A DNA stretch of 58,109 nucleotides from Rhodothermia bacterium (lineage in GTDB: Bacteria; Bacteroidota; Rhodothermia; Rhodothermales; JAAAOL01). Each line of letters starts with the position of its first letter. The stretch's first letter is position 1. This document shows positions 1-58,109 of the stretch, piece after piece. Made by a program: the position numbers and the translations under genes. The stretch covers positions 1-58,109 of the forward strand of contig JAUIDY010000024.1 of assembly GCA_030428385.1 (NCBI GenBank), in the 5' to 3' direction. The notes below the pieces were generated by a model. That model saw only the letters and a program-made list of their open reading frames with translations, had not been told where the DNA came from and ran no database searches.

Positions 1-348
1 CCGGTCGTAGGTATCGTCCGTGCTCGCATCATCAACACAAAACACCTCGATGTTGGCCTGCTGGATCAGGATGCTCCTCAGCGCCGTCTCGATCCACGCA
101 GCCGCGTTGTACATCGGCACCACCACGCTGATCAGCGACGCGTCCACCCTGGGGCGCTCGCAGGAAATTACGTCGGTTACAGCCAAATCCTGAATCCATG
201 ACTTGAGCAAATGACTACGCCGTATCTCGTCATCTACCAGACACACGCGTCCGCCCTGACCAAACACCCTTGCATTAAATGCCTCGGGAGTGTGGTGGCC
301 CAACGGTCTGGCTAAAACGGTTTGTAACACAGCAGCGGTCTTTTTCAA
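1..348 (-). CDS. GT2 family glycosyltransferase, partial (cut by window edge)
   Basis: Open minus-strand frame running off the left edge, read by hand. After about 75 unassigned residues it reads SLISVVVPMYNAAAWIETAL, then IEVFCVDDASTDDT. This is the N-terminus of a GT-A fold family 2 glycosyltransferase, with the nucleotide-binding Asp and the DDxSxD stretch. The donor and acceptor are unknown because the catalytic half lies outside the window. The frame begins directly behind the upstream glycosyltransferase: a TTG at 348 overlaps that gene's TGA, and a GTG at 330 is the alternative start. No in-frame ATG is available, so the start is uncertain. Last visible gene of the minus-strand operon. 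Confidence 0.75.
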   Translation of the reverse strand, partial: MKKTAAVLQTVLARPLGHHTPEAFNARVFGQGGRVCLVDDEIRRSHLLKSWIQDLAVTDVISCERPRVDASLISVVVPMYNAAAWIETALRSILIQQANIEVFCVDDASTDDTYDR

Positions 349-1220
349 GCAGCTTGTTCAACCAACTGATACCGGGCGAGCACCTGACGGGCGTGTGCTT
401 CCAGCGGCGCACCTTCCATGATGTTGCCTGCAATCACAGCCTTCAGGTCAGAAGAATAGTTCGCCAACGGGTCGTTTTTGCAGAACTTGAGGTGCAAAAA
501 ACAGCCTTCTTCCGGGCGCACCGTTAGTTCACGGCGGTGTTCGCTATCCGTGCAGGGTGAGTCCAGCCCCTGCGTCCAGTGTTTGCCGAGTCCGTAGCGG
601 GCAAACCGCCACGGAAAGAGGCGCGGCTCGCAAGAATCGCGGGTCAGCACGGTCACCCACCACGGCAGAGCTGGCACACTCAGTTGGGCCAACAGCGGCT
701 CGCGGTCGGTACAGCGCGGGGCGATATAACAGGTGCGGTTCGGATGCACGTTGCGTCCAAAAAACGAAAGGACGGGCTTTTTTTCCTCCTGCCATGCCTG
801 GAAGGCACGGACGAAGGTATCCAGTGCGATCATATCGGCATCCCACTTGAGCACATAGGACCGCGTACACCGCTCCAAACACCAGGAATAGTAGGTGGCC
901 GAAAGATGGGGTGAATCTTGGGTCTCGGGGTTGGTCGAATAGTCCCAATTTTCTTTCCCTACACGCAGGATTTCGTAGGGGTATGAAAACGTCCGCACCT
1001 TGTCGGGATACGTCGCGGCCAGTTCTTCGATGATCTGGGGCGTGGCGTCGGTGCTCAGGTTGTCGATCAGCACCACTTCTTCAACCAGATCGATGATGGA
1101 ATGCACCGCCGCATACAAAAACTCCTCTTCGTTCTTGACCCGAATCATGGCCGATACTTCTTTGCGCCGTGGTTGGGCAGCTTCTGCCACCAGCCAGGCC
1201 CGTTGTTCATCACGTGTCAT
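345..1220 (-). CDS. GT2-like glycosyltransferase
   Basis: A 291-residue protein. Residues 20-60 carry EVSAMIRVKNEEEFL followed by VVLIDNLSTDAT, the nucleotide-sugar binding start of a family 2 glycosyltransferase. LKWDADMI at about 125-131 gives the DxD metal-binding motif. It probably transfers a sugar in the cytoplasm to a glycan or peptide acceptor; the substrate cannot be read. No transmembrane segment is apparent. The ATG at 1220 is preferred over an upstream in-frame TTG at 1232. It lies 119 bp downstream of the HprK-like gene and overlaps the next glycosyltransferase, so it belongs to the same operon. Confidence 0.85.
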   Translation of the reverse strand: MTRDEQRAWLVAEAAQPRRKEVSAMIRVKNEEEFLYAAVHSIIDLVEEVVLIDNLSTDATPQIIEELAATYPDKVRTFSYPYEILRVGKENWDYSTNPETQDSPHLSATYYSWCLERCTRSYVLKWDADMIALDTFVRAFQAWQEEKKPVLSFFGRNVHPNRTCYIAPRCTDREPLLAQLSVPALPWWVTVLTRDSCEPRLFPWRFARYGLGKHWTQGLDSPCTDSEHRRELTVRPEEGCFLHLKFCKNDPLANYSSDLKAVIAGNIMEGAPLEAHARQVLARYQLVEQAA

Positions 1221-1339
1221 AAGGGGAGACAAAGGGGATAACGAAGGAGGGTGCGACTAGATAGGCATTCGACGGGATGCATTCAATTTAATCATCTACT
1301 TTTTCACAAGGCTTTTCCAGCGACAAGAGGCTGTCCTCG

Positions 1340-2455
1340 CTATCCAAGCACCGCCTGAAGCATCTGCTCGGTGGCTTGCGGCGCCGTATAGGCCTCTGTG
1401 CCAAGCTGAATTTCATAACAGGGCATGGACAGCGCCACCTTTTGGCACCGCTGGAGCAACGCCTCGACGGGAGGCAAGAGGGCTCCGGTCAGGTTAAACA
1501 CCTCGGCTTTATTCCGCCAGGTGTTGGCACCAAACAGGGCCTCTGGAAAACGCGTAGCTACTTCGTCGGGCGAAAGGGGCACAGCGCGCATGGTGCCTGC
1601 TTCGTGCATGACGCGGGGAAACAGCATGGCACGGGGAAGGGCCTGCGCCTGGGGCGTAGCCCCATGAATGGACAGGAATTGCGCCGGGGTAAACCCATAA
1701 CGCCCGTCGCCCCACGCCTTCAGCGGGATGCCGCGCTCGGTGCTTTCATCGAGCGTACAATGGTGGTAAAACGTAGACGCCTCCAACTGCTCCCGCACGT
1801 CCGGAAACAGCGGCAGCATCGCCGAGCGGATGGTGGCCAGCGTAGGGATGCCCCGCATAAACGGCGGGTCGGCATCCAGCGCGATGTAGATGCGATCGTT
1901 GGAAACATAACGAGCCTCGGTGCTCCGCAGAAAATGGGTCAACAACGAGGTTTTTCCTGCGTTTTTGGTGCCCACCATCAGCAGCCCGTTGTCGCCAAAG
2001 GCCACCCCCGAGGCATGTAAAAACACGCCGCCCTGCTGCATGTAGTGGTTCATCACGTATTCGCGCAGCACCCGCATGAGCGGAATCCGAAAGCGGGGCC
2101 GCTCGCCCGTAATAAGGCGCACCTCCCGGTGGTCGGGGCGGACCTGAAAGAACGTGCGGAACTTGCTCTCATACATCGTCAGCCATTCCGTCTCGTCGTT
2201 CCATACGGGCAGCGTAATGATGCTGTTGTCGAGTGCAAACACCTCTTTGTGGGCCTCGCTGTCCACGGATCCTTGTTGCATGAGGGCGTCAAACAGGGCC
2301 ACATCCTCCATCAGTTCGATGGCTACATCAAACCGCCGTGGCTCCTCTGCAACGCCAAAGAACGGGTGCAGGAACTCGGTCAGCCACACCACATGGCCCG
2401 CCACCGGCGAAGCAACGCGAAACGTAAGGTCGAGGAAGGTGAAATAACGAACCAT
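1340..2455 (-). CDS. HPr kinase-like protein (HprK-related)
   Basis: A 371-residue protein with the nucleotide-binding core of HPr kinase/phosphorylase: FLHASGV at about 145-151, then the P-loop GTKNAGKTS at 162-170, followed by a YVSNDRIYI stretch. True HprK regulates the sugar PTS, but stand-alone homologues like this one occur in exopolysaccharide loci (HprK-rel families) and in some lasso-peptide clusters, where they phosphorylate the peptide. The N-terminal 120 residues are not recognised. It starts 26 bp after the ABC exporter gene and is co-transcribed with nucleotidyltransferase, sulfotransferase and glycosyltransferases. That points to kinase tailoring of the exported product rather than PTS control. 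Confidence 0.75.
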   Translation of the reverse strand: MVRYFTFLDLTFRVASPVAGHVVWLTEFLHPFFGVAEEPRRFDVAIELMEDVALFDALMQQGSVDSEAHKEVFALDNSIITLPVWNDETEWLTMYESKFRTFFQVRPDHREVRLITGERPRFRIPLMRVLREYVMNHYMQQGGVFLHASGVAFGDNGLLMVGTKNAGKTSLLTHFLRSTEARYVSNDRIYIALDADPPFMRGIPTLATIRSAMLPLFPDVREQLEASTFYHHCTLDESTERGIPLKAWGDGRYGFTPAQFLSIHGATPQAQALPRAMLFPRVMHEAGTMRAVPLSPDEVATRFPEALFGANTWRNKAEVFNLTGALLPPVEALLQRCQKVALSMPCYEIQLGTEAYTAPQATEQMLQAVLG

Positions 2456-2481
2456 GCAAGCTACTCAGGAATAAAGAACAA

Positions 2482-4305
2482 TCAGACCTGCTCCATCTGC
2501 TTGCGGTGCAGGGCATACAGGTCGGCGTAGTGCCCGCCGTGGGCAATCAAGTCATCGTGGGTGCCATCCTCAATGAGGCGTCCATCGTCAAGCACCAGGA
2601 TACGGTCGGCCATCTGGAGCGTGGAGAAGCGGTGCGAAATCAGCAGGGTGGTGTGCCCCCTGGCGAGGCGGCGGAACTGCTGAAACAGCGCATATTCGGC
2701 GCGGGCGTCGAGGTGGGCCGTGGGCTCATCCAGAATCAGGATACACGCCTCGCGGGCAAAGGCACGCGCCGTCGCCAGCGTCTGCCACTGCCCGCCCGAC
2801 AGGTTGTACGTCCCAAACACCCGCCCCAACATGGTGTCGTACTGCGCCGGTAGCGACTGAATGAGTTCGTCGGCCTCGGTCATCTGCGCGATGCGGCGCA
2901 CCTGTTCGCGGTCGTTCAGCAGTTGCTCCCAGTTGCCATAGGCGATGTTTTCCGCCGCCGTAGCTTCGTAGCGCCCAAAATGCTGCAACACAAACGTGAT
3001 GCTGCGTTGCAGGTCGGCGATGTCGTACGCGCGCACGTCATGCCCGTCAACCAACACGCGCCCTTCGGTGGCTTCATAGAGCCGACAGATGAGTTTGACG
3101 AGGGTGGTTTTCCCGGCTCCATTTTCACCCACCAGCCCCACAATCTCGCCGGGCTTGATGTGGAACGACAGGTTGCGCAGCGTGGGCGTCTCGGCGCTGG
3201 GATAGGTGAAGCTCACGCCCTCGAACGTGAGGGCGCCGTCTTTCGGGGCAGGCACAAGCAACGTTGGGTCGGGCGGGGCCTGCACCAGCAGCGGCTTCAC
3301 TTCCAGGAATTCGCGCAGGTTGGCGATATAGAGGGTCTGCTCCACTGCACTGCTAAACGAGAAAATCGTGCGCTCTAGCGTGGCGCGCAGCCGCGACGAG
3401 GCCCCGCCAAACACGGCCACGTCACCGACGGTCAGATTGCTGTTCAGCGCCTTGATCACCACGCGGAAGAAGAGCATATAGAATGCCACGGTGGCAAAAA
3501 GCGCAAACACACCCCCGCCGATGGTGCCCCGCCGATACAACCGCCGGTCTTTGTCGCGGAACTCCGTCATCAGCGCCCGGAACCGTTCGATAAAATGCGG
3601 CCCCAGATTAAACAACTTCACTTCCGGGATGGACAGGTAGTTGGTGAGCTGCGAGACAAAATAGCTGGTCCAGCGCCGTTTGGGCGCGCGGTGAAATTCG
3701 GTGCTGTAATGTTTGCGCGCCAGCCGCCATCGGTGCCACAGATACGGCAACCCCAGCGGCCCCAGCACCACCAACACCAGCGGCTCGATATAGGTCAGCA
3801 CCCCGGTAAGCGAAAGGGTCTGCAAAAAACCGGTACAGGTGGCAATGACTTCCTGCACAAAACGCGCAAATCGATCTGCCGTGTTTTGCTGGGCGCGTTC
3901 GATGATGCGCTGGCTGCGGGGATCTTCGAAAAAGGCGAGATCCAGCGTGGCGGCATGTTCGAGGATTTCCGCCGTCACCTTCAGGTTCACGTCGTCGCGC
4001 AGGCGTTGCAGGCCGTATTTGTGCCCCAGCGGAGCGGCGGCTTCACACAACGTCAGCGCAAACCCATACGCCAACCACGGAATGACGGTTGTGAGGTCCG
4101 TCGAACTGGCTTCGAGCAGAGCCACGATGGCGTTCACCAACCCGCGGGCAAACAGTGCCAGCCCGGCTGGCAGCAGCCCCCGCACCACCATCAGCACCAT
4201 CAGCCCCACCATCAGCCGGGCGTTGGTATCCCACACCGTGCGCAGCGCCCATCCTACATTGGACAGGAGCAGGCGGGGCGAAGCCTTGTCGGGGTGAGCG
4301 GACAC
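2482..4305 (-). CDS. ABC exporter, fused TMD-NBD
   Basis: A 607-residue half-transporter. The N-terminal about 330 residues hold the membrane domain, with hydrophobic stretches near 32-60, 75-90, 165-190 and 262-285. The ATPase domain has Walker A GENGAGKT (393-400), signature LSGGQ (502-506), Walker B ILILDEP (522-528) and LISHR as H-loop. There is no C39 peptidase domain. This architecture is that of type IV exporters for peptides, lipids or glycans. The start is a GTG at 4305, 22 bp after the sulfotransferase stop. Lying between modifying enzymes, it most likely exports their product. Confidence 0.9.
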   Translation of the reverse strand: MSAHPDKASPRLLLSNVGWALRTVWDTNARLMVGLMVLMVVRGLLPAGLALFARGLVNAIVALLEASSTDLTTVIPWLAYGFALTLCEAAAPLGHKYGLQRLRDDVNLKVTAEILEHAATLDLAFFEDPRSQRIIERAQQNTADRFARFVQEVIATCTGFLQTLSLTGVLTYIEPLVLVVLGPLGLPYLWHRWRLARKHYSTEFHRAPKRRWTSYFVSQLTNYLSIPEVKLFNLGPHFIERFRALMTEFRDKDRRLYRRGTIGGGVFALFATVAFYMLFFRVVIKALNSNLTVGDVAVFGGASSRLRATLERTIFSFSSAVEQTLYIANLREFLEVKPLLVQAPPDPTLLVPAPKDGALTFEGVSFTYPSAETPTLRNLSFHIKPGEIVGLVGENGAGKTTLVKLICRLYEATEGRVLVDGHDVRAYDIADLQRSITFVLQHFGRYEATAAENIAYGNWEQLLNDREQVRRIAQMTEADELIQSLPAQYDTMLGRVFGTYNLSGGQWQTLATARAFAREACILILDEPTAHLDARAEYALFQQFRRLARGHTTLLISHRFSTLQMADRILVLDDGRLIEDGTHDDLIAHGGHYADLYALHRKQMEQV

Positions 4306-4327
4306 GTTTGGAGAGGCAAAGAGGAGA

Positions 4328-5206
4328 TCAGGAAGGCGTATCCCAATGGGAGAGGTCCAGCCCGGTCAGTTCGGCCAGGGCGGTATTGTGCGGGGCATAA
4401 AACTGTGCTAGTTCGGCGCGCAGGGCGGGGTCCATTGGCGGATAGCCCGGTTGACGATGGGCAAACACATCAGCAATCTGGCGATACAGCCGTTCACTCC
4501 GCTTAAAAAACAGCTTGCGCAACACCCCTTGCAGCCACAGCACCCGCGGGCGATGCGTCATGTTACGCTTTACCGAGGTATCAAGCACCACCGCCTCGGG
4601 ATCAACATTGAGGAATTCAAAGACCCGGTTGACGGCCCCCACGGCATCCCGCTTAAAATCATTCAGCAACAGGATGTGCATCTGCTCCATCGGGTAATAG
4701 CGGAGAAACAGGTTGATCTGGTCGACATACACGCTGCGTCCCTTGTAGTCATCTTGCGCCTCCACGCCATGCTTTTGATGGTGTGCCAGCGCCTTGGCAA
4801 ACGGGCGGCGTTCGCGCCCCAAATATACATTGAACCAGTAATGCGAATACGCCCGGTCGATGGGATTGCGTAGAATCCAAAGGATCTTGACATCGGGCAA
4901 CACCTGCGCCATGCGTTCGGGCACGGGGACCTTACGGTTGGGACGGTACGAATACGCGGGCACCGTCTCGCCGATGGCTTTGGTGCCCCGCGCATGCTCA
5001 AAAAATGCCGCGTACCATTCGGGCCCCTTTGCCCATTTCTTGTTTTGATCGAAGAAGTTGGTGCGTCGGGTGTTAAACGCCACGTCCGGGTGCTGACGCA
5101 GGTAATGTTTCAGCGACGACGTTCCGCCCTTCATCGCGCCCACGATGATGAAGTTCGGGAATTCCAGATCGGCGGTGGCGGAGACAAGAGCCGGTTTCTG
5201 TGTCAT
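4328..5206 (-). CDS. PAPS-dependent sulfotransferase
   Basis: A 292-residue cytosolic sulfotransferase-fold protein. GAMKGGTSSL at 23-32 is the 5'-phosphosulfate loop and RNPIDRAYS at 113-121 the 3'-phosphate binding motif. It should move sulfate from PAPS to a hydroxyl or amine of an acceptor, here probably a sugar or peptide made by this operon. The ATG at 5206 is chosen because it overlaps the nucleotidyltransferase stop as ATGA, giving translational coupling, and directly precedes the conserved fold. The frame stays open about 126 nt upstream of this ATG, which matters for the possible frameshift fusion described separately. Confidence 0.87.
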   Translation of the reverse strand: MTQKPALVSATADLEFPNFIIVGAMKGGTSSLKHYLRQHPDVAFNTRRTNFFDQNKKWAKGPEWYAAFFEHARGTKAIGETVPAYSYRPNRKVPVPERMAQVLPDVKILWILRNPIDRAYSHYWFNVYLGRERRPFAKALAHHQKHGVEAQDDYKGRSVYVDQINLFLRYYPMEQMHILLLNDFKRDAVGAVNRVFEFLNVDPEAVVLDTSVKRNMTHRPRVLWLQGVLRKLFFKRSERLYRQIADVFAHRQPGYPPMDPALRAELAQFYAPHNTALAELTGLDLSHWDTPS

Positions 5207-6303
5207 ACAGCGATGGGTTTCTTCTTTTTTTTCTTCCGCGTGGGTGCATGAACCACCCACCGCGCAGGCAAGGAATAGGCCCACCACCACGCATAACCCG
5301 CCCGCGACGTCGCGTACAGGTCGGCCGCCCAACGTTTGTTCTTCAGCGCATACCGCCCCGGATGCAACAACAACAGCACGTCCTCCCGCGCCGGAAAAAC
5401 GGTGTGCCCCTGATCCAGGGCGGCCTTTGCGCGGGGAAACATGCCCCGCGGCACCTCAAAGACCGACCAGAACAGCGCCAGCGCCGCGAGGCATAGCGGC
5501 CGGATACCTTCGGCCTCCCGGTCCTCAAAAAACGAGGACCACGCCATGTTGTCATCCAGTGCTTGCAGCATATGATACAAATCCACCAGCGACCGCATCC
5601 GCAGAGCCCCGCGCTCGATGTCTTTTACGATCCCGACCAGCAAAAACGTGAGGGCATAGCTATCGGACAGGGTATCAAACGTCGTCGCATCGAGGGCAAG
5701 CGGCTGCTTGGTCTGCCAGATGGCGCTGTAGTTTAGTTGCAAGCCGGGGTGGTTGACCAACTTCCAGTGCAGGTCGATGTCGAGCGCGTGGGGCTTGCGG
5801 AAGTCGTAGGCATGCGTGAAGTACTGCGACACGCGCGCGTTGATAAACAGCGGCGACGTGCGGGCATAGCCCAGGGCTTCGAGTTGCTGCTGGGCCCGGA
5901 ATAAATCACCGGGGCGCACCAGCACATCCATGTCCCAGAACGTGCGCCGATCCATGCCGCCGTAATACTTCAGCGCGAGGTGCAACCCTTTGAGCAACAG
6001 AAACGGCACGTCGGCCTGCGCCAGCGCTTCGGCCACGCGGGGCAGTGTCTCACGCACCCGCTGGTTCTTGCGCGCCAGCTTTTGGGCGTGCACCTCCAGA
6101 TCGTCGAGGAAGGAAGCGGGCAGGGCCTCCCGGAGCGGGTGGTCCCGCAACACCGCATCCGTATATCCGAGCAGTTGGTGGTGGCGCATGAAAGCCCGGA
6201 AACCGTCTACGTCCGCAGAAGGCGATGCCAGATATTCCTTCACCGCTTCCACCGATCCACGTACCAATGCAGCCAGCACTGCGATGGGGTCTTTCAACAT
6301 CAT
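5203..6303 (-). CDS. Nucleotidyltransferase family protein (NTP_transf_5-like)
   Basis: A 366-residue protein. VPFLLLKGLHLALKYYGG at about 99-116, then FWDMDVLVRP at 122-131, is the signature region of the uncharacterised nucleotidyltransferase family PF14907, with the DxD metal-binding pair. The rest is helical. Members occur beside HprK-like kinases, ABC exporters and sulfotransferases in lasso-peptide and polysaccharide loci; their reaction is not established. The C-terminus ends in six lysines encoded over an A8 run. First confident gene of the minus-strand operon, divergent from the M16 peptidase. Confidence 0.8.
   Translation of the reverse strand: MMLKDPIAVLAALVRGSVEAVKEYLASPSADVDGFRAFMRHHQLLGYTDAVLRDHPLREALPASFLDDLEVHAQKLARKNQRVRETLPRVAEALAQADVPFLLLKGLHLALKYYGGMDRRTFWDMDVLVRPGDLFRAQQQLEALGYARTSPLFINARVSQYFTHAYDFRKPHALDIDLHWKLVNHPGLQLNYSAIWQTKQPLALDATTFDTLSDSYALTFLLVGIVKDIERGALRMRSLVDLYHMLQALDDNMAWSSFFEDREAEGIRPLCLAALALFWSVFEVPRGMFPRAKAALDQGHTVFPAREDVLLLLHPGRYALKNKRWAADLYATSRAGYAWWWAYSLPARWVVHAPTRKKKKKKPIAV
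5218..5238 (-). other. A8 slippery tract (A AAA AAG) at a gene junction
   Basis: The minus strand reads CGG AAG AAA AAA AAG AAG AAA CCC in the nucleotidyltransferase frame, so a dnaX-type heptamer A-AAA-AAG sits in the zero frame. The sulfotransferase frame is exactly -1 to it and is open through this point to its ATG 19 nt after the tract. A -1 slip would yield ...KKKKEETHRC followed by the sulfotransferase. No convincing upstream SD-like stimulator or strong downstream stem is visible, so function is inferred from frame geometry only. Confidence 0.4.
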
Positions 6304-6410
6304 ATGTGAAGAATTAAGCTGCCCGTTTGATAAATCTCGCGCCCTTGTTTCTGTGGCCCGAAACTAAAGCGGCGTTTGCAACAAGCGCAACCACTTGGCC
6401 ATAGGGCCAT
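6300..6410 (-). CDS. Possible small ORF (36 codons) coupled to the nucleotidyltransferase start
   Basis: A short minus-strand frame with its stop overlapping the nucleotidyltransferase ATG as ATGA. From the ATG at 6410 the product starts MALWPSGCACCKRR and contains three cysteines within four residues. The frame also stays open up to an in-frame start at 6563 (87 codons), but that form would cover almost the whole divergent promoter region. No homologue is recognised and there is no Shine-Dalgarno sequence. It could be a leader or small tailored peptide of the downstream operon, or chance. Confidence 0.2.
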   Translation of the reverse strand: MALWPSGCACCKRRFSFGPQKQGREIYQTGSLILHI

Positions 6411-6567
6411 TTTGCATCCGCCTGCTAACTTTTTGCCCCTTTGGTGCGTAAGGTAGCGACTTGTGCCTTTTCTCGTCAGAGAAAATACCCCCCGCATGAT
6501 CATGCGCCGTAGCGCGCCCTTACTCTGGGCATTCCCACTTGTCTTAAGTAGCAACACCAACACCCTT

Positions 6568-9327
6568 ATGTATCATCGACTTACCGCCCTGCTCTGTGCC
6601 TTTTTGCTGGTACTGCCTGCCATGGCGCAGGAGCAGAACACCGTCCCTACACCCGTACCCGACATTCCGTACGAAAAATTTGTCCTCGACAACGGCCTGA
6701 CCGTTGTGGTACATGAAGACCGCAAAGCGCCCATCGTGGCCGTCAACATCTGGTACCACGTGGGTTCAAAAAACGAGCCTGCCGGACGCAGCGGCTTCGC
6801 GCACCTGTTCGAGCACCTGATGTTCAACGGCTCGGAAAACTTCAACGACGACTACTTCCAGCCCCTCGAACGCATCGGCGCAACGGACCTGAACGGCACC
6901 ACCAACGAAGACCGCACCAACTACTTCCAGAACGTCCCGACGAACGCGCTAGACCTGGCGATGTGGATGGAAAGCGACCGCATGGGCCACTTGCTCGGTG
7001 CCGTGGACCAGGACAAGCTGGACGAGCAGCGCGGCGTGGTACAAAACGAAAAACGCCAGGGCGAAAACCAGCCGTACGGGCAGGTGTGGAACCTCATCAC
7101 CGACGCTACCTTCCCCGACGACCATCCGTATGGCCATACCGTCATCGGCTCGATGGACGACCTGAACGCCGCCGCGCTCGAAGACGTGCATGAGTGGTTC
7201 AAGACGTACTACGGCCCCAGCAATGCCGTGCTCGTCATCGCGGGCGACATCGACGCCGCCACCGCCCGCGCCAAGGCCGAGGAATACTTCGGCGACATCG
7301 CGCCCGGCCCGCCCGTGGCGCGCTTCGACTCGTGGATCTCGAAGATGGAAGGCGAGCGGCGGCAGGTGCTCGAAGACCGTGTCCCGCAGGCCCGCGTCTA
7401 CAAAGTGTGGAACGTTCCGCCCGAACTCTCTCGTGATGCCCACTACCTCGACCTTGTAACCGACCTGTTGGCGGGGGGCAAAAACTCTCGGCTCTACAAG
7501 CGGCTCGTCTATGAAGACCAGATCGCCACCGACGCCGTCGCCTTTATTGACTCCCGCGAAATCGCCAGCCAGATTGTGGTGTGGGCCACGGCCCGTCCCG
7601 GTGAAGACCTTGCCGTGGTGGAGCAAGCACTGGATGAAGAACTGGAACGCTTCCTCGCCGAAGGGCCGACTGAAGAAGAGCTCGCCCGCGTGAAGGCGCA
7701 GCGCAAAGCGCAGTTTATTCGCGGCATCGAACGCATTGGCGGCTTCGGCGGCAAGAGCGACATCCTCGCCCGTAGCGAAGTCTACGGCGGCAGCCCCGAT
7801 GCTTACCAGCAGCGCTACAACGACTTTGAGAGCGCCACGCCCGACGGCATCCGCACCACCGCGCAGGAATGGCTCTCGGACGGTGTGTATGTATTGGAAG
7901 TACACCCTTTCCCCGAGTTCAGCGCCGCCGCCGAAGGAGCCGACCGCTCGCAGACGCCCACCGTGGGCTTGCCGCCCGACGCCCGCTTCCCCGCCTTCCA
8001 GCGTGCCACGCTGGATAACGGCCTGAACGTCATCCTCGCCGAGCGCCACGCCGTGCCCACCGTCACGTTTTCGCTGCTTGTCGATGCCGGTTCCGCCGCC
8101 GACCAGGGCGAACTCCTCGGCACCGCCAACCTGACGATGAACATGCTGGACGAAGGCACCACCAGCCGCTCGTCGCTCGAAATCAGCGAGACGCTCGACA
8201 TGCTGGGCGCGACGCTCGGCAGCGGCTCCAACCTCGACATGTCCACCGTGACGATGTCGGCGCTGACGGAAAACTTCGGCGCCTCGCTCGACCTGTTCGC
8301 CGACGTGGTGCTGAACCCGGCCTTCCCTGAAAACGAACTGGACCGGCTGAAAAGCGAGCAACTGGCGGGTATCCAGCGTGAGAAGGTGACGCCTGTGCAG
8401 ATGGCGCTGCGCGTCTTCCCGAAGCTACTCTATGGCGACGGCCATGCCTACAGCGCCCCGTTCACGGGCTCCGGCGATGAATCCTCCGTCACGCAGATCA
8501 GCCGGGACAACCTGCAAGCCTTCCATCAGACGTGGTTTAAGCCCAACAACGCCACGCTCGTCGTGGTGGGCAACATCACGATGGACCAGCTCACTCCGAT
8601 GCTCGAAGCCGAGTTTGGCAACTGGCGGCGCGGCGACGTTCCGCAGAAAAACATCGCCGCCGTGCAGCACCAATCGACGCAGCACGTTTATTTGATGGAC
8701 CGCCCCGGTTCGCAGCAGTCGATCATCTTCGCGGGCCACGTCGCCCCGCCGAAGAACAACCCCGACGAAATCGCCATCGAGACGATGAACAACATCCTCG
8801 GCGGCAGCTTCACCTCGCGGGTCAACATGAACCTGCGCGAAGACAAGGGCTGGTCGTATGGCTCGTTCACGCTGCTGTTTGATGCGCGCGGGCAGCGTCC
8901 GTTTATCGCCTACGCGCCGGTGCAGACCGACAAAACGGCGGAGTCGATGCAGGAGATCGTCAACGAACTCACCGGCATCCTCACCGACGCGCCCGCCACC
9001 ACCGATGAAATCGAGAAGGCCCAGCGCAACCAGACGCTGTCGCTGGCGGGGCAGTGGGAAACCAACGCCGCCGTGCGCGGCTCGCTGACCGAGATCGTGC
9101 GCTTCGGCCTACCCGACGATTATTTCCAGACGTACACCGACGCCGTGCGCACCCTGAACCCGAACCAGATCGCGGCGGCCGCAGAAGAAGTGGTGCAACC
9201 CGACAAGCTGGTGTGGGTCGTCGTGGGCGACCGTGCCACCATCGAGCCCGCCATCCGCGCCCTCAACCTCGGCGAAATCACGCTGCTCGACAGCAACGGT
9301 GCCGTCATCTCCGACGGCACGCGGTAA
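6568..9327 (+). CDS. M16 family zinc metallopeptidase, two-domain, exported
   Basis: A 919-residue protein. Residues 1-20 are a signal peptide ending in AMAQ. The first M16 domain has the inverted zinc motif HLFEH at 79-83 within GFAHLFEHLMFNG, and a downstream RGVVQNE (about 155-161) supplies the third ligand. The second half repeats the fold (LDNGLNVILAERHAVPTVTF) without HxxEH, as is normal for the inactive partner domain. It likely degrades peptides in the periplasm or at the outer membrane. The ATG at 6568 is preferred over an in-frame ATG 105 nt upstream because the signal peptide starts there. Monocistronic, followed by a terminator. Confidence 0.95.
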   Translation: MYHRLTALLCAFLLVLPAMAQEQNTVPTPVPDIPYEKFVLDNGLTVVVHEDRKAPIVAVNIWYHVGSKNEPAGRSGFAHLFEHLMFNGSENFNDDYFQPLERIGATDLNGTTNEDRTNYFQNVPTNALDLAMWMESDRMGHLLGAVDQDKLDEQRGVVQNEKRQGENQPYGQVWNLITDATFPDDHPYGHTVIGSMDDLNAAALEDVHEWFKTYYGPSNAVLVIAGDIDAATARAKAEEYFGDIAPGPPVARFDSWISKMEGERRQVLEDRVPQARVYKVWNVPPELSRDAHYLDLVTDLLAGGKNSRLYKRLVYEDQIATDAVAFIDSREIASQIVVWATARPGEDLAVVEQALDEELERFLAEGPTEEELARVKAQRKAQFIRGIERIGGFGGKSDILARSEVYGGSPDAYQQRYNDFESATPDGIRTTAQEWLSDGVYVLEVHPFPEFSAAAEGADRSQTPTVGLPPDARFPAFQRATLDNGLNVILAERHAVPTVTFSLLVDAGSAADQGELLGTANLTMNMLDEGTTSRSSLEISETLDMLGATLGSGSNLDMSTVTMSALTENFGASLDLFADVVLNPAFPENELDRLKSEQLAGIQREKVTPVQMALRVFPKLLYGDGHAYSAPFTGSGDESSVTQISRDNLQAFHQTWFKPNNATLVVVGNITMDQLTPMLEAEFGNWRRGDVPQKNIAAVQHQSTQHVYLMDRPGSQQSIIFAGHVAPPKNNPDEIAIETMNNILGGSFTSRVNMNLREDKGWSYGSFTLLFDARGQRPFIAYAPVQTDKTAESMQEIVNELTGILTDAPATTDEIEKAQRNQTLSLAGQWETNAAVRGSLTEIVRFGLPDDYFQTYTDAVRTLNPNQIAAAAEEVVQPDKLVWVVVGDRATIEPAIRALNLGEITLLDSNGAVISDGTR

Positions 9328-9350
9328 ACCGCACCTTGCCTTTCATAACC

Positions 9351-9386
9351 AAGCCCACGCTGGAGATACTCTGGCGTGGGCTTTTT
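9351..9386 (+). terminator. Rho-independent terminator after the M16 peptidase gene
   Basis: AAGCCCACGC at 9351-9360 pairs perfectly with GCGTGGGCTT at 9374-9383 around a 13-nt loop and is followed by more Ts. It sits 24 bp after the stop codon. Confidence 0.85.
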
Positions 9387-9619
9387 GGGTTAAAACCGAG
9401 GCTTTTCGACTGGTATTTTTGTAGGTTTGGATGTGTCGTTTTTCTTTCCATAGACACATTCCTGCCGATAACATAACCCCCACCGGTTGGCTCAACTGTC
9501 TGCTTTTGCCCCAGCGACTTTTTTCGGGCATATGCTTGCAAAACATGTGGTTAAACGCTTGGTCGGACTGCGGGTTATGCTGACAGCGTCCGTAGAAGAC
9601 CTGTTTTGCGCTTTGAACT

Positions 9620-10012
9620 ATGAATGAGAAGGAGCATGTTCGATCCCTTGTTGTCCGATGGTATGAGCGAAAAGCTTGGGCCGAATCCATGCTAAAGGAG
9701 CGTTTGGAGATAAACGCTATGTCGGAGATCTTTCGCTTTGGTCGTGCTGTCGAACAGGAGGTACCTGGAACTGAGTGGCGATACAAAACACATGGAATTG
9801 GAGTTAGCATTCATAAGCCTCCTAATCAGAGTGGCGGGATTGATTTCGATTTTGACAAACCAGATCCAGATGCGTGGCGACTTCGGGAATTTGCGAAGCG
9901 TCAGGTAACGGAAGGCGCGCTGGCCCAAGTAGTATACGAGCGAGTGTTTGACGACCTAAATCGCCTCCGTCAACTGCTTTCAGAGGCATCTGAGCACAGG
10001 AAGGGTGCATAA
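9620..10012 (+). CDS. Hypothetical protein, DUF6896-like
   Basis: A 130-residue soluble protein. It contains YKTHGIGVSIHKPP followed by GGIDFDFDKPDPDAWRL and a helical C-terminus. The HGxG...IDFDF...WRL pattern recalls the DUF6896 family, whose members are often found as lone genes or beside toxins as possible immunity proteins; this assignment is from memory and moderate. It is less GC-rich than the neighbouring core genes. No partner gene is adjacent. First gene of the accessory stretch. Confidence 0.6.
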   Translation: MNEKEHVRSLVVRWYERKAWAESMLKERLEINAMSEIFRFGRAVEQEVPGTEWRYKTHGIGVSIHKPPNQSGGIDFDFDKPDPDAWRLREFAKRQVTEGALAQVVYERVFDDLNRLRQLLSEASEHRKGA

Positions 10013-10227
10013 CAAGCGCACCCGTGGTCTGATCTCCGGTAGTATGGGCCGTTCCTCAGGCGGTTGGGAGGACTCGCCCCACAGAGGTTTTGTAGTAATC
10101 TCCCCCTGACGTGGCGACAATGCCTTACACGCGCTGGAAGGTAGTCGGTGTAATTTAAATGTGTGCTTCCGCGAAGCAGTTGGGAAGCTATCCCGCATCG
10201 TCATCGGTCTGTACATCGATAGATGCA

Positions 10228-10494
10228 ATGGAAAACCAAGATGCATACAATAGGGCCAAGGAGCGAGTAGAAGCCAAGCTAGGTTTTTACACTCATCTGG
10301 CTGTCTATATCATCGTTGGCGGCCTGCTTGTTGCTATCGACATCCGTACATCTCCCGGGTATACCTGGGCGCAGTGGCCCCTCATGGGCTGGGGCATCGG
10401 TGTACTATTCCACGCTCTATACGTCTTCGTCTTCAGAAGTCGATCGGCTTTCACCGAACGGATGATTGAGGAAGAAATAGGAAAAGACCTCTGA
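10228..10494 (+). CDS. 2TM domain membrane protein
   Basis: An 88-residue protein. A charged helix (AYNRAKERVEAKLGFYTHL) is followed by two membrane helices (about 20-40 and 50-70) and a charged tail ending MIEEEIGKDL. This is the layout of the 2TM domain (PF13239), common in Bacteroidota as a stand-alone protein or fused to histidine kinases and LytTR regulators. The function of the stand-alone form is unknown. The ATG at 10228 was chosen over one 69 nt upstream because the family begins at this helix. Confidence 0.75.
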   Translation: MENQDAYNRAKERVEAKLGFYTHLAVYIIVGGLLVAIDIRTSPGYTWAQWPLMGWGIGVLFHALYVFVFRSRSAFTERMIEEEIGKDL

Positions 10495-10601
10495 AAGCGC
10501 ACTACATGGAGGACGTTACGGTGGTGTCGTCCGGCACGGCGAGGCAGTCTGCGTCCTCAACTTCATCTTCGACCTGGACCAACCGCTTCTCCGTCGCGAC
10601 C

Positions 10602-10832
10602 ATGAGCAAGCGTAATCTGACATACCCGAAGGCCGGCTCCCAAATTGCTTTCGCCCGTGTTGCGACGGCCCTCGCTGCCGTAAGCGTTGGTGCCCTCGCC
10701 GTCGGCGCGCTCGCCATCGGTCGGCTGGCGATCAAGCGATTGACGGTGGAAGGGGCGACAGTCGAAAGACTCCGGATCGAAGAGTTGGAAGTGGGGCGGC
10801 TTCGTGTGAAGGAGTTGATCCGCGACGCGTAG
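10602..10832 (+). CDS. Small protein with Ala/Gly-rich then regular beta-type repeat
   Basis: A 76-residue protein. After a short polar start, an AAVSVGALAVGALAIGRLAI stretch gives way to a five-residue periodic pattern (RLTVE, RLRIE, ELEVG, RLRVK), which suggests a short beta-helix-like coil or an amphipathic membrane-associated segment. Similar small proteins are seen in diverse bacteria without assigned function. The ATG at 10602 is preferred to one at 10506 because the extra residues are low-complexity Ser/Thr. Very GC-rich compared with the gene at 9620. Confidence 0.55.
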   Translation: MSKRNLTYPKAGSQIAFARVATALAAVSVGALAVGALAIGRLAIKRLTVEGATVERLRIEELEVGRLRVKELIRDA

Positions 10833-10966
10833 CCTATCGGCAGCCTCGCCCGCCGCTGCGGGGCAGCATGACGCACCGGCGCTCCTGGTCGTTCAGTCGC
10901 TCCGTCACGTTGCGCGGCTGAGTGTCAATCTGATTATCCTGATTCACAGTACACGGGGGTTTCCCA

Positions 10967-11290
10967 ATGAAGCATGAAGCGCCTATCGTCAGGTTATTTT
11001 TTGCCAGGATGAAACCCGCGTTTTTTCAGCTTTCCGACCAAGAACAGAGGCAATTCATGGCTCGGGATCGGGCAAATCTAGATGCCTTGGGAATGAAGGC
11101 GATTTGCATGGTCGACGTTATAAAAAGTGATAGTGATTGGGAATACATCGGCGTAGAAAGCTGGCCATCAGCACAGGCCTTGGTAGAGCGAGAAAGATTT
11201 GAGAGTGATGAACTCCAAATCTCTCAGTACGTGGAGTACAAGGTCGAGTTGGGTATTGAACAGTCCTTTGAAGAATACGGCCGGACGTAG
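10967..11290 (+). CDS. Hypothetical protein, possible dimeric alpha/beta-barrel fold
   Basis: A 107-residue soluble protein. It reads as beta (IVRLFFARMKPAFF), helix (SDQEQRQFMARDRANLDALG), beta (MKAICMVDVIKSDSDWEYIGVESW), helix, beta (QYVEYKVELGIEQ). This order resembles small ferredoxin-like stress-barrel proteins such as darcynin or ABM-type domains, but no signature residues fix a family. Monocistronic, with more than 130 bp of spacer on either side. AT-richer than most core genes. Confidence 0.6.
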   Translation: MKHEAPIVRLFFARMKPAFFQLSDQEQRQFMARDRANLDALGMKAICMVDVIKSDSDWEYIGVESWPSAQALVERERFESDELQISQYVEYKVELGIEQSFEEYGRT

Positions 11291-11517
11291 TGAACAGTAT
11301 TAGGCGCGGAATCCGGCCGGTTTTCTGCGGCCGTTCCAAATCGGCGGCTGAACCCAAGGGTTAGCGAGCCCTGGCTTTTTCATCTTGGCGAGTGCACCCG
11401 GCATGACTGACCTGATTCAACACGGTGGAATCACCACATCGAGAAGGGGGCTGTCCCTATAGGCATGAAGGTGTTTTTCTGCGACATTGGAGGTGTAAAA
11501 ACCAAAGGAGAGACGCG

Positions 11518-13071
11518 ATGATCGATCATAACGACACTCGCTGGGACGCCATCGTAGTCGGCTCTGGCATGGGAGGAATGGCTGCGGCCGCGGCTCTGTC
11601 TAGGGTGGGGCGTAGGGTACTTCTCCTCGAACAACACAAGACCCTCGGCGGACTGACGCATAGCTTCTCCCGCGACGAGTTCACGTGGAATGTCGGCCTC
11701 CATTACCTGAACTACGTCGCCCCTGGGGAACCCATCCGAGAGCTCATCGACTGGTTATCGGACACACCGATGGAGTTCGAGCCGATGGGCGTGGTCTACG
11801 ACAACCTGCACATCGGATCGGCGGAAACGCTGTCGCTGTCGCGCCCCTATGAGGCGCAGGAGCGAGACCTGAAAGACCGCTACCCACAGGAGACCGAGGC
11901 GATCGAGGCGTGGACCGCAGCGCTCCGAGCCGGTCGGGCAGCAATGGATAAGATCTTTCCGACTCGGGCGATGCCCAAGCTCGCCGGAGAGGTGCTTCAG
12001 TGGTGGAACCACCGGGCAATCGCCAAGTGGTGTGGTCGGACCACGGCGGACGTCATTGACGACATCACAGACCATCCCGAGTTGGCGGCGGTGTTCGCGG
12101 CGCAGTGGGGAAGTCACGGGGGCCGTCCGAGCACAGCGAGCTTCGCGATGCATGCGGTGACTGCCGGGGGCTACCTCGACTGCGGAGCATGGTATCCGGT
12201 AGGCGGAGGTGCGGCCTTTGCCCAACACATAATCCCGACGATTACCAAGCACGGTGGTGAGGCATGGGCAGGGGTCCTGGTGGAACACCTCCTGTTCGAC
12301 GGCGACGCGGTGGTCGGGGTCCGAACAGAGGACGGCACCGAGATCCACGCCGATGTCGTGATCTCGGACGTCGGCGCACGCGAGACCGTCGACGTCCTCC
12401 TCCCGGAGGAATGCGGGCATGAGGACTGGATCGGAGAGATTCGCGCACTTTCGTCGAGCATCGCTCACTTCAACCTGTTCTTGGGGTTCGAAGGCGATAT
12501 CGAGGCGGCGGGGGCGACGAAGTCGAACCACTGGGTCTACCCAACAGGCGAGGTCGATGCTGTATGGACGACTGCGCCTGACGGGGTGCCTCCCGGCATG
12601 TTCATGTCCTTTGAGTCACTCAAGGATCCCACGCATGACCCGGGGCCGCGGCAGAGATATACAGGCGAAGTGTATGTCTGGGCCGATTGGTCGACCGTTG
12701 CCCGCTGGGCAGACACACGACCCGGCGCACGTCCTGACGACTACCGAAAATTCAAGCGTCGAGCGGAGAAGACGATTCTCGCGCAGTTCGCGGCGACCTT
12801 CCCGGATCTCGCCGAACTCGTCGTATTCCACGAACTCTCGACGCCCCTCTCGACGGTCACGTTCACAGGGCACTGCAAGGGGGCATTCTACGGACTCGAG
12901 GTGACGCCAGAGCGGGTAATGAGCGACGCCCTCCGTGCCAAGACGCCGATCTCGGGGCTATACCTTGCAGGACAGGACGTCGCAAGCCCCGGCATCCCTG
13001 GCGCACTCTGGGGAGGGCTGCTCGCTGCCGCCAGCGTCGAGCCGAGGGTGCTCGCCAGGATCAGGGGATGA
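11518..13071 (+). CDS. FAD-dependent oxidoreductase, phytoene desaturase / retinol saturase-like
   Basis: A 517-residue flavoprotein. The dinucleotide-binding motif GSGMGGMAAAAALSRVG lies at about 15-31, then LEQHKTLGG and FTWNVGLHYL, as in the CrtI/CrtISO/retinol saturase branch. The C-terminus has LYLAGQDVASPGIPGALWGG, the usual FAD-closing motif. It probably saturates, desaturates or isomerises an isoprenoid, but no carotenoid gene lies nearby. The ATG at 11518 has a strong AAAGGAG eight bases upstream, unlike most starts in this window. Its codon choice (many TCG, CTC, GAC) and the SD suggest horizontal origin. Confidence 0.85.
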   Translation: MIDHNDTRWDAIVVGSGMGGMAAAAALSRVGRRVLLLEQHKTLGGLTHSFSRDEFTWNVGLHYLNYVAPGEPIRELIDWLSDTPMEFEPMGVVYDNLHIGSAETLSLSRPYEAQERDLKDRYPQETEAIEAWTAALRAGRAAMDKIFPTRAMPKLAGEVLQWWNHRAIAKWCGRTTADVIDDITDHPELAAVFAAQWGSHGGRPSTASFAMHAVTAGGYLDCGAWYPVGGGAAFAQHIIPTITKHGGEAWAGVLVEHLLFDGDAVVGVRTEDGTEIHADVVISDVGARETVDVLLPEECGHEDWIGEIRALSSSIAHFNLFLGFEGDIEAAGATKSNHWVYPTGEVDAVWTTAPDGVPPGMFMSFESLKDPTHDPGPRQRYTGEVYVWADWSTVARWADTRPGARPDDYRKFKRRAEKTILAQFAATFPDLAELVVFHELSTPLSTVTFTGHCKGAFYGLEVTPERVMSDALRAKTPISGLYLAGQDVASPGIPGALWGGLLAAASVEPRVLARIRG

Positions 13072-13208
13072 CACGCTCGTAACCAGGTGATATCAGGAAG
13101 GCCCCGGACAGGCTAGCTTCGGCTCGACGTGCAGCACCTAGAGCACACCCTTAATCGCATGGCTGAGGCCAGAATCGAAGCCGCTACTGCTGCCCCAAAT
13201 GAGACCGT

Positions 13209-13652
13209 ATGATGCTGTTGCGCTCGAAGCTTGCCGCAATCCTATATGCGATGGATGGAATCGTCAGCATTGGGCTAGGAGCAGTCTATCTGTTCCGACA
13301 GTCTTTTATGCCCTATCACGCAGAGGCACTGAGTCGAAGTTGGGATGACGTGGAGCCGGCACTACAGGTACTCATCGGAGCCTTAATGAATGTGGCTGGG
13401 GGAGGCTGGATCGCACTGGGTGTCGCCACGCTCGTACTGGTCGCGCTTCCTGTTCGACGAGGGGAGCAGTGGGCACGAGTGCTGGTACCGATACTGTTGC
13501 TTCTCTTTTACATCCCCACACTTCTTGCTACGTTGGCGGTGTTGCGTGAGACACCAGCATCGCCGCCGTGGTACGGGAACGTTGTTGCGTGTCTGGTGGC
13601 GGTAGCCGCTTTCTTGTTGGACGCTCCGTGGCGCAGGCAATCGGAATCGTAG
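13209..13652 (+). CDS. Hypothetical membrane protein, four helices
   Basis: A 147-residue protein with hydrophobic segments at about 8-30, 55-82, 92-114 and 122-139 separated by short polar loops (RRGEQWAR between helices two and three). No conserved catalytic residues are recognised, and no family is assigned. ATG codons at 13209 and 13212 are both possible starts. Monocistronic within the accessory stretch, followed by 1.1 kb without a gene. Confidence 0.65.
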   Translation: MMLLRSKLAAILYAMDGIVSIGLGAVYLFRQSFMPYHAEALSRSWDDVEPALQVLIGALMNVAGGGWIALGVATLVLVALPVRRGEQWARVLVPILLLLFYIPTLLATLAVLRETPASPPWYGNVVACLVAVAAFLLDAPWRRQSES

Positions 13653-14782
13653 TAATCAACCTTTTGCCCAGCAGGTCGGGAATTCAGAAACAGGACGGAT
13701 AATTCGCCTCTGCAGGCCGACCCAAAGCACCAGCATTCTCAGTTCCACCAGCCCTCAGCTTTGGATAGCTAAGCGGCCCACTTCGCTGCTAGTATGCCTA
13801 GGGGGCGTTCGTAATCCATCTGGCTGGATGCTTAGTCGAAGTCGAGGATGAACTAAAATCGAACCTGCACGACGCCGAGTATCCCGCCTGCGGGGAGCGG
13901 GGCCATCCGCACCCGACAGGCGGTAGTCGAAGGGCGCCCGCTATTCATACGGGGTCGCTTTCGCAGGAGAAACGAGGGCAGGTTCGTTTGATGTCAGCGG
14001 TACACATGCCGCGGGCTCGAATTGCACTCAAGCGGAGCGAGTCGTCTTCTTCGTACGGTACCGACGCGTTGGCTCGCCAGTGCGCCCCTTGCGCACCCGT
14101 GAGCGACGCATTTCTTGGTGCATGGTTGAGTGATCCCGTATAACAATGCGGTTCAGCAGACATTCTGCTAGACGATGTGTTTTTCAGCAATGGCATCATG
14201 CCAACGTCACTCCACTGAACTTCGCCGTTATGCAGTATTACACCTGAATGAAGCATAAAGCACTTCAATCTGTTTGCTGAAACCTAACGGCCTTAGCAAA
14301 ATCGGCGTCTCGGACGCGGAGCGCAGGAAGCGATCAGCGCAACTTCCTGTTTGAGCGTAGCGCTAGCGGAGCGAGTTTGAAGTTGTGCCGCTTCCGCAGC
14401 GTAGCGTCAGCCGATTTTGGTGCAGCCTTGATCTTTTGGTCCTTTTGGATCAAGCCAAAAGGACGTAAGAACCCAGCATTGCGCCTGCAAAAGTACGCCC
14501 CACCAACCGAATCCCACCAACGGGGTGAGATCGCCACGTCGCCACGGGCTCCTCGCGATGACGGGTTAGGAAAAGGCCGCTGATAATTCCTCCCCAACCA
14601 AGCACGCGATGGGCGTTTACCACCTCCAGTTGGAGGGCCGTTGCTTTTGTGGATACGTTCGGTCATCTTTCAAACAAGAAGGCGTCTCCACAAGAATAGG
14701 AAGACACTCAGGCGGCAAGGCTTAATACAGGCGTTCGTTATGCCGCGAAGACGCATACAAAGCCACAACCCTTGTTGAACCC
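13653..14782. other. 1.1-kb gene-free stretch with palindromes
   Basis: No frame here has a recognisable protein; a 107-codon minus-strand frame at 13945-14268 looks like chance. The right half contains the large palindrome and second hairpin annotated at 14282-14464. Nothing else is recognised in 13653-14281 or 14465-14782. Confidence 0.6.
14282..14464. repeat. Large imperfect palindrome plus second hairpin (REP-like element)
   Basis: CAAAATCGGC (14297-14306) pairs with GCCGATTTTG (14410-14419). Inner arms CAACTTC (14340-14346) and GAAGTTG (14379-14385) enclose the centre TAGCGCTA (14358-14365). A second hairpin follows: GTCCTTTTGG (14439-14448) with CCAAAAGGAC (14455-14464). Overlapping arms CTTGATC/GATCAAG allow an alternative fold. 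Similar 'GATC...CCAAAAGGA' palindromes recur in Bacteroidota genomes. Confidence 0.65.
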
Positions 14783-15319
14783 ATGAAAACCGCCACCTTC
14801 CTCCTGTTGCTAGGCATCCTAACGTGGTCGGCCTGCCAACCAAGCCCGCCCGAAGCCCAAGCCCAGCAAACCGCCGCCATCGACTTCGAAGCGGAAAAAG
14901 CCGCCATCCTCGAAGTGATTGCCGCCGAGTCGGCAGCGTTCTGGGACAAAGACTACGACGCCTGGGCCTCCCACTGGGTACACGCCCCGTACGTGCGCAC
15001 GATGGGGTGGTGGCAAGATGGCGGGGTGACCGTGGTCGAAGGCTGGGACGAGCGCAGCACCCGCACCCGCGACCACATGGAAGCGAGCCCGGAGCCCAAC
15101 CCCACGGCGTCGAACGTCCGCCGGGAAAACATCAACCTGCGCGTGTTCGAGGACGTCGCGTGGCTCACGTTTGACCAATACGGCGAAGACACGGGCGATG
15201 CCTTGATGGACATGCCGGGCCGAAGCCGCGAGACCCGCATCATGGAGAAAGTAGACGGCCAGTGGAAGATTGCCTATGTGGGGTGGCTGCTAGAGGGGCC
15301 GCAGCCGAATACCGAGTAG
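14783..15319 (+). CDS. NTF2-like/SnoaL-type lipoprotein
   Basis: A 178-residue protein. Signal peptide with a lipobox-like LTWSAC puts the mature N-terminus at about Cys18. The rest follows the NTF2-like pattern: a helix (AEKAAILEVIAAESAAFWDKDYDAW), a short core (VRTMGWWQDGGVTVVEGWDE), then beta strands ending VDGQWKIAYVGWLLEG. SnoaL/DUF4440 domains bind small hydrophobic molecules or act as enzymes; no catalytic set is certain here. Monocistronic. Confidence 0.75.
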   Translation: MKTATFLLLLGILTWSACQPSPPEAQAQQTAAIDFEAEKAAILEVIAAESAAFWDKDYDAWASHWVHAPYVRTMGWWQDGGVTVVEGWDERSTRTRDHMEASPEPNPTASNVRRENINLRVFEDVAWLTFDQYGEDTGDALMDMPGRSRETRIMEKVDGQWKIAYVGWLLEGPQPNTE

Positions 15320-15397
15320 CCCGTCGATCCAGCTTACGTGCAGAAAGATTCGGACGCGGGGCGTAGAAAAAGGCAAGCGCAACGGATACTTCTCTGG

Positions 15398-15480
15398 TGT
15401 CATGCCGGACCTGATCCGGCATCTCCCAGACTAGCAATTCTGTCATACTGCGAGATCCTGGCTCGGGGGCCGGGATGACA
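15398..15480. repeat. REP-like inverted repeat (TGTCAT...ATGACA)
   Basis: TGTCATGCCGGACC at 15398-15411 and its imperfect complement GGGGGCCGGGATGACA at 15465-15480 bound an 83-bp element. Inner GGCATCTC and GAGATCCTGG also pair. Sequences of this shape ('TGTCAT.CCGG...GAGATCC...CCGGGATGACA') are widespread intergenic REPs in bacteria. Confidence 0.6.
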
Positions 15481-15667
15481 AAGGAAAGAAAAACGAGGGC
15501 CCTGGTGTGACTCCTATACGATGTTGGCTCCTCGCGATACCATATTCGGGAAAGACCAAAGCCGTTCAATGAAATCCAGCCCGTGCCAGCGCATGTGACT
15601 GTGATTTCTTATGATGCAGGCTGACTCCTCCATCTCCGCTACACCTCCACGCTCAATACCCACGTCT

Positions 15668-17521
15668 ATGCCGCGCCTGTTTCTCCTTGTCCTGCTGCTG
15701 TTCTGTTTCGCCACCTCATTGCCCACCGTCCTTCCCGCCTACGGGCAGGCCGAACCCCGCTTTGAAGACGGGCAGGCGCAGGTCGTCCTCGCCTTCGCCG
15801 ACTCGTCGGCCTGGATTCGCGAAGAACTGTGGGTGGAGACGGAGTTTGACTCCGATGGCGATGGAGCCCTCGACCGGATGCATGTGGCCGTGGTACGTCC
15901 CGCACAAACCGAAACGGAAGGCTTACAGGTGCCCGTGATCTATGAGACCAGCCCGTACTACTCGGGGACGGCAGGCAGCGGGCGCGACTACTTCTGGGAT
16001 GTCCGTCAGCCTGTTGGAGCCGAGCCGCCGGCCCGCAGCGCTGCTCCCATACCGCGTCTGCGCGTGCGGCGAGGCATCTCCAACACCCACGTCGATACCT
16101 GGGTGCCGCGTGGCTTTGCCGTCGTGCATTCGTCGTCGCCGGGCACGGGCCTGTCGGAGGGATGCCCCACCGTGGGCGCACCGAATGAATCGCTTGCGCC
16201 AAAAGCCGTGATCGACTGGCTCAATGGGCGGGCGCAGGGCTTTACGCAAGCACGCGGCGGCGAACCGGTCACGGCGGACTGGAGCACCGGCAAGGTGGGC
16301 ATGACGGGCACCTCATACAACGGCACGCTGCCGCTGGCCGCCGCTACCACGGGCGTCGAAGGACTCGAAGCCATCATTCCCATTGCGCCCAACACCTCGT
16401 ACTACCATTATTACCGCGCCAATGGGCTCGTACGTCACCCCGGCGGCTACCTCGGCGAAGACATCGACGTGCTCTACGACTTTATCCACAGCCGCGACTC
16501 TGACCGCCGCGCCTACTGCGACGCCACCGTCCGCGACGGCGACATGCATGGCGGCTTCGACCGTGTCACGGGCGACTACAACGACTTCTGGGCGGGGCGC
16601 GACTACCTCAACGCCATCGACGGCGTGACGGCCCCGACGCTGATGGCGCACGCCTTCAACGACTGGAACGTGATGCCCTGGCACAGCTACCGCATCGTGA
16701 AGGCGCTCAAGGAAAAAGGGGTCCCGGTGCAGGTGTACTACCATCAGGGCGGCCACGGCGGCGCGCCGCCGCTCGAACGGATGAACCGTTGGTTTACGCG
16801 CTACCTCTACGGCATCGAAAACGGCGTAGAAGACGATCCGAAGTCGTGGATTGTACGCGAGGGCGATCCGCGGGAGACACCGACGCCCTACGCCGACTAT
16901 CCGCACCCCGAAGCCGCATCAGTGACACTCTATCCGGTAGCCGCCGAAACCCGCGCCGATGGCATGCACGGCATCGGCACCCTGTCGATGGCGGCTACTT
17001 CTGGCCAAGGCACCGCCCAGGTGATCGACAACGTCTCGTTCGATGGGCAGGCCCTTGCGGGGGCTGAGTGGACACCGCACCGGCTGCTTTTCGTCACACC
17101 GCCCTTATCGGCTCCGCTGCACCTTTCTGGCCAGCCCAATATTCAGCTTCGTGTCGCCTCCGACCAGCCTGCCGTCAACCTGTCGGTGTGGCTCGTGTCG
17201 CTCCCGTGGACCGAAGGCCGCCGCGCCCGAGGCGGCATCATCACCCGTGGCTGGGCCGACCCGCAGAACCACGCCTCGCTCACGGAAAGTGAACCGCTGG
17301 AACCGGGTACGTTTTACGAACTCAGCTTCGACCTCCAACCCGACGACCAAGTGATTGCTGCCGGGCAGCAACTTGGCCTGATGGTCTTCGCGAGCGACCG
17401 GGACTTCACGCTGTGGCCCGCACCCGGCACCATCCTGGACGTTGACCTCGACGCCACGGTGTTGACGTTGCCGATAGTGGGTGGTGCAGCAATGGTGGAA
17501 ACGGCGTTTTCGGACGATTAA
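15668..17521 (+). CDS. S15 family peptidase / CocE-NonD hydrolase, exported
   Basis: A 617-residue protein. Residues 1-26 form a signal peptide ending AYGQ. The alpha/beta hydrolase core carries the nucleophile motif GTSYNG (Ser216), the acid Asp332 in FNDWNV and His363 in HQGGHGG, matching the Xaa-Pro dipeptidyl-peptidase S15 triad. A C-terminal jelly roll (about 470-617) is the PepX_C domain. It probably releases X-Pro dipeptides or hydrolyses esters outside the cytoplasm. The ATG at 15668 is chosen over one at 15611 because the signal peptide begins there. Convergent with the VOC gene. Confidence 0.92.
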   Translation: MPRLFLLVLLLFCFATSLPTVLPAYGQAEPRFEDGQAQVVLAFADSSAWIREELWVETEFDSDGDGALDRMHVAVVRPAQTETEGLQVPVIYETSPYYSGTAGSGRDYFWDVRQPVGAEPPARSAAPIPRLRVRRGISNTHVDTWVPRGFAVVHSSSPGTGLSEGCPTVGAPNESLAPKAVIDWLNGRAQGFTQARGGEPVTADWSTGKVGMTGTSYNGTLPLAAATTGVEGLEAIIPIAPNTSYYHYYRANGLVRHPGGYLGEDIDVLYDFIHSRDSDRRAYCDATVRDGDMHGGFDRVTGDYNDFWAGRDYLNAIDGVTAPTLMAHAFNDWNVMPWHSYRIVKALKEKGVPVQVYYHQGGHGGAPPLERMNRWFTRYLYGIENGVEDDPKSWIVREGDPRETPTPYADYPHPEAASVTLYPVAAETRADGMHGIGTLSMAATSGQGTAQVIDNVSFDGQALAGAEWTPHRLLFVTPPLSAPLHLSGQPNIQLRVASDQPAVNLSVWLVSLPWTEGRRARGGIITRGWADPQNHASLTESEPLEPGTFYELSFDLQPDDQVIAAGQQLGLMVFASDRDFTLWPAPGTILDVDLDATVLTLPIVGGAAMVETAFSDD

Positions 17522-17533
17522 AAACCAGAACCG

Positions 17534-18016
17534 CTATTCCTCCAACAGCGAGGTAAGCTGGATGATGTTGCCTTCGGGATCGTGAAGTTGCACGAGCCGG
17601 ACGCCGTGCCGTACAAAATCGATGACGCGGGGACGTTCGCCCGTGGCTACCGCGATGCGATCGGCGACAGCGGCCACATCGGGCACGCGGAAGCCGACTT
17701 TGGCAAAACCCAGCGCGCGCTCGGCGGGCTGGGCGCGGTTGTCGCGGATGATTTCGACGAAAAGGTCGGCGTTGGTTAGGTTGACGATGCGCCAGCGTCC
17801 GTCGTCGGCTTCGGTGTCATCCAACACCTCCAACCCAAATGCCGTGCGGTACCAAGCCACGGCGGCCTCTACGTCTGCCACCTGCACCGCCACATACTGC
17901 GGCGCTCCGATATGCGGCACCCATACCGCCGACGTGTCTTGCGCCATCGACTGTTGCCCCAGTAGCAGAGCGAGCATGATCCATCCAAAGGTCTTCCGGT
18001 TTCGCATGAGGGCCAT
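17534..18016 (-). CDS. VOC (glyoxalase/bleomycin resistance-like) protein, exported
   Basis: A 160-residue protein with an N-terminal hydrophobic segment ending SMAQ, so probably exported. A single vicinal-oxygen-chelate domain follows: YVAVQVADVEAAVAWYRTAF at the start, then VNLTNADLFVEII, and the closing VRLVQLHDPEGNIIQLTSLL. The family binds a divalent metal and small substrates; substrate unknown. An alternative start at an ATG three codons in is equally possible. Convergent with the S15 peptidase, with only 12 bp between the stops. Confidence 0.85.
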   Translation of the reverse strand: MALMRNRKTFGWIMLALLLGQQSMAQDTSAVWVPHIGAPQYVAVQVADVEAAVAWYRTAFGLEVLDDTEADDGRWRIVNLTNADLFVEIIRDNRAQPAERALGFAKVGFRVPDVAAVADRIAVATGERPRVIDFVRHGVRLVQLHDPEGNIIQLTSLLEE

Positions 18017-18085
18017 CTCTCAACATAACAGGGAGTGAGCAGCGCTGGCATTCGGGCGACGCCCGTCAAAGTTACAGCCGTACTT

Positions 18086-18127
18086 AGTACGCTGACAAGT
18101 CTGAGAGGATAGGCGAGTCAGCGTACT
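18086..18127. repeat. Perfect 11-bp inverted repeat after the YdeI-like gene
   Basis: AGTACGCTGAC (18086-18096) and GTCAGCGTACT (18117-18127) frame a 20-nt loop immediately beyond the stop of the minus-strand YdeI-like gene. No T-run follows, so it may be a processing or weak termination hairpin. Confidence 0.55.
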
Positions 18128-18720
18128 TATTGCCAATGATTGGCCCGGATGTTATCGGCGGCCAAGCGCGCCGTCTCGGCAATGCGTTTTTCTCGCGTCG
18201 CGGCCCGTTTGGCGCTTTTGATCCACCAGAGGATGGTCTTTTTGGACGAGTCGGGGGACGAGTCGGGGAACGCGTCGAAGTGGGTGTGGGCGGCGGCGTT
18301 CGCGTCGAGGGCCGCGCGCAGGTCATCCGGTACCACAAGGTTTTCGATGCTGTCGTAGACGGACCAGCTTCCATCGGCTTTGGCCTCGTCGATCTTTTGC
18401 CGCCCGGCGAGGGTCATTCGGCCTCGCTTTTCCAGACGAGTGACGCGCTGCTTGTTCAGGCGCGACCACGGGCTTCCAGCCTTGCGTGGTGTGAAGAGCC
18501 GCATCGTGCGCGCGTCGTCCAGCTTGTTGGGACGGCTGTCTACCCACCCAAAACACAGGGCTTCCTCCACGGTGGCCTCGTAGGCGAGGTACGGCTGGTC
18601 GCTGTCTTTTTTGTACGTCACCAGCCAGACACCCGGCGTCGTCTGGTGATGCGCGGCGAGCCATTCGCGCCAGTCTTCGCGGGTGGCTGCGGTAAATCGC
18701 CTGTAGTCCGTTATACCCAT
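18127..18720 (-). CDS. YdeI/OmpD-associated family protein (OmdA-like)
   Basis: A 197-residue soluble protein. It starts DYRRFTAATREDWREWLAAH, contains the family core VEEALCFGWVDSRPNKLDD and PRKAGSPWSRLNKQRVTRL, and ends in a helical tail KSAKRAATREKRIAETARL. This is the YdeI/OmpD-associated family (PF13376 region at the C-terminus), linked to peptide-antibiotic resistance in enterobacteria though the mechanism is not established. Monocistronic. Confidence 0.85.
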   Translation of the reverse strand: MGITDYRRFTAATREDWREWLAAHHQTTPGVWLVTYKKDSDQPYLAYEATVEEALCFGWVDSRPNKLDDARTMRLFTPRKAGSPWSRLNKQRVTRLEKRGRMTLAGRQKIDEAKADGSWSVYDSIENLVVPDDLRAALDANAAAHTHFDAFPDSSPDSSKKTILWWIKSAKRAATREKRIAETARLAADNIRANHWQ

Positions 18721-19178
18721 CGTTCATCCAGACAAAGAAAGCACGGAGGAGGCGCGTCCACCTACCCCAACCAGGCTGTGATGTTCACCCAACGGGCGGC
18801 GTTCGATGGGGCTGACCTATCTCGTCTTCGCTGGCTATTCATGCGAATAAGAGCGCAGCAGGCAACAAAGCCGAAGGCACCGCATTGGAACGCCCATCAC
18901 CGCCGTTCCCGTTTCTATTTTGCCTCGGTAGCGGATACATTCCACCCGCTTACCGGATCTGCGAGGACATGCCGTAGGTGATTATTGTTCACGGCTGCCC
19001 TTCAGATGGCCTCTTCTTGAGATTATTTTTGATTGGTGTTTCTGGTCGGATGTATTGCCCCAACGAGGCACAGCTACGTCTACCGCACCCTTTTGGCAGA
19101 TCCTTGTAGCACGTCTTCTGCGAAACGCGGGCCTTTTGCCTGCTCCTTCGCCCTTTTTTCCTTTCCCGTACTTCTTTT
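18721..19178. other. 458-bp intergenic region before the helicase gene
   Basis: No protein-coding frame is convincing. The last about 60 bases before the helicase ATG are pyrimidine-rich with no Shine-Dalgarno sequence. A possible Bacteroidota-type promoter (TTG at about 19029 and TATTG about 21 nt later) is only a weak match. A long leader would fit a regulated helicase mRNA but no fold is evident. Confidence 0.35.
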
Positions 19179-20426
19179 ATGACGACCTTTAAAACCCTCG
19201 GCTTGTCCGAGAACATCCTGCGTGGCGTCTTTGCCGCCGGGTATGACACCCCCACCCCCATTCAAGCCGCCGCTATCCCCATCGCCAGTTCGGGTCAAGA
19301 CCTGATTGGCTGTGCCCAGACAGGCACCGGGAAAACGGCGGGCTTTGTCCTTCCCCTCCTTCATCGCCTATCGATGGGACGACGGCCGCGTGGCCGCCGC
19401 GAAGTCCGCGCCCTGGTGCTTGCCCCCACGCGGGAGCTGGCCATCCAGGTGGAAGACGCCGTGCGCACGTATGGCAAACATGTCTCGCTCTACAGCACCA
19501 CCATCTACGGTGGCGTAGGCATGGGGCCGCAGATCAAGGCCTTGCGGCGCGGCGTCGATATTGTGGTGGCCACACCAGGCCGCCTGCTTGATCACATGGA
19601 TCGCGGCAACGTTGATCTTTCTCAGGTTGAAATCTTGGTCCTGGACGAAGCCGACCGCATGCTGGACATGGGCTTCATCCGCGACATGCGCAAGATCATC
19701 GCCGAAATTCCTCGGCGGCGGCAGACCCTGCTTTTCTCGGCGACGATGCCCCAAGAGGTGCAGACGTTTGCCCGCGACATCATGGCCCGCGATGCCGAGT
19801 TTATCGAAATCGGCGAACGGCGCAACCCGGCCAAGACGGTGGTACAGCATGCCTGTGGCGTAGACCACCACCAGAAAATGGACCTGCTGCTTCATGTGTT
19901 GGAAAACGAGCCCGTGGAAAACGTGCTGGTCTTCTCGCGCACGAAGCACCGCGCCGACCGCATCACCAAGCGCTTGTCGAAGAAAGGCTTTGCCGCGACG
20001 GCGTTGCACTCCAACAAGTCGCAAAACCAGCGCCAGCGCGCCCTTGAGGGCTTTAAGCGCGGCAGGTTCCAGATCATGGTGGCCACCGACATTGCGGCCC
20101 GCGGCATCGATGTGGATACCATCTCGCATGTGATCAACTACGACACGCCCAGCGAGGCCGAATCCTACATCCACCGCATCGGGCGTACCGGGCGGGCGCA
20201 GACCAGCGGCGACGCCATCACGTTTGTGACGCACGACGAGAAGAAGTACCTCCGCAACATTGAGCGACACACCGGGCAACTGCTCCAGCGCAAGACGTAC
20301 GACGACTTCGAAACAAGCGTCGTCCTTGAGACTGAGGAAGAAGCCTCGAACCGCAACACCCGCCGTAAGAAGAACCGAGGGCGCGGCCAACACTCCCGGC
20401 GTCGCTCGTCCTCCCGGCGCAACTAG
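19179..20426 (+). CDS. rhlE: DEAD-box RNA helicase, RhlE type
   Basis: A 415-residue ATP-dependent RNA helicase. All motifs are present: Q motif (FKTLGLSENILRGV...TPIQ), motif I AQTGTGKT (46-53), PTRELA (84-89), TPGRL (133-137), DEAD (157-160), SAT (188-190), then ATDIAARGIDVD and HRIGRTGRA in the second RecA domain. The C-terminus is a short Arg/Lys/Ser tail (RRKKNRGRGQHSRRR) that should bind RNA. The length and short basic tail fit the RhlE branch, involved in ribosome or RNA remodelling. Monocistronic, ended by a terminator. Confidence 0.93.
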   Translation: MTTFKTLGLSENILRGVFAAGYDTPTPIQAAAIPIASSGQDLIGCAQTGTGKTAGFVLPLLHRLSMGRRPRGRREVRALVLAPTRELAIQVEDAVRTYGKHVSLYSTTIYGGVGMGPQIKALRRGVDIVVATPGRLLDHMDRGNVDLSQVEILVLDEADRMLDMGFIRDMRKIIAEIPRRRQTLLFSATMPQEVQTFARDIMARDAEFIEIGERRNPAKTVVQHACGVDHHQKMDLLLHVLENEPVENVLVFSRTKHRADRITKRLSKKGFAATALHSNKSQNQRQRALEGFKRGRFQIMVATDIAARGIDVDTISHVINYDTPSEAESYIHRIGRTGRAQTSGDAITFVTHDEKKYLRNIERHTGQLLQRKTYDDFETSVVLETEEEASNRNTRRKKNRGRGQHSRRRSSSRRN

Positions 20427-20452
20427 CGTCCTAACTAGGCACCCATTTCCCC

Positions 20453-20490
20453 AAAAGCCGCTCTTCTGCAAAAGGAGGGTGGCTTTTCTT
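20453..20490. terminator. Bidirectional terminator between helicase and membrane protein genes
   Basis: AAAAGCC (20453-20459) pairs with GGCTTTT (20481-20487), extended by partial GC pairing. T-runs lie on the correct side on both strands, so it can end both convergent transcripts. Confidence 0.7.
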
Positions 20491-20516
20491 ATGGAGAAGC
20501 GTCGTGCTTCCCTCGC

Positions 20517-21029
20517 TCAGGGCAGTGCATCAAACGAAGCGGACGGGGCTTCGTCTTGAAAACCAACCAGCATCGCTTCCTGGGTGTCGCGTAGATACTT
20601 CACCCGCAGCGTGGTGCCGGGTCGCAGGTTGTACAACTCGGTACGCGGGATCAGCTTGGTGATTTCGGTCTGGAATGCCCCCTGATGCGGCGGCTGGATC
20701 TCGACCCGCATGCCCACCACGGGCTGCTCGTTGATCGTCGTTCCGGTCTCCCACGTTTTCACCAGCGTGGCATCGCCCAGCACGCCTTCGGCTTCAATCC
20801 GGCGGTGTACGCGGCTACGCACCACCTGCGCAGCAACGGCAAAGCCCACCATACATGCCATACACAATGCCATCCCCACCAGCGATACGCGGGTGAGCAG
20901 GGGCAGTTCGGCCCAGCCATACGAGCCTTCTGGCATCCCCATCATGCCGATGAACATGGTGGTGAACGGGATCCAGAACAGCCCAAAGCAGCGGCGACTG
21001 AGGCGTTTGAAGTGGTGATAGCGGTCCAT
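20517..21029 (-). CDS. Hypothetical membrane protein
   Basis: A 170-residue protein with two membrane helices (about 15-33 and 42-70), then a soluble C-terminal domain. That domain reads as mixed beta strands (DATLVKTWETG, VVGMRVEIQP, TTLRVKYL) and could be a small OB- or PH-like fold. No family recognised. The ATG at 21029 has a good GGAGG seven bases upstream, which decides it over an ATG at 21053. The bipartite TTTCCGGTTT-N10-TTGCGTAAAG element lies 43 nt (to its TTGCGT) before this start. Confidence 0.65.
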   Translation of the reverse strand: MDRYHHFKRLSRRCFGLFWIPFTTMFIGMMGMPEGSYGWAELPLLTRVSLVGMALCMACMVGFAVAAQVVRSRVHRRIEAEGVLGDATLVKTWETGTTINEQPVVGMRVEIQPPHQGAFQTEITKLIPRTELYNLRPGTTLRVKYLRDTQEAMLVGFQDEAPSASFDALP

Positions 21030-21068
21030 CTGTTTCCTCCGTTGGCAGATCACACAGGGGGTTTCCCT

Positions 21069-21098
21069 CTTTACGCAAACCCGCCCCCAAACCGGAAA
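21069..21098 (-). promoter_or_regulatory. Bipartite element, copy A (before 20517-21029)
   Basis: Minus strand reads TTTCCGGTTT, 10 nt, TTGCGTAAAG. The gap from the TTGCGT to the ATG is 43 nt. Same half-sites and spacing as copies B and C. The layout suits an alternative-sigma promoter or an operator. Confidence 0.6.
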
Positions 21099-21120
21099 CG
21101 CTCCGCCTCAACCAACTCGC

Positions 21121-24100
21121 TCAGTTGCCAACCGCAGGCGACGAAAACGGCGGTGGTGTGACGGTGGGAGCCGGTTCGGCCTCCAGCAGCCGCAGCGCTT
21201 CCTCGATGGCGCGGTCCAACTGCGGGTCGCGCCCTTCGGCCAGGGCCTGCGCACTCAGGCGCACCTCAATGTCGGGCGCTACGCCTTCATTCTCGGCAAT
21301 CCATTGGTTGTTGATCGGATCGAAGACGGCGTTGTCGGGGGCCGTAAGTGCCCCGCCGTCCACCAGCCCATAATGCACCGACGACTTGACCAGCCCGCCC
21401 CACGTCCGCATCCCGATGAGCGGCCCAGCTTGCTGCTGCCGGAAAACCCACGGGAAAAAGTCGCCGCCGGAGCCTGCTTTTTCGTTGATCAGCAGCACCT
21501 TGGGACCAAGAATCCCGGCAGGCAGACGGAACGGCTGTCCGTCGGGCACTTCGTTGGTGATCGCTGCCCGGAGCCGCCGCGTCATCAGGTCCACCATATA
21601 ATCATCCAACAAGCCACCGCCGTTGAACCGCTCGTCGATGATGGCGGCGGGTTTGTCCTGTTGCGCGAAGTAGTAGCGGTCGAAGGACACCACGCCTGCG
21701 CCGCCCGTATTGGGCACCCAGATGTAGGCGAGGCGTCCGTCCGAATGCTCCTCCACGTAGCGGCGGTTGTCCTCCACCCAGGCCCGCTGCCGCAGGCCAC
21801 CCTCGTTGCGGATAGGCTCGACGCTGACAGTCCACGCCCCTTCCATCGACGGCGCGTCGTTGATGTGCAGCACCGTTTGCCGGTCGGCGGTGCCATCCAG
21901 CAGGCGGTACGGGTTGTCATTGGCCGTTAGGGTACGCCCATCCACGGCAAGGAGGTAATGGCCTTCCTCGACGTTCAGCCCCGGGCGGTCCAGCGGGGCG
22001 TCAAGGCCCGGGTTCCAGCTTTCGGCGGTGTAGATACGCTGGAAACGCCAATGCCCCTCGTGCGCCTCGAAGTCGGCCCCGAGCAACCCGACGCGCACGG
22101 TGTCAACTGCCGGGAAGTCGCCGCCGAAAACAAAGCTGTGCCCCACCGAAAGCTCGCCGTTCATCTGATCGAGCAGGTAGCTCAAGTCCGTGCGATGGCG
22201 GACGTATGGAACGAGAGGTGCGTAGCGCTGACGGACCACCTCCCAGTCACGCCCGTGCAGGTTGGGATCGTAGAAAAAGTCGCGTTCGTAATGCCACGCT
22301 TCCTCGAAGATCTGCGTCCATTCTTCGCTGCGGTCGAGCCACATGCGCAGTTCCACGTTCAGCGTGCCGTCGCCGGGACCGGGTTTGGCGCCGGTATCCA
22401 CGATACGCCACGTTCCGCCCGTGCGGGCCAGCAGCTTCTTGCCGTCGTGCGAGACAGCCACCTGTTGCACGCCTTCGAGAAAGGCCTCGGCCTTGCGCTC
22501 TTCGAGCGTAAATTTGTGCAGCGTGCCGCCTCCGCGAATAAACACACTTCCCTCTGGTCCCGCCAAGGTTGCGAAATAGTTGCCCTCCGGCATCGGCAGG
22601 GGCACCGTGCGGCGGTCGAGGTTGTCGGCATCGATCTGCACGGTGACTTCCGCTTCATCATCGCTTTCTGCTTCATCGTCGCCTTCATCGTCCGAGGCAT
22701 CGTCTTCGACGGGTTCTTCATCGCTTTCAGGCGGGAACGGCGACGGATCGTCTTCGCGCAAAATGACCACATAGGCAGCCTGATCAGCGTCGGCTTTCAT
22801 GGCACTGGTGTTGGCCCACCCGGAGCCGAGCGCGACGTTGGTACTGGCGAGGAAATAGAGGTGCCGTCCGTCGCGGTCCCACGCGGGCGCATGCGCATCA
22901 GCAAGCGGATCGGTAAGCACGGTGGCCTCCTGCGTCTCCACGTTCCAGGCCCACACCCGCCGGAAGTTATTAGGGGCGGTTTTGGCGTAAGCCAGCCATT
23001 TTGAATCCGGCGACCACGTGATCCCGAGCCGCCCCCGCTCGATGTTGGTGCCGCCTACGTCGGCAGTGGTGATACGCTTGGTCTCCAGATTGAGCACCTG
23101 AATGCGCACGTCATCATCCACAAACGCCAGCCGCGTGCCATCCGGCGACCACGCAGGCTCCCATGCCATCTTCGACACGCCGATGGCGATGCCTTCGGGT
23201 TCGCTCAGCCCATCCTGATCCGCGAGCATCAATACGTAGCCGTCGCCGTCATCCGAGAACCACGCAATCTGGCTGCCGTCGGGCGACCAGAGCGGGGCGC
23301 GGTCGGCAACCCCCGAGGTACGGGTGAGGTTACGGGAATCGCCGTTTTCGATAGGCACGGTGAAGATTTCGCCGCGTGCTTCCATCACCGCTCGTTTTCC
23401 CGTCGGCGAGAGGGCGACGTTGCTGACACGGTCGCCCACAAATTCCCAGCCCGGCTCGGCCCACGGAAAATCGCCGCGCACGGTGAGGTGAAGTTGCTGG
23501 CTCTCGCCTGTGGCCGGATCGAAGGTGTGCAAATAGCCATCGCGCTCAAAGGCGAGCATCCCGGCCCCGCCTGTCAGCCACTTAACATCGGGTTCGTCGA
23601 AGGAGGTCACCTGGGCGACGGTGCCGCCTGCCGGGTCGTACGACCAGATGTTGACGGGTCCACTGCGGTCGGAGAGAAAATAGATCGTGTCGCCGAGCCA
23701 GACGGGGTGCGTGTCGGTGGTGCGCTCGTTGGGCAGCCACGTCTCGTCCAGCGTGTCGAGATTGAGCAGCACCAGCGGTGTGTTTTGCCCACCGCGATAG
23801 TCCTGGAACTCCGCCTCCCACCGATCCATGCGGTCGATGATGAGGGCGTTGCCGTCGGGCGAAAACGACCCGCGATGTCCCCAGGGTGCCGGCAATAGTT
23901 CTGGTGGCCCTCCATTGGCTGGGACGGTCCACAGCCGGTCGTGGCCCGATGGCGCGGTGCCGCGCGTGGAGGCGTAGAGGATGCGGCTCCCATCGGGCGT
24001 CCACCCCACGGTGTGTGTACCCGCCGGATACCATGTCAGCCGCGTGGGCGTCCCGCCGTTGACCGAAACCACGTACACCGCGTCCGTGCCCGAGCGGTTG

Positions 24101-24351
24101 GAGGTAAAAGCCAGCAATTGCCCATCCGGCGAGAAGTGCGGATTGCTCTCCACGGCGGGCGTGCTGGTAAGGCGACGGGCCTCGCCCCCTTCGCGGTCGG
24201 CGATCCACAAATCGCTGCCATACGCAAAGGCAACATGGGTGGCGCTGAGGGTGGGCTGGCGCAGCAGCCGGGTTTCGTCTTGGGCCTGAGCAGCAAGGGG
24301 CAACAGCAGCATGCCCAACCCCAGCATCAAAAAGGAGTACGTTTTTTTCAT
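21121..24351 (-). CDS. Tricorn protease-like S41 peptidase with N-terminal propellers
   Basis: A 1076-residue exported protease. Signal peptide 1-23 (ending AQAQ). About 35-670 are TolB/WD40-type blades (FSPDGQLLAF, WSPDGSQIAW repeats) forming substrate-filtering propellers. An acidic Asp/Glu-rich insert near 560-600 breaks the second propeller. The C-terminal part has a tricorn core, PDZ and S41 protease: SVGHSF supplies the His, GSGGD holds the nucleophile Ser at about 961, and NEGVAPDIEV the Glu. Tricorn is cytosolic in archaea, but bacterial homologues like this are often exported. The ATG at 24351 begins the signal peptide; a start at 24390 is less likely. Confidence 0.93.
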   Translation of the reverse strand: MKKTYSFLMLGLGMLLLPLAAQAQDETRLLRQPTLSATHVAFAYGSDLWIADREGGEARRLTSTPAVESNPHFSPDGQLLAFTSNRSGTDAVYVVSVNGGTPTRLTWYPAGTHTVGWTPDGSRILYASTRGTAPSGHDRLWTVPANGGPPELLPAPWGHRGSFSPDGNALIIDRMDRWEAEFQDYRGGQNTPLVLLNLDTLDETWLPNERTTDTHPVWLGDTIYFLSDRSGPVNIWSYDPAGGTVAQVTSFDEPDVKWLTGGAGMLAFERDGYLHTFDPATGESQQLHLTVRGDFPWAEPGWEFVGDRVSNVALSPTGKRAVMEARGEIFTVPIENGDSRNLTRTSGVADRAPLWSPDGSQIAWFSDDGDGYVLMLADQDGLSEPEGIAIGVSKMAWEPAWSPDGTRLAFVDDDVRIQVLNLETKRITTADVGGTNIERGRLGITWSPDSKWLAYAKTAPNNFRRVWAWNVETQEATVLTDPLADAHAPAWDRDGRHLYFLASTNVALGSGWANTSAMKADADQAAYVVILREDDPSPFPPESDEEPVEDDASDDEGDDEAESDDEAEVTVQIDADNLDRRTVPLPMPEGNYFATLAGPEGSVFIRGGGTLHKFTLEERKAEAFLEGVQQVAVSHDGKKLLARTGGTWRIVDTGAKPGPGDGTLNVELRMWLDRSEEWTQIFEEAWHYERDFFYDPNLHGRDWEVVRQRYAPLVPYVRHRTDLSYLLDQMNGELSVGHSFVFGGDFPAVDTVRVGLLGADFEAHEGHWRFQRIYTAESWNPGLDAPLDRPGLNVEEGHYLLAVDGRTLTANDNPYRLLDGTADRQTVLHINDAPSMEGAWTVSVEPIRNEGGLRQRAWVEDNRRYVEEHSDGRLAYIWVPNTGGAGVVSFDRYYFAQQDKPAAIIDERFNGGGLLDDYMVDLMTRRLRAAITNEVPDGQPFRLPAGILGPKVLLINEKAGSGGDFFPWVFRQQQAGPLIGMRTWGGLVKSSVHYGLVDGGALTAPDNAVFDPINNQWIAENEGVAPDIEVRLSAQALAEGRDPQLDRAIEEALRLLEAEPAPTVTPPPFSSPAVGN

Positions 24352-24439
24352 CGTCGCAGAAGAGAGAAGACCAAGAGGCTCTGGGAGCATACACGTTGGG
24401 CCGGAGAAATGCGAGACGGCAAACGCGGGTTAGATGTAC

Positions 24440-24472
24440 AAAAAAGCCCCGGCACGTTCTCGCGCCGGGGCT
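24440..24472 (-). terminator. Rho-independent terminator for the lipoprotein transcript
   Basis: On the minus strand AGCCCCGGC and GCCGGGGCT (24464-24472 and 24445-24453) form a perfect 9-bp stem with a 10-nt loop, followed by TTTTTT. It is the first terminator after the gene at 24711-25268. Confidence 0.88.
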
Positions 24473-24496
24473 ATCATGACGAAATACCCATTTCGT

Positions 24497-24684
24497 TTGT
24501 GGATGTCGGGATAGCGAAAAGGCTTCGTTTTACGTTCCCTCTCCCTCGATGGGAGAGGGACAGGGTGAGGGTGATTCGTTATACCGAGCAGAGCGCTTCT
24601 GTCAACGTATTTCCCCCTCACGCTGACTCCCTCCCACCAGGGGCGAGAGAACCCATTCCCGAAGGAATGTATCCAGACATCAAC
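24497..24684. repeat. Inverted pair of a REP-like repeat (copies 1 and 1')
   Basis: The left copy contains TTGTGGATGTCGGGATAG and TTCCCTCTCCC, then GGGAGAGGGACAGGGTGAGG. The right copy is a diverged reverse complement ending TATCCAGACATCAAC. A third copy lies at 41021-41099. The 'CCCTCTCCC.TGATGGGAGAGGG' core is a common bacterial interspersed repeat. Confidence 0.75.
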
Positions 24685-24710
24685 GAGGGCAGTTCGTATA
24701 AAACGCGGCT

Positions 24711-25268
24711 TTACGGCGAGACGGGACGGACGACAAAAAGCGCATCGACGAAGTTGGGCTCATCCGCCGCGCCCCACCCATCGGCGTGTAAATCCTCGAA
24801 GTCCACATGCACTTCGCGACCCGGCAGGTAGGTCACCTGCGCATGGCGCTGCCTGTCGGCGTTGCGCGACGGCGGTCCTGTCCGCCAGCGAAGCCCGGTG
24901 TCCTTTCCATCGGGCTCAAAGACGCGAATCTCGAAAATCAACTCGCTGTTTCGACGCACGGGTGGTAGTGCCACCACGGTGCCCGTTGCTTCGTCGGGGC
25001 CAATATAAAATTCCCGCCCCAGGCGCGGCCAGACGAGGTAAATCTCGTTGATGAAGTCGGAATTGGAGGCCAGGATTTCGACTTCCAGATGCCGTGCCAG
25101 CGCCCTGACCTTCCCGCTCGCACCGCGTGCGTATTGGTCCGGCGTGGTTTGTTCAGCGTAGACGGGATCAGACGTAGCATCGTCGAAGGAAGGGGCTGTA
25201 CTGTCGCATCCAGCGACCAGAAGCACGGCCATCATAAAGAGAAACAGGGCACGAACGTTGGAAGACAT
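24711..25268 (-). CDS. Hypothetical lipoprotein
   Basis: A 185-residue protein with a clear lipoprotein signal (FMMAVLLVAGC, lipidated Cys at about 21). The mature part has an all-beta look: VEILASNSDFINEIYLVW, FYIGPDEATGTVVAL, ELIFEIRVFEPDG, ending NFVDALFVVR. No family recognised; it may be a small jelly-roll or Ig-like surface domain. It follows the propeller gene at 25348 by 79 bp, but has its own bipartite element 42 nt upstream and its own terminator, so it may form its own unit. Confidence 0.7.
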   Translation of the reverse strand: MSSNVRALFLFMMAVLLVAGCDSTAPSFDDATSDPVYAEQTTPDQYARGASGKVRALARHLEVEILASNSDFINEIYLVWPRLGREFYIGPDEATGTVVALPPVRRNSELIFEIRVFEPDGKDTGLRWRTGPPSRNADRQRHAQVTYLPGREVHVDFEDLHADGWGAADEPNFVDALFVVRPVSP

Positions 25269-25306
25269 GGTAAATCCTCAATCGGGTGAAAAGGGAGCGT
25301 ACCCGG

Positions 25307-25336
25307 CCTCACGCAAAAAGCGCGAAAAACCGGAAA
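25307..25336 (-). promoter_or_regulatory. Bipartite element, copy B (before 24711-25268)
   Basis: Minus strand reads TTTCCGGTTT, 10 nt, TTGCGTGAGG. The TTGCGT half is 42 nt from the ATG at 25268. Half-sites and spacing are identical to copies A and C. Confidence 0.6.
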
Positions 25337-25347
25337 GGGGAGCGAAG

Positions 25348-28278
25348 TTATTTGATCAACGTGAGGTGCTTGGTCACCACCGTGTGTCCGGCCTGCACGC
25401 GGTAGAAATACGTCCCCGACGGCATCGCAGCCGCGTCGAAGCGCACAGTGTGGGCACCGGCCTCCAGCCTTGCGTCGGTCAGCAGTGCCATCCGGCGTCC
25501 GAGCAGATCGAACACTTCCAGCCGTACATCAGCGGCTTCAGGCAGGTGGAAGCGCAGCGTGGTGACCGGGTTGAACGGGTTGGGATAGGCTTCGGCGTTC
25601 AGGTCGTCTGCCGCCTGCATCGTCTCCGTCGCCGCACGGGCGTTTGGTTGTTGCCCAACCGTCGCGGCGGCATACGCCACGAGCCTGCCGTCGGGCGACC
25701 ACGCGGGGTCGAACACGCCGCCGTGGTCTGCGGCTACCAGCAGCGATGGCGCTCCCCGCAAGAGGCGGGTGTAAATCGCCCAGTCGCCTCCGCTGTTGCC
25801 GTTAAACACTAACAATTGGCTCGACGGCGACCACGCCGGGTTGGCTTCCAACTGCAGCGTTTGCGCCAACGGCACAGATGCTCCGGTGGGCGTGCCCAGC
25901 GCCGAAACGGGAATGCGGAAGAGGTCGCCCTTGTGAACGTAGGCAATGTATTTCCCGTCGGCACTCCACGCGGGGCTCGACGCATCCTCGGCCAGCAGCC
26001 ACTCCTGCCCCCGTCGCAGTTCCCGCGTCCGAATGGACTGGTCGCTGGGCTGGTAGAAAACGATGGCGCGGCCATTCGGCGACCAATCTCCATCCTGCGC
26101 ATCGGTGCGGATGGCACTGCGCCTGCTCGACGACATCGACACTACATACAGCGTCGGATCACACGCCGCGCCACTGCCCAGCGGACAGCGGTCGAACAGC
26201 ACCTGCTGCCCGTCCGGGCTGAAGGCCGCGTTGTTGCCGCCTTCGCCGCCCGCCAGCGGAGCACTGGTCCCTGCTTTCACCTTCGTCACATACAAATCCT
26301 GGCTGCGCCACACGCCGTTGCGGTCGAACACGGTGCCATCATGCACCACCAAGGTCCCGTCGGGCGACCAGTCGGGGTTAAACTCGCCCATGCCGTCCAG
26401 GGAGGTAACCCGGTTCGTTTTGCCCGTCTGCACATCGATGGTGTAGATGTCGTAATCGCCATACGCGGGGTTGGTCGCCTGAAGATCCATCGTGACACGC
26501 CCGCTGTCGTAGACGCTGCCGTACTGGTCGCGTACCGCCACCCCGAACGTAACCTCCAAAACGGCAGGGTTTTCGGGCAGCAGTTCCACCCAGACTTCGA
26601 GCAACGGATCATCGCCGATAAAAGTCAGCACGATACAATTGTTGTACGCGCCTGCATCGCAGGTCTGCTGACTCGGCAGGATTTTGAACTGGTCTGAGAC
26701 GTTCTTGCAACTACCGTCTGCCTTAGGCACACACACCTGCCCCACCGACAGGTTTTTGGTTTCGTAGAAGATGATTTCATCAAGGAGGCCGGGCACATAG
26801 AATGGAAGCAGGTTGCCCACCTCCAGCGCCATATCGACGGGCACCCACTCATACCGTGCAAGGTAGCTGCCGGAGAGGTTCGTGAAGTCCGGCGTGGCAT
26901 CGCCGTCGAAGTCCAGCGCGTCGGAGAAATTGAAGGACGACAGATACACCGTGCCGCTGGCGTCGTAGCGCACGCTGGCATTGCGTCCACCGTGCATGCC
27001 CGTGATGTCCTGCACCGATTCCAGACTGCCGTTGTCGTCGAACAACGCAAGGAAGGTAGCGGCGGTGCCGGGAGCTGTGAGGTCCGTGACGCCGTCTTCG
27101 TCGAAGTCGGCGGCTCCGGTATAGTTGCCTGTTACGTAGACCTGCCGCGTGCCCACGTTGGCAAACACGCCCGTTCCAGCATCGTGCTCCGCACCGCCCA
27201 TCACCCGCGTCCAGACCCTGCCTACACCTGCGTTCAGGTCATACCGCGCCAGAAACGCATCCCGCTGACCGTGGCTGGCGGGCGTCAGGTCTTCGGCGGT
27301 ACCAGTGAGGTAAAATCCCCTGGCCTGATCCTCAGCAAGGGCAATGCCTTCTTCCCGCGCATCGGCAGCCCCGAGGGATTCATGCACCGTGGTGGAAAGC
27401 AGAAACAGGGTGAAACAGGCAATAAAAGCATCCTGCTCGGGGACACCGTTGAACGGCGTGCTCTCCAGCGTGAATGTGTCGAAGGAAAGGGTCCCGGCAA
27501 AGGCGCCCGTGATACACAGTTCAGTGCTTCCCACGGCGATGTCGTTCGCCATGCTGTAGTCGGTGCCCGTGAGGTGAATGGCATCGGACGGCGTGCCCGT
27601 GTCTTTGTGAAAACGCGCCACAAAGACATCAAAGTCGTCGGGGTGGGCCGTTGGGGTTTGGAAGTCGACGGTGCCGTTGTTGTCGTAGTCGAACTGCTGC
27701 TCAAAACCACCCGTGATATACACCTCGGGAAGCAGCGCGGTTGGCGAAACGCCGATCCCCATCCCGATATCCTCGCCGACGCCCCCGGCACGCCGCGCCC
27801 AGCGCAGCGTGGGTCCATCGCCATCGGCAAACGATGCGATGAATACGTCGGTATCCGTCGTGGTGGAGAGGTCGGGTGTGCCGTCGCCATCGAGGTCGAG
27901 ACTTTCGCTGAACATGCCGGTCACGTAGACATGGCCGTCGCGGTCCAGCGCGATGCTTTCGACGGCATCGTTGGAGGCTCCGGTCAGGGTCACCACCCAT
28001 TGCAGAGCGAGGGCCTCGTTGTATTTCGCCAGAAAGCCGTCGCCCTCGTTGCTGGTGTGATCGACGACGCCATCGCCATCGAAGTCCACCGCGCCCCGAA
28101 ACGAACCCGCCACAAAGGCATGGCCGGACAAAGGATCGACGGCGAGGTCCCGCACCGTTACATCAGGATCATGGCCGAGGGGAATGACCTGCTCAAATTC
28201 CTGGGCGAGCACAGGAGCACGGATCAGCAAAAGGACAAGCAGGCAAGGCAACACGCGAAAAGAAAAAGGGCGAAACAT
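25348..28278 (-). CDS. Secreted SBBP/TolB propeller protein with T9SS tail
   Basis: A 976-residue secreted protein. The signal peptide runs to APVLAQ (about 20). The first half has SBBP-like blades (VYVTGMFSESLDLDGDGTPD, repeated with 'DxDxDGxxD' loops that look calcium-binding). After a linker domain the second half has PD40/TolB-type blades (NPDWSPDGTLVV, WSPNGRAIVF, PAWSPDGRLVA). The C-terminus has AYPNPFNPVTTLRF and ends in an 80-residue T9SS sorting domain. No enzyme motif is seen; a surface scaffold or binding role is inferred. The ATG at 28278 begins the signal peptide, 54 codons inside the longest frame. Confidence 0.85.
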   Translation of the reverse strand: MFRPFSFRVLPCLLVLLLIRAPVLAQEFEQVIPLGHDPDVTVRDLAVDPLSGHAFVAGSFRGAVDFDGDGVVDHTSNEGDGFLAKYNEALALQWVVTLTGASNDAVESIALDRDGHVYVTGMFSESLDLDGDGTPDLSTTTDTDVFIASFADGDGPTLRWARRAGGVGEDIGMGIGVSPTALLPEVYITGGFEQQFDYDNNGTVDFQTPTAHPDDFDVFVARFHKDTGTPSDAIHLTGTDYSMANDIAVGSTELCITGAFAGTLSFDTFTLESTPFNGVPEQDAFIACFTLFLLSTTVHESLGAADAREEGIALAEDQARGFYLTGTAEDLTPASHGQRDAFLARYDLNAGVGRVWTRVMGGAEHDAGTGVFANVGTRQVYVTGNYTGAADFDEDGVTDLTAPGTAATFLALFDDNGSLESVQDITGMHGGRNASVRYDASGTVYLSSFNFSDALDFDGDATPDFTNLSGSYLARYEWVPVDMALEVGNLLPFYVPGLLDEIIFYETKNLSVGQVCVPKADGSCKNVSDQFKILPSQQTCDAGAYNNCIVLTFIGDDPLLEVWVELLPENPAVLEVTFGVAVRDQYGSVYDSGRVTMDLQATNPAYGDYDIYTIDVQTGKTNRVTSLDGMGEFNPDWSPDGTLVVHDGTVFDRNGVWRSQDLYVTKVKAGTSAPLAGGEGGNNAAFSPDGQQVLFDRCPLGSGAACDPTLYVVSMSSSRRSAIRTDAQDGDWSPNGRAIVFYQPSDQSIRTRELRRGQEWLLAEDASSPAWSADGKYIAYVHKGDLFRIPVSALGTPTGASVPLAQTLQLEANPAWSPSSQLLVFNGNSGGDWAIYTRLLRGAPSLLVAADHGGVFDPAWSPDGRLVAYAAATVGQQPNARAATETMQAADDLNAEAYPNPFNPVTTLRFHLPEAADVRLEVFDLLGRRMALLTDARLEAGAHTVRFDAAAMPSGTYFYRVQAGHTVVTKHLTLIK

Positions 28279-28311
28279 GGGAGCGTCCGTTGGTGAAGGA
28301 AAACCTGCCCT

Positions 28312-28341
28312 CTTCACGCAAGACGCTGCGCAAACCGGAAA
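28312..28341 (-). promoter_or_regulatory. Bipartite element, copy C (before 25348-28278)
   Basis: Minus strand reads TTTCCGGTTT, 10 nt, TTGCGTGAAG. The TTGCGT half is 37 nt from the ATG at 28278. It lies in the 149-bp space shared with the divergent ECF sigma gene. Confidence 0.6.
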
Positions 28342-28427
28342 AGCGTGGCGATTTTTTTTGCGTCTTGTATATTCCGGTTGCAGCCTCCCCCCGTTCGGCG
28401 TGTCTTTCTTGAGGATTGAGTTCTCGC

Positions 28428-28991
28428 ATGAACGCACCATCTGACATCACGCAGCTTTTGCAGCAGGCCCAGCACGGGGATGGCGATGCCCTCAATCGCC
28501 TCTATCCGCTGGTCTACGACCACCTGCGCGAGATCGCCCACGGGCAACTGCGCCGCCGCCCCGGCGACACGTTCCAGACGACGGCGCTCGTCCACGAAGC
28601 CTACCTCAAGCTGTTCGACCAGCAGCAGGTGAGCGTGGAAAGCCGGGCGCATTTCTATGCCCTCTCGGCCCGCGCCATGCGGCATATCCTCGTCGACCAT
28701 TTTCGGCGCAACCACGCCCAGAAGCGCGGTGGGCACGGGGTCGTCCTGACGTTGAACGAAGGCGTCGTTCCCACCGAAGCACGCGGCGAGGTGCTGCTGT
28801 CCCTCGATGACGCGCTGCTTCGCCTGGCCCAGCACAACGAACGGCTCAGCCAGGTGGTGGAATACAAGTTTTTCGGTGGCATGACGCAGGAAGAAATCGC
28901 CGTAGTGCTGGGCATCAGCGACCGCACCGTGCGCAACGACTGGCGCAAGGCCCGCGCTTGGCTGGCGCATGAACTCGCCGAGTTAAGCTAA
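28428..28991 (+). CDS. ECF RNA polymerase sigma factor
   Basis: A 187-residue sigma factor. Region 2 reads ITQLLQQAQHGDGDALNRLYPLVYDHLREIAHGQL, and region 4 EEIAVVLGISDRTVRNDWRKARAWL contains the helix-turn-helix. The ALVHEAYLKL and RAMRHILVDHFRR motifs place it in the ECF group annotated as TIGR02999 (Acidobacteria/Bacteroidota type), usually paired with a Ser/Thr kinase rather than an anti-sigma factor. The ATG at 28428 is preferred over a TTG at 28416. Its TAA overlaps the kinase ATG by one base, so the two are translationally coupled. Confidence 0.92.
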   Translation: MNAPSDITQLLQQAQHGDGDALNRLYPLVYDHLREIAHGQLRRRPGDTFQTTALVHEAYLKLFDQQQVSVESRAHFYALSARAMRHILVDHFRRNHAQKRGGHGVVLTLNEGVVPTEARGEVLLSLDDALLRLAQHNERLSQVVEYKFFGGMTQEEIAVVLGISDRTVRNDWRKARAWLAHELAELS

Positions 28992-31774
28992 TGGCGCTGC
29001 ACTGGCAACAGATCGAATCCCTGCTGGACCACGTCCTTGACCTCGAACCGGAGGCGCAGGCCGCCTACCTCGATGCCCATTGCCCCGATCCCGAGGTACG
29101 CCGTTATATCGAGGACCTGATTCGGGCCGATGCCGACGCACCCGCGTTTTTGGACGAAGACGCCGTCCGGTTTGCTTCGCCACTGCTGGAAGCAGAGCCG
29201 ATGGGGTTGGGCGAGCGGCAGGTGGGACCGTATCGGCTGGTGCGCGAACTGGGGCGCGGCGGCATGGGCATTGTCTACCTCGCCGCACACGACGACCTCG
29301 ACCGGCAGGTGGCGCTGAAGCTCGTCCGGGGCGGCCTTGCCGACCCCACCGCCACCGCCCGTTTTCTGCACGAACGCCGCGTGCTCGCCCGCCTCGAACA
29401 TCCCAACATCGCCCGACTCTACGATGTAGGCGTCACCGACGACGGCACGCCGTACTTTGCGATGGAATGGGTGGAAGGCACGCCGCTCACCGATTTTTGC
29501 GATGCCCACCGCCTCGACATCACCGCCCGCCTGCGTCTGTTTGAGGCAGTGGGCCGGGCCGTCCAGCACGCGCACCAGCACTTCATCGTCCACCGCGACC
29601 TCAAGCCAAGCAACATCCTGGTGGCCGAAGAAACCTCCGACAAACCGCAGGTTAAGCTCCTCGACTTCGGCATTGCCAAGGTGTTGGCTGAGGCGGAAGA
29701 AGCCATCACCGCACCCCAGACCGAGACGGCCTTCCGACGGATGACGCTGGCCTACGCTGCGCCGGAGCAGGTACAAGGCACTGCCATCACCACCGCCACC
29801 GACGTATATAGCCTCGGCGTGGTGCTCTATGAACTCCTCACGGGGCAACGCCCCTATGCCATCCAGGGATCGGGATTGGAAGCCGCCCAGGCCGTGCTGA
29901 CCCAGGAACCCAAACGCCCCAGCACCATCCTGACAGGCAACGCCAGCACAACGGAAACCGCCAAAGCCCGCGCCACCACCGTCGATCAACTCAGCCGCCG
30001 GTTGCAGGGCGACCTCGACGTGATCTGCCTGAAAGCCCTCGCCAAAGAACCCGAGCGTCGGTATGCCAGCGCCGAGGCGTTTGTGGAAGATATCCGGCGG
30101 CACCTCGCGGGGTTGCCCGTGGCGGCGCGGCCCGCCACGGCGCGGTACCGCGTGCGCAAGTTCGTTCAGCGCCACCTGCAGGGCGTATTTGCTACCGCCG
30201 CCGCCGTGGGGCTGCTGGCCCTCGTTGTGACGTTTTATACCAGCCGCCTGCAAACCGAGCGTGATGCTGCCCAGCAGGAAGCTTACAAGGCCGAGCAGGT
30301 GGCGGCGTTTATGGCGGATTTGTTCTCGGCGTCGAACCCATGGGAAGAAGTGCAGGGCGACACGCTCCGCGCCCGCGACCTGCTGCAACGCGGCGCCACC
30401 CGCCTCGAAACCGAACTGGCCGATGAGCCGGAGGTGCAGGCCCGCATGATGCAGCACATCGGCGACCTGTACCAGCAGTTGGGGCTCTACGACGAAGCCA
30501 CGCGGCTGCTCGCGCAGGCCCTCGCCATCCAGCGCGAGACACTCGGCCCCACCCATCCCGACGTGGCCCGCACCCTGCGAGGACAGGCGTGGGTGGCCTT
30601 CCGGCAGGGCCACTTTTCGCTAGCCGACTCGCTGGCGCAACGTGCCCTCACGATCGACGAAAGCACGTTGGGGACTAGCAATTTATCCGTGGCGAAAGAC
30701 CTGGATGTGATGGCCCTCGCACGCAACGAGCAAGGCGATTATGCCGCCGCCGAGTCCTTACACCAGCATACGCTTGCATTGCGTCAGCAAGGCGGTGCTA
30801 CCGAGGTGGAGTTGGCGCAAAACTGGCATGAACTCGCCTCGTCCCTGGCCTCGCAAGGCGACTATGCGGCTGCCGAGTCGCTGGAGCAGGTGGCCCTGGG
30901 GCTGTACCGCGCCCATTACGATCCCAACCACCCCTCTATCGCCGAAGCGCTGAGCAACCTCGCGGCGTTTGCGGGTCATCTGGGCAAACTTGATGACGCC
31001 GAGACCTACAACCGCGAAGCCATCGCCATCAAACGCAGCGTCCTCCCGCCTGACCATCCCAACCTCGCCATGACGTTGAGCAACCTGGGCGTGGTGGTGG
31101 GTATGCTGGGGCGGTACGACGAGGCGGGCGAGTTGATGCGGGAAGGGCTGCGCATCCGCCGGGCCCGTTTCGGCGACAACCACCCGCTGGTAGCTTCGGC
31201 CCTGCGAAATCTGGCCCAACTGGCCATCCACCAGGGCGACCTGCCACTGGCAGAGACGTATGCACTCGAAGCGCTGGCGACCACCACCCGGGCGTTTGGC
31301 CCGCACCACCCCAGCGTTTCTGCCACCGAAGCCATCGTGGGCGACATCCGGCTCGACCGGGGCGACTTCGCCGGAGCGGAGCAGGCCTACCGGTCGGCGC
31401 TTGCCGTTGACCGCGCGGCCCTCGGCCCGGACCATGCCACCGTCGGCGGCGACCTGCACTACCTTGCCACCGCCCTCCTCCAACAACAGCACTACGCCGA
31501 GGCCGATTCGCTCTTTCAGCAGGCGCTGGCGATCCGCCGTGCGTCCCTCGGCGAAGATCACCCCAACAATGCCCCCACCTTGCGTAACCTTGGGCGGCTA
31601 TACGGCGAGACGGGGCGTTTTGCTGAGGGCGAGCCGTTGCTCCTGGAAGCGTTGCAGTTGCAAGTAGACGGTCTTGGCCCCGACCATCCCTACATTCCCC
31701 AGACCCGGCAGGTCATCGCCGACTTCTACAGGGCCTGGGGCAAACCGGACGAAGCCGCCAAGTATGTGGAGTGA
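28991..31774 (+). CDS. Ser/Thr protein kinase with TM helix and TPR domain
   Basis: A 927-residue membrane kinase. Order: a short helical N-region (1-75), a Hanks-type kinase with Gly loop GRGGMG (88-93), Lys110, HRDLKPSN (Asp203), DFG (225-227) and APE (257-259), one membrane helix at about 398-417, then TPRs of the 42-residue 'HPxVAxxLxNLA' type to the end. The TPR part is outside the cytoplasm if the kinase is inside, so it could sense a surface or periplasmic ligand. Catalytic residues are complete. It probably acts on the sigma factor just upstream, its usual partner, but that is inferred from position. Confidence 0.94.
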   Translation: MALHWQQIESLLDHVLDLEPEAQAAYLDAHCPDPEVRRYIEDLIRADADAPAFLDEDAVRFASPLLEAEPMGLGERQVGPYRLVRELGRGGMGIVYLAAHDDLDRQVALKLVRGGLADPTATARFLHERRVLARLEHPNIARLYDVGVTDDGTPYFAMEWVEGTPLTDFCDAHRLDITARLRLFEAVGRAVQHAHQHFIVHRDLKPSNILVAEETSDKPQVKLLDFGIAKVLAEAEEAITAPQTETAFRRMTLAYAAPEQVQGTAITTATDVYSLGVVLYELLTGQRPYAIQGSGLEAAQAVLTQEPKRPSTILTGNASTTETAKARATTVDQLSRRLQGDLDVICLKALAKEPERRYASAEAFVEDIRRHLAGLPVAARPATARYRVRKFVQRHLQGVFATAAAVGLLALVVTFYTSRLQTERDAAQQEAYKAEQVAAFMADLFSASNPWEEVQGDTLRARDLLQRGATRLETELADEPEVQARMMQHIGDLYQQLGLYDEATRLLAQALAIQRETLGPTHPDVARTLRGQAWVAFRQGHFSLADSLAQRALTIDESTLGTSNLSVAKDLDVMALARNEQGDYAAAESLHQHTLALRQQGGATEVELAQNWHELASSLASQGDYAAAESLEQVALGLYRAHYDPNHPSIAEALSNLAAFAGHLGKLDDAETYNREAIAIKRSVLPPDHPNLAMTLSNLGVVVGMLGRYDEAGELMREGLRIRRARFGDNHPLVASALRNLAQLAIHQGDLPLAETYALEALATTTRAFGPHHPSVSATEAIVGDIRLDRGDFAGAEQAYRSALAVDRAALGPDHATVGGDLHYLATALLQQQHYAEADSLFQQALAIRRASLGEDHPNNAPTLRNLGRLYGETGRFAEGEPLLLEALQLQVDGLGPDHPYIPQTRQVIADFYRAWGKPDEAAKYVE

Positions 31775-31803
31775 ACCTGCATACTCAGCGCGCTGAAGAA
31801 AGA

Positions 31804-32802
31804 CTATCCTTCCAGCGCAGTCCGGCAATATGCAGCGCACTTCGCCATCTCGGCCAGCACGTCGGAGTCTTCGGGAATCGGATATTCGAGTTCAATCATC
31901 GCCGTGATGGGATAGCTGTTGTCCCGTAGCAGCCGCAACACCTCGCCGATGGGGGTGTCACCGTCTCCCCACGAAACATTATCGCCGCCATTTTCGGGCG
32001 TCTTGCGGTCCTTGAGGTGCAGGTGCGAAATGCGGTCGTGATACTGCTCAATGACCGGAATCGGCGACGTGCCCAGCCCTGCCACGTAGTGCCCGATGTC
32101 GAGGTTGAGCATGTTGTACGGCGAGTGCGAGAGTGGACTGTCGAAGCTGAAGCCTTCGGCAGCGACCTGGGTGTGGTTGTGCATGCCCACCAGCATTTCG
32201 TGCCGGGTCGCGAATGGCCCCATGCGCGCGCCCGCTTCCTCCGAGATCTCGAATGAAATACCGCGCGCCCCGACGGCTTTGGCGGCGCGAAACGCATAAT
32301 CAATGGCGTCGTCCGACCAGTCTGGGCTTCCCAACTTAAGAATGTCGATGGTTACGCCCGCATCGTTGTACATCTTGCCGAGCGCTTCGAACCGGTCCAT
32401 TGGGGCCGACATCCGCCACTTTCCGGCTTCGGCTTGGGCTTCCTCGCGGGCTGCCCGAAACGCCGCCCGTTCATCGTCGCTCATCTCGCGGAAGTTGCTG
32501 GGGAAGGCGGGGCCGGTGGGTGCGCCAGCGAACTGCTCGGCGGCATCGCCCATCAACTCCACGGTGGTCAATTCCAGCGACACCAGATGGTTGAGAATTT
32601 CTTCGGCGGTGGGGCGCAAGGACCGGAAGCTGTACGAGATCGCCCCGATTTGCACGTCTGCCACCGAACGCGTGCGCAGGAGCAAGCCGGGGCTTCCCAA
32701 CGAGACCACAGGCAACAGCCCACACGCGGCCGCTGTGGTTTTGAGAAATCCGCGGCGCGACACGGTGGCGGTAGCAGGCGTTTGGGGGTCAGCGGTATGC
32801 AT
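31804..32802 (-). CDS. Sugar phosphate isomerase/epimerase-like TIM barrel, Tat-exported
   Basis: A 332-residue protein. A twin-arginine signal VSRRGFLKTTAAACGLLPV lies at about 15-33. The rest is an AP-endonuclease-2/xylose isomerase-like TIM barrel: IGAISYSFRSL, TTVELMGDAAEQFAG, MLVGMHNHTQV (His ligand), MLNLDIGHYVAGLG and ISHLHLKDRKTP carry the usual metal-binding His/Asp/Glu. Such exported members occur with carbohydrate-degrading genes; the sugar is unknown. The ATG at 32802 is preferred over a TTG at 32814. It runs convergent with the kinase and follows the ChbG-like gene by 51 bp. Confidence 0.88.
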   Translation of the reverse strand: MHTADPQTPATATVSRRGFLKTTAAACGLLPVVSLGSPGLLLRTRSVADVQIGAISYSFRSLRPTAEEILNHLVSLELTTVELMGDAAEQFAGAPTGPAFPSNFREMSDDERAAFRAAREEAQAEAGKWRMSAPMDRFEALGKMYNDAGVTIDILKLGSPDWSDDAIDYAFRAAKAVGARGISFEISEEAGARMGPFATRHEMLVGMHNHTQVAAEGFSFDSPLSHSPYNMLNLDIGHYVAGLGTSPIPVIEQYHDRISHLHLKDRKTPENGGDNVSWGDGDTPIGEVLRLLRDNSYPITAMIELEYPIPEDSDVLAEMAKCAAYCRTALEG

Positions 32803-32853
32803 GAGAGTAGCCAATTAGGGTGGGAAGGCAGGATACAGGTCAAGGTAGAAAAT

Positions 32854-33702
32854 CTACTCTTTCAAATCCTTGTAGCTGATGAGTTGGATACCACGTTCTT
32901 CGATGAAGGCTTTCACGTGCGGGTTGGTCCACATATCGGTGACGCCCTGCCGGTCTCCCGCCACATCTTCATAACCCACGTGATGCACGGCCTGAAGCTC
33001 GGGCGTATCGAAGCCGGGGTGTTCGACGAACAGGTACGTCTTGCCCGCCTCCAGCCCTTCGAGCATCCGCAGGAAGCTGGCGATTTTTTCTTCTGGGGTG
33101 GCGTGCGGCCCATCATAGCTCACTCCTTCCACGCCTAACTCATGAGGCAGGATGTCGAGTCCGTATTCCATCACCAGTTCCTTGACCAGCGCCTGCACCT
33201 CATCGCTGAGCCACGTACACCCCATATGCCCCGAGATGTGGCTGATGCGCGGGATATGCTTCAGCCCCATTTCGATCTGCGCCCGAAACTCCTGTTCAAC
33301 GTCCTCCAGCGTCCACGCGTTTTCGATGAGCGCCTGCCCCGCATAGTTCTCGTTCGGGAAAATCATCGGGTAGAAGTAGCCGTTTTCGTCGCGCAGGCTG
33401 GGAGCCGCTGACATAGGCCGCCACTTGATGTTATCCCATTCACTGCTGAGCGCGAGATGGATGCCCACATCAAGATCCGGCACCTCGGCGAGCATCTGCA
33501 CGGCTTCGGGAAACCACGGCGACGGCACGATGACTTCCACAGAAGTCATGATGCCTTCGTGATAGGTTTTCATGATGGCCTCGTTGCCCGCGTGGGCATA
33601 GCCCATGTCGTCGCCCCGGACAATGAGGCGGGGCGGGGTTTCCTGGGCGAACGCGGTGTGTGCAACTGTGAGGCAAAACAGGAGGAGCAGGGCGTGTTTC
33701 AT
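32854..33702 (-). CDS. ChbG/YdjC-type carbohydrate deacetylase-like protein, exported
   Basis: A 282-residue protein with a signal peptide (to AFAQ, about 20). The YdjC/ChbG fold is marked by RLIVRGDDMGYAHAGNEA (metal Asp pair), LDVGIHLALSSEW (His) and ISHISGHMGCTW (His). ChbG removes acetyl groups from chitooligosaccharides in the cytoplasm; this exported relative probably acts on another carbohydrate. It is 51 bp upstream of the TIM-barrel gene, and the two are likely co-transcribed. Length is normal for the family. Confidence 0.88.
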   Translation of the reverse strand: MKHALLLLFCLTVAHTAFAQETPPRLIVRGDDMGYAHAGNEAIMKTYHEGIMTSVEVIVPSPWFPEAVQMLAEVPDLDVGIHLALSSEWDNIKWRPMSAAPSLRDENGYFYPMIFPNENYAGQALIENAWTLEDVEQEFRAQIEMGLKHIPRISHISGHMGCTWLSDEVQALVKELVMEYGLDILPHELGVEGVSYDGPHATPEEKIASFLRMLEGLEAGKTYLFVEHPGFDTPELQAVHHVGYEDVAGDRQGVTDMWTNPHVKAFIEERGIQLISYKDLKE

Positions 33703-33739
33703 GACGGTAGTTGCCTAAAAATCAGAATCCAACGGAAAA

Positions 33740-34048
33740 TCAGGTACCCGTCTCATACAACTGGATTTGCGATAACGTCTCTGACTCCGACGCCTGTACC
33801 CGATACAAATCCCAGCGCAGTTGCAGGTTCATCCAAAACCCGGCACTGGTTCCAAAAAAACGGGCCAGCCGCAAGGCTGTACTCGGCGTGATGCCCCGGC
33901 GACCGTTAACCAGTTCATTGACACGCTGATAGGGTACATGAATGCGGTCTGCCAAGTGGCGCTGCGTAATCGCCAGCGGGGTTAAAAACTCTTCCTGAAG
34001 AATTTCTCCCGGATGAGCCGGGGCGCGGTGTGTTGGGATGCGAACCAT
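33740..34048 (-). CDS. higA: HigA-type antitoxin, XRE family
   Basis: A 102-residue antitoxin. The typical HigA start PAHPGEILQEEFLTPLAIT precedes the helix-turn-helix QRHLADRIHVPYQRVNELVNG, then GITPSTALRLARFFGTSAGFWMNLQ. It should bind the operon promoter and neutralise HigB. It follows the toxin gene by 12 bp, the usual HigB-HigA order. Confidence 0.95.
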   Translation of the reverse strand: MVRIPTHRAPAHPGEILQEEFLTPLAITQRHLADRIHVPYQRVNELVNGRRGITPSTALRLARFFGTSAGFWMNLQLRWDLYRVQASESETLSQIQLYETGT

Positions 34049-34060
34049 AGCAAAAACGCG

Positions 34061-34354
34061 TTAGTGATAATCCACAATTTCGACATTCGCGGGGCCGTGT
34101 TCTGTCCAGACAAAACAGATCCGATACTGGTCGTTGATGCGGATGCTGTGTTGTTCCTGCCGATCACGTTGCAGCGCTTCCAGCCGATTTCCGGGCGGGA
34201 CCCGAAGATCATTTAACTGCTCCGCAGAATCGAGTTGGTCCAATTTACGCTGAGCCACCCGCCACAGCGTCTGAGGCAAGGCACGGCGGGCCGCACGGGT
34301 TGAAGTACCGTTAAAAAGATCCTCGCTTGCTTGATTGAAGAATGACTGGATCAT
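34061..34354 (-). CDS. higB: HigB-type toxin, RelE superfamily
   Basis: A 97-residue ribosome-dependent mRNA interferase of the HigB/PemK-like RelE fold. The family core QTLWRVAQRKLDQLDSAEQL, then LRVPPGNRLEALQRDR and YRICFVWTEHGPANVEIVDYH, is intact. First gene of the HigBA operon. CACGG direct repeats with a spacer just upstream of the start could be part of the operator but are not a clear palindrome. Confidence 0.95.
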   Translation of the reverse strand: MIQSFFNQASEDLFNGTSTRAARRALPQTLWRVAQRKLDQLDSAEQLNDLRVPPGNRLEALQRDRQEQHSIRINDQYRICFVWTEHGPANVEIVDYH

Positions 34355-34459
34355 AGAAACACGGTATCACGGATATTATGCTACTACTGAAAAAAAAAGG
34401 GCGGGTTTCTTCGGTTTCGTGTACCGTTCTGGTTGTTTTCTGCTGAGACGAGACTCTCT

Positions 34460-35050
34460 TCACGAACGCACGGCATAGGGCCGGTAGTGGTAATATTTGG
34501 GGCGGCGATCCAGCCGCACATGGAGCCAGGCCACGCCGCCGCCTGCGGTGCTGAGCCAAATCGGCTGGGCGCCCAGGCGTACTTCCATCGTTTTCCCCAC
34601 GGCTTGCCAGAGCGCGTGCTGCTGCGTCATCGGGGCACTTCGCGTAAACGCGGCGAGGTGTCCATACGCCATATCCGGTGCCCGAGGCGAGGGCACCACC
34701 AGCGTGGCATCGCGGCCCAGGTTGTCAAAAACGACAACGCCTGCGTGAGTGTCGTCATCCGTGAAATAACGGGCAAACGGGCGCGGCTCCGGTGCCCGAT
34801 CCAAACCCGGACTGTCCACCAACACACACTCAAACGCCTGATCCTGCGTGGCGGTGGAGACGGGCGGCGTCTCCCAGCGAAAGGCCGTAAACGGCACCTC
34901 GGCAAGGATCGTCATAAAAAACGTGCGAAACGCTTCCTCCTCTTGCCACTGCGTAAGGACGGCCGCATACGACATCAGGGCACCGTCGTGCTGCAAGGTG
35001 TAGCGCCGCACCCGGCCGTTCGGGAGTATTTCTTCCGTAAAGGTATACAC
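34460..35050 (-). CDS. Hypothetical protein, DUF6940-like
   Basis: A 196-residue soluble protein without signal or membrane segments. It contains FTAFRWETPPV, FECVLVDSPGLDRAPEPRPFARYF, VVVFDNLGRDATLVVPSP and AYGHLAAFTRSAP, which recall the DUF6940 family (recognised from memory). Function unknown. It starts only 5 bp after the GMC oxidoreductase stop, so the two are co-transcribed, but the link may be accidental. Confidence 0.65.
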   Translation of the reverse strand: MYTFTEEILPNGRVRRYTLQHDGALMSYAAVLTQWQEEEAFRTFFMTILAEVPFTAFRWETPPVSTATQDQAFECVLVDSPGLDRAPEPRPFARYFTDDDTHAGVVVFDNLGRDATLVVPSPRAPDMAYGHLAAFTRSAPMTQQHALWQAVGKTMEVRLGAQPIWLSTAGGGVAWLHVRLDRRPKYYHYRPYAVRS

Positions 35051-35055
35051 CGTCG

Positions 35056-36750
35056 CTACAACTCATTCCGCCGCATCTGCTCCACGGCGTAGTCGCAGGC
35101 GCGGGCGGTGAGGGCCATGTAGGTAATCGACGGGTTCTGAATGGCCGATGAGGTCATACACGCCCCGTCGGTGACGAACAGGTTGGGCACGTCCCACGCC
35201 TGGTTGTTGCCGTTGAGCACGCTGGTGTTGGGGTCGCGGCCCATGCGGGCGGTGCCCATCTCGTGGATGCCAATGCCGGGCGGATGTGCCTCGGGCGTTC
35301 CCATCGTGGTGATGTTCTTCGCCCCCACTGCTTCCAGCATCTCGATGGCCTGCGCCTTCATGTCGTCCATCATCAGCAGTTCGTTCTCGTGGAAGCTGCA
35401 TTCGATGTGGAGCGTGGGCAGCCCGTAGGCGTCCAACTTGTCGTGGTTCAGCGTGACGCGGTTGTCTTCGTACGGCAGCATTTCGCCAAAACCAGCCATG
35501 CGCATCGCCCACTGGTCGGGATTGCGGAGTTCCAGCTTCAGGTCGGTGCCAAAGGCATAGCCATTGAGAGAACGCATCCAGCTGTCGCGGGTGGCGCGGC
35601 CCTGGTAGGCATAGCCCCGCAAGAAGTCGGTGTCTTGTTTGTCCACGTTGCGGAAGCGGGTGATGTACGTCCCGTTCGGGCGATGCCCCCGCACATATTT
35701 GTCCTCAAAACCCTCGATTTCTCCGTTCGCACCAAACACCCACAGATGATCCATCAGGTATTTGCCCAGCGCCCCGCTGGAGTTGGCGAGGCCGTCGGGG
35801 AAGCGCGGCGAGGTTGAGTTGAGCAAGATCCCGGTCGTGCCCAGCGTGGACGCGCAGAGGAAGATGACGCGGGCGTTGTATTCGATCATCTCGCCGGTGT
35901 GGGCATCCACCACCCGCACGCCCGTGGCACGGTCGGTCTCTTCGTTGTAGATGACGCTGTGGACGATGCTATCGGTGGCGACGGTGAGGTTGCCCGTGGC
36001 GAGAGCCGCGGGCAGCGTGGCGCTCAGGGTGCTGAAGTAGGAGCCCGTCGAGCAGCCGCGTTCGCAGGGGCCGCAGTAGTGACACGGCTGCCGTCCGTTG
36101 TGCTGCTGCGTCAGCACCGCCACACGCCCGATCGTGTGCACACGGTCGGTGTAGATGTCTTTCATCTTGTCGCGCACATGCCGCTCTACCACGTTCATTG
36201 CCATGGGCGGAAGAAACTGTCCATCGGGGAGCACCGGCATGTTTTCGGCTTGCCCGCTGATACCTACGAACCGCTCCACATAGTCGTACCACGGCGCGAT
36301 GTCGGCGTAGCGAATGGGCCAGTCCACGCCATAGCCATCTTTGGCGTTGGCCTCAAAGTCGAGGTCGCTCCAGCGGTAGCACTGCCGCCCCCACATCAGC
36401 GAACGTCCGCCGAGATGATACCCGCGCAGCCAGTAGAACGGCTTGTCCTCCGGGTAGCTGTAGGGGTTGTCCTTGTCGTTGACGAAGAAGTGCTCGGTGG
36501 ACTCGGTGAAGGCGTAGCACTTGTTCTGGATGTAGTGCTCCTCTTCGTACCGCTGCCGGTCGCCGAGGTCGCGAAACTTGAAGTCCCACGGCATCTTGTG
36601 CTCACCGACATAGTCTTGCCCATGCACCACGTTGCGCCCCCGCTCCAGCAGGAGCACCTTCAGGCCTTTTTCGGTCAACTCTTTGGCGGCATATCCGCCC
36701 GCAATGCCCGACCCCACCACGATGGCGTCGAATGTACGTGTCTGTGGCAC
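35056..36750 (-). CDS. GMC family oxidoreductase
   Basis: A 564-residue flavoprotein. FAD-binding GSGIAGG at 13-19, then LLERGRNVVHGQDY. The substrate domain includes LRGYHLGGRSLMWGRQCYRW, and a CHYCGPCERGCSTGSYFSTL cluster has the four cysteines seen in this sub-family. GIHEMGTARMGRDP and NPSITYMALTARACDY near the end carry the catalytic His/Asn of GMC_oxred_C. Members partner with a Gluconate_2-dh3 subunit, which is encoded just upstream. The likely role is oxidation of a sugar or alcohol. No signal peptide of its own; export would rely on the partner's Tat signal. Confidence 0.93.
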   Translation of the reverse strand: MPQTRTFDAIVVGSGIAGGYAAKELTEKGLKVLLLERGRNVVHGQDYVGEHKMPWDFKFRDLGDRQRYEEEHYIQNKCYAFTESTEHFFVNDKDNPYSYPEDKPFYWLRGYHLGGRSLMWGRQCYRWSDLDFEANAKDGYGVDWPIRYADIAPWYDYVERFVGISGQAENMPVLPDGQFLPPMAMNVVERHVRDKMKDIYTDRVHTIGRVAVLTQQHNGRQPCHYCGPCERGCSTGSYFSTLSATLPAALATGNLTVATDSIVHSVIYNEETDRATGVRVVDAHTGEMIEYNARVIFLCASTLGTTGILLNSTSPRFPDGLANSSGALGKYLMDHLWVFGANGEIEGFEDKYVRGHRPNGTYITRFRNVDKQDTDFLRGYAYQGRATRDSWMRSLNGYAFGTDLKLELRNPDQWAMRMAGFGEMLPYEDNRVTLNHDKLDAYGLPTLHIECSFHENELLMMDDMKAQAIEMLEAVGAKNITTMGTPEAHPPGIGIHEMGTARMGRDPNTSVLNGNNQAWDVPNLFVTDGACMTSSAIQNPSITYMALTARACDYAVEQMRRNEL

Positions 36751-36784
36751 GGTGTTGTTGGTTTTGGTGGATGGATGTGTGTCC

Positions 36785-36928
36785 TAGCGTGAAACGTGAT
36801 GCGTAAAACGTGAACTCGTCTCTACCGTCCGGTGCCTCGAAAAAACCATACCGCGTTCTCCACACGCACGGCCTAAATCTTGGCTGCCGACGAAGGAGTC
36901 TGACACCCTCACGTTTCTCGTCTTCACG
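36785..36928. repeat. Inverted repeat in the Gluconate_2-dh3 / GMC spacer
   Basis: AGCGTGAAACGTGA with a second AAACGTGAA (36785-36814) is matched in reverse orientation by CTCACGTTTCTCG...TTCACGCT (36909-36931). It looks like a degenerate intergenic repeat; folding of the whole spacer is possible. Confidence 0.45.
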
Positions 36929-37501
36929 CTACAGCGCGTAACTGCGCCCAACGTCGGCAAACGGCACATCGCCGTCCCACTGTCCCATCGGGTTGACGCG
37001 TAGTTCCTGCGTTGCGCCCACTTCCGAGGTGTAGTAGCCCAGAAGCGTCATCTCGCGCATTTGCATAAAAAACCAGGCACGCGGAGAACGCCTTCCGGTT
37101 GCTTCTTGATGCTCAGCGGCCAGCGCCGTCAGCACCGCATCTTGCTGTTCGGGGCTGCATGCAGCGAATGCGGCCCCATGTTCGGCCTCGCAAAAGTCGT
37201 TGGTGGCCTCCAGCCCTTCCAGAAAGCGTTCCTTGTACGCGGCGGATTGCCATTCGCCCACCATCAGGTCGATGAAGTCCGGCACACCTGCGTCGATGGC
37301 ACCGGGGGTGTCGGTGGTGGGGATGATGCGTTCGGAAAAGGCAGCCACCAGATCATGCTGTGCGGTGCTGAACGTTTTTCCAGCCGCCGCCTGCTGGGTC
37401 GGATCGGTGGCACAGCCGCTCAAAAAAGCGCTGAGGGTGGGTGCCGATATCACCCCGCCCAGGGCCAATGCGGCGCGTTTCAGGGCATCTCGTCGGTTCA
37501 T
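36929..37501 (-). CDS. Gluconate 2-dehydrogenase subunit 3 family protein, Tat/lipoprotein
   Basis: A 190-residue small subunit. MNRRDALKRAALALGG is a twin-arginine signal, followed by a lipobox-like AFLSGC, so the protein is probably Tat-exported and lipidated. The mature part matches Gluconate_2-dh3: FSTAQHDLVAAFSERIIPTTDTPGA, FIDLMVGEW, FFMQMREMTLLGYYTSEVG. It forms the small subunit for the GMC oxidoreductase 178 bp downstream and likely delivers it to the envelope. Confidence 0.92.
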   Translation of the reverse strand: MNRRDALKRAALALGGVISAPTLSAFLSGCATDPTQQAAAGKTFSTAQHDLVAAFSERIIPTTDTPGAIDAGVPDFIDLMVGEWQSAAYKERFLEGLEATNDFCEAEHGAAFAACSPEQQDAVLTALAAEHQEATGRRSPRAWFFMQMREMTLLGYYTSEVGATQELRVNPMGQWDGDVPFADVGRSYAL

Positions 37502-37592
37502 AATCCTCGTCGTCTTGGAGCGAACAAACTAATCTCATGGGTGGCGGCGCTGCAATGTAGATCCTCCCGACAGGGAAGGCAAGTCATACGAG

Positions 37593-37979
37593 CTATTCTG
37601 CCTCGTCATACGGCAGTTCCTCTAGCCCCACCCCGATATAATCGGGCACAGGATCAACCTCGAACTGCACAGCGGTGATGGTGGTTTGGCCTGCCAGATA
37701 CGCCTTTGCCACCCGGTGCATGCCATCCATCACGTGCCCGTCGGCAGAAAGGATGATGGGGTAGCGCAGGTCAGTTTCTTCTATCAGCCGTGCATGATCC
37801 GCCACCGCCCGACAGGTAGGTTGCGTCGATTCCTCAAACCAGTACGGCTCGTCCAGTTCGCGGATGGCGTCCAACGACACTTCTTTGCGTGGGAAGTCCC
37901 GGGTTTGGGCGACCAACTTATCCACGTCCCAGATCAGGCGGCCTCGGTCGGATGGACGCGAATGGTATTGTTTGCGCAT
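37593..37979 (-). CDS. ParB-like nuclease-fold protein, stand-alone
   Basis: A 128-residue protein. The core YPIILSADGHVMDGMHRVAK resembles the ParB N-terminal (ParB/Srx) motif GxxxxDGxHR, which binds CTP in partition ParB and ATP in sulfiredoxin. There is no helix-turn-helix, so it is not a chromosome partition protein. It lies 29 bp downstream of the CadC-like regulator and is likely co-transcribed. The ATG at 37979 is used; a start at 38075 would overlap the regulator. Confidence 0.75.
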   Translation of the reverse strand: MRKQYHSRPSDRGRLIWDVDKLVAQTRDFPRKEVSLDAIRELDEPYWFEESTQPTCRAVADHARLIEETDLRYPIILSADGHVMDGMHRVAKAYLAGQTTITAVQFEVDPVPDYIGVGLEELPYDEAE

Positions 37980-38008
37980 GGCTTTTTGTTGAACGAGAGG
38001 AAAGCGCC

Positions 38009-40114
38009 TCAAGGTACCAACGTCGCCATCATAAGATCGGTGTCGCTGCGATCCTGCTGGGAAAAGTACAGCCACTGCCCGTCGGGCGACACTGCCAGCC
38101 CGTGTTGATTGGATAGGAGCGTCGGGGGCAACGAGGCAACGGCACGGTCGGTCTGGCCTTCAAATGCATGAAACATCAAAACCGGCGTGACTTCCTGCAT
38201 GCGGTCGAGGTAATAAAAGCCGCTGGGCGTCAAGGCCCAATGACCCCAGTCGCGGGCCAGCGGGGCGGCATGCACACGGCGCTCGTGCGGAGCGTCGAAG
38301 GCACGGTACCAGAGCCCGTCCTGATCGGCCTTGGTGTAATAGAGGCCGCTACCGTCGGGCGCAGGCTGGGCCGCAAACCCACCGTTGGTGGTCCAAGGTT
38401 GGGCGGTGCCCGTCGCCGGGTCAAGCTTCCAAAGATCCCACCGCCCCGACTGGTTGGAGGAGTAATAGACACGTTGTCCATCTACCGACCACAGCCCCAG
38501 CCGCTCGTCGTCCTCACTGGTCGTGAGGCGCGTGACCGCTCCCGAAGCCACATCGAGTTGATACAGATCGCTGTGCCCGTCGTCCATCACCTCGAAAAGC
38601 AAGGCGCGGCCCTCGGGCGACCAGCGCGGATGCCGCACCGTTGCGCTGCCAAACTGCGTCTGTTGCACCGGCTGACTCCCCGCAGCGTCGCTAAGCCACA
38701 GTTCGGGGTGCCCCGACCGGATGGAAACAAACGCCAGCGTGGTGCCGTCGGGCGACACGGCGGGTTCGGCGTCCCACCGGGTCGACCTGATCACGGGCAC
38801 GGGGGACAACGAATCCGAAGCACCCAGCGGCATCCGCCAGATGCTGGCCTCGGGGCGCACCTCGGCATATACCATGCGGTTCTGCTGAATGGAAGGAAAA
38901 AGCACCGCCCCTCCCGGCAAAGATAGCCGATGCTTCGTTTGCGAAGGCATGTCCAAGCGCCACAACCCATCATCCGTCGCATACACCAGCGCGTCGTCAG
39001 CCCAGGCCATGCCGAGTTTAAACCCGCCATCGTCTGTCATCACCGTTTCGCGCACCGCCACGGGGTGCCCGGTCTCTCGGCGTACATCCACCACCACCAC
39101 GTCATGGTTGCCCTCTACCTTGGCCCGCACCAACGCCACCTGGTTGCCCGACGGCGAAAACGCAGGATCGAGGTCGCCCACAAAACCGGCAGGCGGCGTG
39201 GTCAGCGGCGTCGCGTGGCCCGTGTCGAAGGAAAACAGATACACCTGCAGTGGCGCGCCCGGTGCTGCCCGGTCTGAAAACGCCAGCGCCTGCCCATCGG
39301 GCGACCACGAAAGCGAGGAGGCGACGTTGGCTACACAATCATACACTTTGCGGGCACGCCCACCGAGCGCAGGCATCACATACAGTGCCCGCGTCCCCTG
39401 CGCATGCCGGGCAAAGGCGAGCTGGGAACCGTCGGGCGACCACGATGGGCTCATGTCGGTGGCTTCACCGTCGGTCAGCGGGATCAGCGTTTCGCTGCCT
39501 TCCTGCTTGAGGTACAGGTGGGCATGGGTCGCCCCCGGCTGCTGCCACGCAAACGCCACGCGGCTGCCCTCCGGGGAAAGTGCCGGGTAGGTCTCGCTGC
39601 CCTGCAAGGTCGTAAACGGCACCACGGCAGGCGGCGAGGAAGCTGGGCGCGCGGGTTGCACGCCCCACCAGACAAGCCCCATTCCGGCAGCCACCAACAC
39701 CGTGACCAGCAGCAACGCCGGAGGCAGCAACGAGCGCTGCGCAACCGAGGGCGCTGTGCTGGGTGAATCGACGGAAACCGGGGCAATCAGCCGATAGCCG
39801 CCCTTCTGGATGGTCTCGATATAATGCGGTTGCTGGCGGCTGTCGCCAAACACTTTGCGCAGTTCCGAAATCGCCCGCGACAGCACCTTGCGGCCCACCA
39901 CCGTGTCGGCCCACACCGCGTCCAGCAGCCTGTCTTGCGAGACCAACTGCCCCTCCTCCTGGGCCAGCACCACCAGCACCTGCATCACCTTGGGCTCTAC
40001 GCGCACCGTCTCTCCCTCCCGCACCAGTTGGTTGAGCAGCGGCCTCACCTGCCACGCACCAACGAAAAAGGGCGCGTTTGTGTCGAGGGCGGTGGGTACA
40101 GGCAATTCCGGCAT
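38009..40114 (-). CDS. CadC-like wHTH - TM - TolB propeller regulator
   Basis: A 701-residue membrane regulator. Residues 15-112 are an OmpR/CadC-type winged helix (VEPKVMQVLVVLAQEEGQLVSQ, VLSRAISELRKVFGD, YIETIQKGGYRLIAPV). A membrane helix lies at about 129-150, and the C-terminal 540 residues form WD40/TolB-like blades (YPALSPEGSRVAFAW, PSWSPDGSQLAFARH, RWSPEGRALLFEV). The DNA-binding part is cytoplasmic and the propeller probably periplasmic, so it may read a cell-surface signal directly. Divergent from the exported protein at 40240; the shared 125-bp spacer may hold its operator. Confidence 0.9.
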   Translation of the reverse strand: MPELPVPTALDTNAPFFVGAWQVRPLLNQLVREGETVRVEPKVMQVLVVLAQEEGQLVSQDRLLDAVWADTVVGRKVLSRAISELRKVFGDSRQQPHYIETIQKGGYRLIAPVSVDSPSTAPSVAQRSLLPPALLLVTVLVAAGMGLVWWGVQPARPASSPPAVVPFTTLQGSETYPALSPEGSRVAFAWQQPGATHAHLYLKQEGSETLIPLTDGEATDMSPSWSPDGSQLAFARHAQGTRALYVMPALGGRARKVYDCVANVASSLSWSPDGQALAFSDRAAPGAPLQVYLFSFDTGHATPLTTPPAGFVGDLDPAFSPSGNQVALVRAKVEGNHDVVVVDVRRETGHPVAVRETVMTDDGGFKLGMAWADDALVYATDDGLWRLDMPSQTKHRLSLPGGAVLFPSIQQNRMVYAEVRPEASIWRMPLGASDSLSPVPVIRSTRWDAEPAVSPDGTTLAFVSIRSGHPELWLSDAAGSQPVQQTQFGSATVRHPRWSPEGRALLFEVMDDGHSDLYQLDVASGAVTRLTTSEDDERLGLWSVDGQRVYYSSNQSGRWDLWKLDPATGTAQPWTTNGGFAAQPAPDGSGLYYTKADQDGLWYRAFDAPHERRVHAAPLARDWGHWALTPSGFYYLDRMQEVTPVLMFHAFEGQTDRAVASLPPTLLSNQHGLAVSPDGQWLYFSQQDRSDTDLMMATLVP

Positions 40115-40239
40115 AAATCAGCGAAACAGCGGCTTCCTAGAAAAAACTATAACAAAAAAGGACCTTTCCCTGGCGTTGAAGAAGCAGGCGCAGGCTATGC
40201 TGCGATCTAACGAACCACGTCACCAAAGGATACAGCCCG

Positions 40240-41007
40240 ATGTTGTTGTCTACCCATCCCCGATGCCTTCGCCCCTGTTCTGGCCTGCTCTTGGTGCTAC
40301 TCTTTGCCGGATCCGTTGCTGCCCAAGACGCTCCGCTGATCACGCCGGGCCATCCCTTGTTTGATGCGGAACGCTTTGCCCCTTTCCGCGCCGAATACAC
40401 GCAGGTGGGCTTTCCATTTTTTGTCGACTTTCAATCCACCCAATGGAACAACCAGCCTACCTACAGCGCCCTCATGATCATGCACGGCCCCGGTGGCGTC
40501 GGCATTGATCACGTGGGCCATTTCGCCAGCGACTTCCGCTTTGCCTACCGTGATTTCAGCTTCGGTGCGTACGGGCGCGAGCAGTTGGTCATTGAAAATC
40601 GCAACGACACACTGGCGGTCTCGCGTATGCCGCTCGACGGCGAGACGCCCCGAACGATGTCGTATACCGAAACGCCCCTCTCCGAGCCTGTTTTCGACGG
40701 CACACTGCTGTACTGGCTGCTCGCGGGCGTGGCACTAGAGACAGGCGACACCTTTCGCATGAACCAGTGGCTTCCGGAGCAGAAAGGCATCACGGTGCGC
40801 CCCAGCGCGGTCTTTACCATCACGGGAAAAGAAAGCGTCACGACACCGGAGGGACACGCCTATGCCTGTCAGGTGGTGGAAGCGACAGGCCAAGCAGGTA
40901 CCTTTGTGATGTACGTTGCCAACGAGGCACCCTACCTCATTAAGCAGGTTGTTCACCCACCCGGTCAGGACCCAGTTACCGTTATCGAACTCAAGGGGTT
41001 GAGGTAA
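40240..41007 (+). CDS. Exported protein, DUF3108-like
   Basis: A 255-residue protein with signal peptide (GLLLVLLFAGSVAAQ, about 15-29). The mature part has a beta-rich pattern with HVGHFASDFRFAYRDFSFGAYG, RTMSYTETPLSEPVFDG and HAYACQVVEATGQAGTFVMY. The late part (HAYACQVVEA, APYLIKQVV) resembles DUF3108, a lipocalin/LolA-like outer-membrane-linked fold; the assignment is tentative. Divergent from the CadC-like regulator, which may control it. Confidence 0.7.
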   Translation: MLLSTHPRCLRPCSGLLLVLLFAGSVAAQDAPLITPGHPLFDAERFAPFRAEYTQVGFPFFVDFQSTQWNNQPTYSALMIMHGPGGVGIDHVGHFASDFRFAYRDFSFGAYGREQLVIENRNDTLAVSRMPLDGETPRTMSYTETPLSEPVFDGTLLYWLLAGVALETGDTFRMNQWLPEQKGITVRPSAVFTITGKESVTTPEGHAYACQVVEATGQAGTFVMYVANEAPYLIKQVVHPPGQDPVTVIELKGLR

Positions 41008-41020
41008 TACCGATGTCGCC

Positions 41021-41099
41021 TGTGGATGCCTGCATAGCGTAAACACCCGATTCCACGTTCCCTCTCCCTTGATGGGAGAGGGTCAGGGTGAGGGTGATA
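41021..41099. repeat. REP-like repeat, third copy
   Basis: TGTGGATGCCTGCATAGCG, then TTCCCTCTCCCTTGATGGGA, then GAGGGTCAGGGTGAGGGTGA. It matches the left copy at 24497-24576 at most positions and lies in the spacer after the gene at 40240-41007. Confidence 0.75.
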
Positions 41100-41134
41100 C
41101 CAAGCGAACCTTCTCACTGTTTAGCTCCCGGCGC

Positions 41135-41830
41135 TCAGGCATCGTCATCCGAGGCGACGGTGCGGGCATAACGAACCAGCACGATCCCAGCGGCCAGCAT
41201 CCAGAAAACCCCCACCGGGATGATCAGAAAACCGTAGGTGGTGAGTCCTGCACCGCCCGTCAGCATCGCAATGGCGTTGAGCAGCCCGGTAAACGCCGTC
41301 AGGAGACTCCAGCGGAACAGCCACGTCGGCACCCACACCCCGCGCCCGGCAACAGACAGGAACGTTGGCCCGACGCCCACGATGAGGATGGTGGCAACCC
41401 AGTCAGCACGGGAGGCCACCCACCCGACGATCTCGGCCACCAGCACCGTCGATGCCGAGGTATCATCGCCCACATGCACCACCACCGACAGCCACGCCAC
41501 ATACGCCACCGTCACGATGGGCACGCCGACCCAGTAGCAATATCGGGCGAGGTGAGCCACCAGAGGACGTTGCTGACCCAGCATCGACATGGCGGTTGCC
41601 GCCATGCCCCAGACCATTACGCCGACGATCCACACGCACAGGTTGGCCAGCAGCCACGGACGGGTTTCGGAAACGGCAGTGATGTAGCCCGCCATGTCAT
41701 CGGCAGCCAGCGCGGCGTCAATGTCGGCTCCGGAAATACCCCAGAGGATCGCGCCTGTAATCATGGTTAAGGCAGCGATAATGGCCGCGACACCGCCCAT
41801 ACGGGCCGTTTGGTTTATGTTGTGTTGCAT
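41135..41830 (-). CDS. Hypothetical membrane protein, six helices
   Basis: A 231-residue integral membrane protein with hydrophobic segments near 12-32, 60-82, 98-118, 128-150, 165-185 and 195-215. No signature residues. The overall shape recalls DUF4386 family proteins, but the match is weak. It follows the DUF1080 gene by 69 bp in the same direction and may be co-transcribed. Confidence 0.6.
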   Translation of the reverse strand: MQHNINQTARMGGVAAIIAALTMITGAILWGISGADIDAALAADDMAGYITAVSETRPWLLANLCVWIVGVMVWGMAATAMSMLGQQRPLVAHLARYCYWVGVPIVTVAYVAWLSVVVHVGDDTSASTVLVAEIVGWVASRADWVATILIVGVGPTFLSVAGRGVWVPTWLFRWSLLTAFTGLLNAIAMLTGGAGLTTYGFLIIPVGVFWMLAAGIVLVRYARTVASDDDA

Positions 41831-41899
41831 GGTTCTGTCGGATGAAGGTGATCAAATCGTTTCCTTATCCCTTACTACAGAAAACCCTACAACAAAAGC

Positions 41900-42994
41900 T
41901 CATTCCGCCTTCGGAGCCTGCAGGTCAAACCCGGCGGCCACCACGCGGATCGCCGACGGAACGCCTGCGTCATCGAGCGTAAACGTCACGTCGCCCGCCG
42001 TCCAGTGCATGGAAAAGTCGGTGGTGGAATGTGGGAGAAGCAACTGATTGGCGGCATCGCCCCCTTGCGCCCGGTTGAAGAGGTCGATGTACAGCGCATT
42101 GCCCTCGCGGAAGACGCGGCCCAGCGTGGTGCCCCCGGCCTGATACGTGCCCACGTAGCCATCCAACGTCGCGGGATCAAGCTGGACGATCGGCTCGGCG
42201 GGTGGGGGTGAGACGGGCGGCGGAAGCGTTTGGTCGAGTTCGCGGATCCAGATGTTGCGGAAGCGCACGGGATTGTCGTGGTCCTGTAAAATGAGCGGCA
42301 GCCGGGGCGCGTGCGACGTGTAAGGCAGGTGCTGCAACCAACTCGTGGGTCCCCAATACGCCGTGTGATCCTGCACCAGCACGCCGTTGTGGATCACGGT
42401 GATACGGGCGGGCTCTTTCAGGCTTCCATCCGGGGCAAAATGCGGGCGGCGGAAGATGATGTCGTACGTCTGCCACTCGCCGGGCGGGCGAGCCACGTTG
42501 ACGAGTGGCGGAGCCTGCCCGTAGGCGGCAGCGGCCTGCCCGTCGGGATAGGTGTCGTTTTCGTACGAGTCGAGCACCTGTATTTCATAATGCCCCATCA
42601 AGAAGACACCGCTGTTGCCACGTCCCTGCCCGCTCCCTACGGCAGGCACCGGAGCGGCCCATTCCACGTGCAGTTGCACGTCGCCAAAGGCCTGCTTCGT
42701 CTGGATAAAACCGGAGCCCGCTACGGTCTCCATATACCCGCCTTCTACTTTCCACGGCGCCGCGCCGCCGTTCACGCTCTGCCATTTCGAGAGGTCGGTG
42801 CCATCGAACAGCACGATAGCATCGGAGGGCGGGGCAACGGGACCCGTGGCTGGGCCGGGCGTCACCACCACGGGACGGGGACGGGTGAAGTCGTGGGCTT
42901 TCCAGCCTTCGTCGGTCTGAGCAAGGGCATCACCTGCCAGCAGCAAGACGCCGAGCAGGAGAACGAGGGTGGTGGATCCGTACGGTGTTGTCAT
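41900..42994 (-). CDS. DUF1080 protein (3-keto-disaccharide hydrolase-like), exported
   Basis: A 364-residue protein. The signal peptide ends DALAQ (about 26). The central domain is DUF1080, a LamG-like jelly roll: IVLFDGTDLSKWQSVNGG, WKVEGGYMET, NSGVFLMGHYEIQVLDSYEN, and WQTYDIIFRRPHF. Members cleave 3-keto-glucosides or bind polysaccharides. The last 80 residues form a separate small beta domain (LDGYVGTYQAGGTTLGRVF) like DUF3471, which may stabilise or bind. No gene for the 3-keto pathway lies beside it. Confidence 0.9.
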   Translation of the reverse strand: MTTPYGSTTLVLLLGVLLLAGDALAQTDEGWKAHDFTRPRPVVVTPGPATGPVAPPSDAIVLFDGTDLSKWQSVNGGAAPWKVEGGYMETVAGSGFIQTKQAFGDVQLHVEWAAPVPAVGSGQGRGNSGVFLMGHYEIQVLDSYENDTYPDGQAAAAYGQAPPLVNVARPPGEWQTYDIIFRRPHFAPDGSLKEPARITVIHNGVLVQDHTAYWGPTSWLQHLPYTSHAPRLPLILQDHDNPVRFRNIWIRELDQTLPPPVSPPPAEPIVQLDPATLDGYVGTYQAGGTTLGRVFREGNALYIDLFNRAQGGDAANQLLLPHSTTDFSMHWTAGDVTFTLDDAGVPSAIRVVAAGFDLQAPKAE

Positions 42995-43071
42995 GGTGCG
43001 TGGGACTCATCATGTGCGAGAATCAGAGGACGCAACATAGGCATTCCGCACGGACGGGGCAATGCGTCGGC

Positions 43072-44832
43072 CTACTCCGTGACGACCTCTGCCTGCGCCT
43101 CGTTGTTGCTGGGGTTGGTGTCGTCGTCCAGCCCGCCAGTAATCGTGGCGGTGTTGGTAAGGCTGATGTGAACAAGCCCGATCATGGTGAGCGTGGCCTG
43201 CTGCCCGGATGTCAGTTCGCCCACGTCCCAGATCCCGGTATCGGCCGTGTAGGTTCCCTGTGTGGTGGTTTGGCTCAGGTGCGTGAAGCCGAAGTCGAGC
43301 AGGTCCGTGACCTCAACGCCTGTTGCCATGCTGGGGCCGTGGTTGGTGACGACGACGGTGAAGGTCGCCTCGTTGCTGAAAAAAACAACTTCAGGATCCA
43401 CCGTCTTGGTGATTGCGAGGTCGTAGCCCGAACCCGCGGTCAGCGTCACGGTTGCCTCGTTCGAGGTGCTGCCCCGGCCATCGTCGGCGACGTACGTAAA
43501 CGTGGTGCCGGTGAAGGTCGCCGGTGCGGAATAGGTAAATCCCCCGCCAGCATCCAGGCTGAGGCTGCCAGCGTCCACGTCCTGCACCAGCGCTACCGTG
43601 AGCACGTCATCGTTTGGGTCCGCGTCGTTGGCGAGCACCCCGAGCGGTGTCGGTACAATCAGCAGGCCGCCGTCGGGAACGACATAGGCATCGTCGGTGG
43701 CCGTGGGCGGATCATTCACTTCGAGGACGGTGATGGTAACCGCCGCCTCGTTGGACCTCTCTCCCTCCTCGTCCGCCATCCGATACGAAAACGTATCCGT
43801 ACCTACGAAGCCTGCGTTGGGGGTATACACCACCCGCCCGTTGTCCTGCGGCACCGCCGTGCCCATGCTGGGAGGCTGAATAATCATCACCGAGGCGGGG
43901 TCGAGTTCGCTGGTGTTGTCGCGGTCATTAGCGAGCACCAGCACCGCTACCGGGGTGTTCTCCAACGTCCGGGTTTGGTCCGGCACGGCCCGCGGCGGCT
44001 GGTTTCCCCGGTCGATGACCACCTGTACGTCATCGACAAAGTGTTGGTCGAATTCGTTACGCGTGGTCTCGTTCTCCCCTTCCTCATGCACTTCAAGGAA
44101 GACAACAAAATAACGGGTGCCGTCGGGAAGCCATAGGGTTGCCCGGGCAGCCTCCCATTTGTCTCCGCCCGTGTGGGTAAAAGGCGCGAACGTCTCGGCG
44201 AGCAGGCCGGGGACGGCGCTTAGAAACTGCTCCGGGTCGCCCTGTTGCGGAAAAGCGCTCGGATCACCGGCATAGGCATGGATGCGAACGCCGAAGGTGC
44301 GGCTGTCATCTGAGCCCGCCAAGAAGGCCAGCGTCCCGGCCTGCACGCGCACGCGCCGCATGGAGGAGCGCAGGCTGTCTGGGATGATCGATACATAGTC
44401 GAACACCTGAAACACCTGTGCCGCTGTCGAAGCGCCCGGGCCGTCGGGCGTCGTGGCGAGCAGTTGCAGGCCCTGCTGCCCCTCGCAAGCGATAACTTCT
44501 GTCTCGCGCAGGTCGCCCTGCCATCGCAGGGGGCGTTCGAGGAATTGAGGCGGCTGCTCCATGTCGCCATTTTCCTGCCAAGGCCCCGTGCAGTCGGGAA
44601 ACCCGCATACCAGTCGGGCAGGACATACGTTTATGGGCGAATCATCCGGCGGGTCCCCGAAGGCAAGCTCCGTTAGAATTTCCAGGATGGTGCCGATCAC
44701 CGTCTGGCATTCGTCAGGATCGAAGTCGGACGATTCGGGATCACACTCGGGTGGCAGCGTGCAGGCCGTCTGCGTCAGCATCAGCAACGCAGCCAGGACG
44801 AACATGATGAGATGGAAACGCCTGCTGTGCAT
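43072..44832 (-). CDS. Cys-rich lipoprotein with cadherin-like and DUF11-like repeats (paralogue 1)
   Basis: A 586-residue surface lipoprotein. Lipobox TQTAC (lipidated Cys about 24), then a short Cys-rich region with ILTELAFG and CGFPDCTGPWQENGDMEQ. 'ENGxxE' starts a jelly-roll-like module (to about 280). Two 'PPxAxxDxYxxxxG...VLANDxDxxxD' repeats (VLANDADPNDD, TFTGTTFTYVADDG) are cadherin-like/Ig-type repeats. The C-terminus is DUF11-like (DLAITKTVDPEVVFFSNEAT...NTATI). No T9SS tail. Last gene of the six-gene operon; paralogous to 44939 and 49117. Confidence 0.85.
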   Translation of the reverse strand: MHSRRFHLIMFVLAALLMLTQTACTLPPECDPESSDFDPDECQTVIGTILEILTELAFGDPPDDSPINVCPARLVCGFPDCTGPWQENGDMEQPPQFLERPLRWQGDLRETEVIACEGQQGLQLLATTPDGPGASTAAQVFQVFDYVSIIPDSLRSSMRRVRVQAGTLAFLAGSDDSRTFGVRIHAYAGDPSAFPQQGDPEQFLSAVPGLLAETFAPFTHTGGDKWEAARATLWLPDGTRYFVVFLEVHEEGENETTRNEFDQHFVDDVQVVIDRGNQPPRAVPDQTRTLENTPVAVLVLANDRDNTSELDPASVMIIQPPSMGTAVPQDNGRVVYTPNAGFVGTDTFSYRMADEEGERSNEAAVTITVLEVNDPPTATDDAYVVPDGGLLIVPTPLGVLANDADPNDDVLTVALVQDVDAGSLSLDAGGGFTYSAPATFTGTTFTYVADDGRGSTSNEATVTLTAGSGYDLAITKTVDPEVVFFSNEATFTVVVTNHGPSMATGVEVTDLLDFGFTHLSQTTTQGTYTADTGIWDVGELTSGQQATLTMIGLVHISLTNTATITGGLDDDTNPSNNEAQAEVVTE

Positions 44833-44883
44833 CGGATCACCTTCGAAAACCTTCAGGCCTTCACAACACCATACGGCTATCTA

Positions 44884-44912
44884 TTTATAAAAGCACCCTT
44901 TGCGTACAAAAG
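44884..44912 (-). promoter_or_regulatory. Weak candidate promoter before paralogue 1
   Basis: Minus strand reads TTTTGTACG, then TTTATAAATAG about 18 nt later, resembling the TTG/TAnnTTTG pattern of Bacteroidota promoters, in the 106-bp spacer before the 44832 start. The match is partial. Confidence 0.25.
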
Positions 44913-44938
44913 GACTCAAGCCAAATCCGCAGCCACGG

Positions 44939-46999
44939 TCAGTCCGTGCGAACCGTCAGCGTGGCGGTGGCGGTGTTGTTGGTCGGGTCGTCGCCGGTGC
45001 TGATCCCGGCCACAATACGGGCTTGTTGGATGATCAAGGGTGCCTGCTGAGGCTCGACGGTGATCATCACCGTCGCACGCACACCCGCCGCCAACGCCGC
45101 CAAGGTCCATCGTCCGGTTTCGAAGGTGCCGTGCGTGGCCTGGGTCTCAAGAACCGTGAAGAGCGCGGGCGGAACGGCAAAGGCCACCTCGATGTCGGTG
45201 GCATTGTTGGGGCCGTGGTTGTCCAGCGTGATGGTGTACGTCGTTTCGCCACCGAAAAAAACCGTGTCGGGGCTGACGCTGAGCCCAACGCCCAGGTCGT
45301 AGGCCGGGCCCTCGTTCACCAGCACCTGCGCCAGCCCCTCGTTCGAGCGTACGCCGTGCTCATCCACGGCCCAGTAGGTAAAGACATCGACGCTATCGAC
45401 AAAGCCGTCAGGAGGGCGATATAGCAGGCGGTGGTCGGGCATAATTTGCACCTGCCCGTGGGCCGCTGCTCCCACGCCTCCCAGCCGAAGGGTATCGCCA
45501 TCCAGGTCGAGGTCATTGTACAACACATCCAGCACCGTCTCGGAGCCGGGTGAGGCGTGAAACACATCCGGGATGGCGATGGGCGGGCGGTTGCCAATCA
45601 GGTAGACGTAAGCGATGTCTGACTCCAAGCGGCCATCGGTGGCGCGGTAGGTGAACTGGTCGTTGCCGGTGAAGCTGGCATCGGCGGTGTACGTGAAGCC
45701 GCCGTCATCTTGGAACGTCAGCGTGCCGTGCTGGGGGCCGCTTTCAAGCACCGCCGTCAACCGATCGCCGTCGGGATCGCTGTCATTGGCGAGGACGCCG
45801 CTTCCTTCGGGAACGGTGAGGGTGTTGTCGGGCTCCAGGTTGTACACATCCTGATTGGCCTGCGGCGGGCGAACCGGGCGCACCTCCACGGAAACAGGCG
45901 CACCTGCCCGCAGCCCATCTTCATCCTCCACGACATAGCTAAACACGTCGGTGCCTGCAAAGCCAGGATGCGGCGTGTAGTTGATGCCCACGCCTTCCAC
46001 CACAGCAGTCCCATTGGCAGGGCTGGAAACCACTTCCAGGGTAGCCGGAACGAGGTAGCCGTCCCAGTCTTCATCGTTGCGCAGGACCAGGATGCGCGTG
46101 CCTCGGTCCTGGGTGGTATACGCCTGATCGGGCGCAGCAATCGGCCCATACGGGCCCCCGTCGATCAGGATGTCTACATGATCGGCAAAGTGGTCGATGA
46201 ATTCGTCGTCGGTTTGGGCGGGGTCGTCCTGCTTGTTTTCGTGGGCTTCCAGAATCACGACGAAGAAGTCGGTTTCTTCGGGAAGGATATGTTCCACCTG
46301 CAACGGTTGCCAATCGTAGGCAAACGCATTGCCAAATTCATATTGAAGCGTGGACCAGTTGGAGGTCAGCAGTTCCCAATTCCCCGGATCAGAGGCTGGA
46401 ATCGCTTCGTGGTTGGCATTGGTGGGAAAGGTGTCCGGGTCGCCTGCGTAGGCATCGATGCGAATCCCAAATTGGTCATCCAGCGCGTCGGAGGGACCGG
46501 GTTGATCAACAAGGAAAGCAGCCTGGACACGCACGCGTCGTTTCAGCGAAAGCTCGGACGGTGGGGCGAGGTCAGTGTACCGAATGATCTGGTACACCTC
46601 CGACACACGTCCATCACCCGGGTCATCCGGATGGACGGTGTTCTCGAACTTCAGTCCCCGCGCCCCCTCACAGGCAGCCCTCCTGAATACAACCTCGGAG
46701 TCAGCATGATCACCATACCAGCGGCTGGGGGTATCAGACCCGCTAAAAAGCTCAAAACTGCCGTTTTCGTGCACGGGCATACAGTACGGGGCCTGGCATT
46801 GGAGCCGGAGCGGACAACGTACGTCGGCCGTGGGTGGGTTTCGCGTAGATGCAGGGCCGCCATAGGCCACCTCGGTGAGGATTTCGAGCAACTCGCAAAA
46901 CGCTTCGCTCTCCTCCTCCGGGTCGCAGGGACAACCCGACAGGCTGAGCGAAAGCACCGCCAGCAGCAAGGCAGGAGCAAGGACAAGTCGATGTTTCAT
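44939..46999 (-). CDS. Cys-rich lipoprotein with cadherin-like and DUF11-like repeats (paralogue 2)
   Basis: A 686-residue surface lipoprotein. Signal with lipobox LSLSGC, then ILTEVAYG, a Cys-rich stretch and YCMPVHENGSFELFSG, mirroring paralogue 1. A jelly-roll-like module follows (to about 280), then three cadherin-like repeats (GTAVVEGVGINYTPHPGFAG, VLANDSDPDGDRLTAVL, VLYNDLDLDGDTLRLG), then a DUF11-like end (LGVGLSVSPDTVFFGGETTY). One repeat longer than paralogues 1 and 3. The ATG at 46999 begins the signal peptide; an ATG at 47017 is possible. Confidence 0.85.
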   Translation of the reverse strand: MKHRLVLAPALLLAVLSLSLSGCPCDPEEESEAFCELLEILTEVAYGGPASTRNPPTADVRCPLRLQCQAPYCMPVHENGSFELFSGSDTPSRWYGDHADSEVVFRRAACEGARGLKFENTVHPDDPGDGRVSEVYQIIRYTDLAPPSELSLKRRVRVQAAFLVDQPGPSDALDDQFGIRIDAYAGDPDTFPTNANHEAIPASDPGNWELLTSNWSTLQYEFGNAFAYDWQPLQVEHILPEETDFFVVILEAHENKQDDPAQTDDEFIDHFADHVDILIDGGPYGPIAAPDQAYTTQDRGTRILVLRNDEDWDGYLVPATLEVVSSPANGTAVVEGVGINYTPHPGFAGTDVFSYVVEDEDGLRAGAPVSVEVRPVRPPQANQDVYNLEPDNTLTVPEGSGVLANDSDPDGDRLTAVLESGPQHGTLTFQDDGGFTYTADASFTGNDQFTYRATDGRLESDIAYVYLIGNRPPIAIPDVFHASPGSETVLDVLYNDLDLDGDTLRLGGVGAAAHGQVQIMPDHRLLYRPPDGFVDSVDVFTYWAVDEHGVRSNEGLAQVLVNEGPAYDLGVGLSVSPDTVFFGGETTYTITLDNHGPNNATDIEVAFAVPPALFTVLETQATHGTFETGRWTLAALAAGVRATVMITVEPQQAPLIIQQARIVAGISTGDDPTNNTATATLTVRTD

Positions 47000-47032
47000 G
47001 ACATCAAACCCCGTCAAGAAAGAAAGGCATGC

Positions 47033-49087
47033 TTACCGCAAGAGCACCATCTGGCGCACCGCACGAAAATCACCCATCTCGATTTCGTAGAAATACACCC
47101 CGCTCGGCCAGCCACGCCCGTCGAAGCGCACCGCGTGGCGACCAGCAGCGTAGTCGCGTTCGACCAGCGTCGCCTGCCTGCGCCCGAGGGTGTCGTAGAG
47201 CGTGAGGACGACGTGAGCGGACGCTTTCACGTCAAAGCGGATCGTGGTCTGCGGGTTGAAGGGGTTGGGGTAGTTGCTGTAGAGCGCGAAGGCGTCGGGA
47301 AGCTCCGAATCCTCCGTCCCAACGCCGCTGATGATGTTGACTACGGCGGAGCCCACCAGCCCCAAGGTGCTTTCGGTGGCTGACACGGAGAACACCCCGG
47401 CTTCGTCACCTGCGGTATACACCCCATTTTCGTCGATGCTGCCGCTGGTCGTCGCCCACGCCACGTCCACCCCGAGCGGCTGCCCAAACTGATCCACACC
47501 GAGGGCGCTAAACGTGACGGTCTCGCGGGCGATGAGGTCCACCTCGGCGGGGTTTACGTCGATGGCGGTGAGCACCGAGGCCTCATTTTCGATGGCGTAG
47601 CAGGTCACGAAGACGCTGGTCAGGTTCAGCCCCGTGGTCGGCGGCCCGTCGAAGACGGGTTGCAGGGCAGCCTGCGTGGGAAAATCGCCGGAGCCGGTGC
47701 TGCCGGTGAGGCATAACGTGTTGCCCCGCAGCGCGAGGCCCGTCACCACGTCGGCCTCGCTGCCGCCGAGGTAGGTCGCAAACCCAAGGTCACGGCCCGA
47801 GCCATCGACCCGCGCCAGGAACGCATCGGCCTCGCCCCCGGCATAAAACGGCTGGATCGCTTGCTGCGTCGGGAACGCCTCCGACACCGTCGCCCCGGCC
47901 ACATACACCCGCCCGGCGAGATCAACGGCTAGCCCCGCCCGGCCCATCTCGAAGCCGCCTGCGCTTCCGAGCCGGGTGCTGTAATCGAGCATCCATTGTT
48001 CACCCACCGGCATCAGCCGCAGCACAAAACGCTCGCGAAGCCCTTGCCATTCGCTTTGCCATGCGCCCGGCGTGGTGGGAAAGTCGCCCGACTGCGTCCA
48101 CCCCGTCGCCACCAGCCGCCCGTCGCCATCCAGCGCCAGCCCGGTGATTTGGTCGTTCTGTCCCCCACCGAGATACGTCGCCATGTCGAGCGCGGAGCCG
48201 TCAGCGGCGAGGCGGGCCAAAAACACATCACCTTCGAGGTCGCGGAGCGGCCCCGCGTAGTCGGCTTGCAAGGGCTGCACGGTCGGAAAGTCCGTCGAGG
48301 TGGTCACGCCGCCGACCCACACGTTGCCCTCGGCGTCCACGGCGATGCCTTGCGGGATCTCTTCCCGCGCACCGCCCAGATACGTGGCAAAATCGAGCGC
48401 ATAGCCGCCGTTCTGCGGCCTCAGCTTCGCCACAAACGCCTCCAGCGTGGCGAGGTCGGCATCGCCTGCGTAGGTCGGCTGCACCACCCCCGCGGTCACC
48501 GGAAAGTCGCGCGACGTGGTGGTGCCGGTCACATACAGGCTGCCGTCCAGCCCCACTGCCATCGCCGTGATGGTTTCATCGCCACTGCCACCGAGCGGGG
48601 TCGCCACATCGATCACAGCGCCATCCGCGCTGACGCAGGCGAGGAAGGCATCGGTAAACAGCTGGTCGCCGCCCCGAAACGGATGAATCGGGTTGGTAGT
48701 GAGCCAGGCATCCGACGTGGAGCTTCCCGCAAGACAGGGCCGCCCGTCCGCATCAATGACCATGCTGGTCACCACCTCTTCGCCCGTACCGCCCAGATGG
48801 GTTGCATAGACGAGGGCAGCCCCATCGGCGGCCAGTTTCGCCAGAAACGCGTCGCTGCCGATGAGTCCTCCCTGATACGCCGAGACGGGCGTGGCGGTAG
48901 GAAAATCATCCGACAGCGTCGTGCCCGCGACCCATACGTTCCCGTCGGCATCCAGCGCAAGACCCGTGCTGAGGTCCAGCGCACTGCCGCCGAGGTAGGT
49001 GGAAAACTGCAAGTTGGGCGTCTGGGCATGCGCCGTGAGCGCGAGCCCAAATACAAGCAGCAGAAAGAGAGGACGGAGAGCATACAT
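47033..49087 (-). CDS. Secreted SBBP propeller protein with T9SS tail
   Basis: A 684-residue secreted protein. The signal peptide ends AHAQ (about 22). About ten SBBP repeats follow: NVWVAGTTLSDDFPTATPVS, LYVTGTTTSRDFPVTAGV, VYVAGATVSEAFPTQQAI, with 'ATYLGG' strands between. After a short Ig-like part (IDVNPAEVDLIARETVTFS) the protein ends YSNYPNPFNPQTTIRF and a T9SS sorting domain. No enzymatic motif is seen; surface binding or structural role inferred. Gaps to neighbours of 29-33 bp indicate one operon. Confidence 0.9.
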   Translation of the reverse strand: MYALRPLFLLLVFGLALTAHAQTPNLQFSTYLGGSALDLSTGLALDADGNVWVAGTTLSDDFPTATPVSAYQGGLIGSDAFLAKLAADGAALVYATHLGGTGEEVVTSMVIDADGRPCLAGSSTSDAWLTTNPIHPFRGGDQLFTDAFLACVSADGAVIDVATPLGGSGDETITAMAVGLDGSLYVTGTTTSRDFPVTAGVVQPTYAGDADLATLEAFVAKLRPQNGGYALDFATYLGGAREEIPQGIAVDAEGNVWVGGVTTSTDFPTVQPLQADYAGPLRDLEGDVFLARLAADGSALDMATYLGGGQNDQITGLALDGDGRLVATGWTQSGDFPTTPGAWQSEWQGLRERFVLRLMPVGEQWMLDYSTRLGSAGGFEMGRAGLAVDLAGRVYVAGATVSEAFPTQQAIQPFYAGGEADAFLARVDGSGRDLGFATYLGGSEADVVTGLALRGNTLCLTGSTGSGDFPTQAALQPVFDGPPTTGLNLTSVFVTCYAIENEASVLTAIDVNPAEVDLIARETVTFSALGVDQFGQPLGVDVAWATTSGSIDENGVYTAGDEAGVFSVSATESTLGLVGSAVVNIISGVGTEDSELPDAFALYSNYPNPFNPQTTIRFDVKASAHVVLTLYDTLGRRQATLVERDYAAGRHAVRFDGRGWPSGVYFYEIEMGDFRAVRQMVLLR

Positions 49088-49116
49088 GGTAGTGGCTCGG
49101 TCTGGTTGGAGGTGCC

Positions 49117-50670
49117 TCAGCCCACGGTGACGGTCACGGTGGCTTCGTTGGAAACGGCCCCTTCGTTGTCTTCGATGGTGTAGGTAAAGGTATCCACCCC
49201 TGTAAACGTAGGGTCGGGGAGGTAGAATAGGAAGCCGCCGGGTTCGATAAACACCTCGCCCCGCGTGGGTTGCTGGATTATGGTGATGGCATCGGGGTTG
49301 AGCGTACCGTCGGGGTCGATGTCGTTGGCGAACACGACGATCTGCACGGTGATGCCTTGTGGCGTGCTGGCCGCATCGTCGTTGGCGATGGGCGGCTGGT
49401 TGCCCGCTTCGCCCGTGATCGTCACAGTGACTTCGGCGGAGGTGTCATCGCCGTCGCTGGCGGTGTACGTAAACTGGTCGGTGCCTGCAAAGTCATCACC
49501 CGGCACGTAGGTGAAGCCACCGTTGTCGGCCAGCGTGAGCGTGCCGTTGGGGGCGTCCTGCACCAGGATAGCCGTCAGCGCATCGCCGTCGCCGTCGCGG
49601 TCGTTCGCCAGCACCCCGATGTCCGCAGGCACGAGCAGGAGGTTGCTCCCCGTTGCCAGGGCATAAAAATCATCATTCGACACGGGCACGTCTTCCACGG
49701 GCAGAATGGTGAGGGTGACGGTGGCTTCGTTGGAGAAAAAGCCCTGGTCGTCGGCCACGCGGTACGTAAAGGTGTCTTCGCCGAAATAATTGGGGCGCGG
49801 CGTGTAGACCTGCCCATCTACGGTGCCGTTTTGGGGATCGCTGGTTTGAACACTCAGCAGGTTGAGGCTGCCGTCGGGGTCGGTGGCGTTGGGATAAAAG
49901 CCCCAGACCTCATCTTCGCGTAAGGTGCCCGTCTGGTGGTACGCGGTGGGCGCCTGGTTGCCCTGATCGAGGGCCACCTGCGCATAGTCGAGGAACAGCG
50001 AGTCTCCCGGAGTTGCGTCCACATTAAACGTCAAAAAGCGGGTTTCGGGAGGCAGCATCATGACCAGATCAATGGGCTCCCACGTTGCGGGGTCATCATC
50101 TACCGCGAAGGTTGTGGGTCGGGTTTCAATGAAGTCTTCCGAGCTCCCGCTTCCCAAACGCCATGCATCCAAATGAAGCGTCCCCGCCGTTCCTGTGGCA
50201 TGGAGGCTGTTGGCCCAGACGCGGACACGGGCACGCAGGCCGTCCGCGTTGGCCAATTCTGCCGGGGGAATCACGTCTGCTAACGCAATCCACTGCTGCG
50301 TTGAGGTCTGCACTACCATACCGGTTTCGCCCAAACAGACTACATCGTCCGTATGCGCCCCGCCACTAAAATGAGCGACCTCCAGCCCAAGGCGTTCTTC
50401 GAAACCTCCATTTTCGAGCACCTGACGGCACTGCGCGCCCCGGCAGGGCAGGCTCACACAGCCGCCTGCGCTTTGCGAGGGAGGTAGGGGCTCTGTCTCC
50501 CCGTAGGCCGCCTCGGTCAGGGTGGCGATCAGGTTAAAAAGGGTAGCATCACAGTCGGCGAGGTCATACTCCTCAGACTCGGAATCACATTCCGGAAAAA
50601 CACACCCGCTACTCACGCAGGCAAGCAGAAAGAGGCCGAGCACGAACCGAAGTAATGAACGAGCAGACAT
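49117..50670 (-). CDS. Cys-rich lipoprotein with cadherin-like repeats (paralogue 3)
   Basis: A 517-residue surface lipoprotein. Signal MSARSLLRFVLGLFLLA with lipobox VSSGC, then IATLTEAAYG, a Cys-rich stretch and LENGGFEERLG. It ends in three cadherin-like repeats (VLANDRDGDGDALTAIL, VVFANDIDPDGTLNPD) and no DUF11-like domain. The ATG at 50670 begins the signal peptide; the longer frame upstream overlaps the PL26-like gene and is not coding. Confidence 0.85.
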   Translation of the reverse strand: MSARSLLRFVLGLFLLACVSSGCVFPECDSESEEYDLADCDATLFNLIATLTEAAYGETEPLPPSQSAGGCVSLPCRGAQCRQVLENGGFEERLGLEVAHFSGGAHTDDVVCLGETGMVVQTSTQQWIALADVIPPAELANADGLRARVRVWANSLHATGTAGTLHLDAWRLGSGSSEDFIETRPTTFAVDDDPATWEPIDLVMMLPPETRFLTFNVDATPGDSLFLDYAQVALDQGNQAPTAYHQTGTLREDEVWGFYPNATDPDGSLNLLSVQTSDPQNGTVDGQVYTPRPNYFGEDTFTYRVADDQGFFSNEATVTLTILPVEDVPVSNDDFYALATGSNLLLVPADIGVLANDRDGDGDALTAILVQDAPNGTLTLADNGGFTYVPGDDFAGTDQFTYTASDGDDTSAEVTVTITGEAGNQPPIANDDAASTPQGITVQIVVFANDIDPDGTLNPDAITIIQQPTRGEVFIEPGGFLFYLPDPTFTGVDTFTYTIEDNEGAVSNEATVTVTVG

Positions 50671-50737
50671 GAAGGGGACCCTTATAAGCGGGAGCATCAC
50701 TAGAAGAAGCCAAACCGATGATGAAAACGGCTCAACG

Positions 50738-53395
50738 CTATCGCACCAACACCATGTGCCCCGCCTCGTGTCGCTGCGCACGAGCCCCGGCAGCCCGAAC
50801 CTGATAGCGATAAATTCCTGAAGACAAAGCGGAAGCATCCAGCCTGATCTGGTGCTGCTGCCCGGCAGCCAACGCACGCGGTGGGACCACCAATACCGCC
50901 CGCCCCAGCAGGTCAAACACCACCACCTGCACCTGCGCGGCTTCCTGGAGGTCAAAAACCACCGTGGTTGCAGGATTAAACGGGTTCGGATAGTTGCCGT
51001 GGAGGGTGAGCATGGCAGGTTGTTCGGGCACGCCTTCTTCAATACGTGTAGGCGCACCGTTGGCAACGAGGGCAGCCGCATGAATCACGTTCTTCGCAGC
51101 CTGACAGCTTGCCTTGCCCCAGAACTCACTGCCTTGGTAGTCGATGTTGGCCCACAGATCGTCGAGGAGGGTCTGCGCCATCGTACGGTAGCGGGTGTCG
51201 CCGGTGAGGTCGTAGGCATAGGCGTAGGTGCCCGCCATCAGCGCCCGCCCGTCCCAGTACACGGTGCCGTCGAGGGTGTTGGTGCCCTGCGGCTGCGGCG
51301 TGCCGCCACCCGGTGCCGGCCAGAAGTTCCAATAGTCCTCCACGCCGGGCTGCTTGCGGGCGTGCTCATCCATAAAATCGGCCAAGGCCACGACAGCCTG
51401 TGTGAGCGCGGGGTCTGGGTTTTCCTGCGCCAGCTTCCATACGGTGTCCGAAAACAGCGCCATCATAAACGTCTGTCCCCCAAACACGCCGCCCTCACCC
51501 ACGTTGCCGACGAGCCCAAAGGCATCTTGGGTATCCAGGATGCGCCCGACGAGCCGCCGTGCATGATCGAGGTAGCGGGTGGCACGGGTGTTTTTGTACG
51601 CCTCCAGCACCGCCGAGCCACGCTGATACGCTTCGCGCAGGGCAACGAAGTCGTTGGCGTAAAACTGCTCGTCTACGATGGCGTCGGCAGCGCGGAGGCC
51701 CACTTCCCGTGCCCGTTCGTCGCCGGTCAGGTAATAATATGCCCACACCCCCTCGCCGTAGTGGTGCTGAAAGTGCCCGATGCCCCGGTGGTTGGTGCCA
51801 TAGGCGGGACTGAAGCCCCGCATCCAGTCGTTGGCGTCGTATGGATTCCAGGCGGCGGTCTCCATCCAGTGGCGCATCATTGGGACCAGCACGTCGGTGT
51901 AGCGCAGGTCACCGGTCTGGGCTAGCATCCGCGCCGCGGTGAGCCCGGCGTCGTAGTAATTGTTGCCCCAGGTGGAAACATCCAGGTCGTTCGCTGCCTC
52001 GAACTGCCCCCGCGGCACATCGCCGAAGTGCAGGTTGCCGTACAGGTCCAGCGCCTCGCGGTTCGCCATGTGGTTGTCCGTCACCTCGTCGAAGTAAGCA
52101 TCCATCGCTGGATAACCCGACGGCCCGGTTTGCAACGCATAAAACGCCTCGCTGGCGACAAACTGTTCGGGGTCGGCATGTGCAAACAGCGGATCAAGCC
52201 CAAACGCCTGCGCCCGCTGCCACGCGGCATCGGCATCTACGGCTGCGTGAAAGTGCAAGAAGACCTCATCGCCCGTGCCCATGCCGGGCCATAAAAAATC
52301 TTCCGCCGGCAGCAGATCGAGCGTCAAGGTGCCATTGCCCGACACCCGCAGGCCCTTGGGGTTTTTCTCCCAGAAGTACCGCTGAGCCACGGTTACACCG
52401 CGCTGTTCGTCCATCACCTGCACCAGCCCGGTAGCGCGCTGGCCCGCGGCCACCTCGGTGCCATCAAGCCGCACGCGGTACTGAAATGGCTGGCTGCGTT
52501 GTGCCCGGTCTTCCTGCACCAGTGCCAGTTCCTGTCCCGGTGTCAGGTCAAACGTTCCGCCCGACGCCAGCCGCGCCGTCACATCATCGCCCAGCGCCAA
52601 CAAAAGCAGCAACCCATACTGGTCGATGCGTTCACCCAGCGCGGCACTTTCCGAATCGCCGAGGGTGGTGACCGATGTGCCGTTGGCATAGCTGTGGCGG
52701 ATTTTCACAAACGGCTGGCCCGCGTACGCATAGATGCGCGTCTCGTACTTGATCAGAAAGTCTGCCCCGTCGTAGTGCCGCCCCGCCACCTTGATCACGG
52801 TGCGCAGAGGTCCGGCTTCCTCCACTTCCACCTGCTCAGGCGGCTGTGCATTGGCCCGATAGGTGCGCCCCGCCTGCACGACAAATGGTGCGTCGGGCAT
52901 GTCAAGGAGCTGCTCATCGGCAGAATACTCCCGGTTGCCATTAGCGTCGAGCCAGATTTGGTCGAACAACGCAAATTGGTTCTTGCTCACCTGAAAACGA
53001 AGCGGCCCCGTCGTGACGGTGATGGCATCTGCGGTTTCGTCTACCTGAAGGGCATCGTTCGGGGGCACGGTCGTCCCGGTTTGCAGCAGATAGGTTTCGC
53101 CGACGCTGGCGTCTACCGTCGCTTGAAAGTCTACCTTCAGCCAGCGCACCGAGCCGTCGTCCCACACCGCCATCGGGCGCGTTTGGGTGGGCACCGACGA
53201 TCCATCGGGGGCACGAACGTCAAGAGGTGTTGCGGGCATCAGCTCGCCGCGGGCAAACGGCACGCCGAAGGTAACGGGCTCATCGGTACGGGCCAAGCCT
53301 GACCGCTCTTGCACATGGACAGGAATTGTTTGGGCGTGGAGCGGTGCCATCGTGGCTAGCAGGAAGCCACCGATCAATATCAAAAAGAAGCGCAT
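50738..53395 (-). CDS. PL26/YetA-like polysaccharide lyase with T9SS tail
   Basis: An 885-residue secreted protein. Signal peptide ends PLHAQ (about 22). The first 350 residues match the RIFT-barrel start of exo-rhamnogalacturonan lyase (PcRGLX/YetA): SGLARTDEPVTFGVPFARGE, MAVWDDGSVRWLKVDFQA. The middle is an alpha/alpha barrel (WGNNYYDAGLTAARMLAQ, AYGTNHRGIGHFQHHYGEGV). The C-terminus is GNYPNPFNPATTVVF plus a T9SS sorting domain. It may cleave rhamnogalacturonan or a related uronate polymer; catalytic residues could not be verified. Second gene of the operon. Confidence 0.85.
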   Translation of the reverse strand: MRFFLILIGGFLLATMAPLHAQTIPVHVQERSGLARTDEPVTFGVPFARGELMPATPLDVRAPDGSSVPTQTRPMAVWDDGSVRWLKVDFQATVDASVGETYLLQTGTTVPPNDALQVDETADAITVTTGPLRFQVSKNQFALFDQIWLDANGNREYSADEQLLDMPDAPFVVQAGRTYRANAQPPEQVEVEEAGPLRTVIKVAGRHYDGADFLIKYETRIYAYAGQPFVKIRHSYANGTSVTTLGDSESAALGERIDQYGLLLLLALGDDVTARLASGGTFDLTPGQELALVQEDRAQRSQPFQYRVRLDGTEVAAGQRATGLVQVMDEQRGVTVAQRYFWEKNPKGLRVSGNGTLTLDLLPAEDFLWPGMGTGDEVFLHFHAAVDADAAWQRAQAFGLDPLFAHADPEQFVASEAFYALQTGPSGYPAMDAYFDEVTDNHMANREALDLYGNLHFGDVPRGQFEAANDLDVSTWGNNYYDAGLTAARMLAQTGDLRYTDVLVPMMRHWMETAAWNPYDANDWMRGFSPAYGTNHRGIGHFQHHYGEGVWAYYYLTGDERAREVGLRAADAIVDEQFYANDFVALREAYQRGSAVLEAYKNTRATRYLDHARRLVGRILDTQDAFGLVGNVGEGGVFGGQTFMMALFSDTVWKLAQENPDPALTQAVVALADFMDEHARKQPGVEDYWNFWPAPGGGTPQPQGTNTLDGTVYWDGRALMAGTYAYAYDLTGDTRYRTMAQTLLDDLWANIDYQGSEFWGKASCQAAKNVIHAAALVANGAPTRIEEGVPEQPAMLTLHGNYPNPFNPATTVVFDLQEAAQVQVVVFDLLGRAVLVVPPRALAAGQQHQIRLDASALSSGIYRYQVRAAGARAQRHEAGHMVLVR

Positions 53396-53449
53396 GAGAA
53401 TAGCGAAATAAGAAATGCTTGCAGAAAGAAGTGGCGGACAAAGCGCAGG

Positions 53450-53995
53450 TTAATTCCCGACGATGACGCTCCAGTCTTTGCCCATCACGTACGATGTGCC
53501 GCCGCTGCTGCCTGCCCCGATGCCGGTGTTGTTGGAGCGGTAGAACGTGTTTCCGCCTGCGCCTTGCGCCTGCGCCAGTTGCAACAGGTTAACAAGCGCC
53601 GGACCGCCTTCGTAGCCGACGTTGGCGTAGCCGTCCATCCAGTAACGCCCCGGCACCACCGCACCGACGAGTTGCTGCAATGCCATTACGTCGTAGCTAT
53701 GCAGTTGGCGTCCGTTAACAAACACGCCTGTGGTGCCGCACGAGGCATCGGCGGGCAGGGTGGCGTCCACCGGCAAGCCGGGCACCAGAAAACCCACGGT
53801 GGGGCCACAAGCAAAACCCCACGCGCCCGAGTGGGCATCGTACCAGTAGGCCCCGTCTTGCACCTGCACGCCGTGCTGGCGAAGCGTCTGGATCGTTTCG
53901 GAAGTGAGCCGCTGGCCGTTGACCTGCACATTCGACTGGGCCATCGCCGAAGTAACCCACAGAAGCAGAGCGAGATAAAGAAGTGCTGTTCGCAT
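53450..53995 (-). CDS. Small exported protein with a duplicated VNG...YWxD...GGP motif
   Basis: A 181-residue exported protein (signal ends AMAQ, about 20). Two similar halves follow: VNGQRLTSETIQTL with AYWYDAHSGAWGFACGP, and VNGRQLHSYDVMAL with RYWMDGYANVGYEGGPA. The tail is Gly/Ser-rich (NNTGIGAGSSGGTSYVMG). No characterised family is recognised, though similar small secreted proteins exist in Acidobacteria and myxobacteria. First gene of the operon, divergent from the second sigma factor. Confidence 0.75.
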   Translation of the reverse strand: MRTALLYLALLLWVTSAMAQSNVQVNGQRLTSETIQTLRQHGVQVQDGAYWYDAHSGAWGFACGPTVGFLVPGLPVDATLPADASCGTTGVFVNGRQLHSYDVMALQQLVGAVVPGRYWMDGYANVGYEGGPALVNLLQLAQAQGAGGNTFYRSNNTGIGAGSSGGTSYVMGKDWSVIVGN

Positions 53996-54219
53996 GACAA
54001 AAACCTGATTTTGAATCTACAGAACGCCCGAAGAAGTGCAGCGGGCAAGAAAGGAAGGGCACTGCCATCGGTGTGGCGGCCCTACATTCATAAAAGCCAA
54101 CGTTTCCCCGAAAAGGGCTCACGCCTTTTAATTTTTGCTGGCAGGTGGGTGTGCCGTTTTCGTTATTGTACACGCATCCTGTTGTGCCCCTTGCCCCGAT
54201 CCATTCTCCGATCAGCGCC

Positions 54220-54804
54220 ATGCCTCAGGACCCTGACATCACCCAACTGCTCGAACAAGCTGCTAACGGCAATGAATCTGCCCTAACCAGCCTGCTGCCC
54301 GTGGTTTATGACGAGATGCGGCGGCTCGCACACCGCCAACTCCAGGGCGAGCGCCGCGACCATACGCTCAACACCACGGCGCTCGTCCATGAGGCGTACC
54401 TCAAGCTGGTGAAGCTGGAACGCATCCGCTGGCAGAACCGGGCGCAGTTCTTCGCGCTGGCGGCGCAGGCCATGCGGCGCGTGCTGGTCGACTATGCTGT
54501 GAAGCGCAAGGCCCTGAAACGCGGCGGCGGGCAGGCCCATGTTTCGCTCGAAGACGCCACCGTGCTTTCCGAGCAGCAAGCCGAATCCATCCTCGCCCTC
54601 AACGAAGCGCTGGAGCGCCTCAAAGCCATCAGCGAGCGCCAGCATCAGGTCGTCGAATACCGCTTTTTTGCGGGCCTCAGCATTGAAGAAACTGCCGACA
54701 TGCTTGATATCTCCATCGCCACCGTCAAGCGCGACTGGGCTGTGGCCCGCGCCTGGCTGAACCGCGAACTCCAGCACGAGCCGGTGCTTTTGAACCCGGA
54801 ATGA
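54220..54804 (+). CDS. ECF RNA polymerase sigma factor (second)
   Basis: A 194-residue ECF sigma of the same group as the one at 28428. Region 2: ITQLLEQAANGNESALTSLL; region 4: EETADMLDISIATVKRDWAVARAWLNREL. ALVHEAYLKL and QAMRRVLVDYAVKRKALKRGG are conserved. The ATG at 54220 is used, as the longer frame adds a non-conserved stretch. Unlike the first pair it is separated from its kinase by 212 bp containing inverted repeats. Confidence 0.92.
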   Translation: MPQDPDITQLLEQAANGNESALTSLLPVVYDEMRRLAHRQLQGERRDHTLNTTALVHEAYLKLVKLERIRWQNRAQFFALAAQAMRRVLVDYAVKRKALKRGGGQAHVSLEDATVLSEQQAESILALNEALERLKAISERQHQVVEYRFFAGLSIEETADMLDISIATVKRDWAVARAWLNRELQHEPVLLNPE

Positions 54805-54851
54805 GCCGGTTGAACCAGCGTTGCGGCTTGTGTTGAGGGAGAGCGGTTGGA

Positions 54852-55004
54852 AGTATGGGGGTGTGGGAGAAAGGGAGTGTGGGAGAGGGATTTGACGAAA
54901 CGGGGAATCTTCGATGCGTTGGCGCTTCCTTTTTTTTGATTCTACCAGACACCCCTTCATCTCTCCAAACCATAGTTACTCCCATACTCAACACCCCCCA
55001 TACT
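54852..55004 (+). repeat. Inverted G-rich/C-rich repeats between sigma and kinase genes
   Basis: AGTATGGGGGTGT at 54852-54864 pairs with ACACCCCCCATACT at 54991-55004 (one bulge) around a 126-nt loop. The G-rich side also repeats as GTGTGGGAGA / GTGTGGGAGAGG. The right arm ends 12 nt before the kinase ATG, so a hairpin would place the start codon at its base. Confidence 0.5.
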
Positions 55005-55016
55005 CCCAAACCAACC

Positions 55017-57692
55017 ATGACCGCATCCGACTGGGAACACATCCAAGACCTGTTCGCCGAGGCGCTGGAACGCCCCGCCGACGAGCGGGCGGCGTTTCTG
55101 GATGCGGCGTGTGCCGAAGCCCCAGCGCTGCGGGCCGAGGTGGAGTCGCTGTTGCAGGCCGCCGATGCCGAGGGCCCCTTCGACGCGCTGGCGAACGACT
55201 TGGGGGCGCTCTCTACCCATGTCCACGCCGACCCCGATGCCAACCGCCGCATCGGGCCGTATCAGTTGGTAGAGCGGATCGGCGAGGGTGGCATGGGCAC
55301 CGTCTACCGCGCCACCCGCGCCGACGGGCAGTTCGAGCAGCAGGTGGCGCTCAAGCTCATCCATCGCCATGCGGGCACGCCCGAGCGCCAGCGCCGCTTC
55401 CTCACCGAGCGGCAGATCCTCGCCCGGCTGCACCATCCACACATCGCCCAGTTGCACGATGGCGGCGTTACCAACGATGGCGCGCCGTACTTCGCGATGG
55501 AATATGTGGAGGGCCAGCCCATCGACGCCTACTGCGACACCGGGCGGCTACCCATCGAAGACCGGCTGGCGCTGTTTATGCAGGTCTGCGAAGCTGTGCA
55601 ATACGCCCACCGCAACCTCGTCGTTCACCGCGACCTCAAGCCCGGCAATATTTTGGTGACGCAACAGGGACGGGTGAAGCTGCTCGACTTTGGCATTGCG
55701 AAGCTGATGGACGATGACGCCGACGCGGCTACCCAAACGACGATGCCGATGACGCCCGCCTATGCCAGCCCCGAGCAGATGGGCGGCGGGACGATTACGA
55801 CGGCGAGTGATGTGTATCAACTCGGCGTGGTGCTGTATGAACTGTTAACCGGGCAACGCCCCTACGACGTGCGCCACCTTAGCCCCAGCGAAGCCGAACG
55901 CGTCATCCGCGAGCGGGAGCCTGCCCGTCCCAGCACCGCCATCACCCGCACCGATCCCACTTCCACCGACATCACCCGCACACCCGAAGCCATCAGCGCG
56001 GCCCGTTCCACGCATCCGGCGGCCCTGCAACGCCACCTCGCGGGCGACCTCGACGTGATGGTGCTGCGGGCGCTGCACAAAGAACCCGAACGCCGCTATG
56101 CCTCTGCCGAGGCCTTCCTCGACGACATCAAACGCTACCTCGCCGGGCTCCCCGTCACCGCCCGCCCTGACACGTTTTCGTACCGGGCCGCCAAGTTTAT
56201 ACGTCGCCACCGCCTCGGCGTCACCGCTGCCGGGCTGGTGGTGATGGCGTTGCTGGTGGGATTGGGCGGCACGCTGTGGCAGGCCCAGAAGGCCGCGCAA
56301 GAACGCGACGAAGCAGAACGGGCCATGACGCGCTCCGACCACATGGCGACGTTTCTGCTGAGCCTCTTCGAGAGTGCTGACCCGCTGCGTGCCCACGCCG
56401 ACTCCATCACCGCCCGCGAGATCCTCGACGCCGGGGCCACCCGCATCGAACAAGAACTCGCCGACCAGCCCGATGTGCAGGCCGCATTGTGGGACGCCAT
56501 CGCGTTGGTGAACCAGAACCTCGCCCGCTACGACGAAGCCCTGACGCTCACCGAGCGGGCCTATGAGACCCGCGTGGCGCTTTACGGAGCGGAACACCCC
56601 GACGTCGCCACCAGCCTGATGCGCCTCGCCGAGTGGCACATCCAGCAGGGCAACTACGACACCGCCGACTCGCTTCTCCGCCCGGCACTCGCCCTGCAAC
56701 GCCGCCTGCTGGGCAACGACCATCCCGACGTGGCGACGACGCTCGACAACCTCGGCGATGTGGTGCTGGAAACCGGTAGCATCGAAGATGCCGAGCCCCT
56801 GTACCGCGACGCCCTCGCCATCCGCCGCGATGCCCTCGGCGACAGCGCCCCGGAAGTCGCTACCAGCCTGAACAGCGTGGCGACGGTGCTGTATATGCAA
56901 AACAAGCTAAACGACGCCGAGCCGCTTTTCCGCGAAGCCCTTGCCATCCGCCAGCAGGCCCTTGGCCCAGAGCATCTGGATGTAGCGTCGAGCTTCAACA
57001 ACCTCGCGATTGTGCTGGATGCGCTGGGCAAACAGGACGAAGCCGAACCGTTTTACCGCCGCGCCTTGGCGATGCGCCAGGAACGCCTCGGCGACATGCA
57101 CCCGTTTGTGGCAACGAACCTGAACAACCTCGCCTACCTGCTCTACGCGCAGGGCAAATACGACGAGGCCGAACCGCTGTACCGGCAGGCCCTCGCCATC
57201 AACCGCAAGGCGTTCGGCAACGAACACCCCGACGTAGCCATCCGCCTGAACAACCTCGCCCGACTGTTGCAGGAGAAAGGGCAGTACGACGAAGCCATCG
57301 CGATGCACCGCGAAGCCCTCGCCATCCGCCGCGCCGTCTTCGACGATCCGCATCCGCACATCGCGCACACGCTGCACAACCTCGCGGGCGTATACCACGA
57401 ATTGCAATACTGGAATCAGGCGCTACCGCTCTACCGCGAAGCCCTCGCCATCCGCCAGCAGGTGTTGCCTGCGACGCACCCCCTGATCGCGTCTACGCAA
57501 AGCAGCCTCGGCGACTGCCTGCGCAGGACCGGTCAGCTTGAAGAAGCGGAAACACTGCTCCTTGGTGCCCTCGCCATTGTGGAAGCCGCGCCGGAGGGCC
57601 AGGAACGTCTGCTCGGCAATACCCGCGCCCGTCTTGCCGACCTATACGAGGCGTGGGAGCAACCCGACAAGGCGGAGACGTATCGGGAATAG
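55017..57692 (+). CDS. Ser/Thr protein kinase with TM helix and TPR domain (second)
   Basis: An 891-residue membrane kinase, paralogue of 28991. Gly loop GEGGMG (89-94), Lys113, HRDLKPGN (Asp206), DFG (224-226), SPE in place of APE (about 251-253), one membrane helix at 401-421 and about ten 42-residue TPRs (ATSLNSVATVLYMQNKLNDA, ATNLNNLAYLLYAQGKYDEA). The ATG at 55017 gives an N-terminus that aligns with the first kinase. The frame is open 54 codons further up, to an ATG at 54855. Complete catalytic residues. Confidence 0.94.
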   Translation: MTASDWEHIQDLFAEALERPADERAAFLDAACAEAPALRAEVESLLQAADAEGPFDALANDLGALSTHVHADPDANRRIGPYQLVERIGEGGMGTVYRATRADGQFEQQVALKLIHRHAGTPERQRRFLTERQILARLHHPHIAQLHDGGVTNDGAPYFAMEYVEGQPIDAYCDTGRLPIEDRLALFMQVCEAVQYAHRNLVVHRDLKPGNILVTQQGRVKLLDFGIAKLMDDDADAATQTTMPMTPAYASPEQMGGGTITTASDVYQLGVVLYELLTGQRPYDVRHLSPSEAERVIREREPARPSTAITRTDPTSTDITRTPEAISAARSTHPAALQRHLAGDLDVMVLRALHKEPERRYASAEAFLDDIKRYLAGLPVTARPDTFSYRAAKFIRRHRLGVTAAGLVVMALLVGLGGTLWQAQKAAQERDEAERAMTRSDHMATFLLSLFESADPLRAHADSITAREILDAGATRIEQELADQPDVQAALWDAIALVNQNLARYDEALTLTERAYETRVALYGAEHPDVATSLMRLAEWHIQQGNYDTADSLLRPALALQRRLLGNDHPDVATTLDNLGDVVLETGSIEDAEPLYRDALAIRRDALGDSAPEVATSLNSVATVLYMQNKLNDAEPLFREALAIRQQALGPEHLDVASSFNNLAIVLDALGKQDEAEPFYRRALAMRQERLGDMHPFVATNLNNLAYLLYAQGKYDEAEPLYRQALAINRKAFGNEHPDVAIRLNNLARLLQEKGQYDEAIAMHREALAIRRAVFDDPHPHIAHTLHNLAGVYHELQYWNQALPLYREALAIRQQVLPATHPLIASTQSSLGDCLRRTGQLEEAETLLLGALAIVEAAPEGQERLLGNTRARLADLYEAWEQPDKAETYRE

Positions 57693-57738
57693 GACGGGGA
57701 CGACTGGAATAACCGGAGGGGGTTGGTGTTGCCTAAAA

Positions 57739-57786
57739 CGTGGGTGCCGGTCTGGGGCAACCACGGGGGGTTGCCCCTACGTTTTT
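57739..57786. repeat. REP hairpin next to the RAYT gene
   Basis: GGGGCAACC (57754-57762) pairs perfectly with GGTTGCCCC (57769-57777) around ACGGGG. Outer AAAACGT (57736-57742) and ACGTTTTT (57779-57786) extend it. Type '(G)GGGCAACC...GGTTGCCCC(TACG)' REPs are widespread and are mobilised by REP-associated transposases. Confidence 0.8.
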
Positions 57787-57816
57787 GTTTGGGGCCGTAT
57801 TATTTCCGATGCCGCG

Positions 57817-58109
57817 TTATTTGCGATACAGTTTGTCGTGTTCCCAACGGGCGGGGTTATTGTGGATGTAGGCGCGGATACGTTCCCATTCGCTGTCGTT
57901 GCGGATGATGCGTTCCCAATAATTCCGTTGCCACAATTTGCCACCAAACGGCAACCACCCGTCGTTTTTGACCCCGCGTATGTAGCGCGTGGTCGTCATG
58001 TTTTTAAACCGATGCACCACATCCGATAACGACAGCGGCGGCGTGCGTTCCAACATCAGCGGCGTGCGTTCCAACATCAGCGGCGTGCGTTCCAACATCG
58101 GCGGCGTGC
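57817..58109 (-). CDS. REP-associated tyrosine transposase (RAYT, Y1_Tnp), C-terminal part
   Basis: The visible part starts in the repeats TPPMLERTPLMLERTP and continues LSLSDVVHRFKNMTTTRYIR, LWQRNYWERIIRNDSEWER and AYIHNNPARWEHDK, which is the C-terminal core of the Y1_Tnp family. The HUH and catalytic Tyr part lies outside the window. The open frame reaches the right edge. A 21-bp minisatellite, encoding MLERTPL units, lies inside the gene. It is next to a REP hairpin, as is usual for RAYTs. Confidence 0.85.
   Translation of the reverse strand, partial: TPPMLERTPLMLERTPLMLERTPPLSLSDVVHRFKNMTTTRYIRGVKNDGWLPFGGKLWQRNYWERIIRNDSEWERIRAYIHNNPARWEHDKLYRK
58035..58109. repeat. 21-bp tandem repeat (minisatellite) inside the RAYT gene
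   Basis: The unit AGCGGCGTGCGTTCCAACAT plus C occurs at least three times head-to-tail and continues to the window edge. The 21-bp period preserves the reading frame and adds MLERTPL repeats. Confidence 0.85.

Follow-up and report, generated by a model that had tools for sequence, protein, structure and literature searches.

A bipartite element that occurs three times in the window (the whole stretch of 58,109 nucleotides analysed here, which is contig C203 of a draft genome of 6.19 Mb) most probably acts as the promoter for a small set of genes for envelope and exported proteins, a regulon driven by a kinase-activated, ECF43-like sigma factor whose gene starts at position 28428. This reading builds on features of the sequence, namely the element itself, its rarity, its genome-wide restriction, its position before gene starts, the company that it keeps and the sigma-kinase gene pair. 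The initial annotation had taken it for a regulon's promoter or operator and had named this sigma factor as a possible driver; this proposal gained support from a scan of the genome and from a further exact site of a looser form of the element, found before the kinase gene of the closest sister sigma factor.

Copies of the element in the window

As had been reported, three copies were found on the minus strand (Table 1), all of them exact matches to the pattern TTTCCGGTTT-N10-TTGCGTRARG, whereas in dinucleotide shuffles 0.00 copies were expected, even with three mismatches allowed. The distances between TTGCGT and the ATG were re-measured and gave the same values as before (43, 42 and 37 bases for the gene starts at 21029, 25268 and 28278, respectively). 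The N10 stretch and the flanking bases were not alike among the three copies, so they do not stem from a recently duplicated segment. The genes downstream had been described as unlinked, but all three lie within 7.8 kb on one strand, in a co-directional cluster that starts at the divergent ECF sigma gene, the sole gene interleaved among them being that of the Tricorn-type protease.

A weaker variant of the element had also been put forward upstream of the DUF1080 gene at 42994. This site was rejected as a copy, as it was missing from the genome-wide scan at two mismatches. The sequence there, TTGCCCC-N..-TATGTTGC, looks by eye more like a TTG/TAnnTTTG promoter of the housekeeping type, as in Bacteroidota-like bacteria.

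Table 1. Element copies, target genes and sigma-kinase genes, with the sites of a second element found at another locus of the genome.
Feature	Position	Strand	Description
Copy A	21069-21098	-	TTTCCGGTTTGGGGGCGGGTTTGCGTAAAG; TTTCCGGTTT-N10-TTGCGTAAAG; located between two genes of the same strand
Copy B	25307-25336	-	TTTCCGGTTTTTCGCGCTTTTTGCGTGAGG; upstream of gene 24711-25268
Copy C	28312-28341	-	TTTCCGGTTTGCGCAGCGTCTTGCGTGAAG; in the 149-bp divergent spacer between gene 25348-28278 and the ECF sigma gene
Target A	20517-21029	-	170 aa membrane protein, one predicted transmembrane helix, no known family
Target B	24711-25268	-	185 aa predicted lipoprotein, LLVAGC lipobox, no known family
Target C	25348-28278	-	976 aa secreted SBBP/TolB-type beta-propeller, T9SS type A C-terminal sorting domain (TIGR04183)
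Non-target	21121-24351	-	Tricorn-type S41 protease with beta-propeller; no element copy upstream
Target on C145			477 aa leucine-rich-repeat (LRR) protein with T9SS sorting domain; exact core site upstream
Target on C205			269 aa protein with signal peptide; exact core site upstream
ECF sigma (L033)	28428-28991	+	187 aa; PF07638 / TIGR02999
Ser/Thr (Hanks-type) kinase	28991-31774	+	927 aa; PF00069 1.7e-47
C16-type element sites	L167/L168 (C16), L166 (C7), L169 (C80), L170 (C188), L171 (C145, weaker)

Distribution in the genome and in the order

When the full pattern was searched in its own genome with up to three mismatches, the three window copies, one good site on contig C145 and two background matches were obtained. 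The core form, TTTCCGGTT-N12-TGCGTRA, yielded exactly five exact matches in the 6.19 Mb genome, against about 0.006 expected by simple base counting; no further site appeared at one mismatch and six did at two mismatches, and two controls run on the same genome, the reversed pattern and a spacer one base off, gave no exact match. Random or intragenic occurrence had been named as the finding that would speak against a regulatory element, but every exact core match was intergenic and correctly oriented, with its CGT 37-49 nt upstream of the start codon of a gene whose product is exported or membrane-bound. All five target proteins are predicted to exit the cytoplasm or to sit in the membrane, and the element provides a functional context for exported proteins that are otherwise without names.

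The looser form TTTCCGGTT-N14-CGT had six exact matches genome-wide, again all of them intergenic and with the CGT 37-49 nt before a start codon, the sixth being the site at the kinase gene of the sister sigma factor (L036). The expected enrichment 30-60 nt before gene starts was thus observed: all six exact sites were in this range, compared to 0/22 of the one-mismatch background sites whose context could be judged, a set in which L149, at 99 nt, is a real paralogous site (Fisher P = 2.7e-6).

A scan of relatives had been proposed too; a pattern search of first 99 genomes and then the whole order (probably Rhodothermales) found the core in none of the 113 other genomes, and this lack of conserved copies counts against the promoter reading. 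A one-mismatch match in genome G050 was rejected as a conserved copy, as by eye it apparently lies inside a receptor-like coding sequence. The best matches to the sigma factor in relatives were only about 55-60% identical; the nearest related sigma loci (57-60% identical) showed no convincing TTTCCGG-N-CGT promoter, and local repeats were not in excess at related loci from other genomes.

The sigma factor, its kinase and their paralogues

The product of the sigma gene comprises sigma2 and sigma4 only, as in the ECF-type layout, and it matched PF07638 (1.4e-51) and TIGR02999 (216.5 bits vs. a cut-off of 126). A QTTA motif at residues 50-53, whose first Thr is residue 51, replaces the acidic DxxD of region 2.2. 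QTTA has been reported as the consensus of the ECF43 group (PMC13147305), in which the region 2.2 threonine is phosphorylated by a neighbouring kinase, encoded adjacently (PMC13147305, PMC8999054). In the kinase encoded next to the sigma factor, the kinase domain (81-360) is followed by one transmembrane segment (398-416) and then by TPR repeats, a domain that appears to be located outside the cytoplasm; its gene overlaps the sigma stop codon, and thus both genes are probably co-transcribed. The TIGR02999 match, the QTTA motif and the overlapping membrane Ser/Thr kinase gene together point to an ECF43-like sigma factor.

From these data we infer promoter function for the element, its recognition by the sigma factor at 28428, activation of the latter through phosphorylation by the kinase, and a role in the envelope. 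The sigma factor would presumably be inactive until phosphorylated, at or near Thr51/52 of the QTTA motif, by the membrane Ser/Thr kinase encoded beside it. In complex with RNA polymerase, the ECF43-like sigma factor would then read the element, with TTTCCGGTT as the -35 box contacted by sigma region 4 and TGCGTRA as the -10 box contacted by sigma region 2, and the three local genes would be turned on along with the two distant ones (the LRR/T9SS gene on C145 and the gene for a secreted protein on C205).

The genome contains 30 strong paralogues of this ECF sigma type, 27 of them followed by a kinase gene and 28 accompanied by a divergent gene, and a TTA-like tetrad is present in nearly all. 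The closest to the sigma factor at 28428 is L036, on contig C64 (65% identical; sister with support 100/99), and in the regions that read the promoter both carry DHFR and RTVRNDW, in place of the DYAR and TVKRDW that prevail among the remaining paralogues. This close kinship, together with the exact site of the looser form before the L036 kinase gene, speaks for recognition of the element by the sigma factor at 28428. The element could instead be an ECF promoter used by another of the approximately 30 paralogues, such as L036, or by several that act crosswise, although we regard this as unlikely. At the L036 locus, the kinase gene is preceded by an identical -35 box and the divergent gene by a one-mismatch version of it, and two of the five core sites are on contigs C145 and C205, where no ECF sigma of this family was found. 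However, the -10 sequence of the L036 sites is YCGTATTC and not TGCGTRA, which separates the two sets, and three of the five core sites are found no more than 7.4 kb from the sigma gene at 28428, one of them in its own divergent spacer, thus favouring the sigma factor encoded there.

A second pair of the same type is present in the window (region 54220-57692; ECF gene at 54220-54804 and kinase-TPR gene at 55017-57692). A divergent gene accompanies it as well, and no repeated promoter private to this pair was recognised.

Geometry of the proposed promoter and comparison with known systems

ECF promoters have a spacer of about 16 bp between their two boxes, and the arrangement TTCCGG-N16-CGT fits this geometry. 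Canonical -10 and -35 sequences contain CGT and AAC, respectively (PMC8103513); CGT was present in the -10 sequence (TGCGTRA) of all five core sites, whereas AAC was absent from the -35 sequence (TTTCCGGTT) of all five. The element thus resembles canonical ECF promoters in its two short boxes, its spacer, the CGT of its -10 box and the short leader, but differs in the -35 box, and also in that no copy was found on the plus strand before the sigma gene in pattern scans of the window and the genome, so that no direct autoregulation is visible. Both differences count against the promoter reading.

An operator, to which a repressor or an activator acting on a conventional promoter would bind, is in our view a quite improbable alternative. 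The conserved halves are 20 bp apart, which is two helical turns, and such a fixed spacing would suit a dimeric or tandem binding protein; moreover, dependence on the sigma factor is a prediction from sequence. Nevertheless, the two halves bear no relation to one another, neither forms a clear palindrome, the constant distance of 37-49 nt to the start is in keeping with a core promoter, and the -10 half carries the CGT of ECF promoters. The upstream stretch examined in the five targets had no housekeeping-type TAnnTT[GTC] box either, a weak argument, as only 61/337 control regions have one and its absence in the targets is therefore uninformative. That the element is a repeat, an RNA-level leader element or a chance similarity with no regulatory role is highly improbable, since it can draw only on the limits of sequence evidence, whereas the number of exact matches far exceeds expectation, with none intragenic and all at one distance from starts, the differing flanks and N10 are not those of a mobile repeat, and the conserved bases would sit mostly upstream of the transcript.

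Taking the element as the promoter of the sigma factor at 28428, the system is similar to the pairs of ECF43 and Hanks-type kinase EcfP/PknT of Vibrio parahaemolyticus and EcfK/PknS of Xanthomonas citri, in which the sigma gene likewise adjoins a membrane Ser/Thr kinase gene, the DxxD of region 2.2 is changed to xTTA with a proposed phospho-threonine, and no anti-sigma factor is seen alongside. It differs from them in the number of such sigma genes in one genome (30) and in its putative targets, which are envelope/T9SS-type proteins and not T6SS or polymyxin resistance. Many paralogues per genome with differing promoter preferences are also known from sets such as the sigmaI factors of cellulolytic bacteria, although these belong to another sigma class and have another signal-sensing partner, which here is a kinase. 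In a literature search no promoter consensus for ECF43-type sigma factors was found, although published predictions may exist.

Other bipartite elements at sigma-kinase loci

When the regions upstream of genes were searched without bias for gapped repeats, the window copies were recovered, along with an element at the sigma-kinase locus on contig C16 (sigma L022), TTTGGGGAAA-N11-YGCGTCATG. It had five exact matches genome-wide (C7, C16 twice, C80 and C188) and one two-mismatch site on C145, all of them intergenic; two of the five exact copies adjoin their sigma gene, and among the genes downstream several are for lipoprotein-like or exported proteins. As an independent second instance of this layout, the C16 element speaks for the promoter reading. 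Therefore, at least one other sigma factor, that of the C16 locus, would have a multi-copy bipartite promoter of its own.

Further candidates had fewer copies. At the C35 locus (L073), two copies of GAGCCAATC-N12-CTGTGATAA were found, and the genome has no further close copy; in the form TGAGCCAATC-N12-CTGTGATAA, one precedes the divergent gene of sigma L028 and the other a gene some 9 kb distant. The C237 locus (L060, sigma L015) has two copies of GAGCCAAT-N16-CGTWA, also noted in the form CCTGAGCCAAT-N16-CGTWA, before the kinase gene and the divergent gene, and the position before its own kinase suggests feedback on the kinase.

Where both regions could be compared, the divergent gene and the kinase gene of one locus were more similar upstream than such genes from different loci (Mann-Whitney P = 0.0008), a point in favour of the promoter reading. 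In contrast, sigma similarity and promoter similarity did not covary significantly over all paralogues (permutation P = 0.15), with agreement in only the closest pairs, and this lack of overall covariation is a further point against the promoter reading. As same-locus repeats scoring 15 of 17 also occurred at some loci without a strong ECF sigma of this family, such scores are unspecific and reliance was placed only on scores of 16-17, on the comparison of divergent and kinase genes and on genome-wide counts.

On this basis, several paralogous sigma factors seem to have promoters of their own, although for most of the 30 a search for an own promoter identified none. A more tentative idea, which we hold to be possible but somewhat doubtful, is that about 27 kinase-sigma-promoter channels act in parallel, each sigma factor reading its own two-box promoter; if true, the genome would hold a large natural collection of envelope regulons that are phospho-activated and for the most part insulated. 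It offers in any case two well-defined candidate promoters of kinase-activated sigma factors, with five sites each, and several weaker ones, and as each is tied to a sigma-kinase gene pair, promoter recognition and the insulation of channels become testable.

Some further similarities between loci were also noticed. Similar elements, TGGCCCCYGTTTGG..CAGACTGCGTC, lie about 42 nt before genes on C237 (L060:628-1599) and C146 (L065:4907-6938), which are two separate sigma-kinase loci. The divergent gene of sigma L029 (L074, C133, at about 3892), a sigma factor without an adjoining kinase, is preceded by TTTGGGGATT-N11-CACGTCATGGTGAATAA, which resembles the C16 element; cross-regulation is possible. 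Finally, a GC-rich inverted repeat, TAGGGGTCGCCCCCyGTGGCGACCCTG, is common to the regions upstream of the kinases of the sister sigma factors L011 and L012 (L057:6423-9113 and L058:72-2813).
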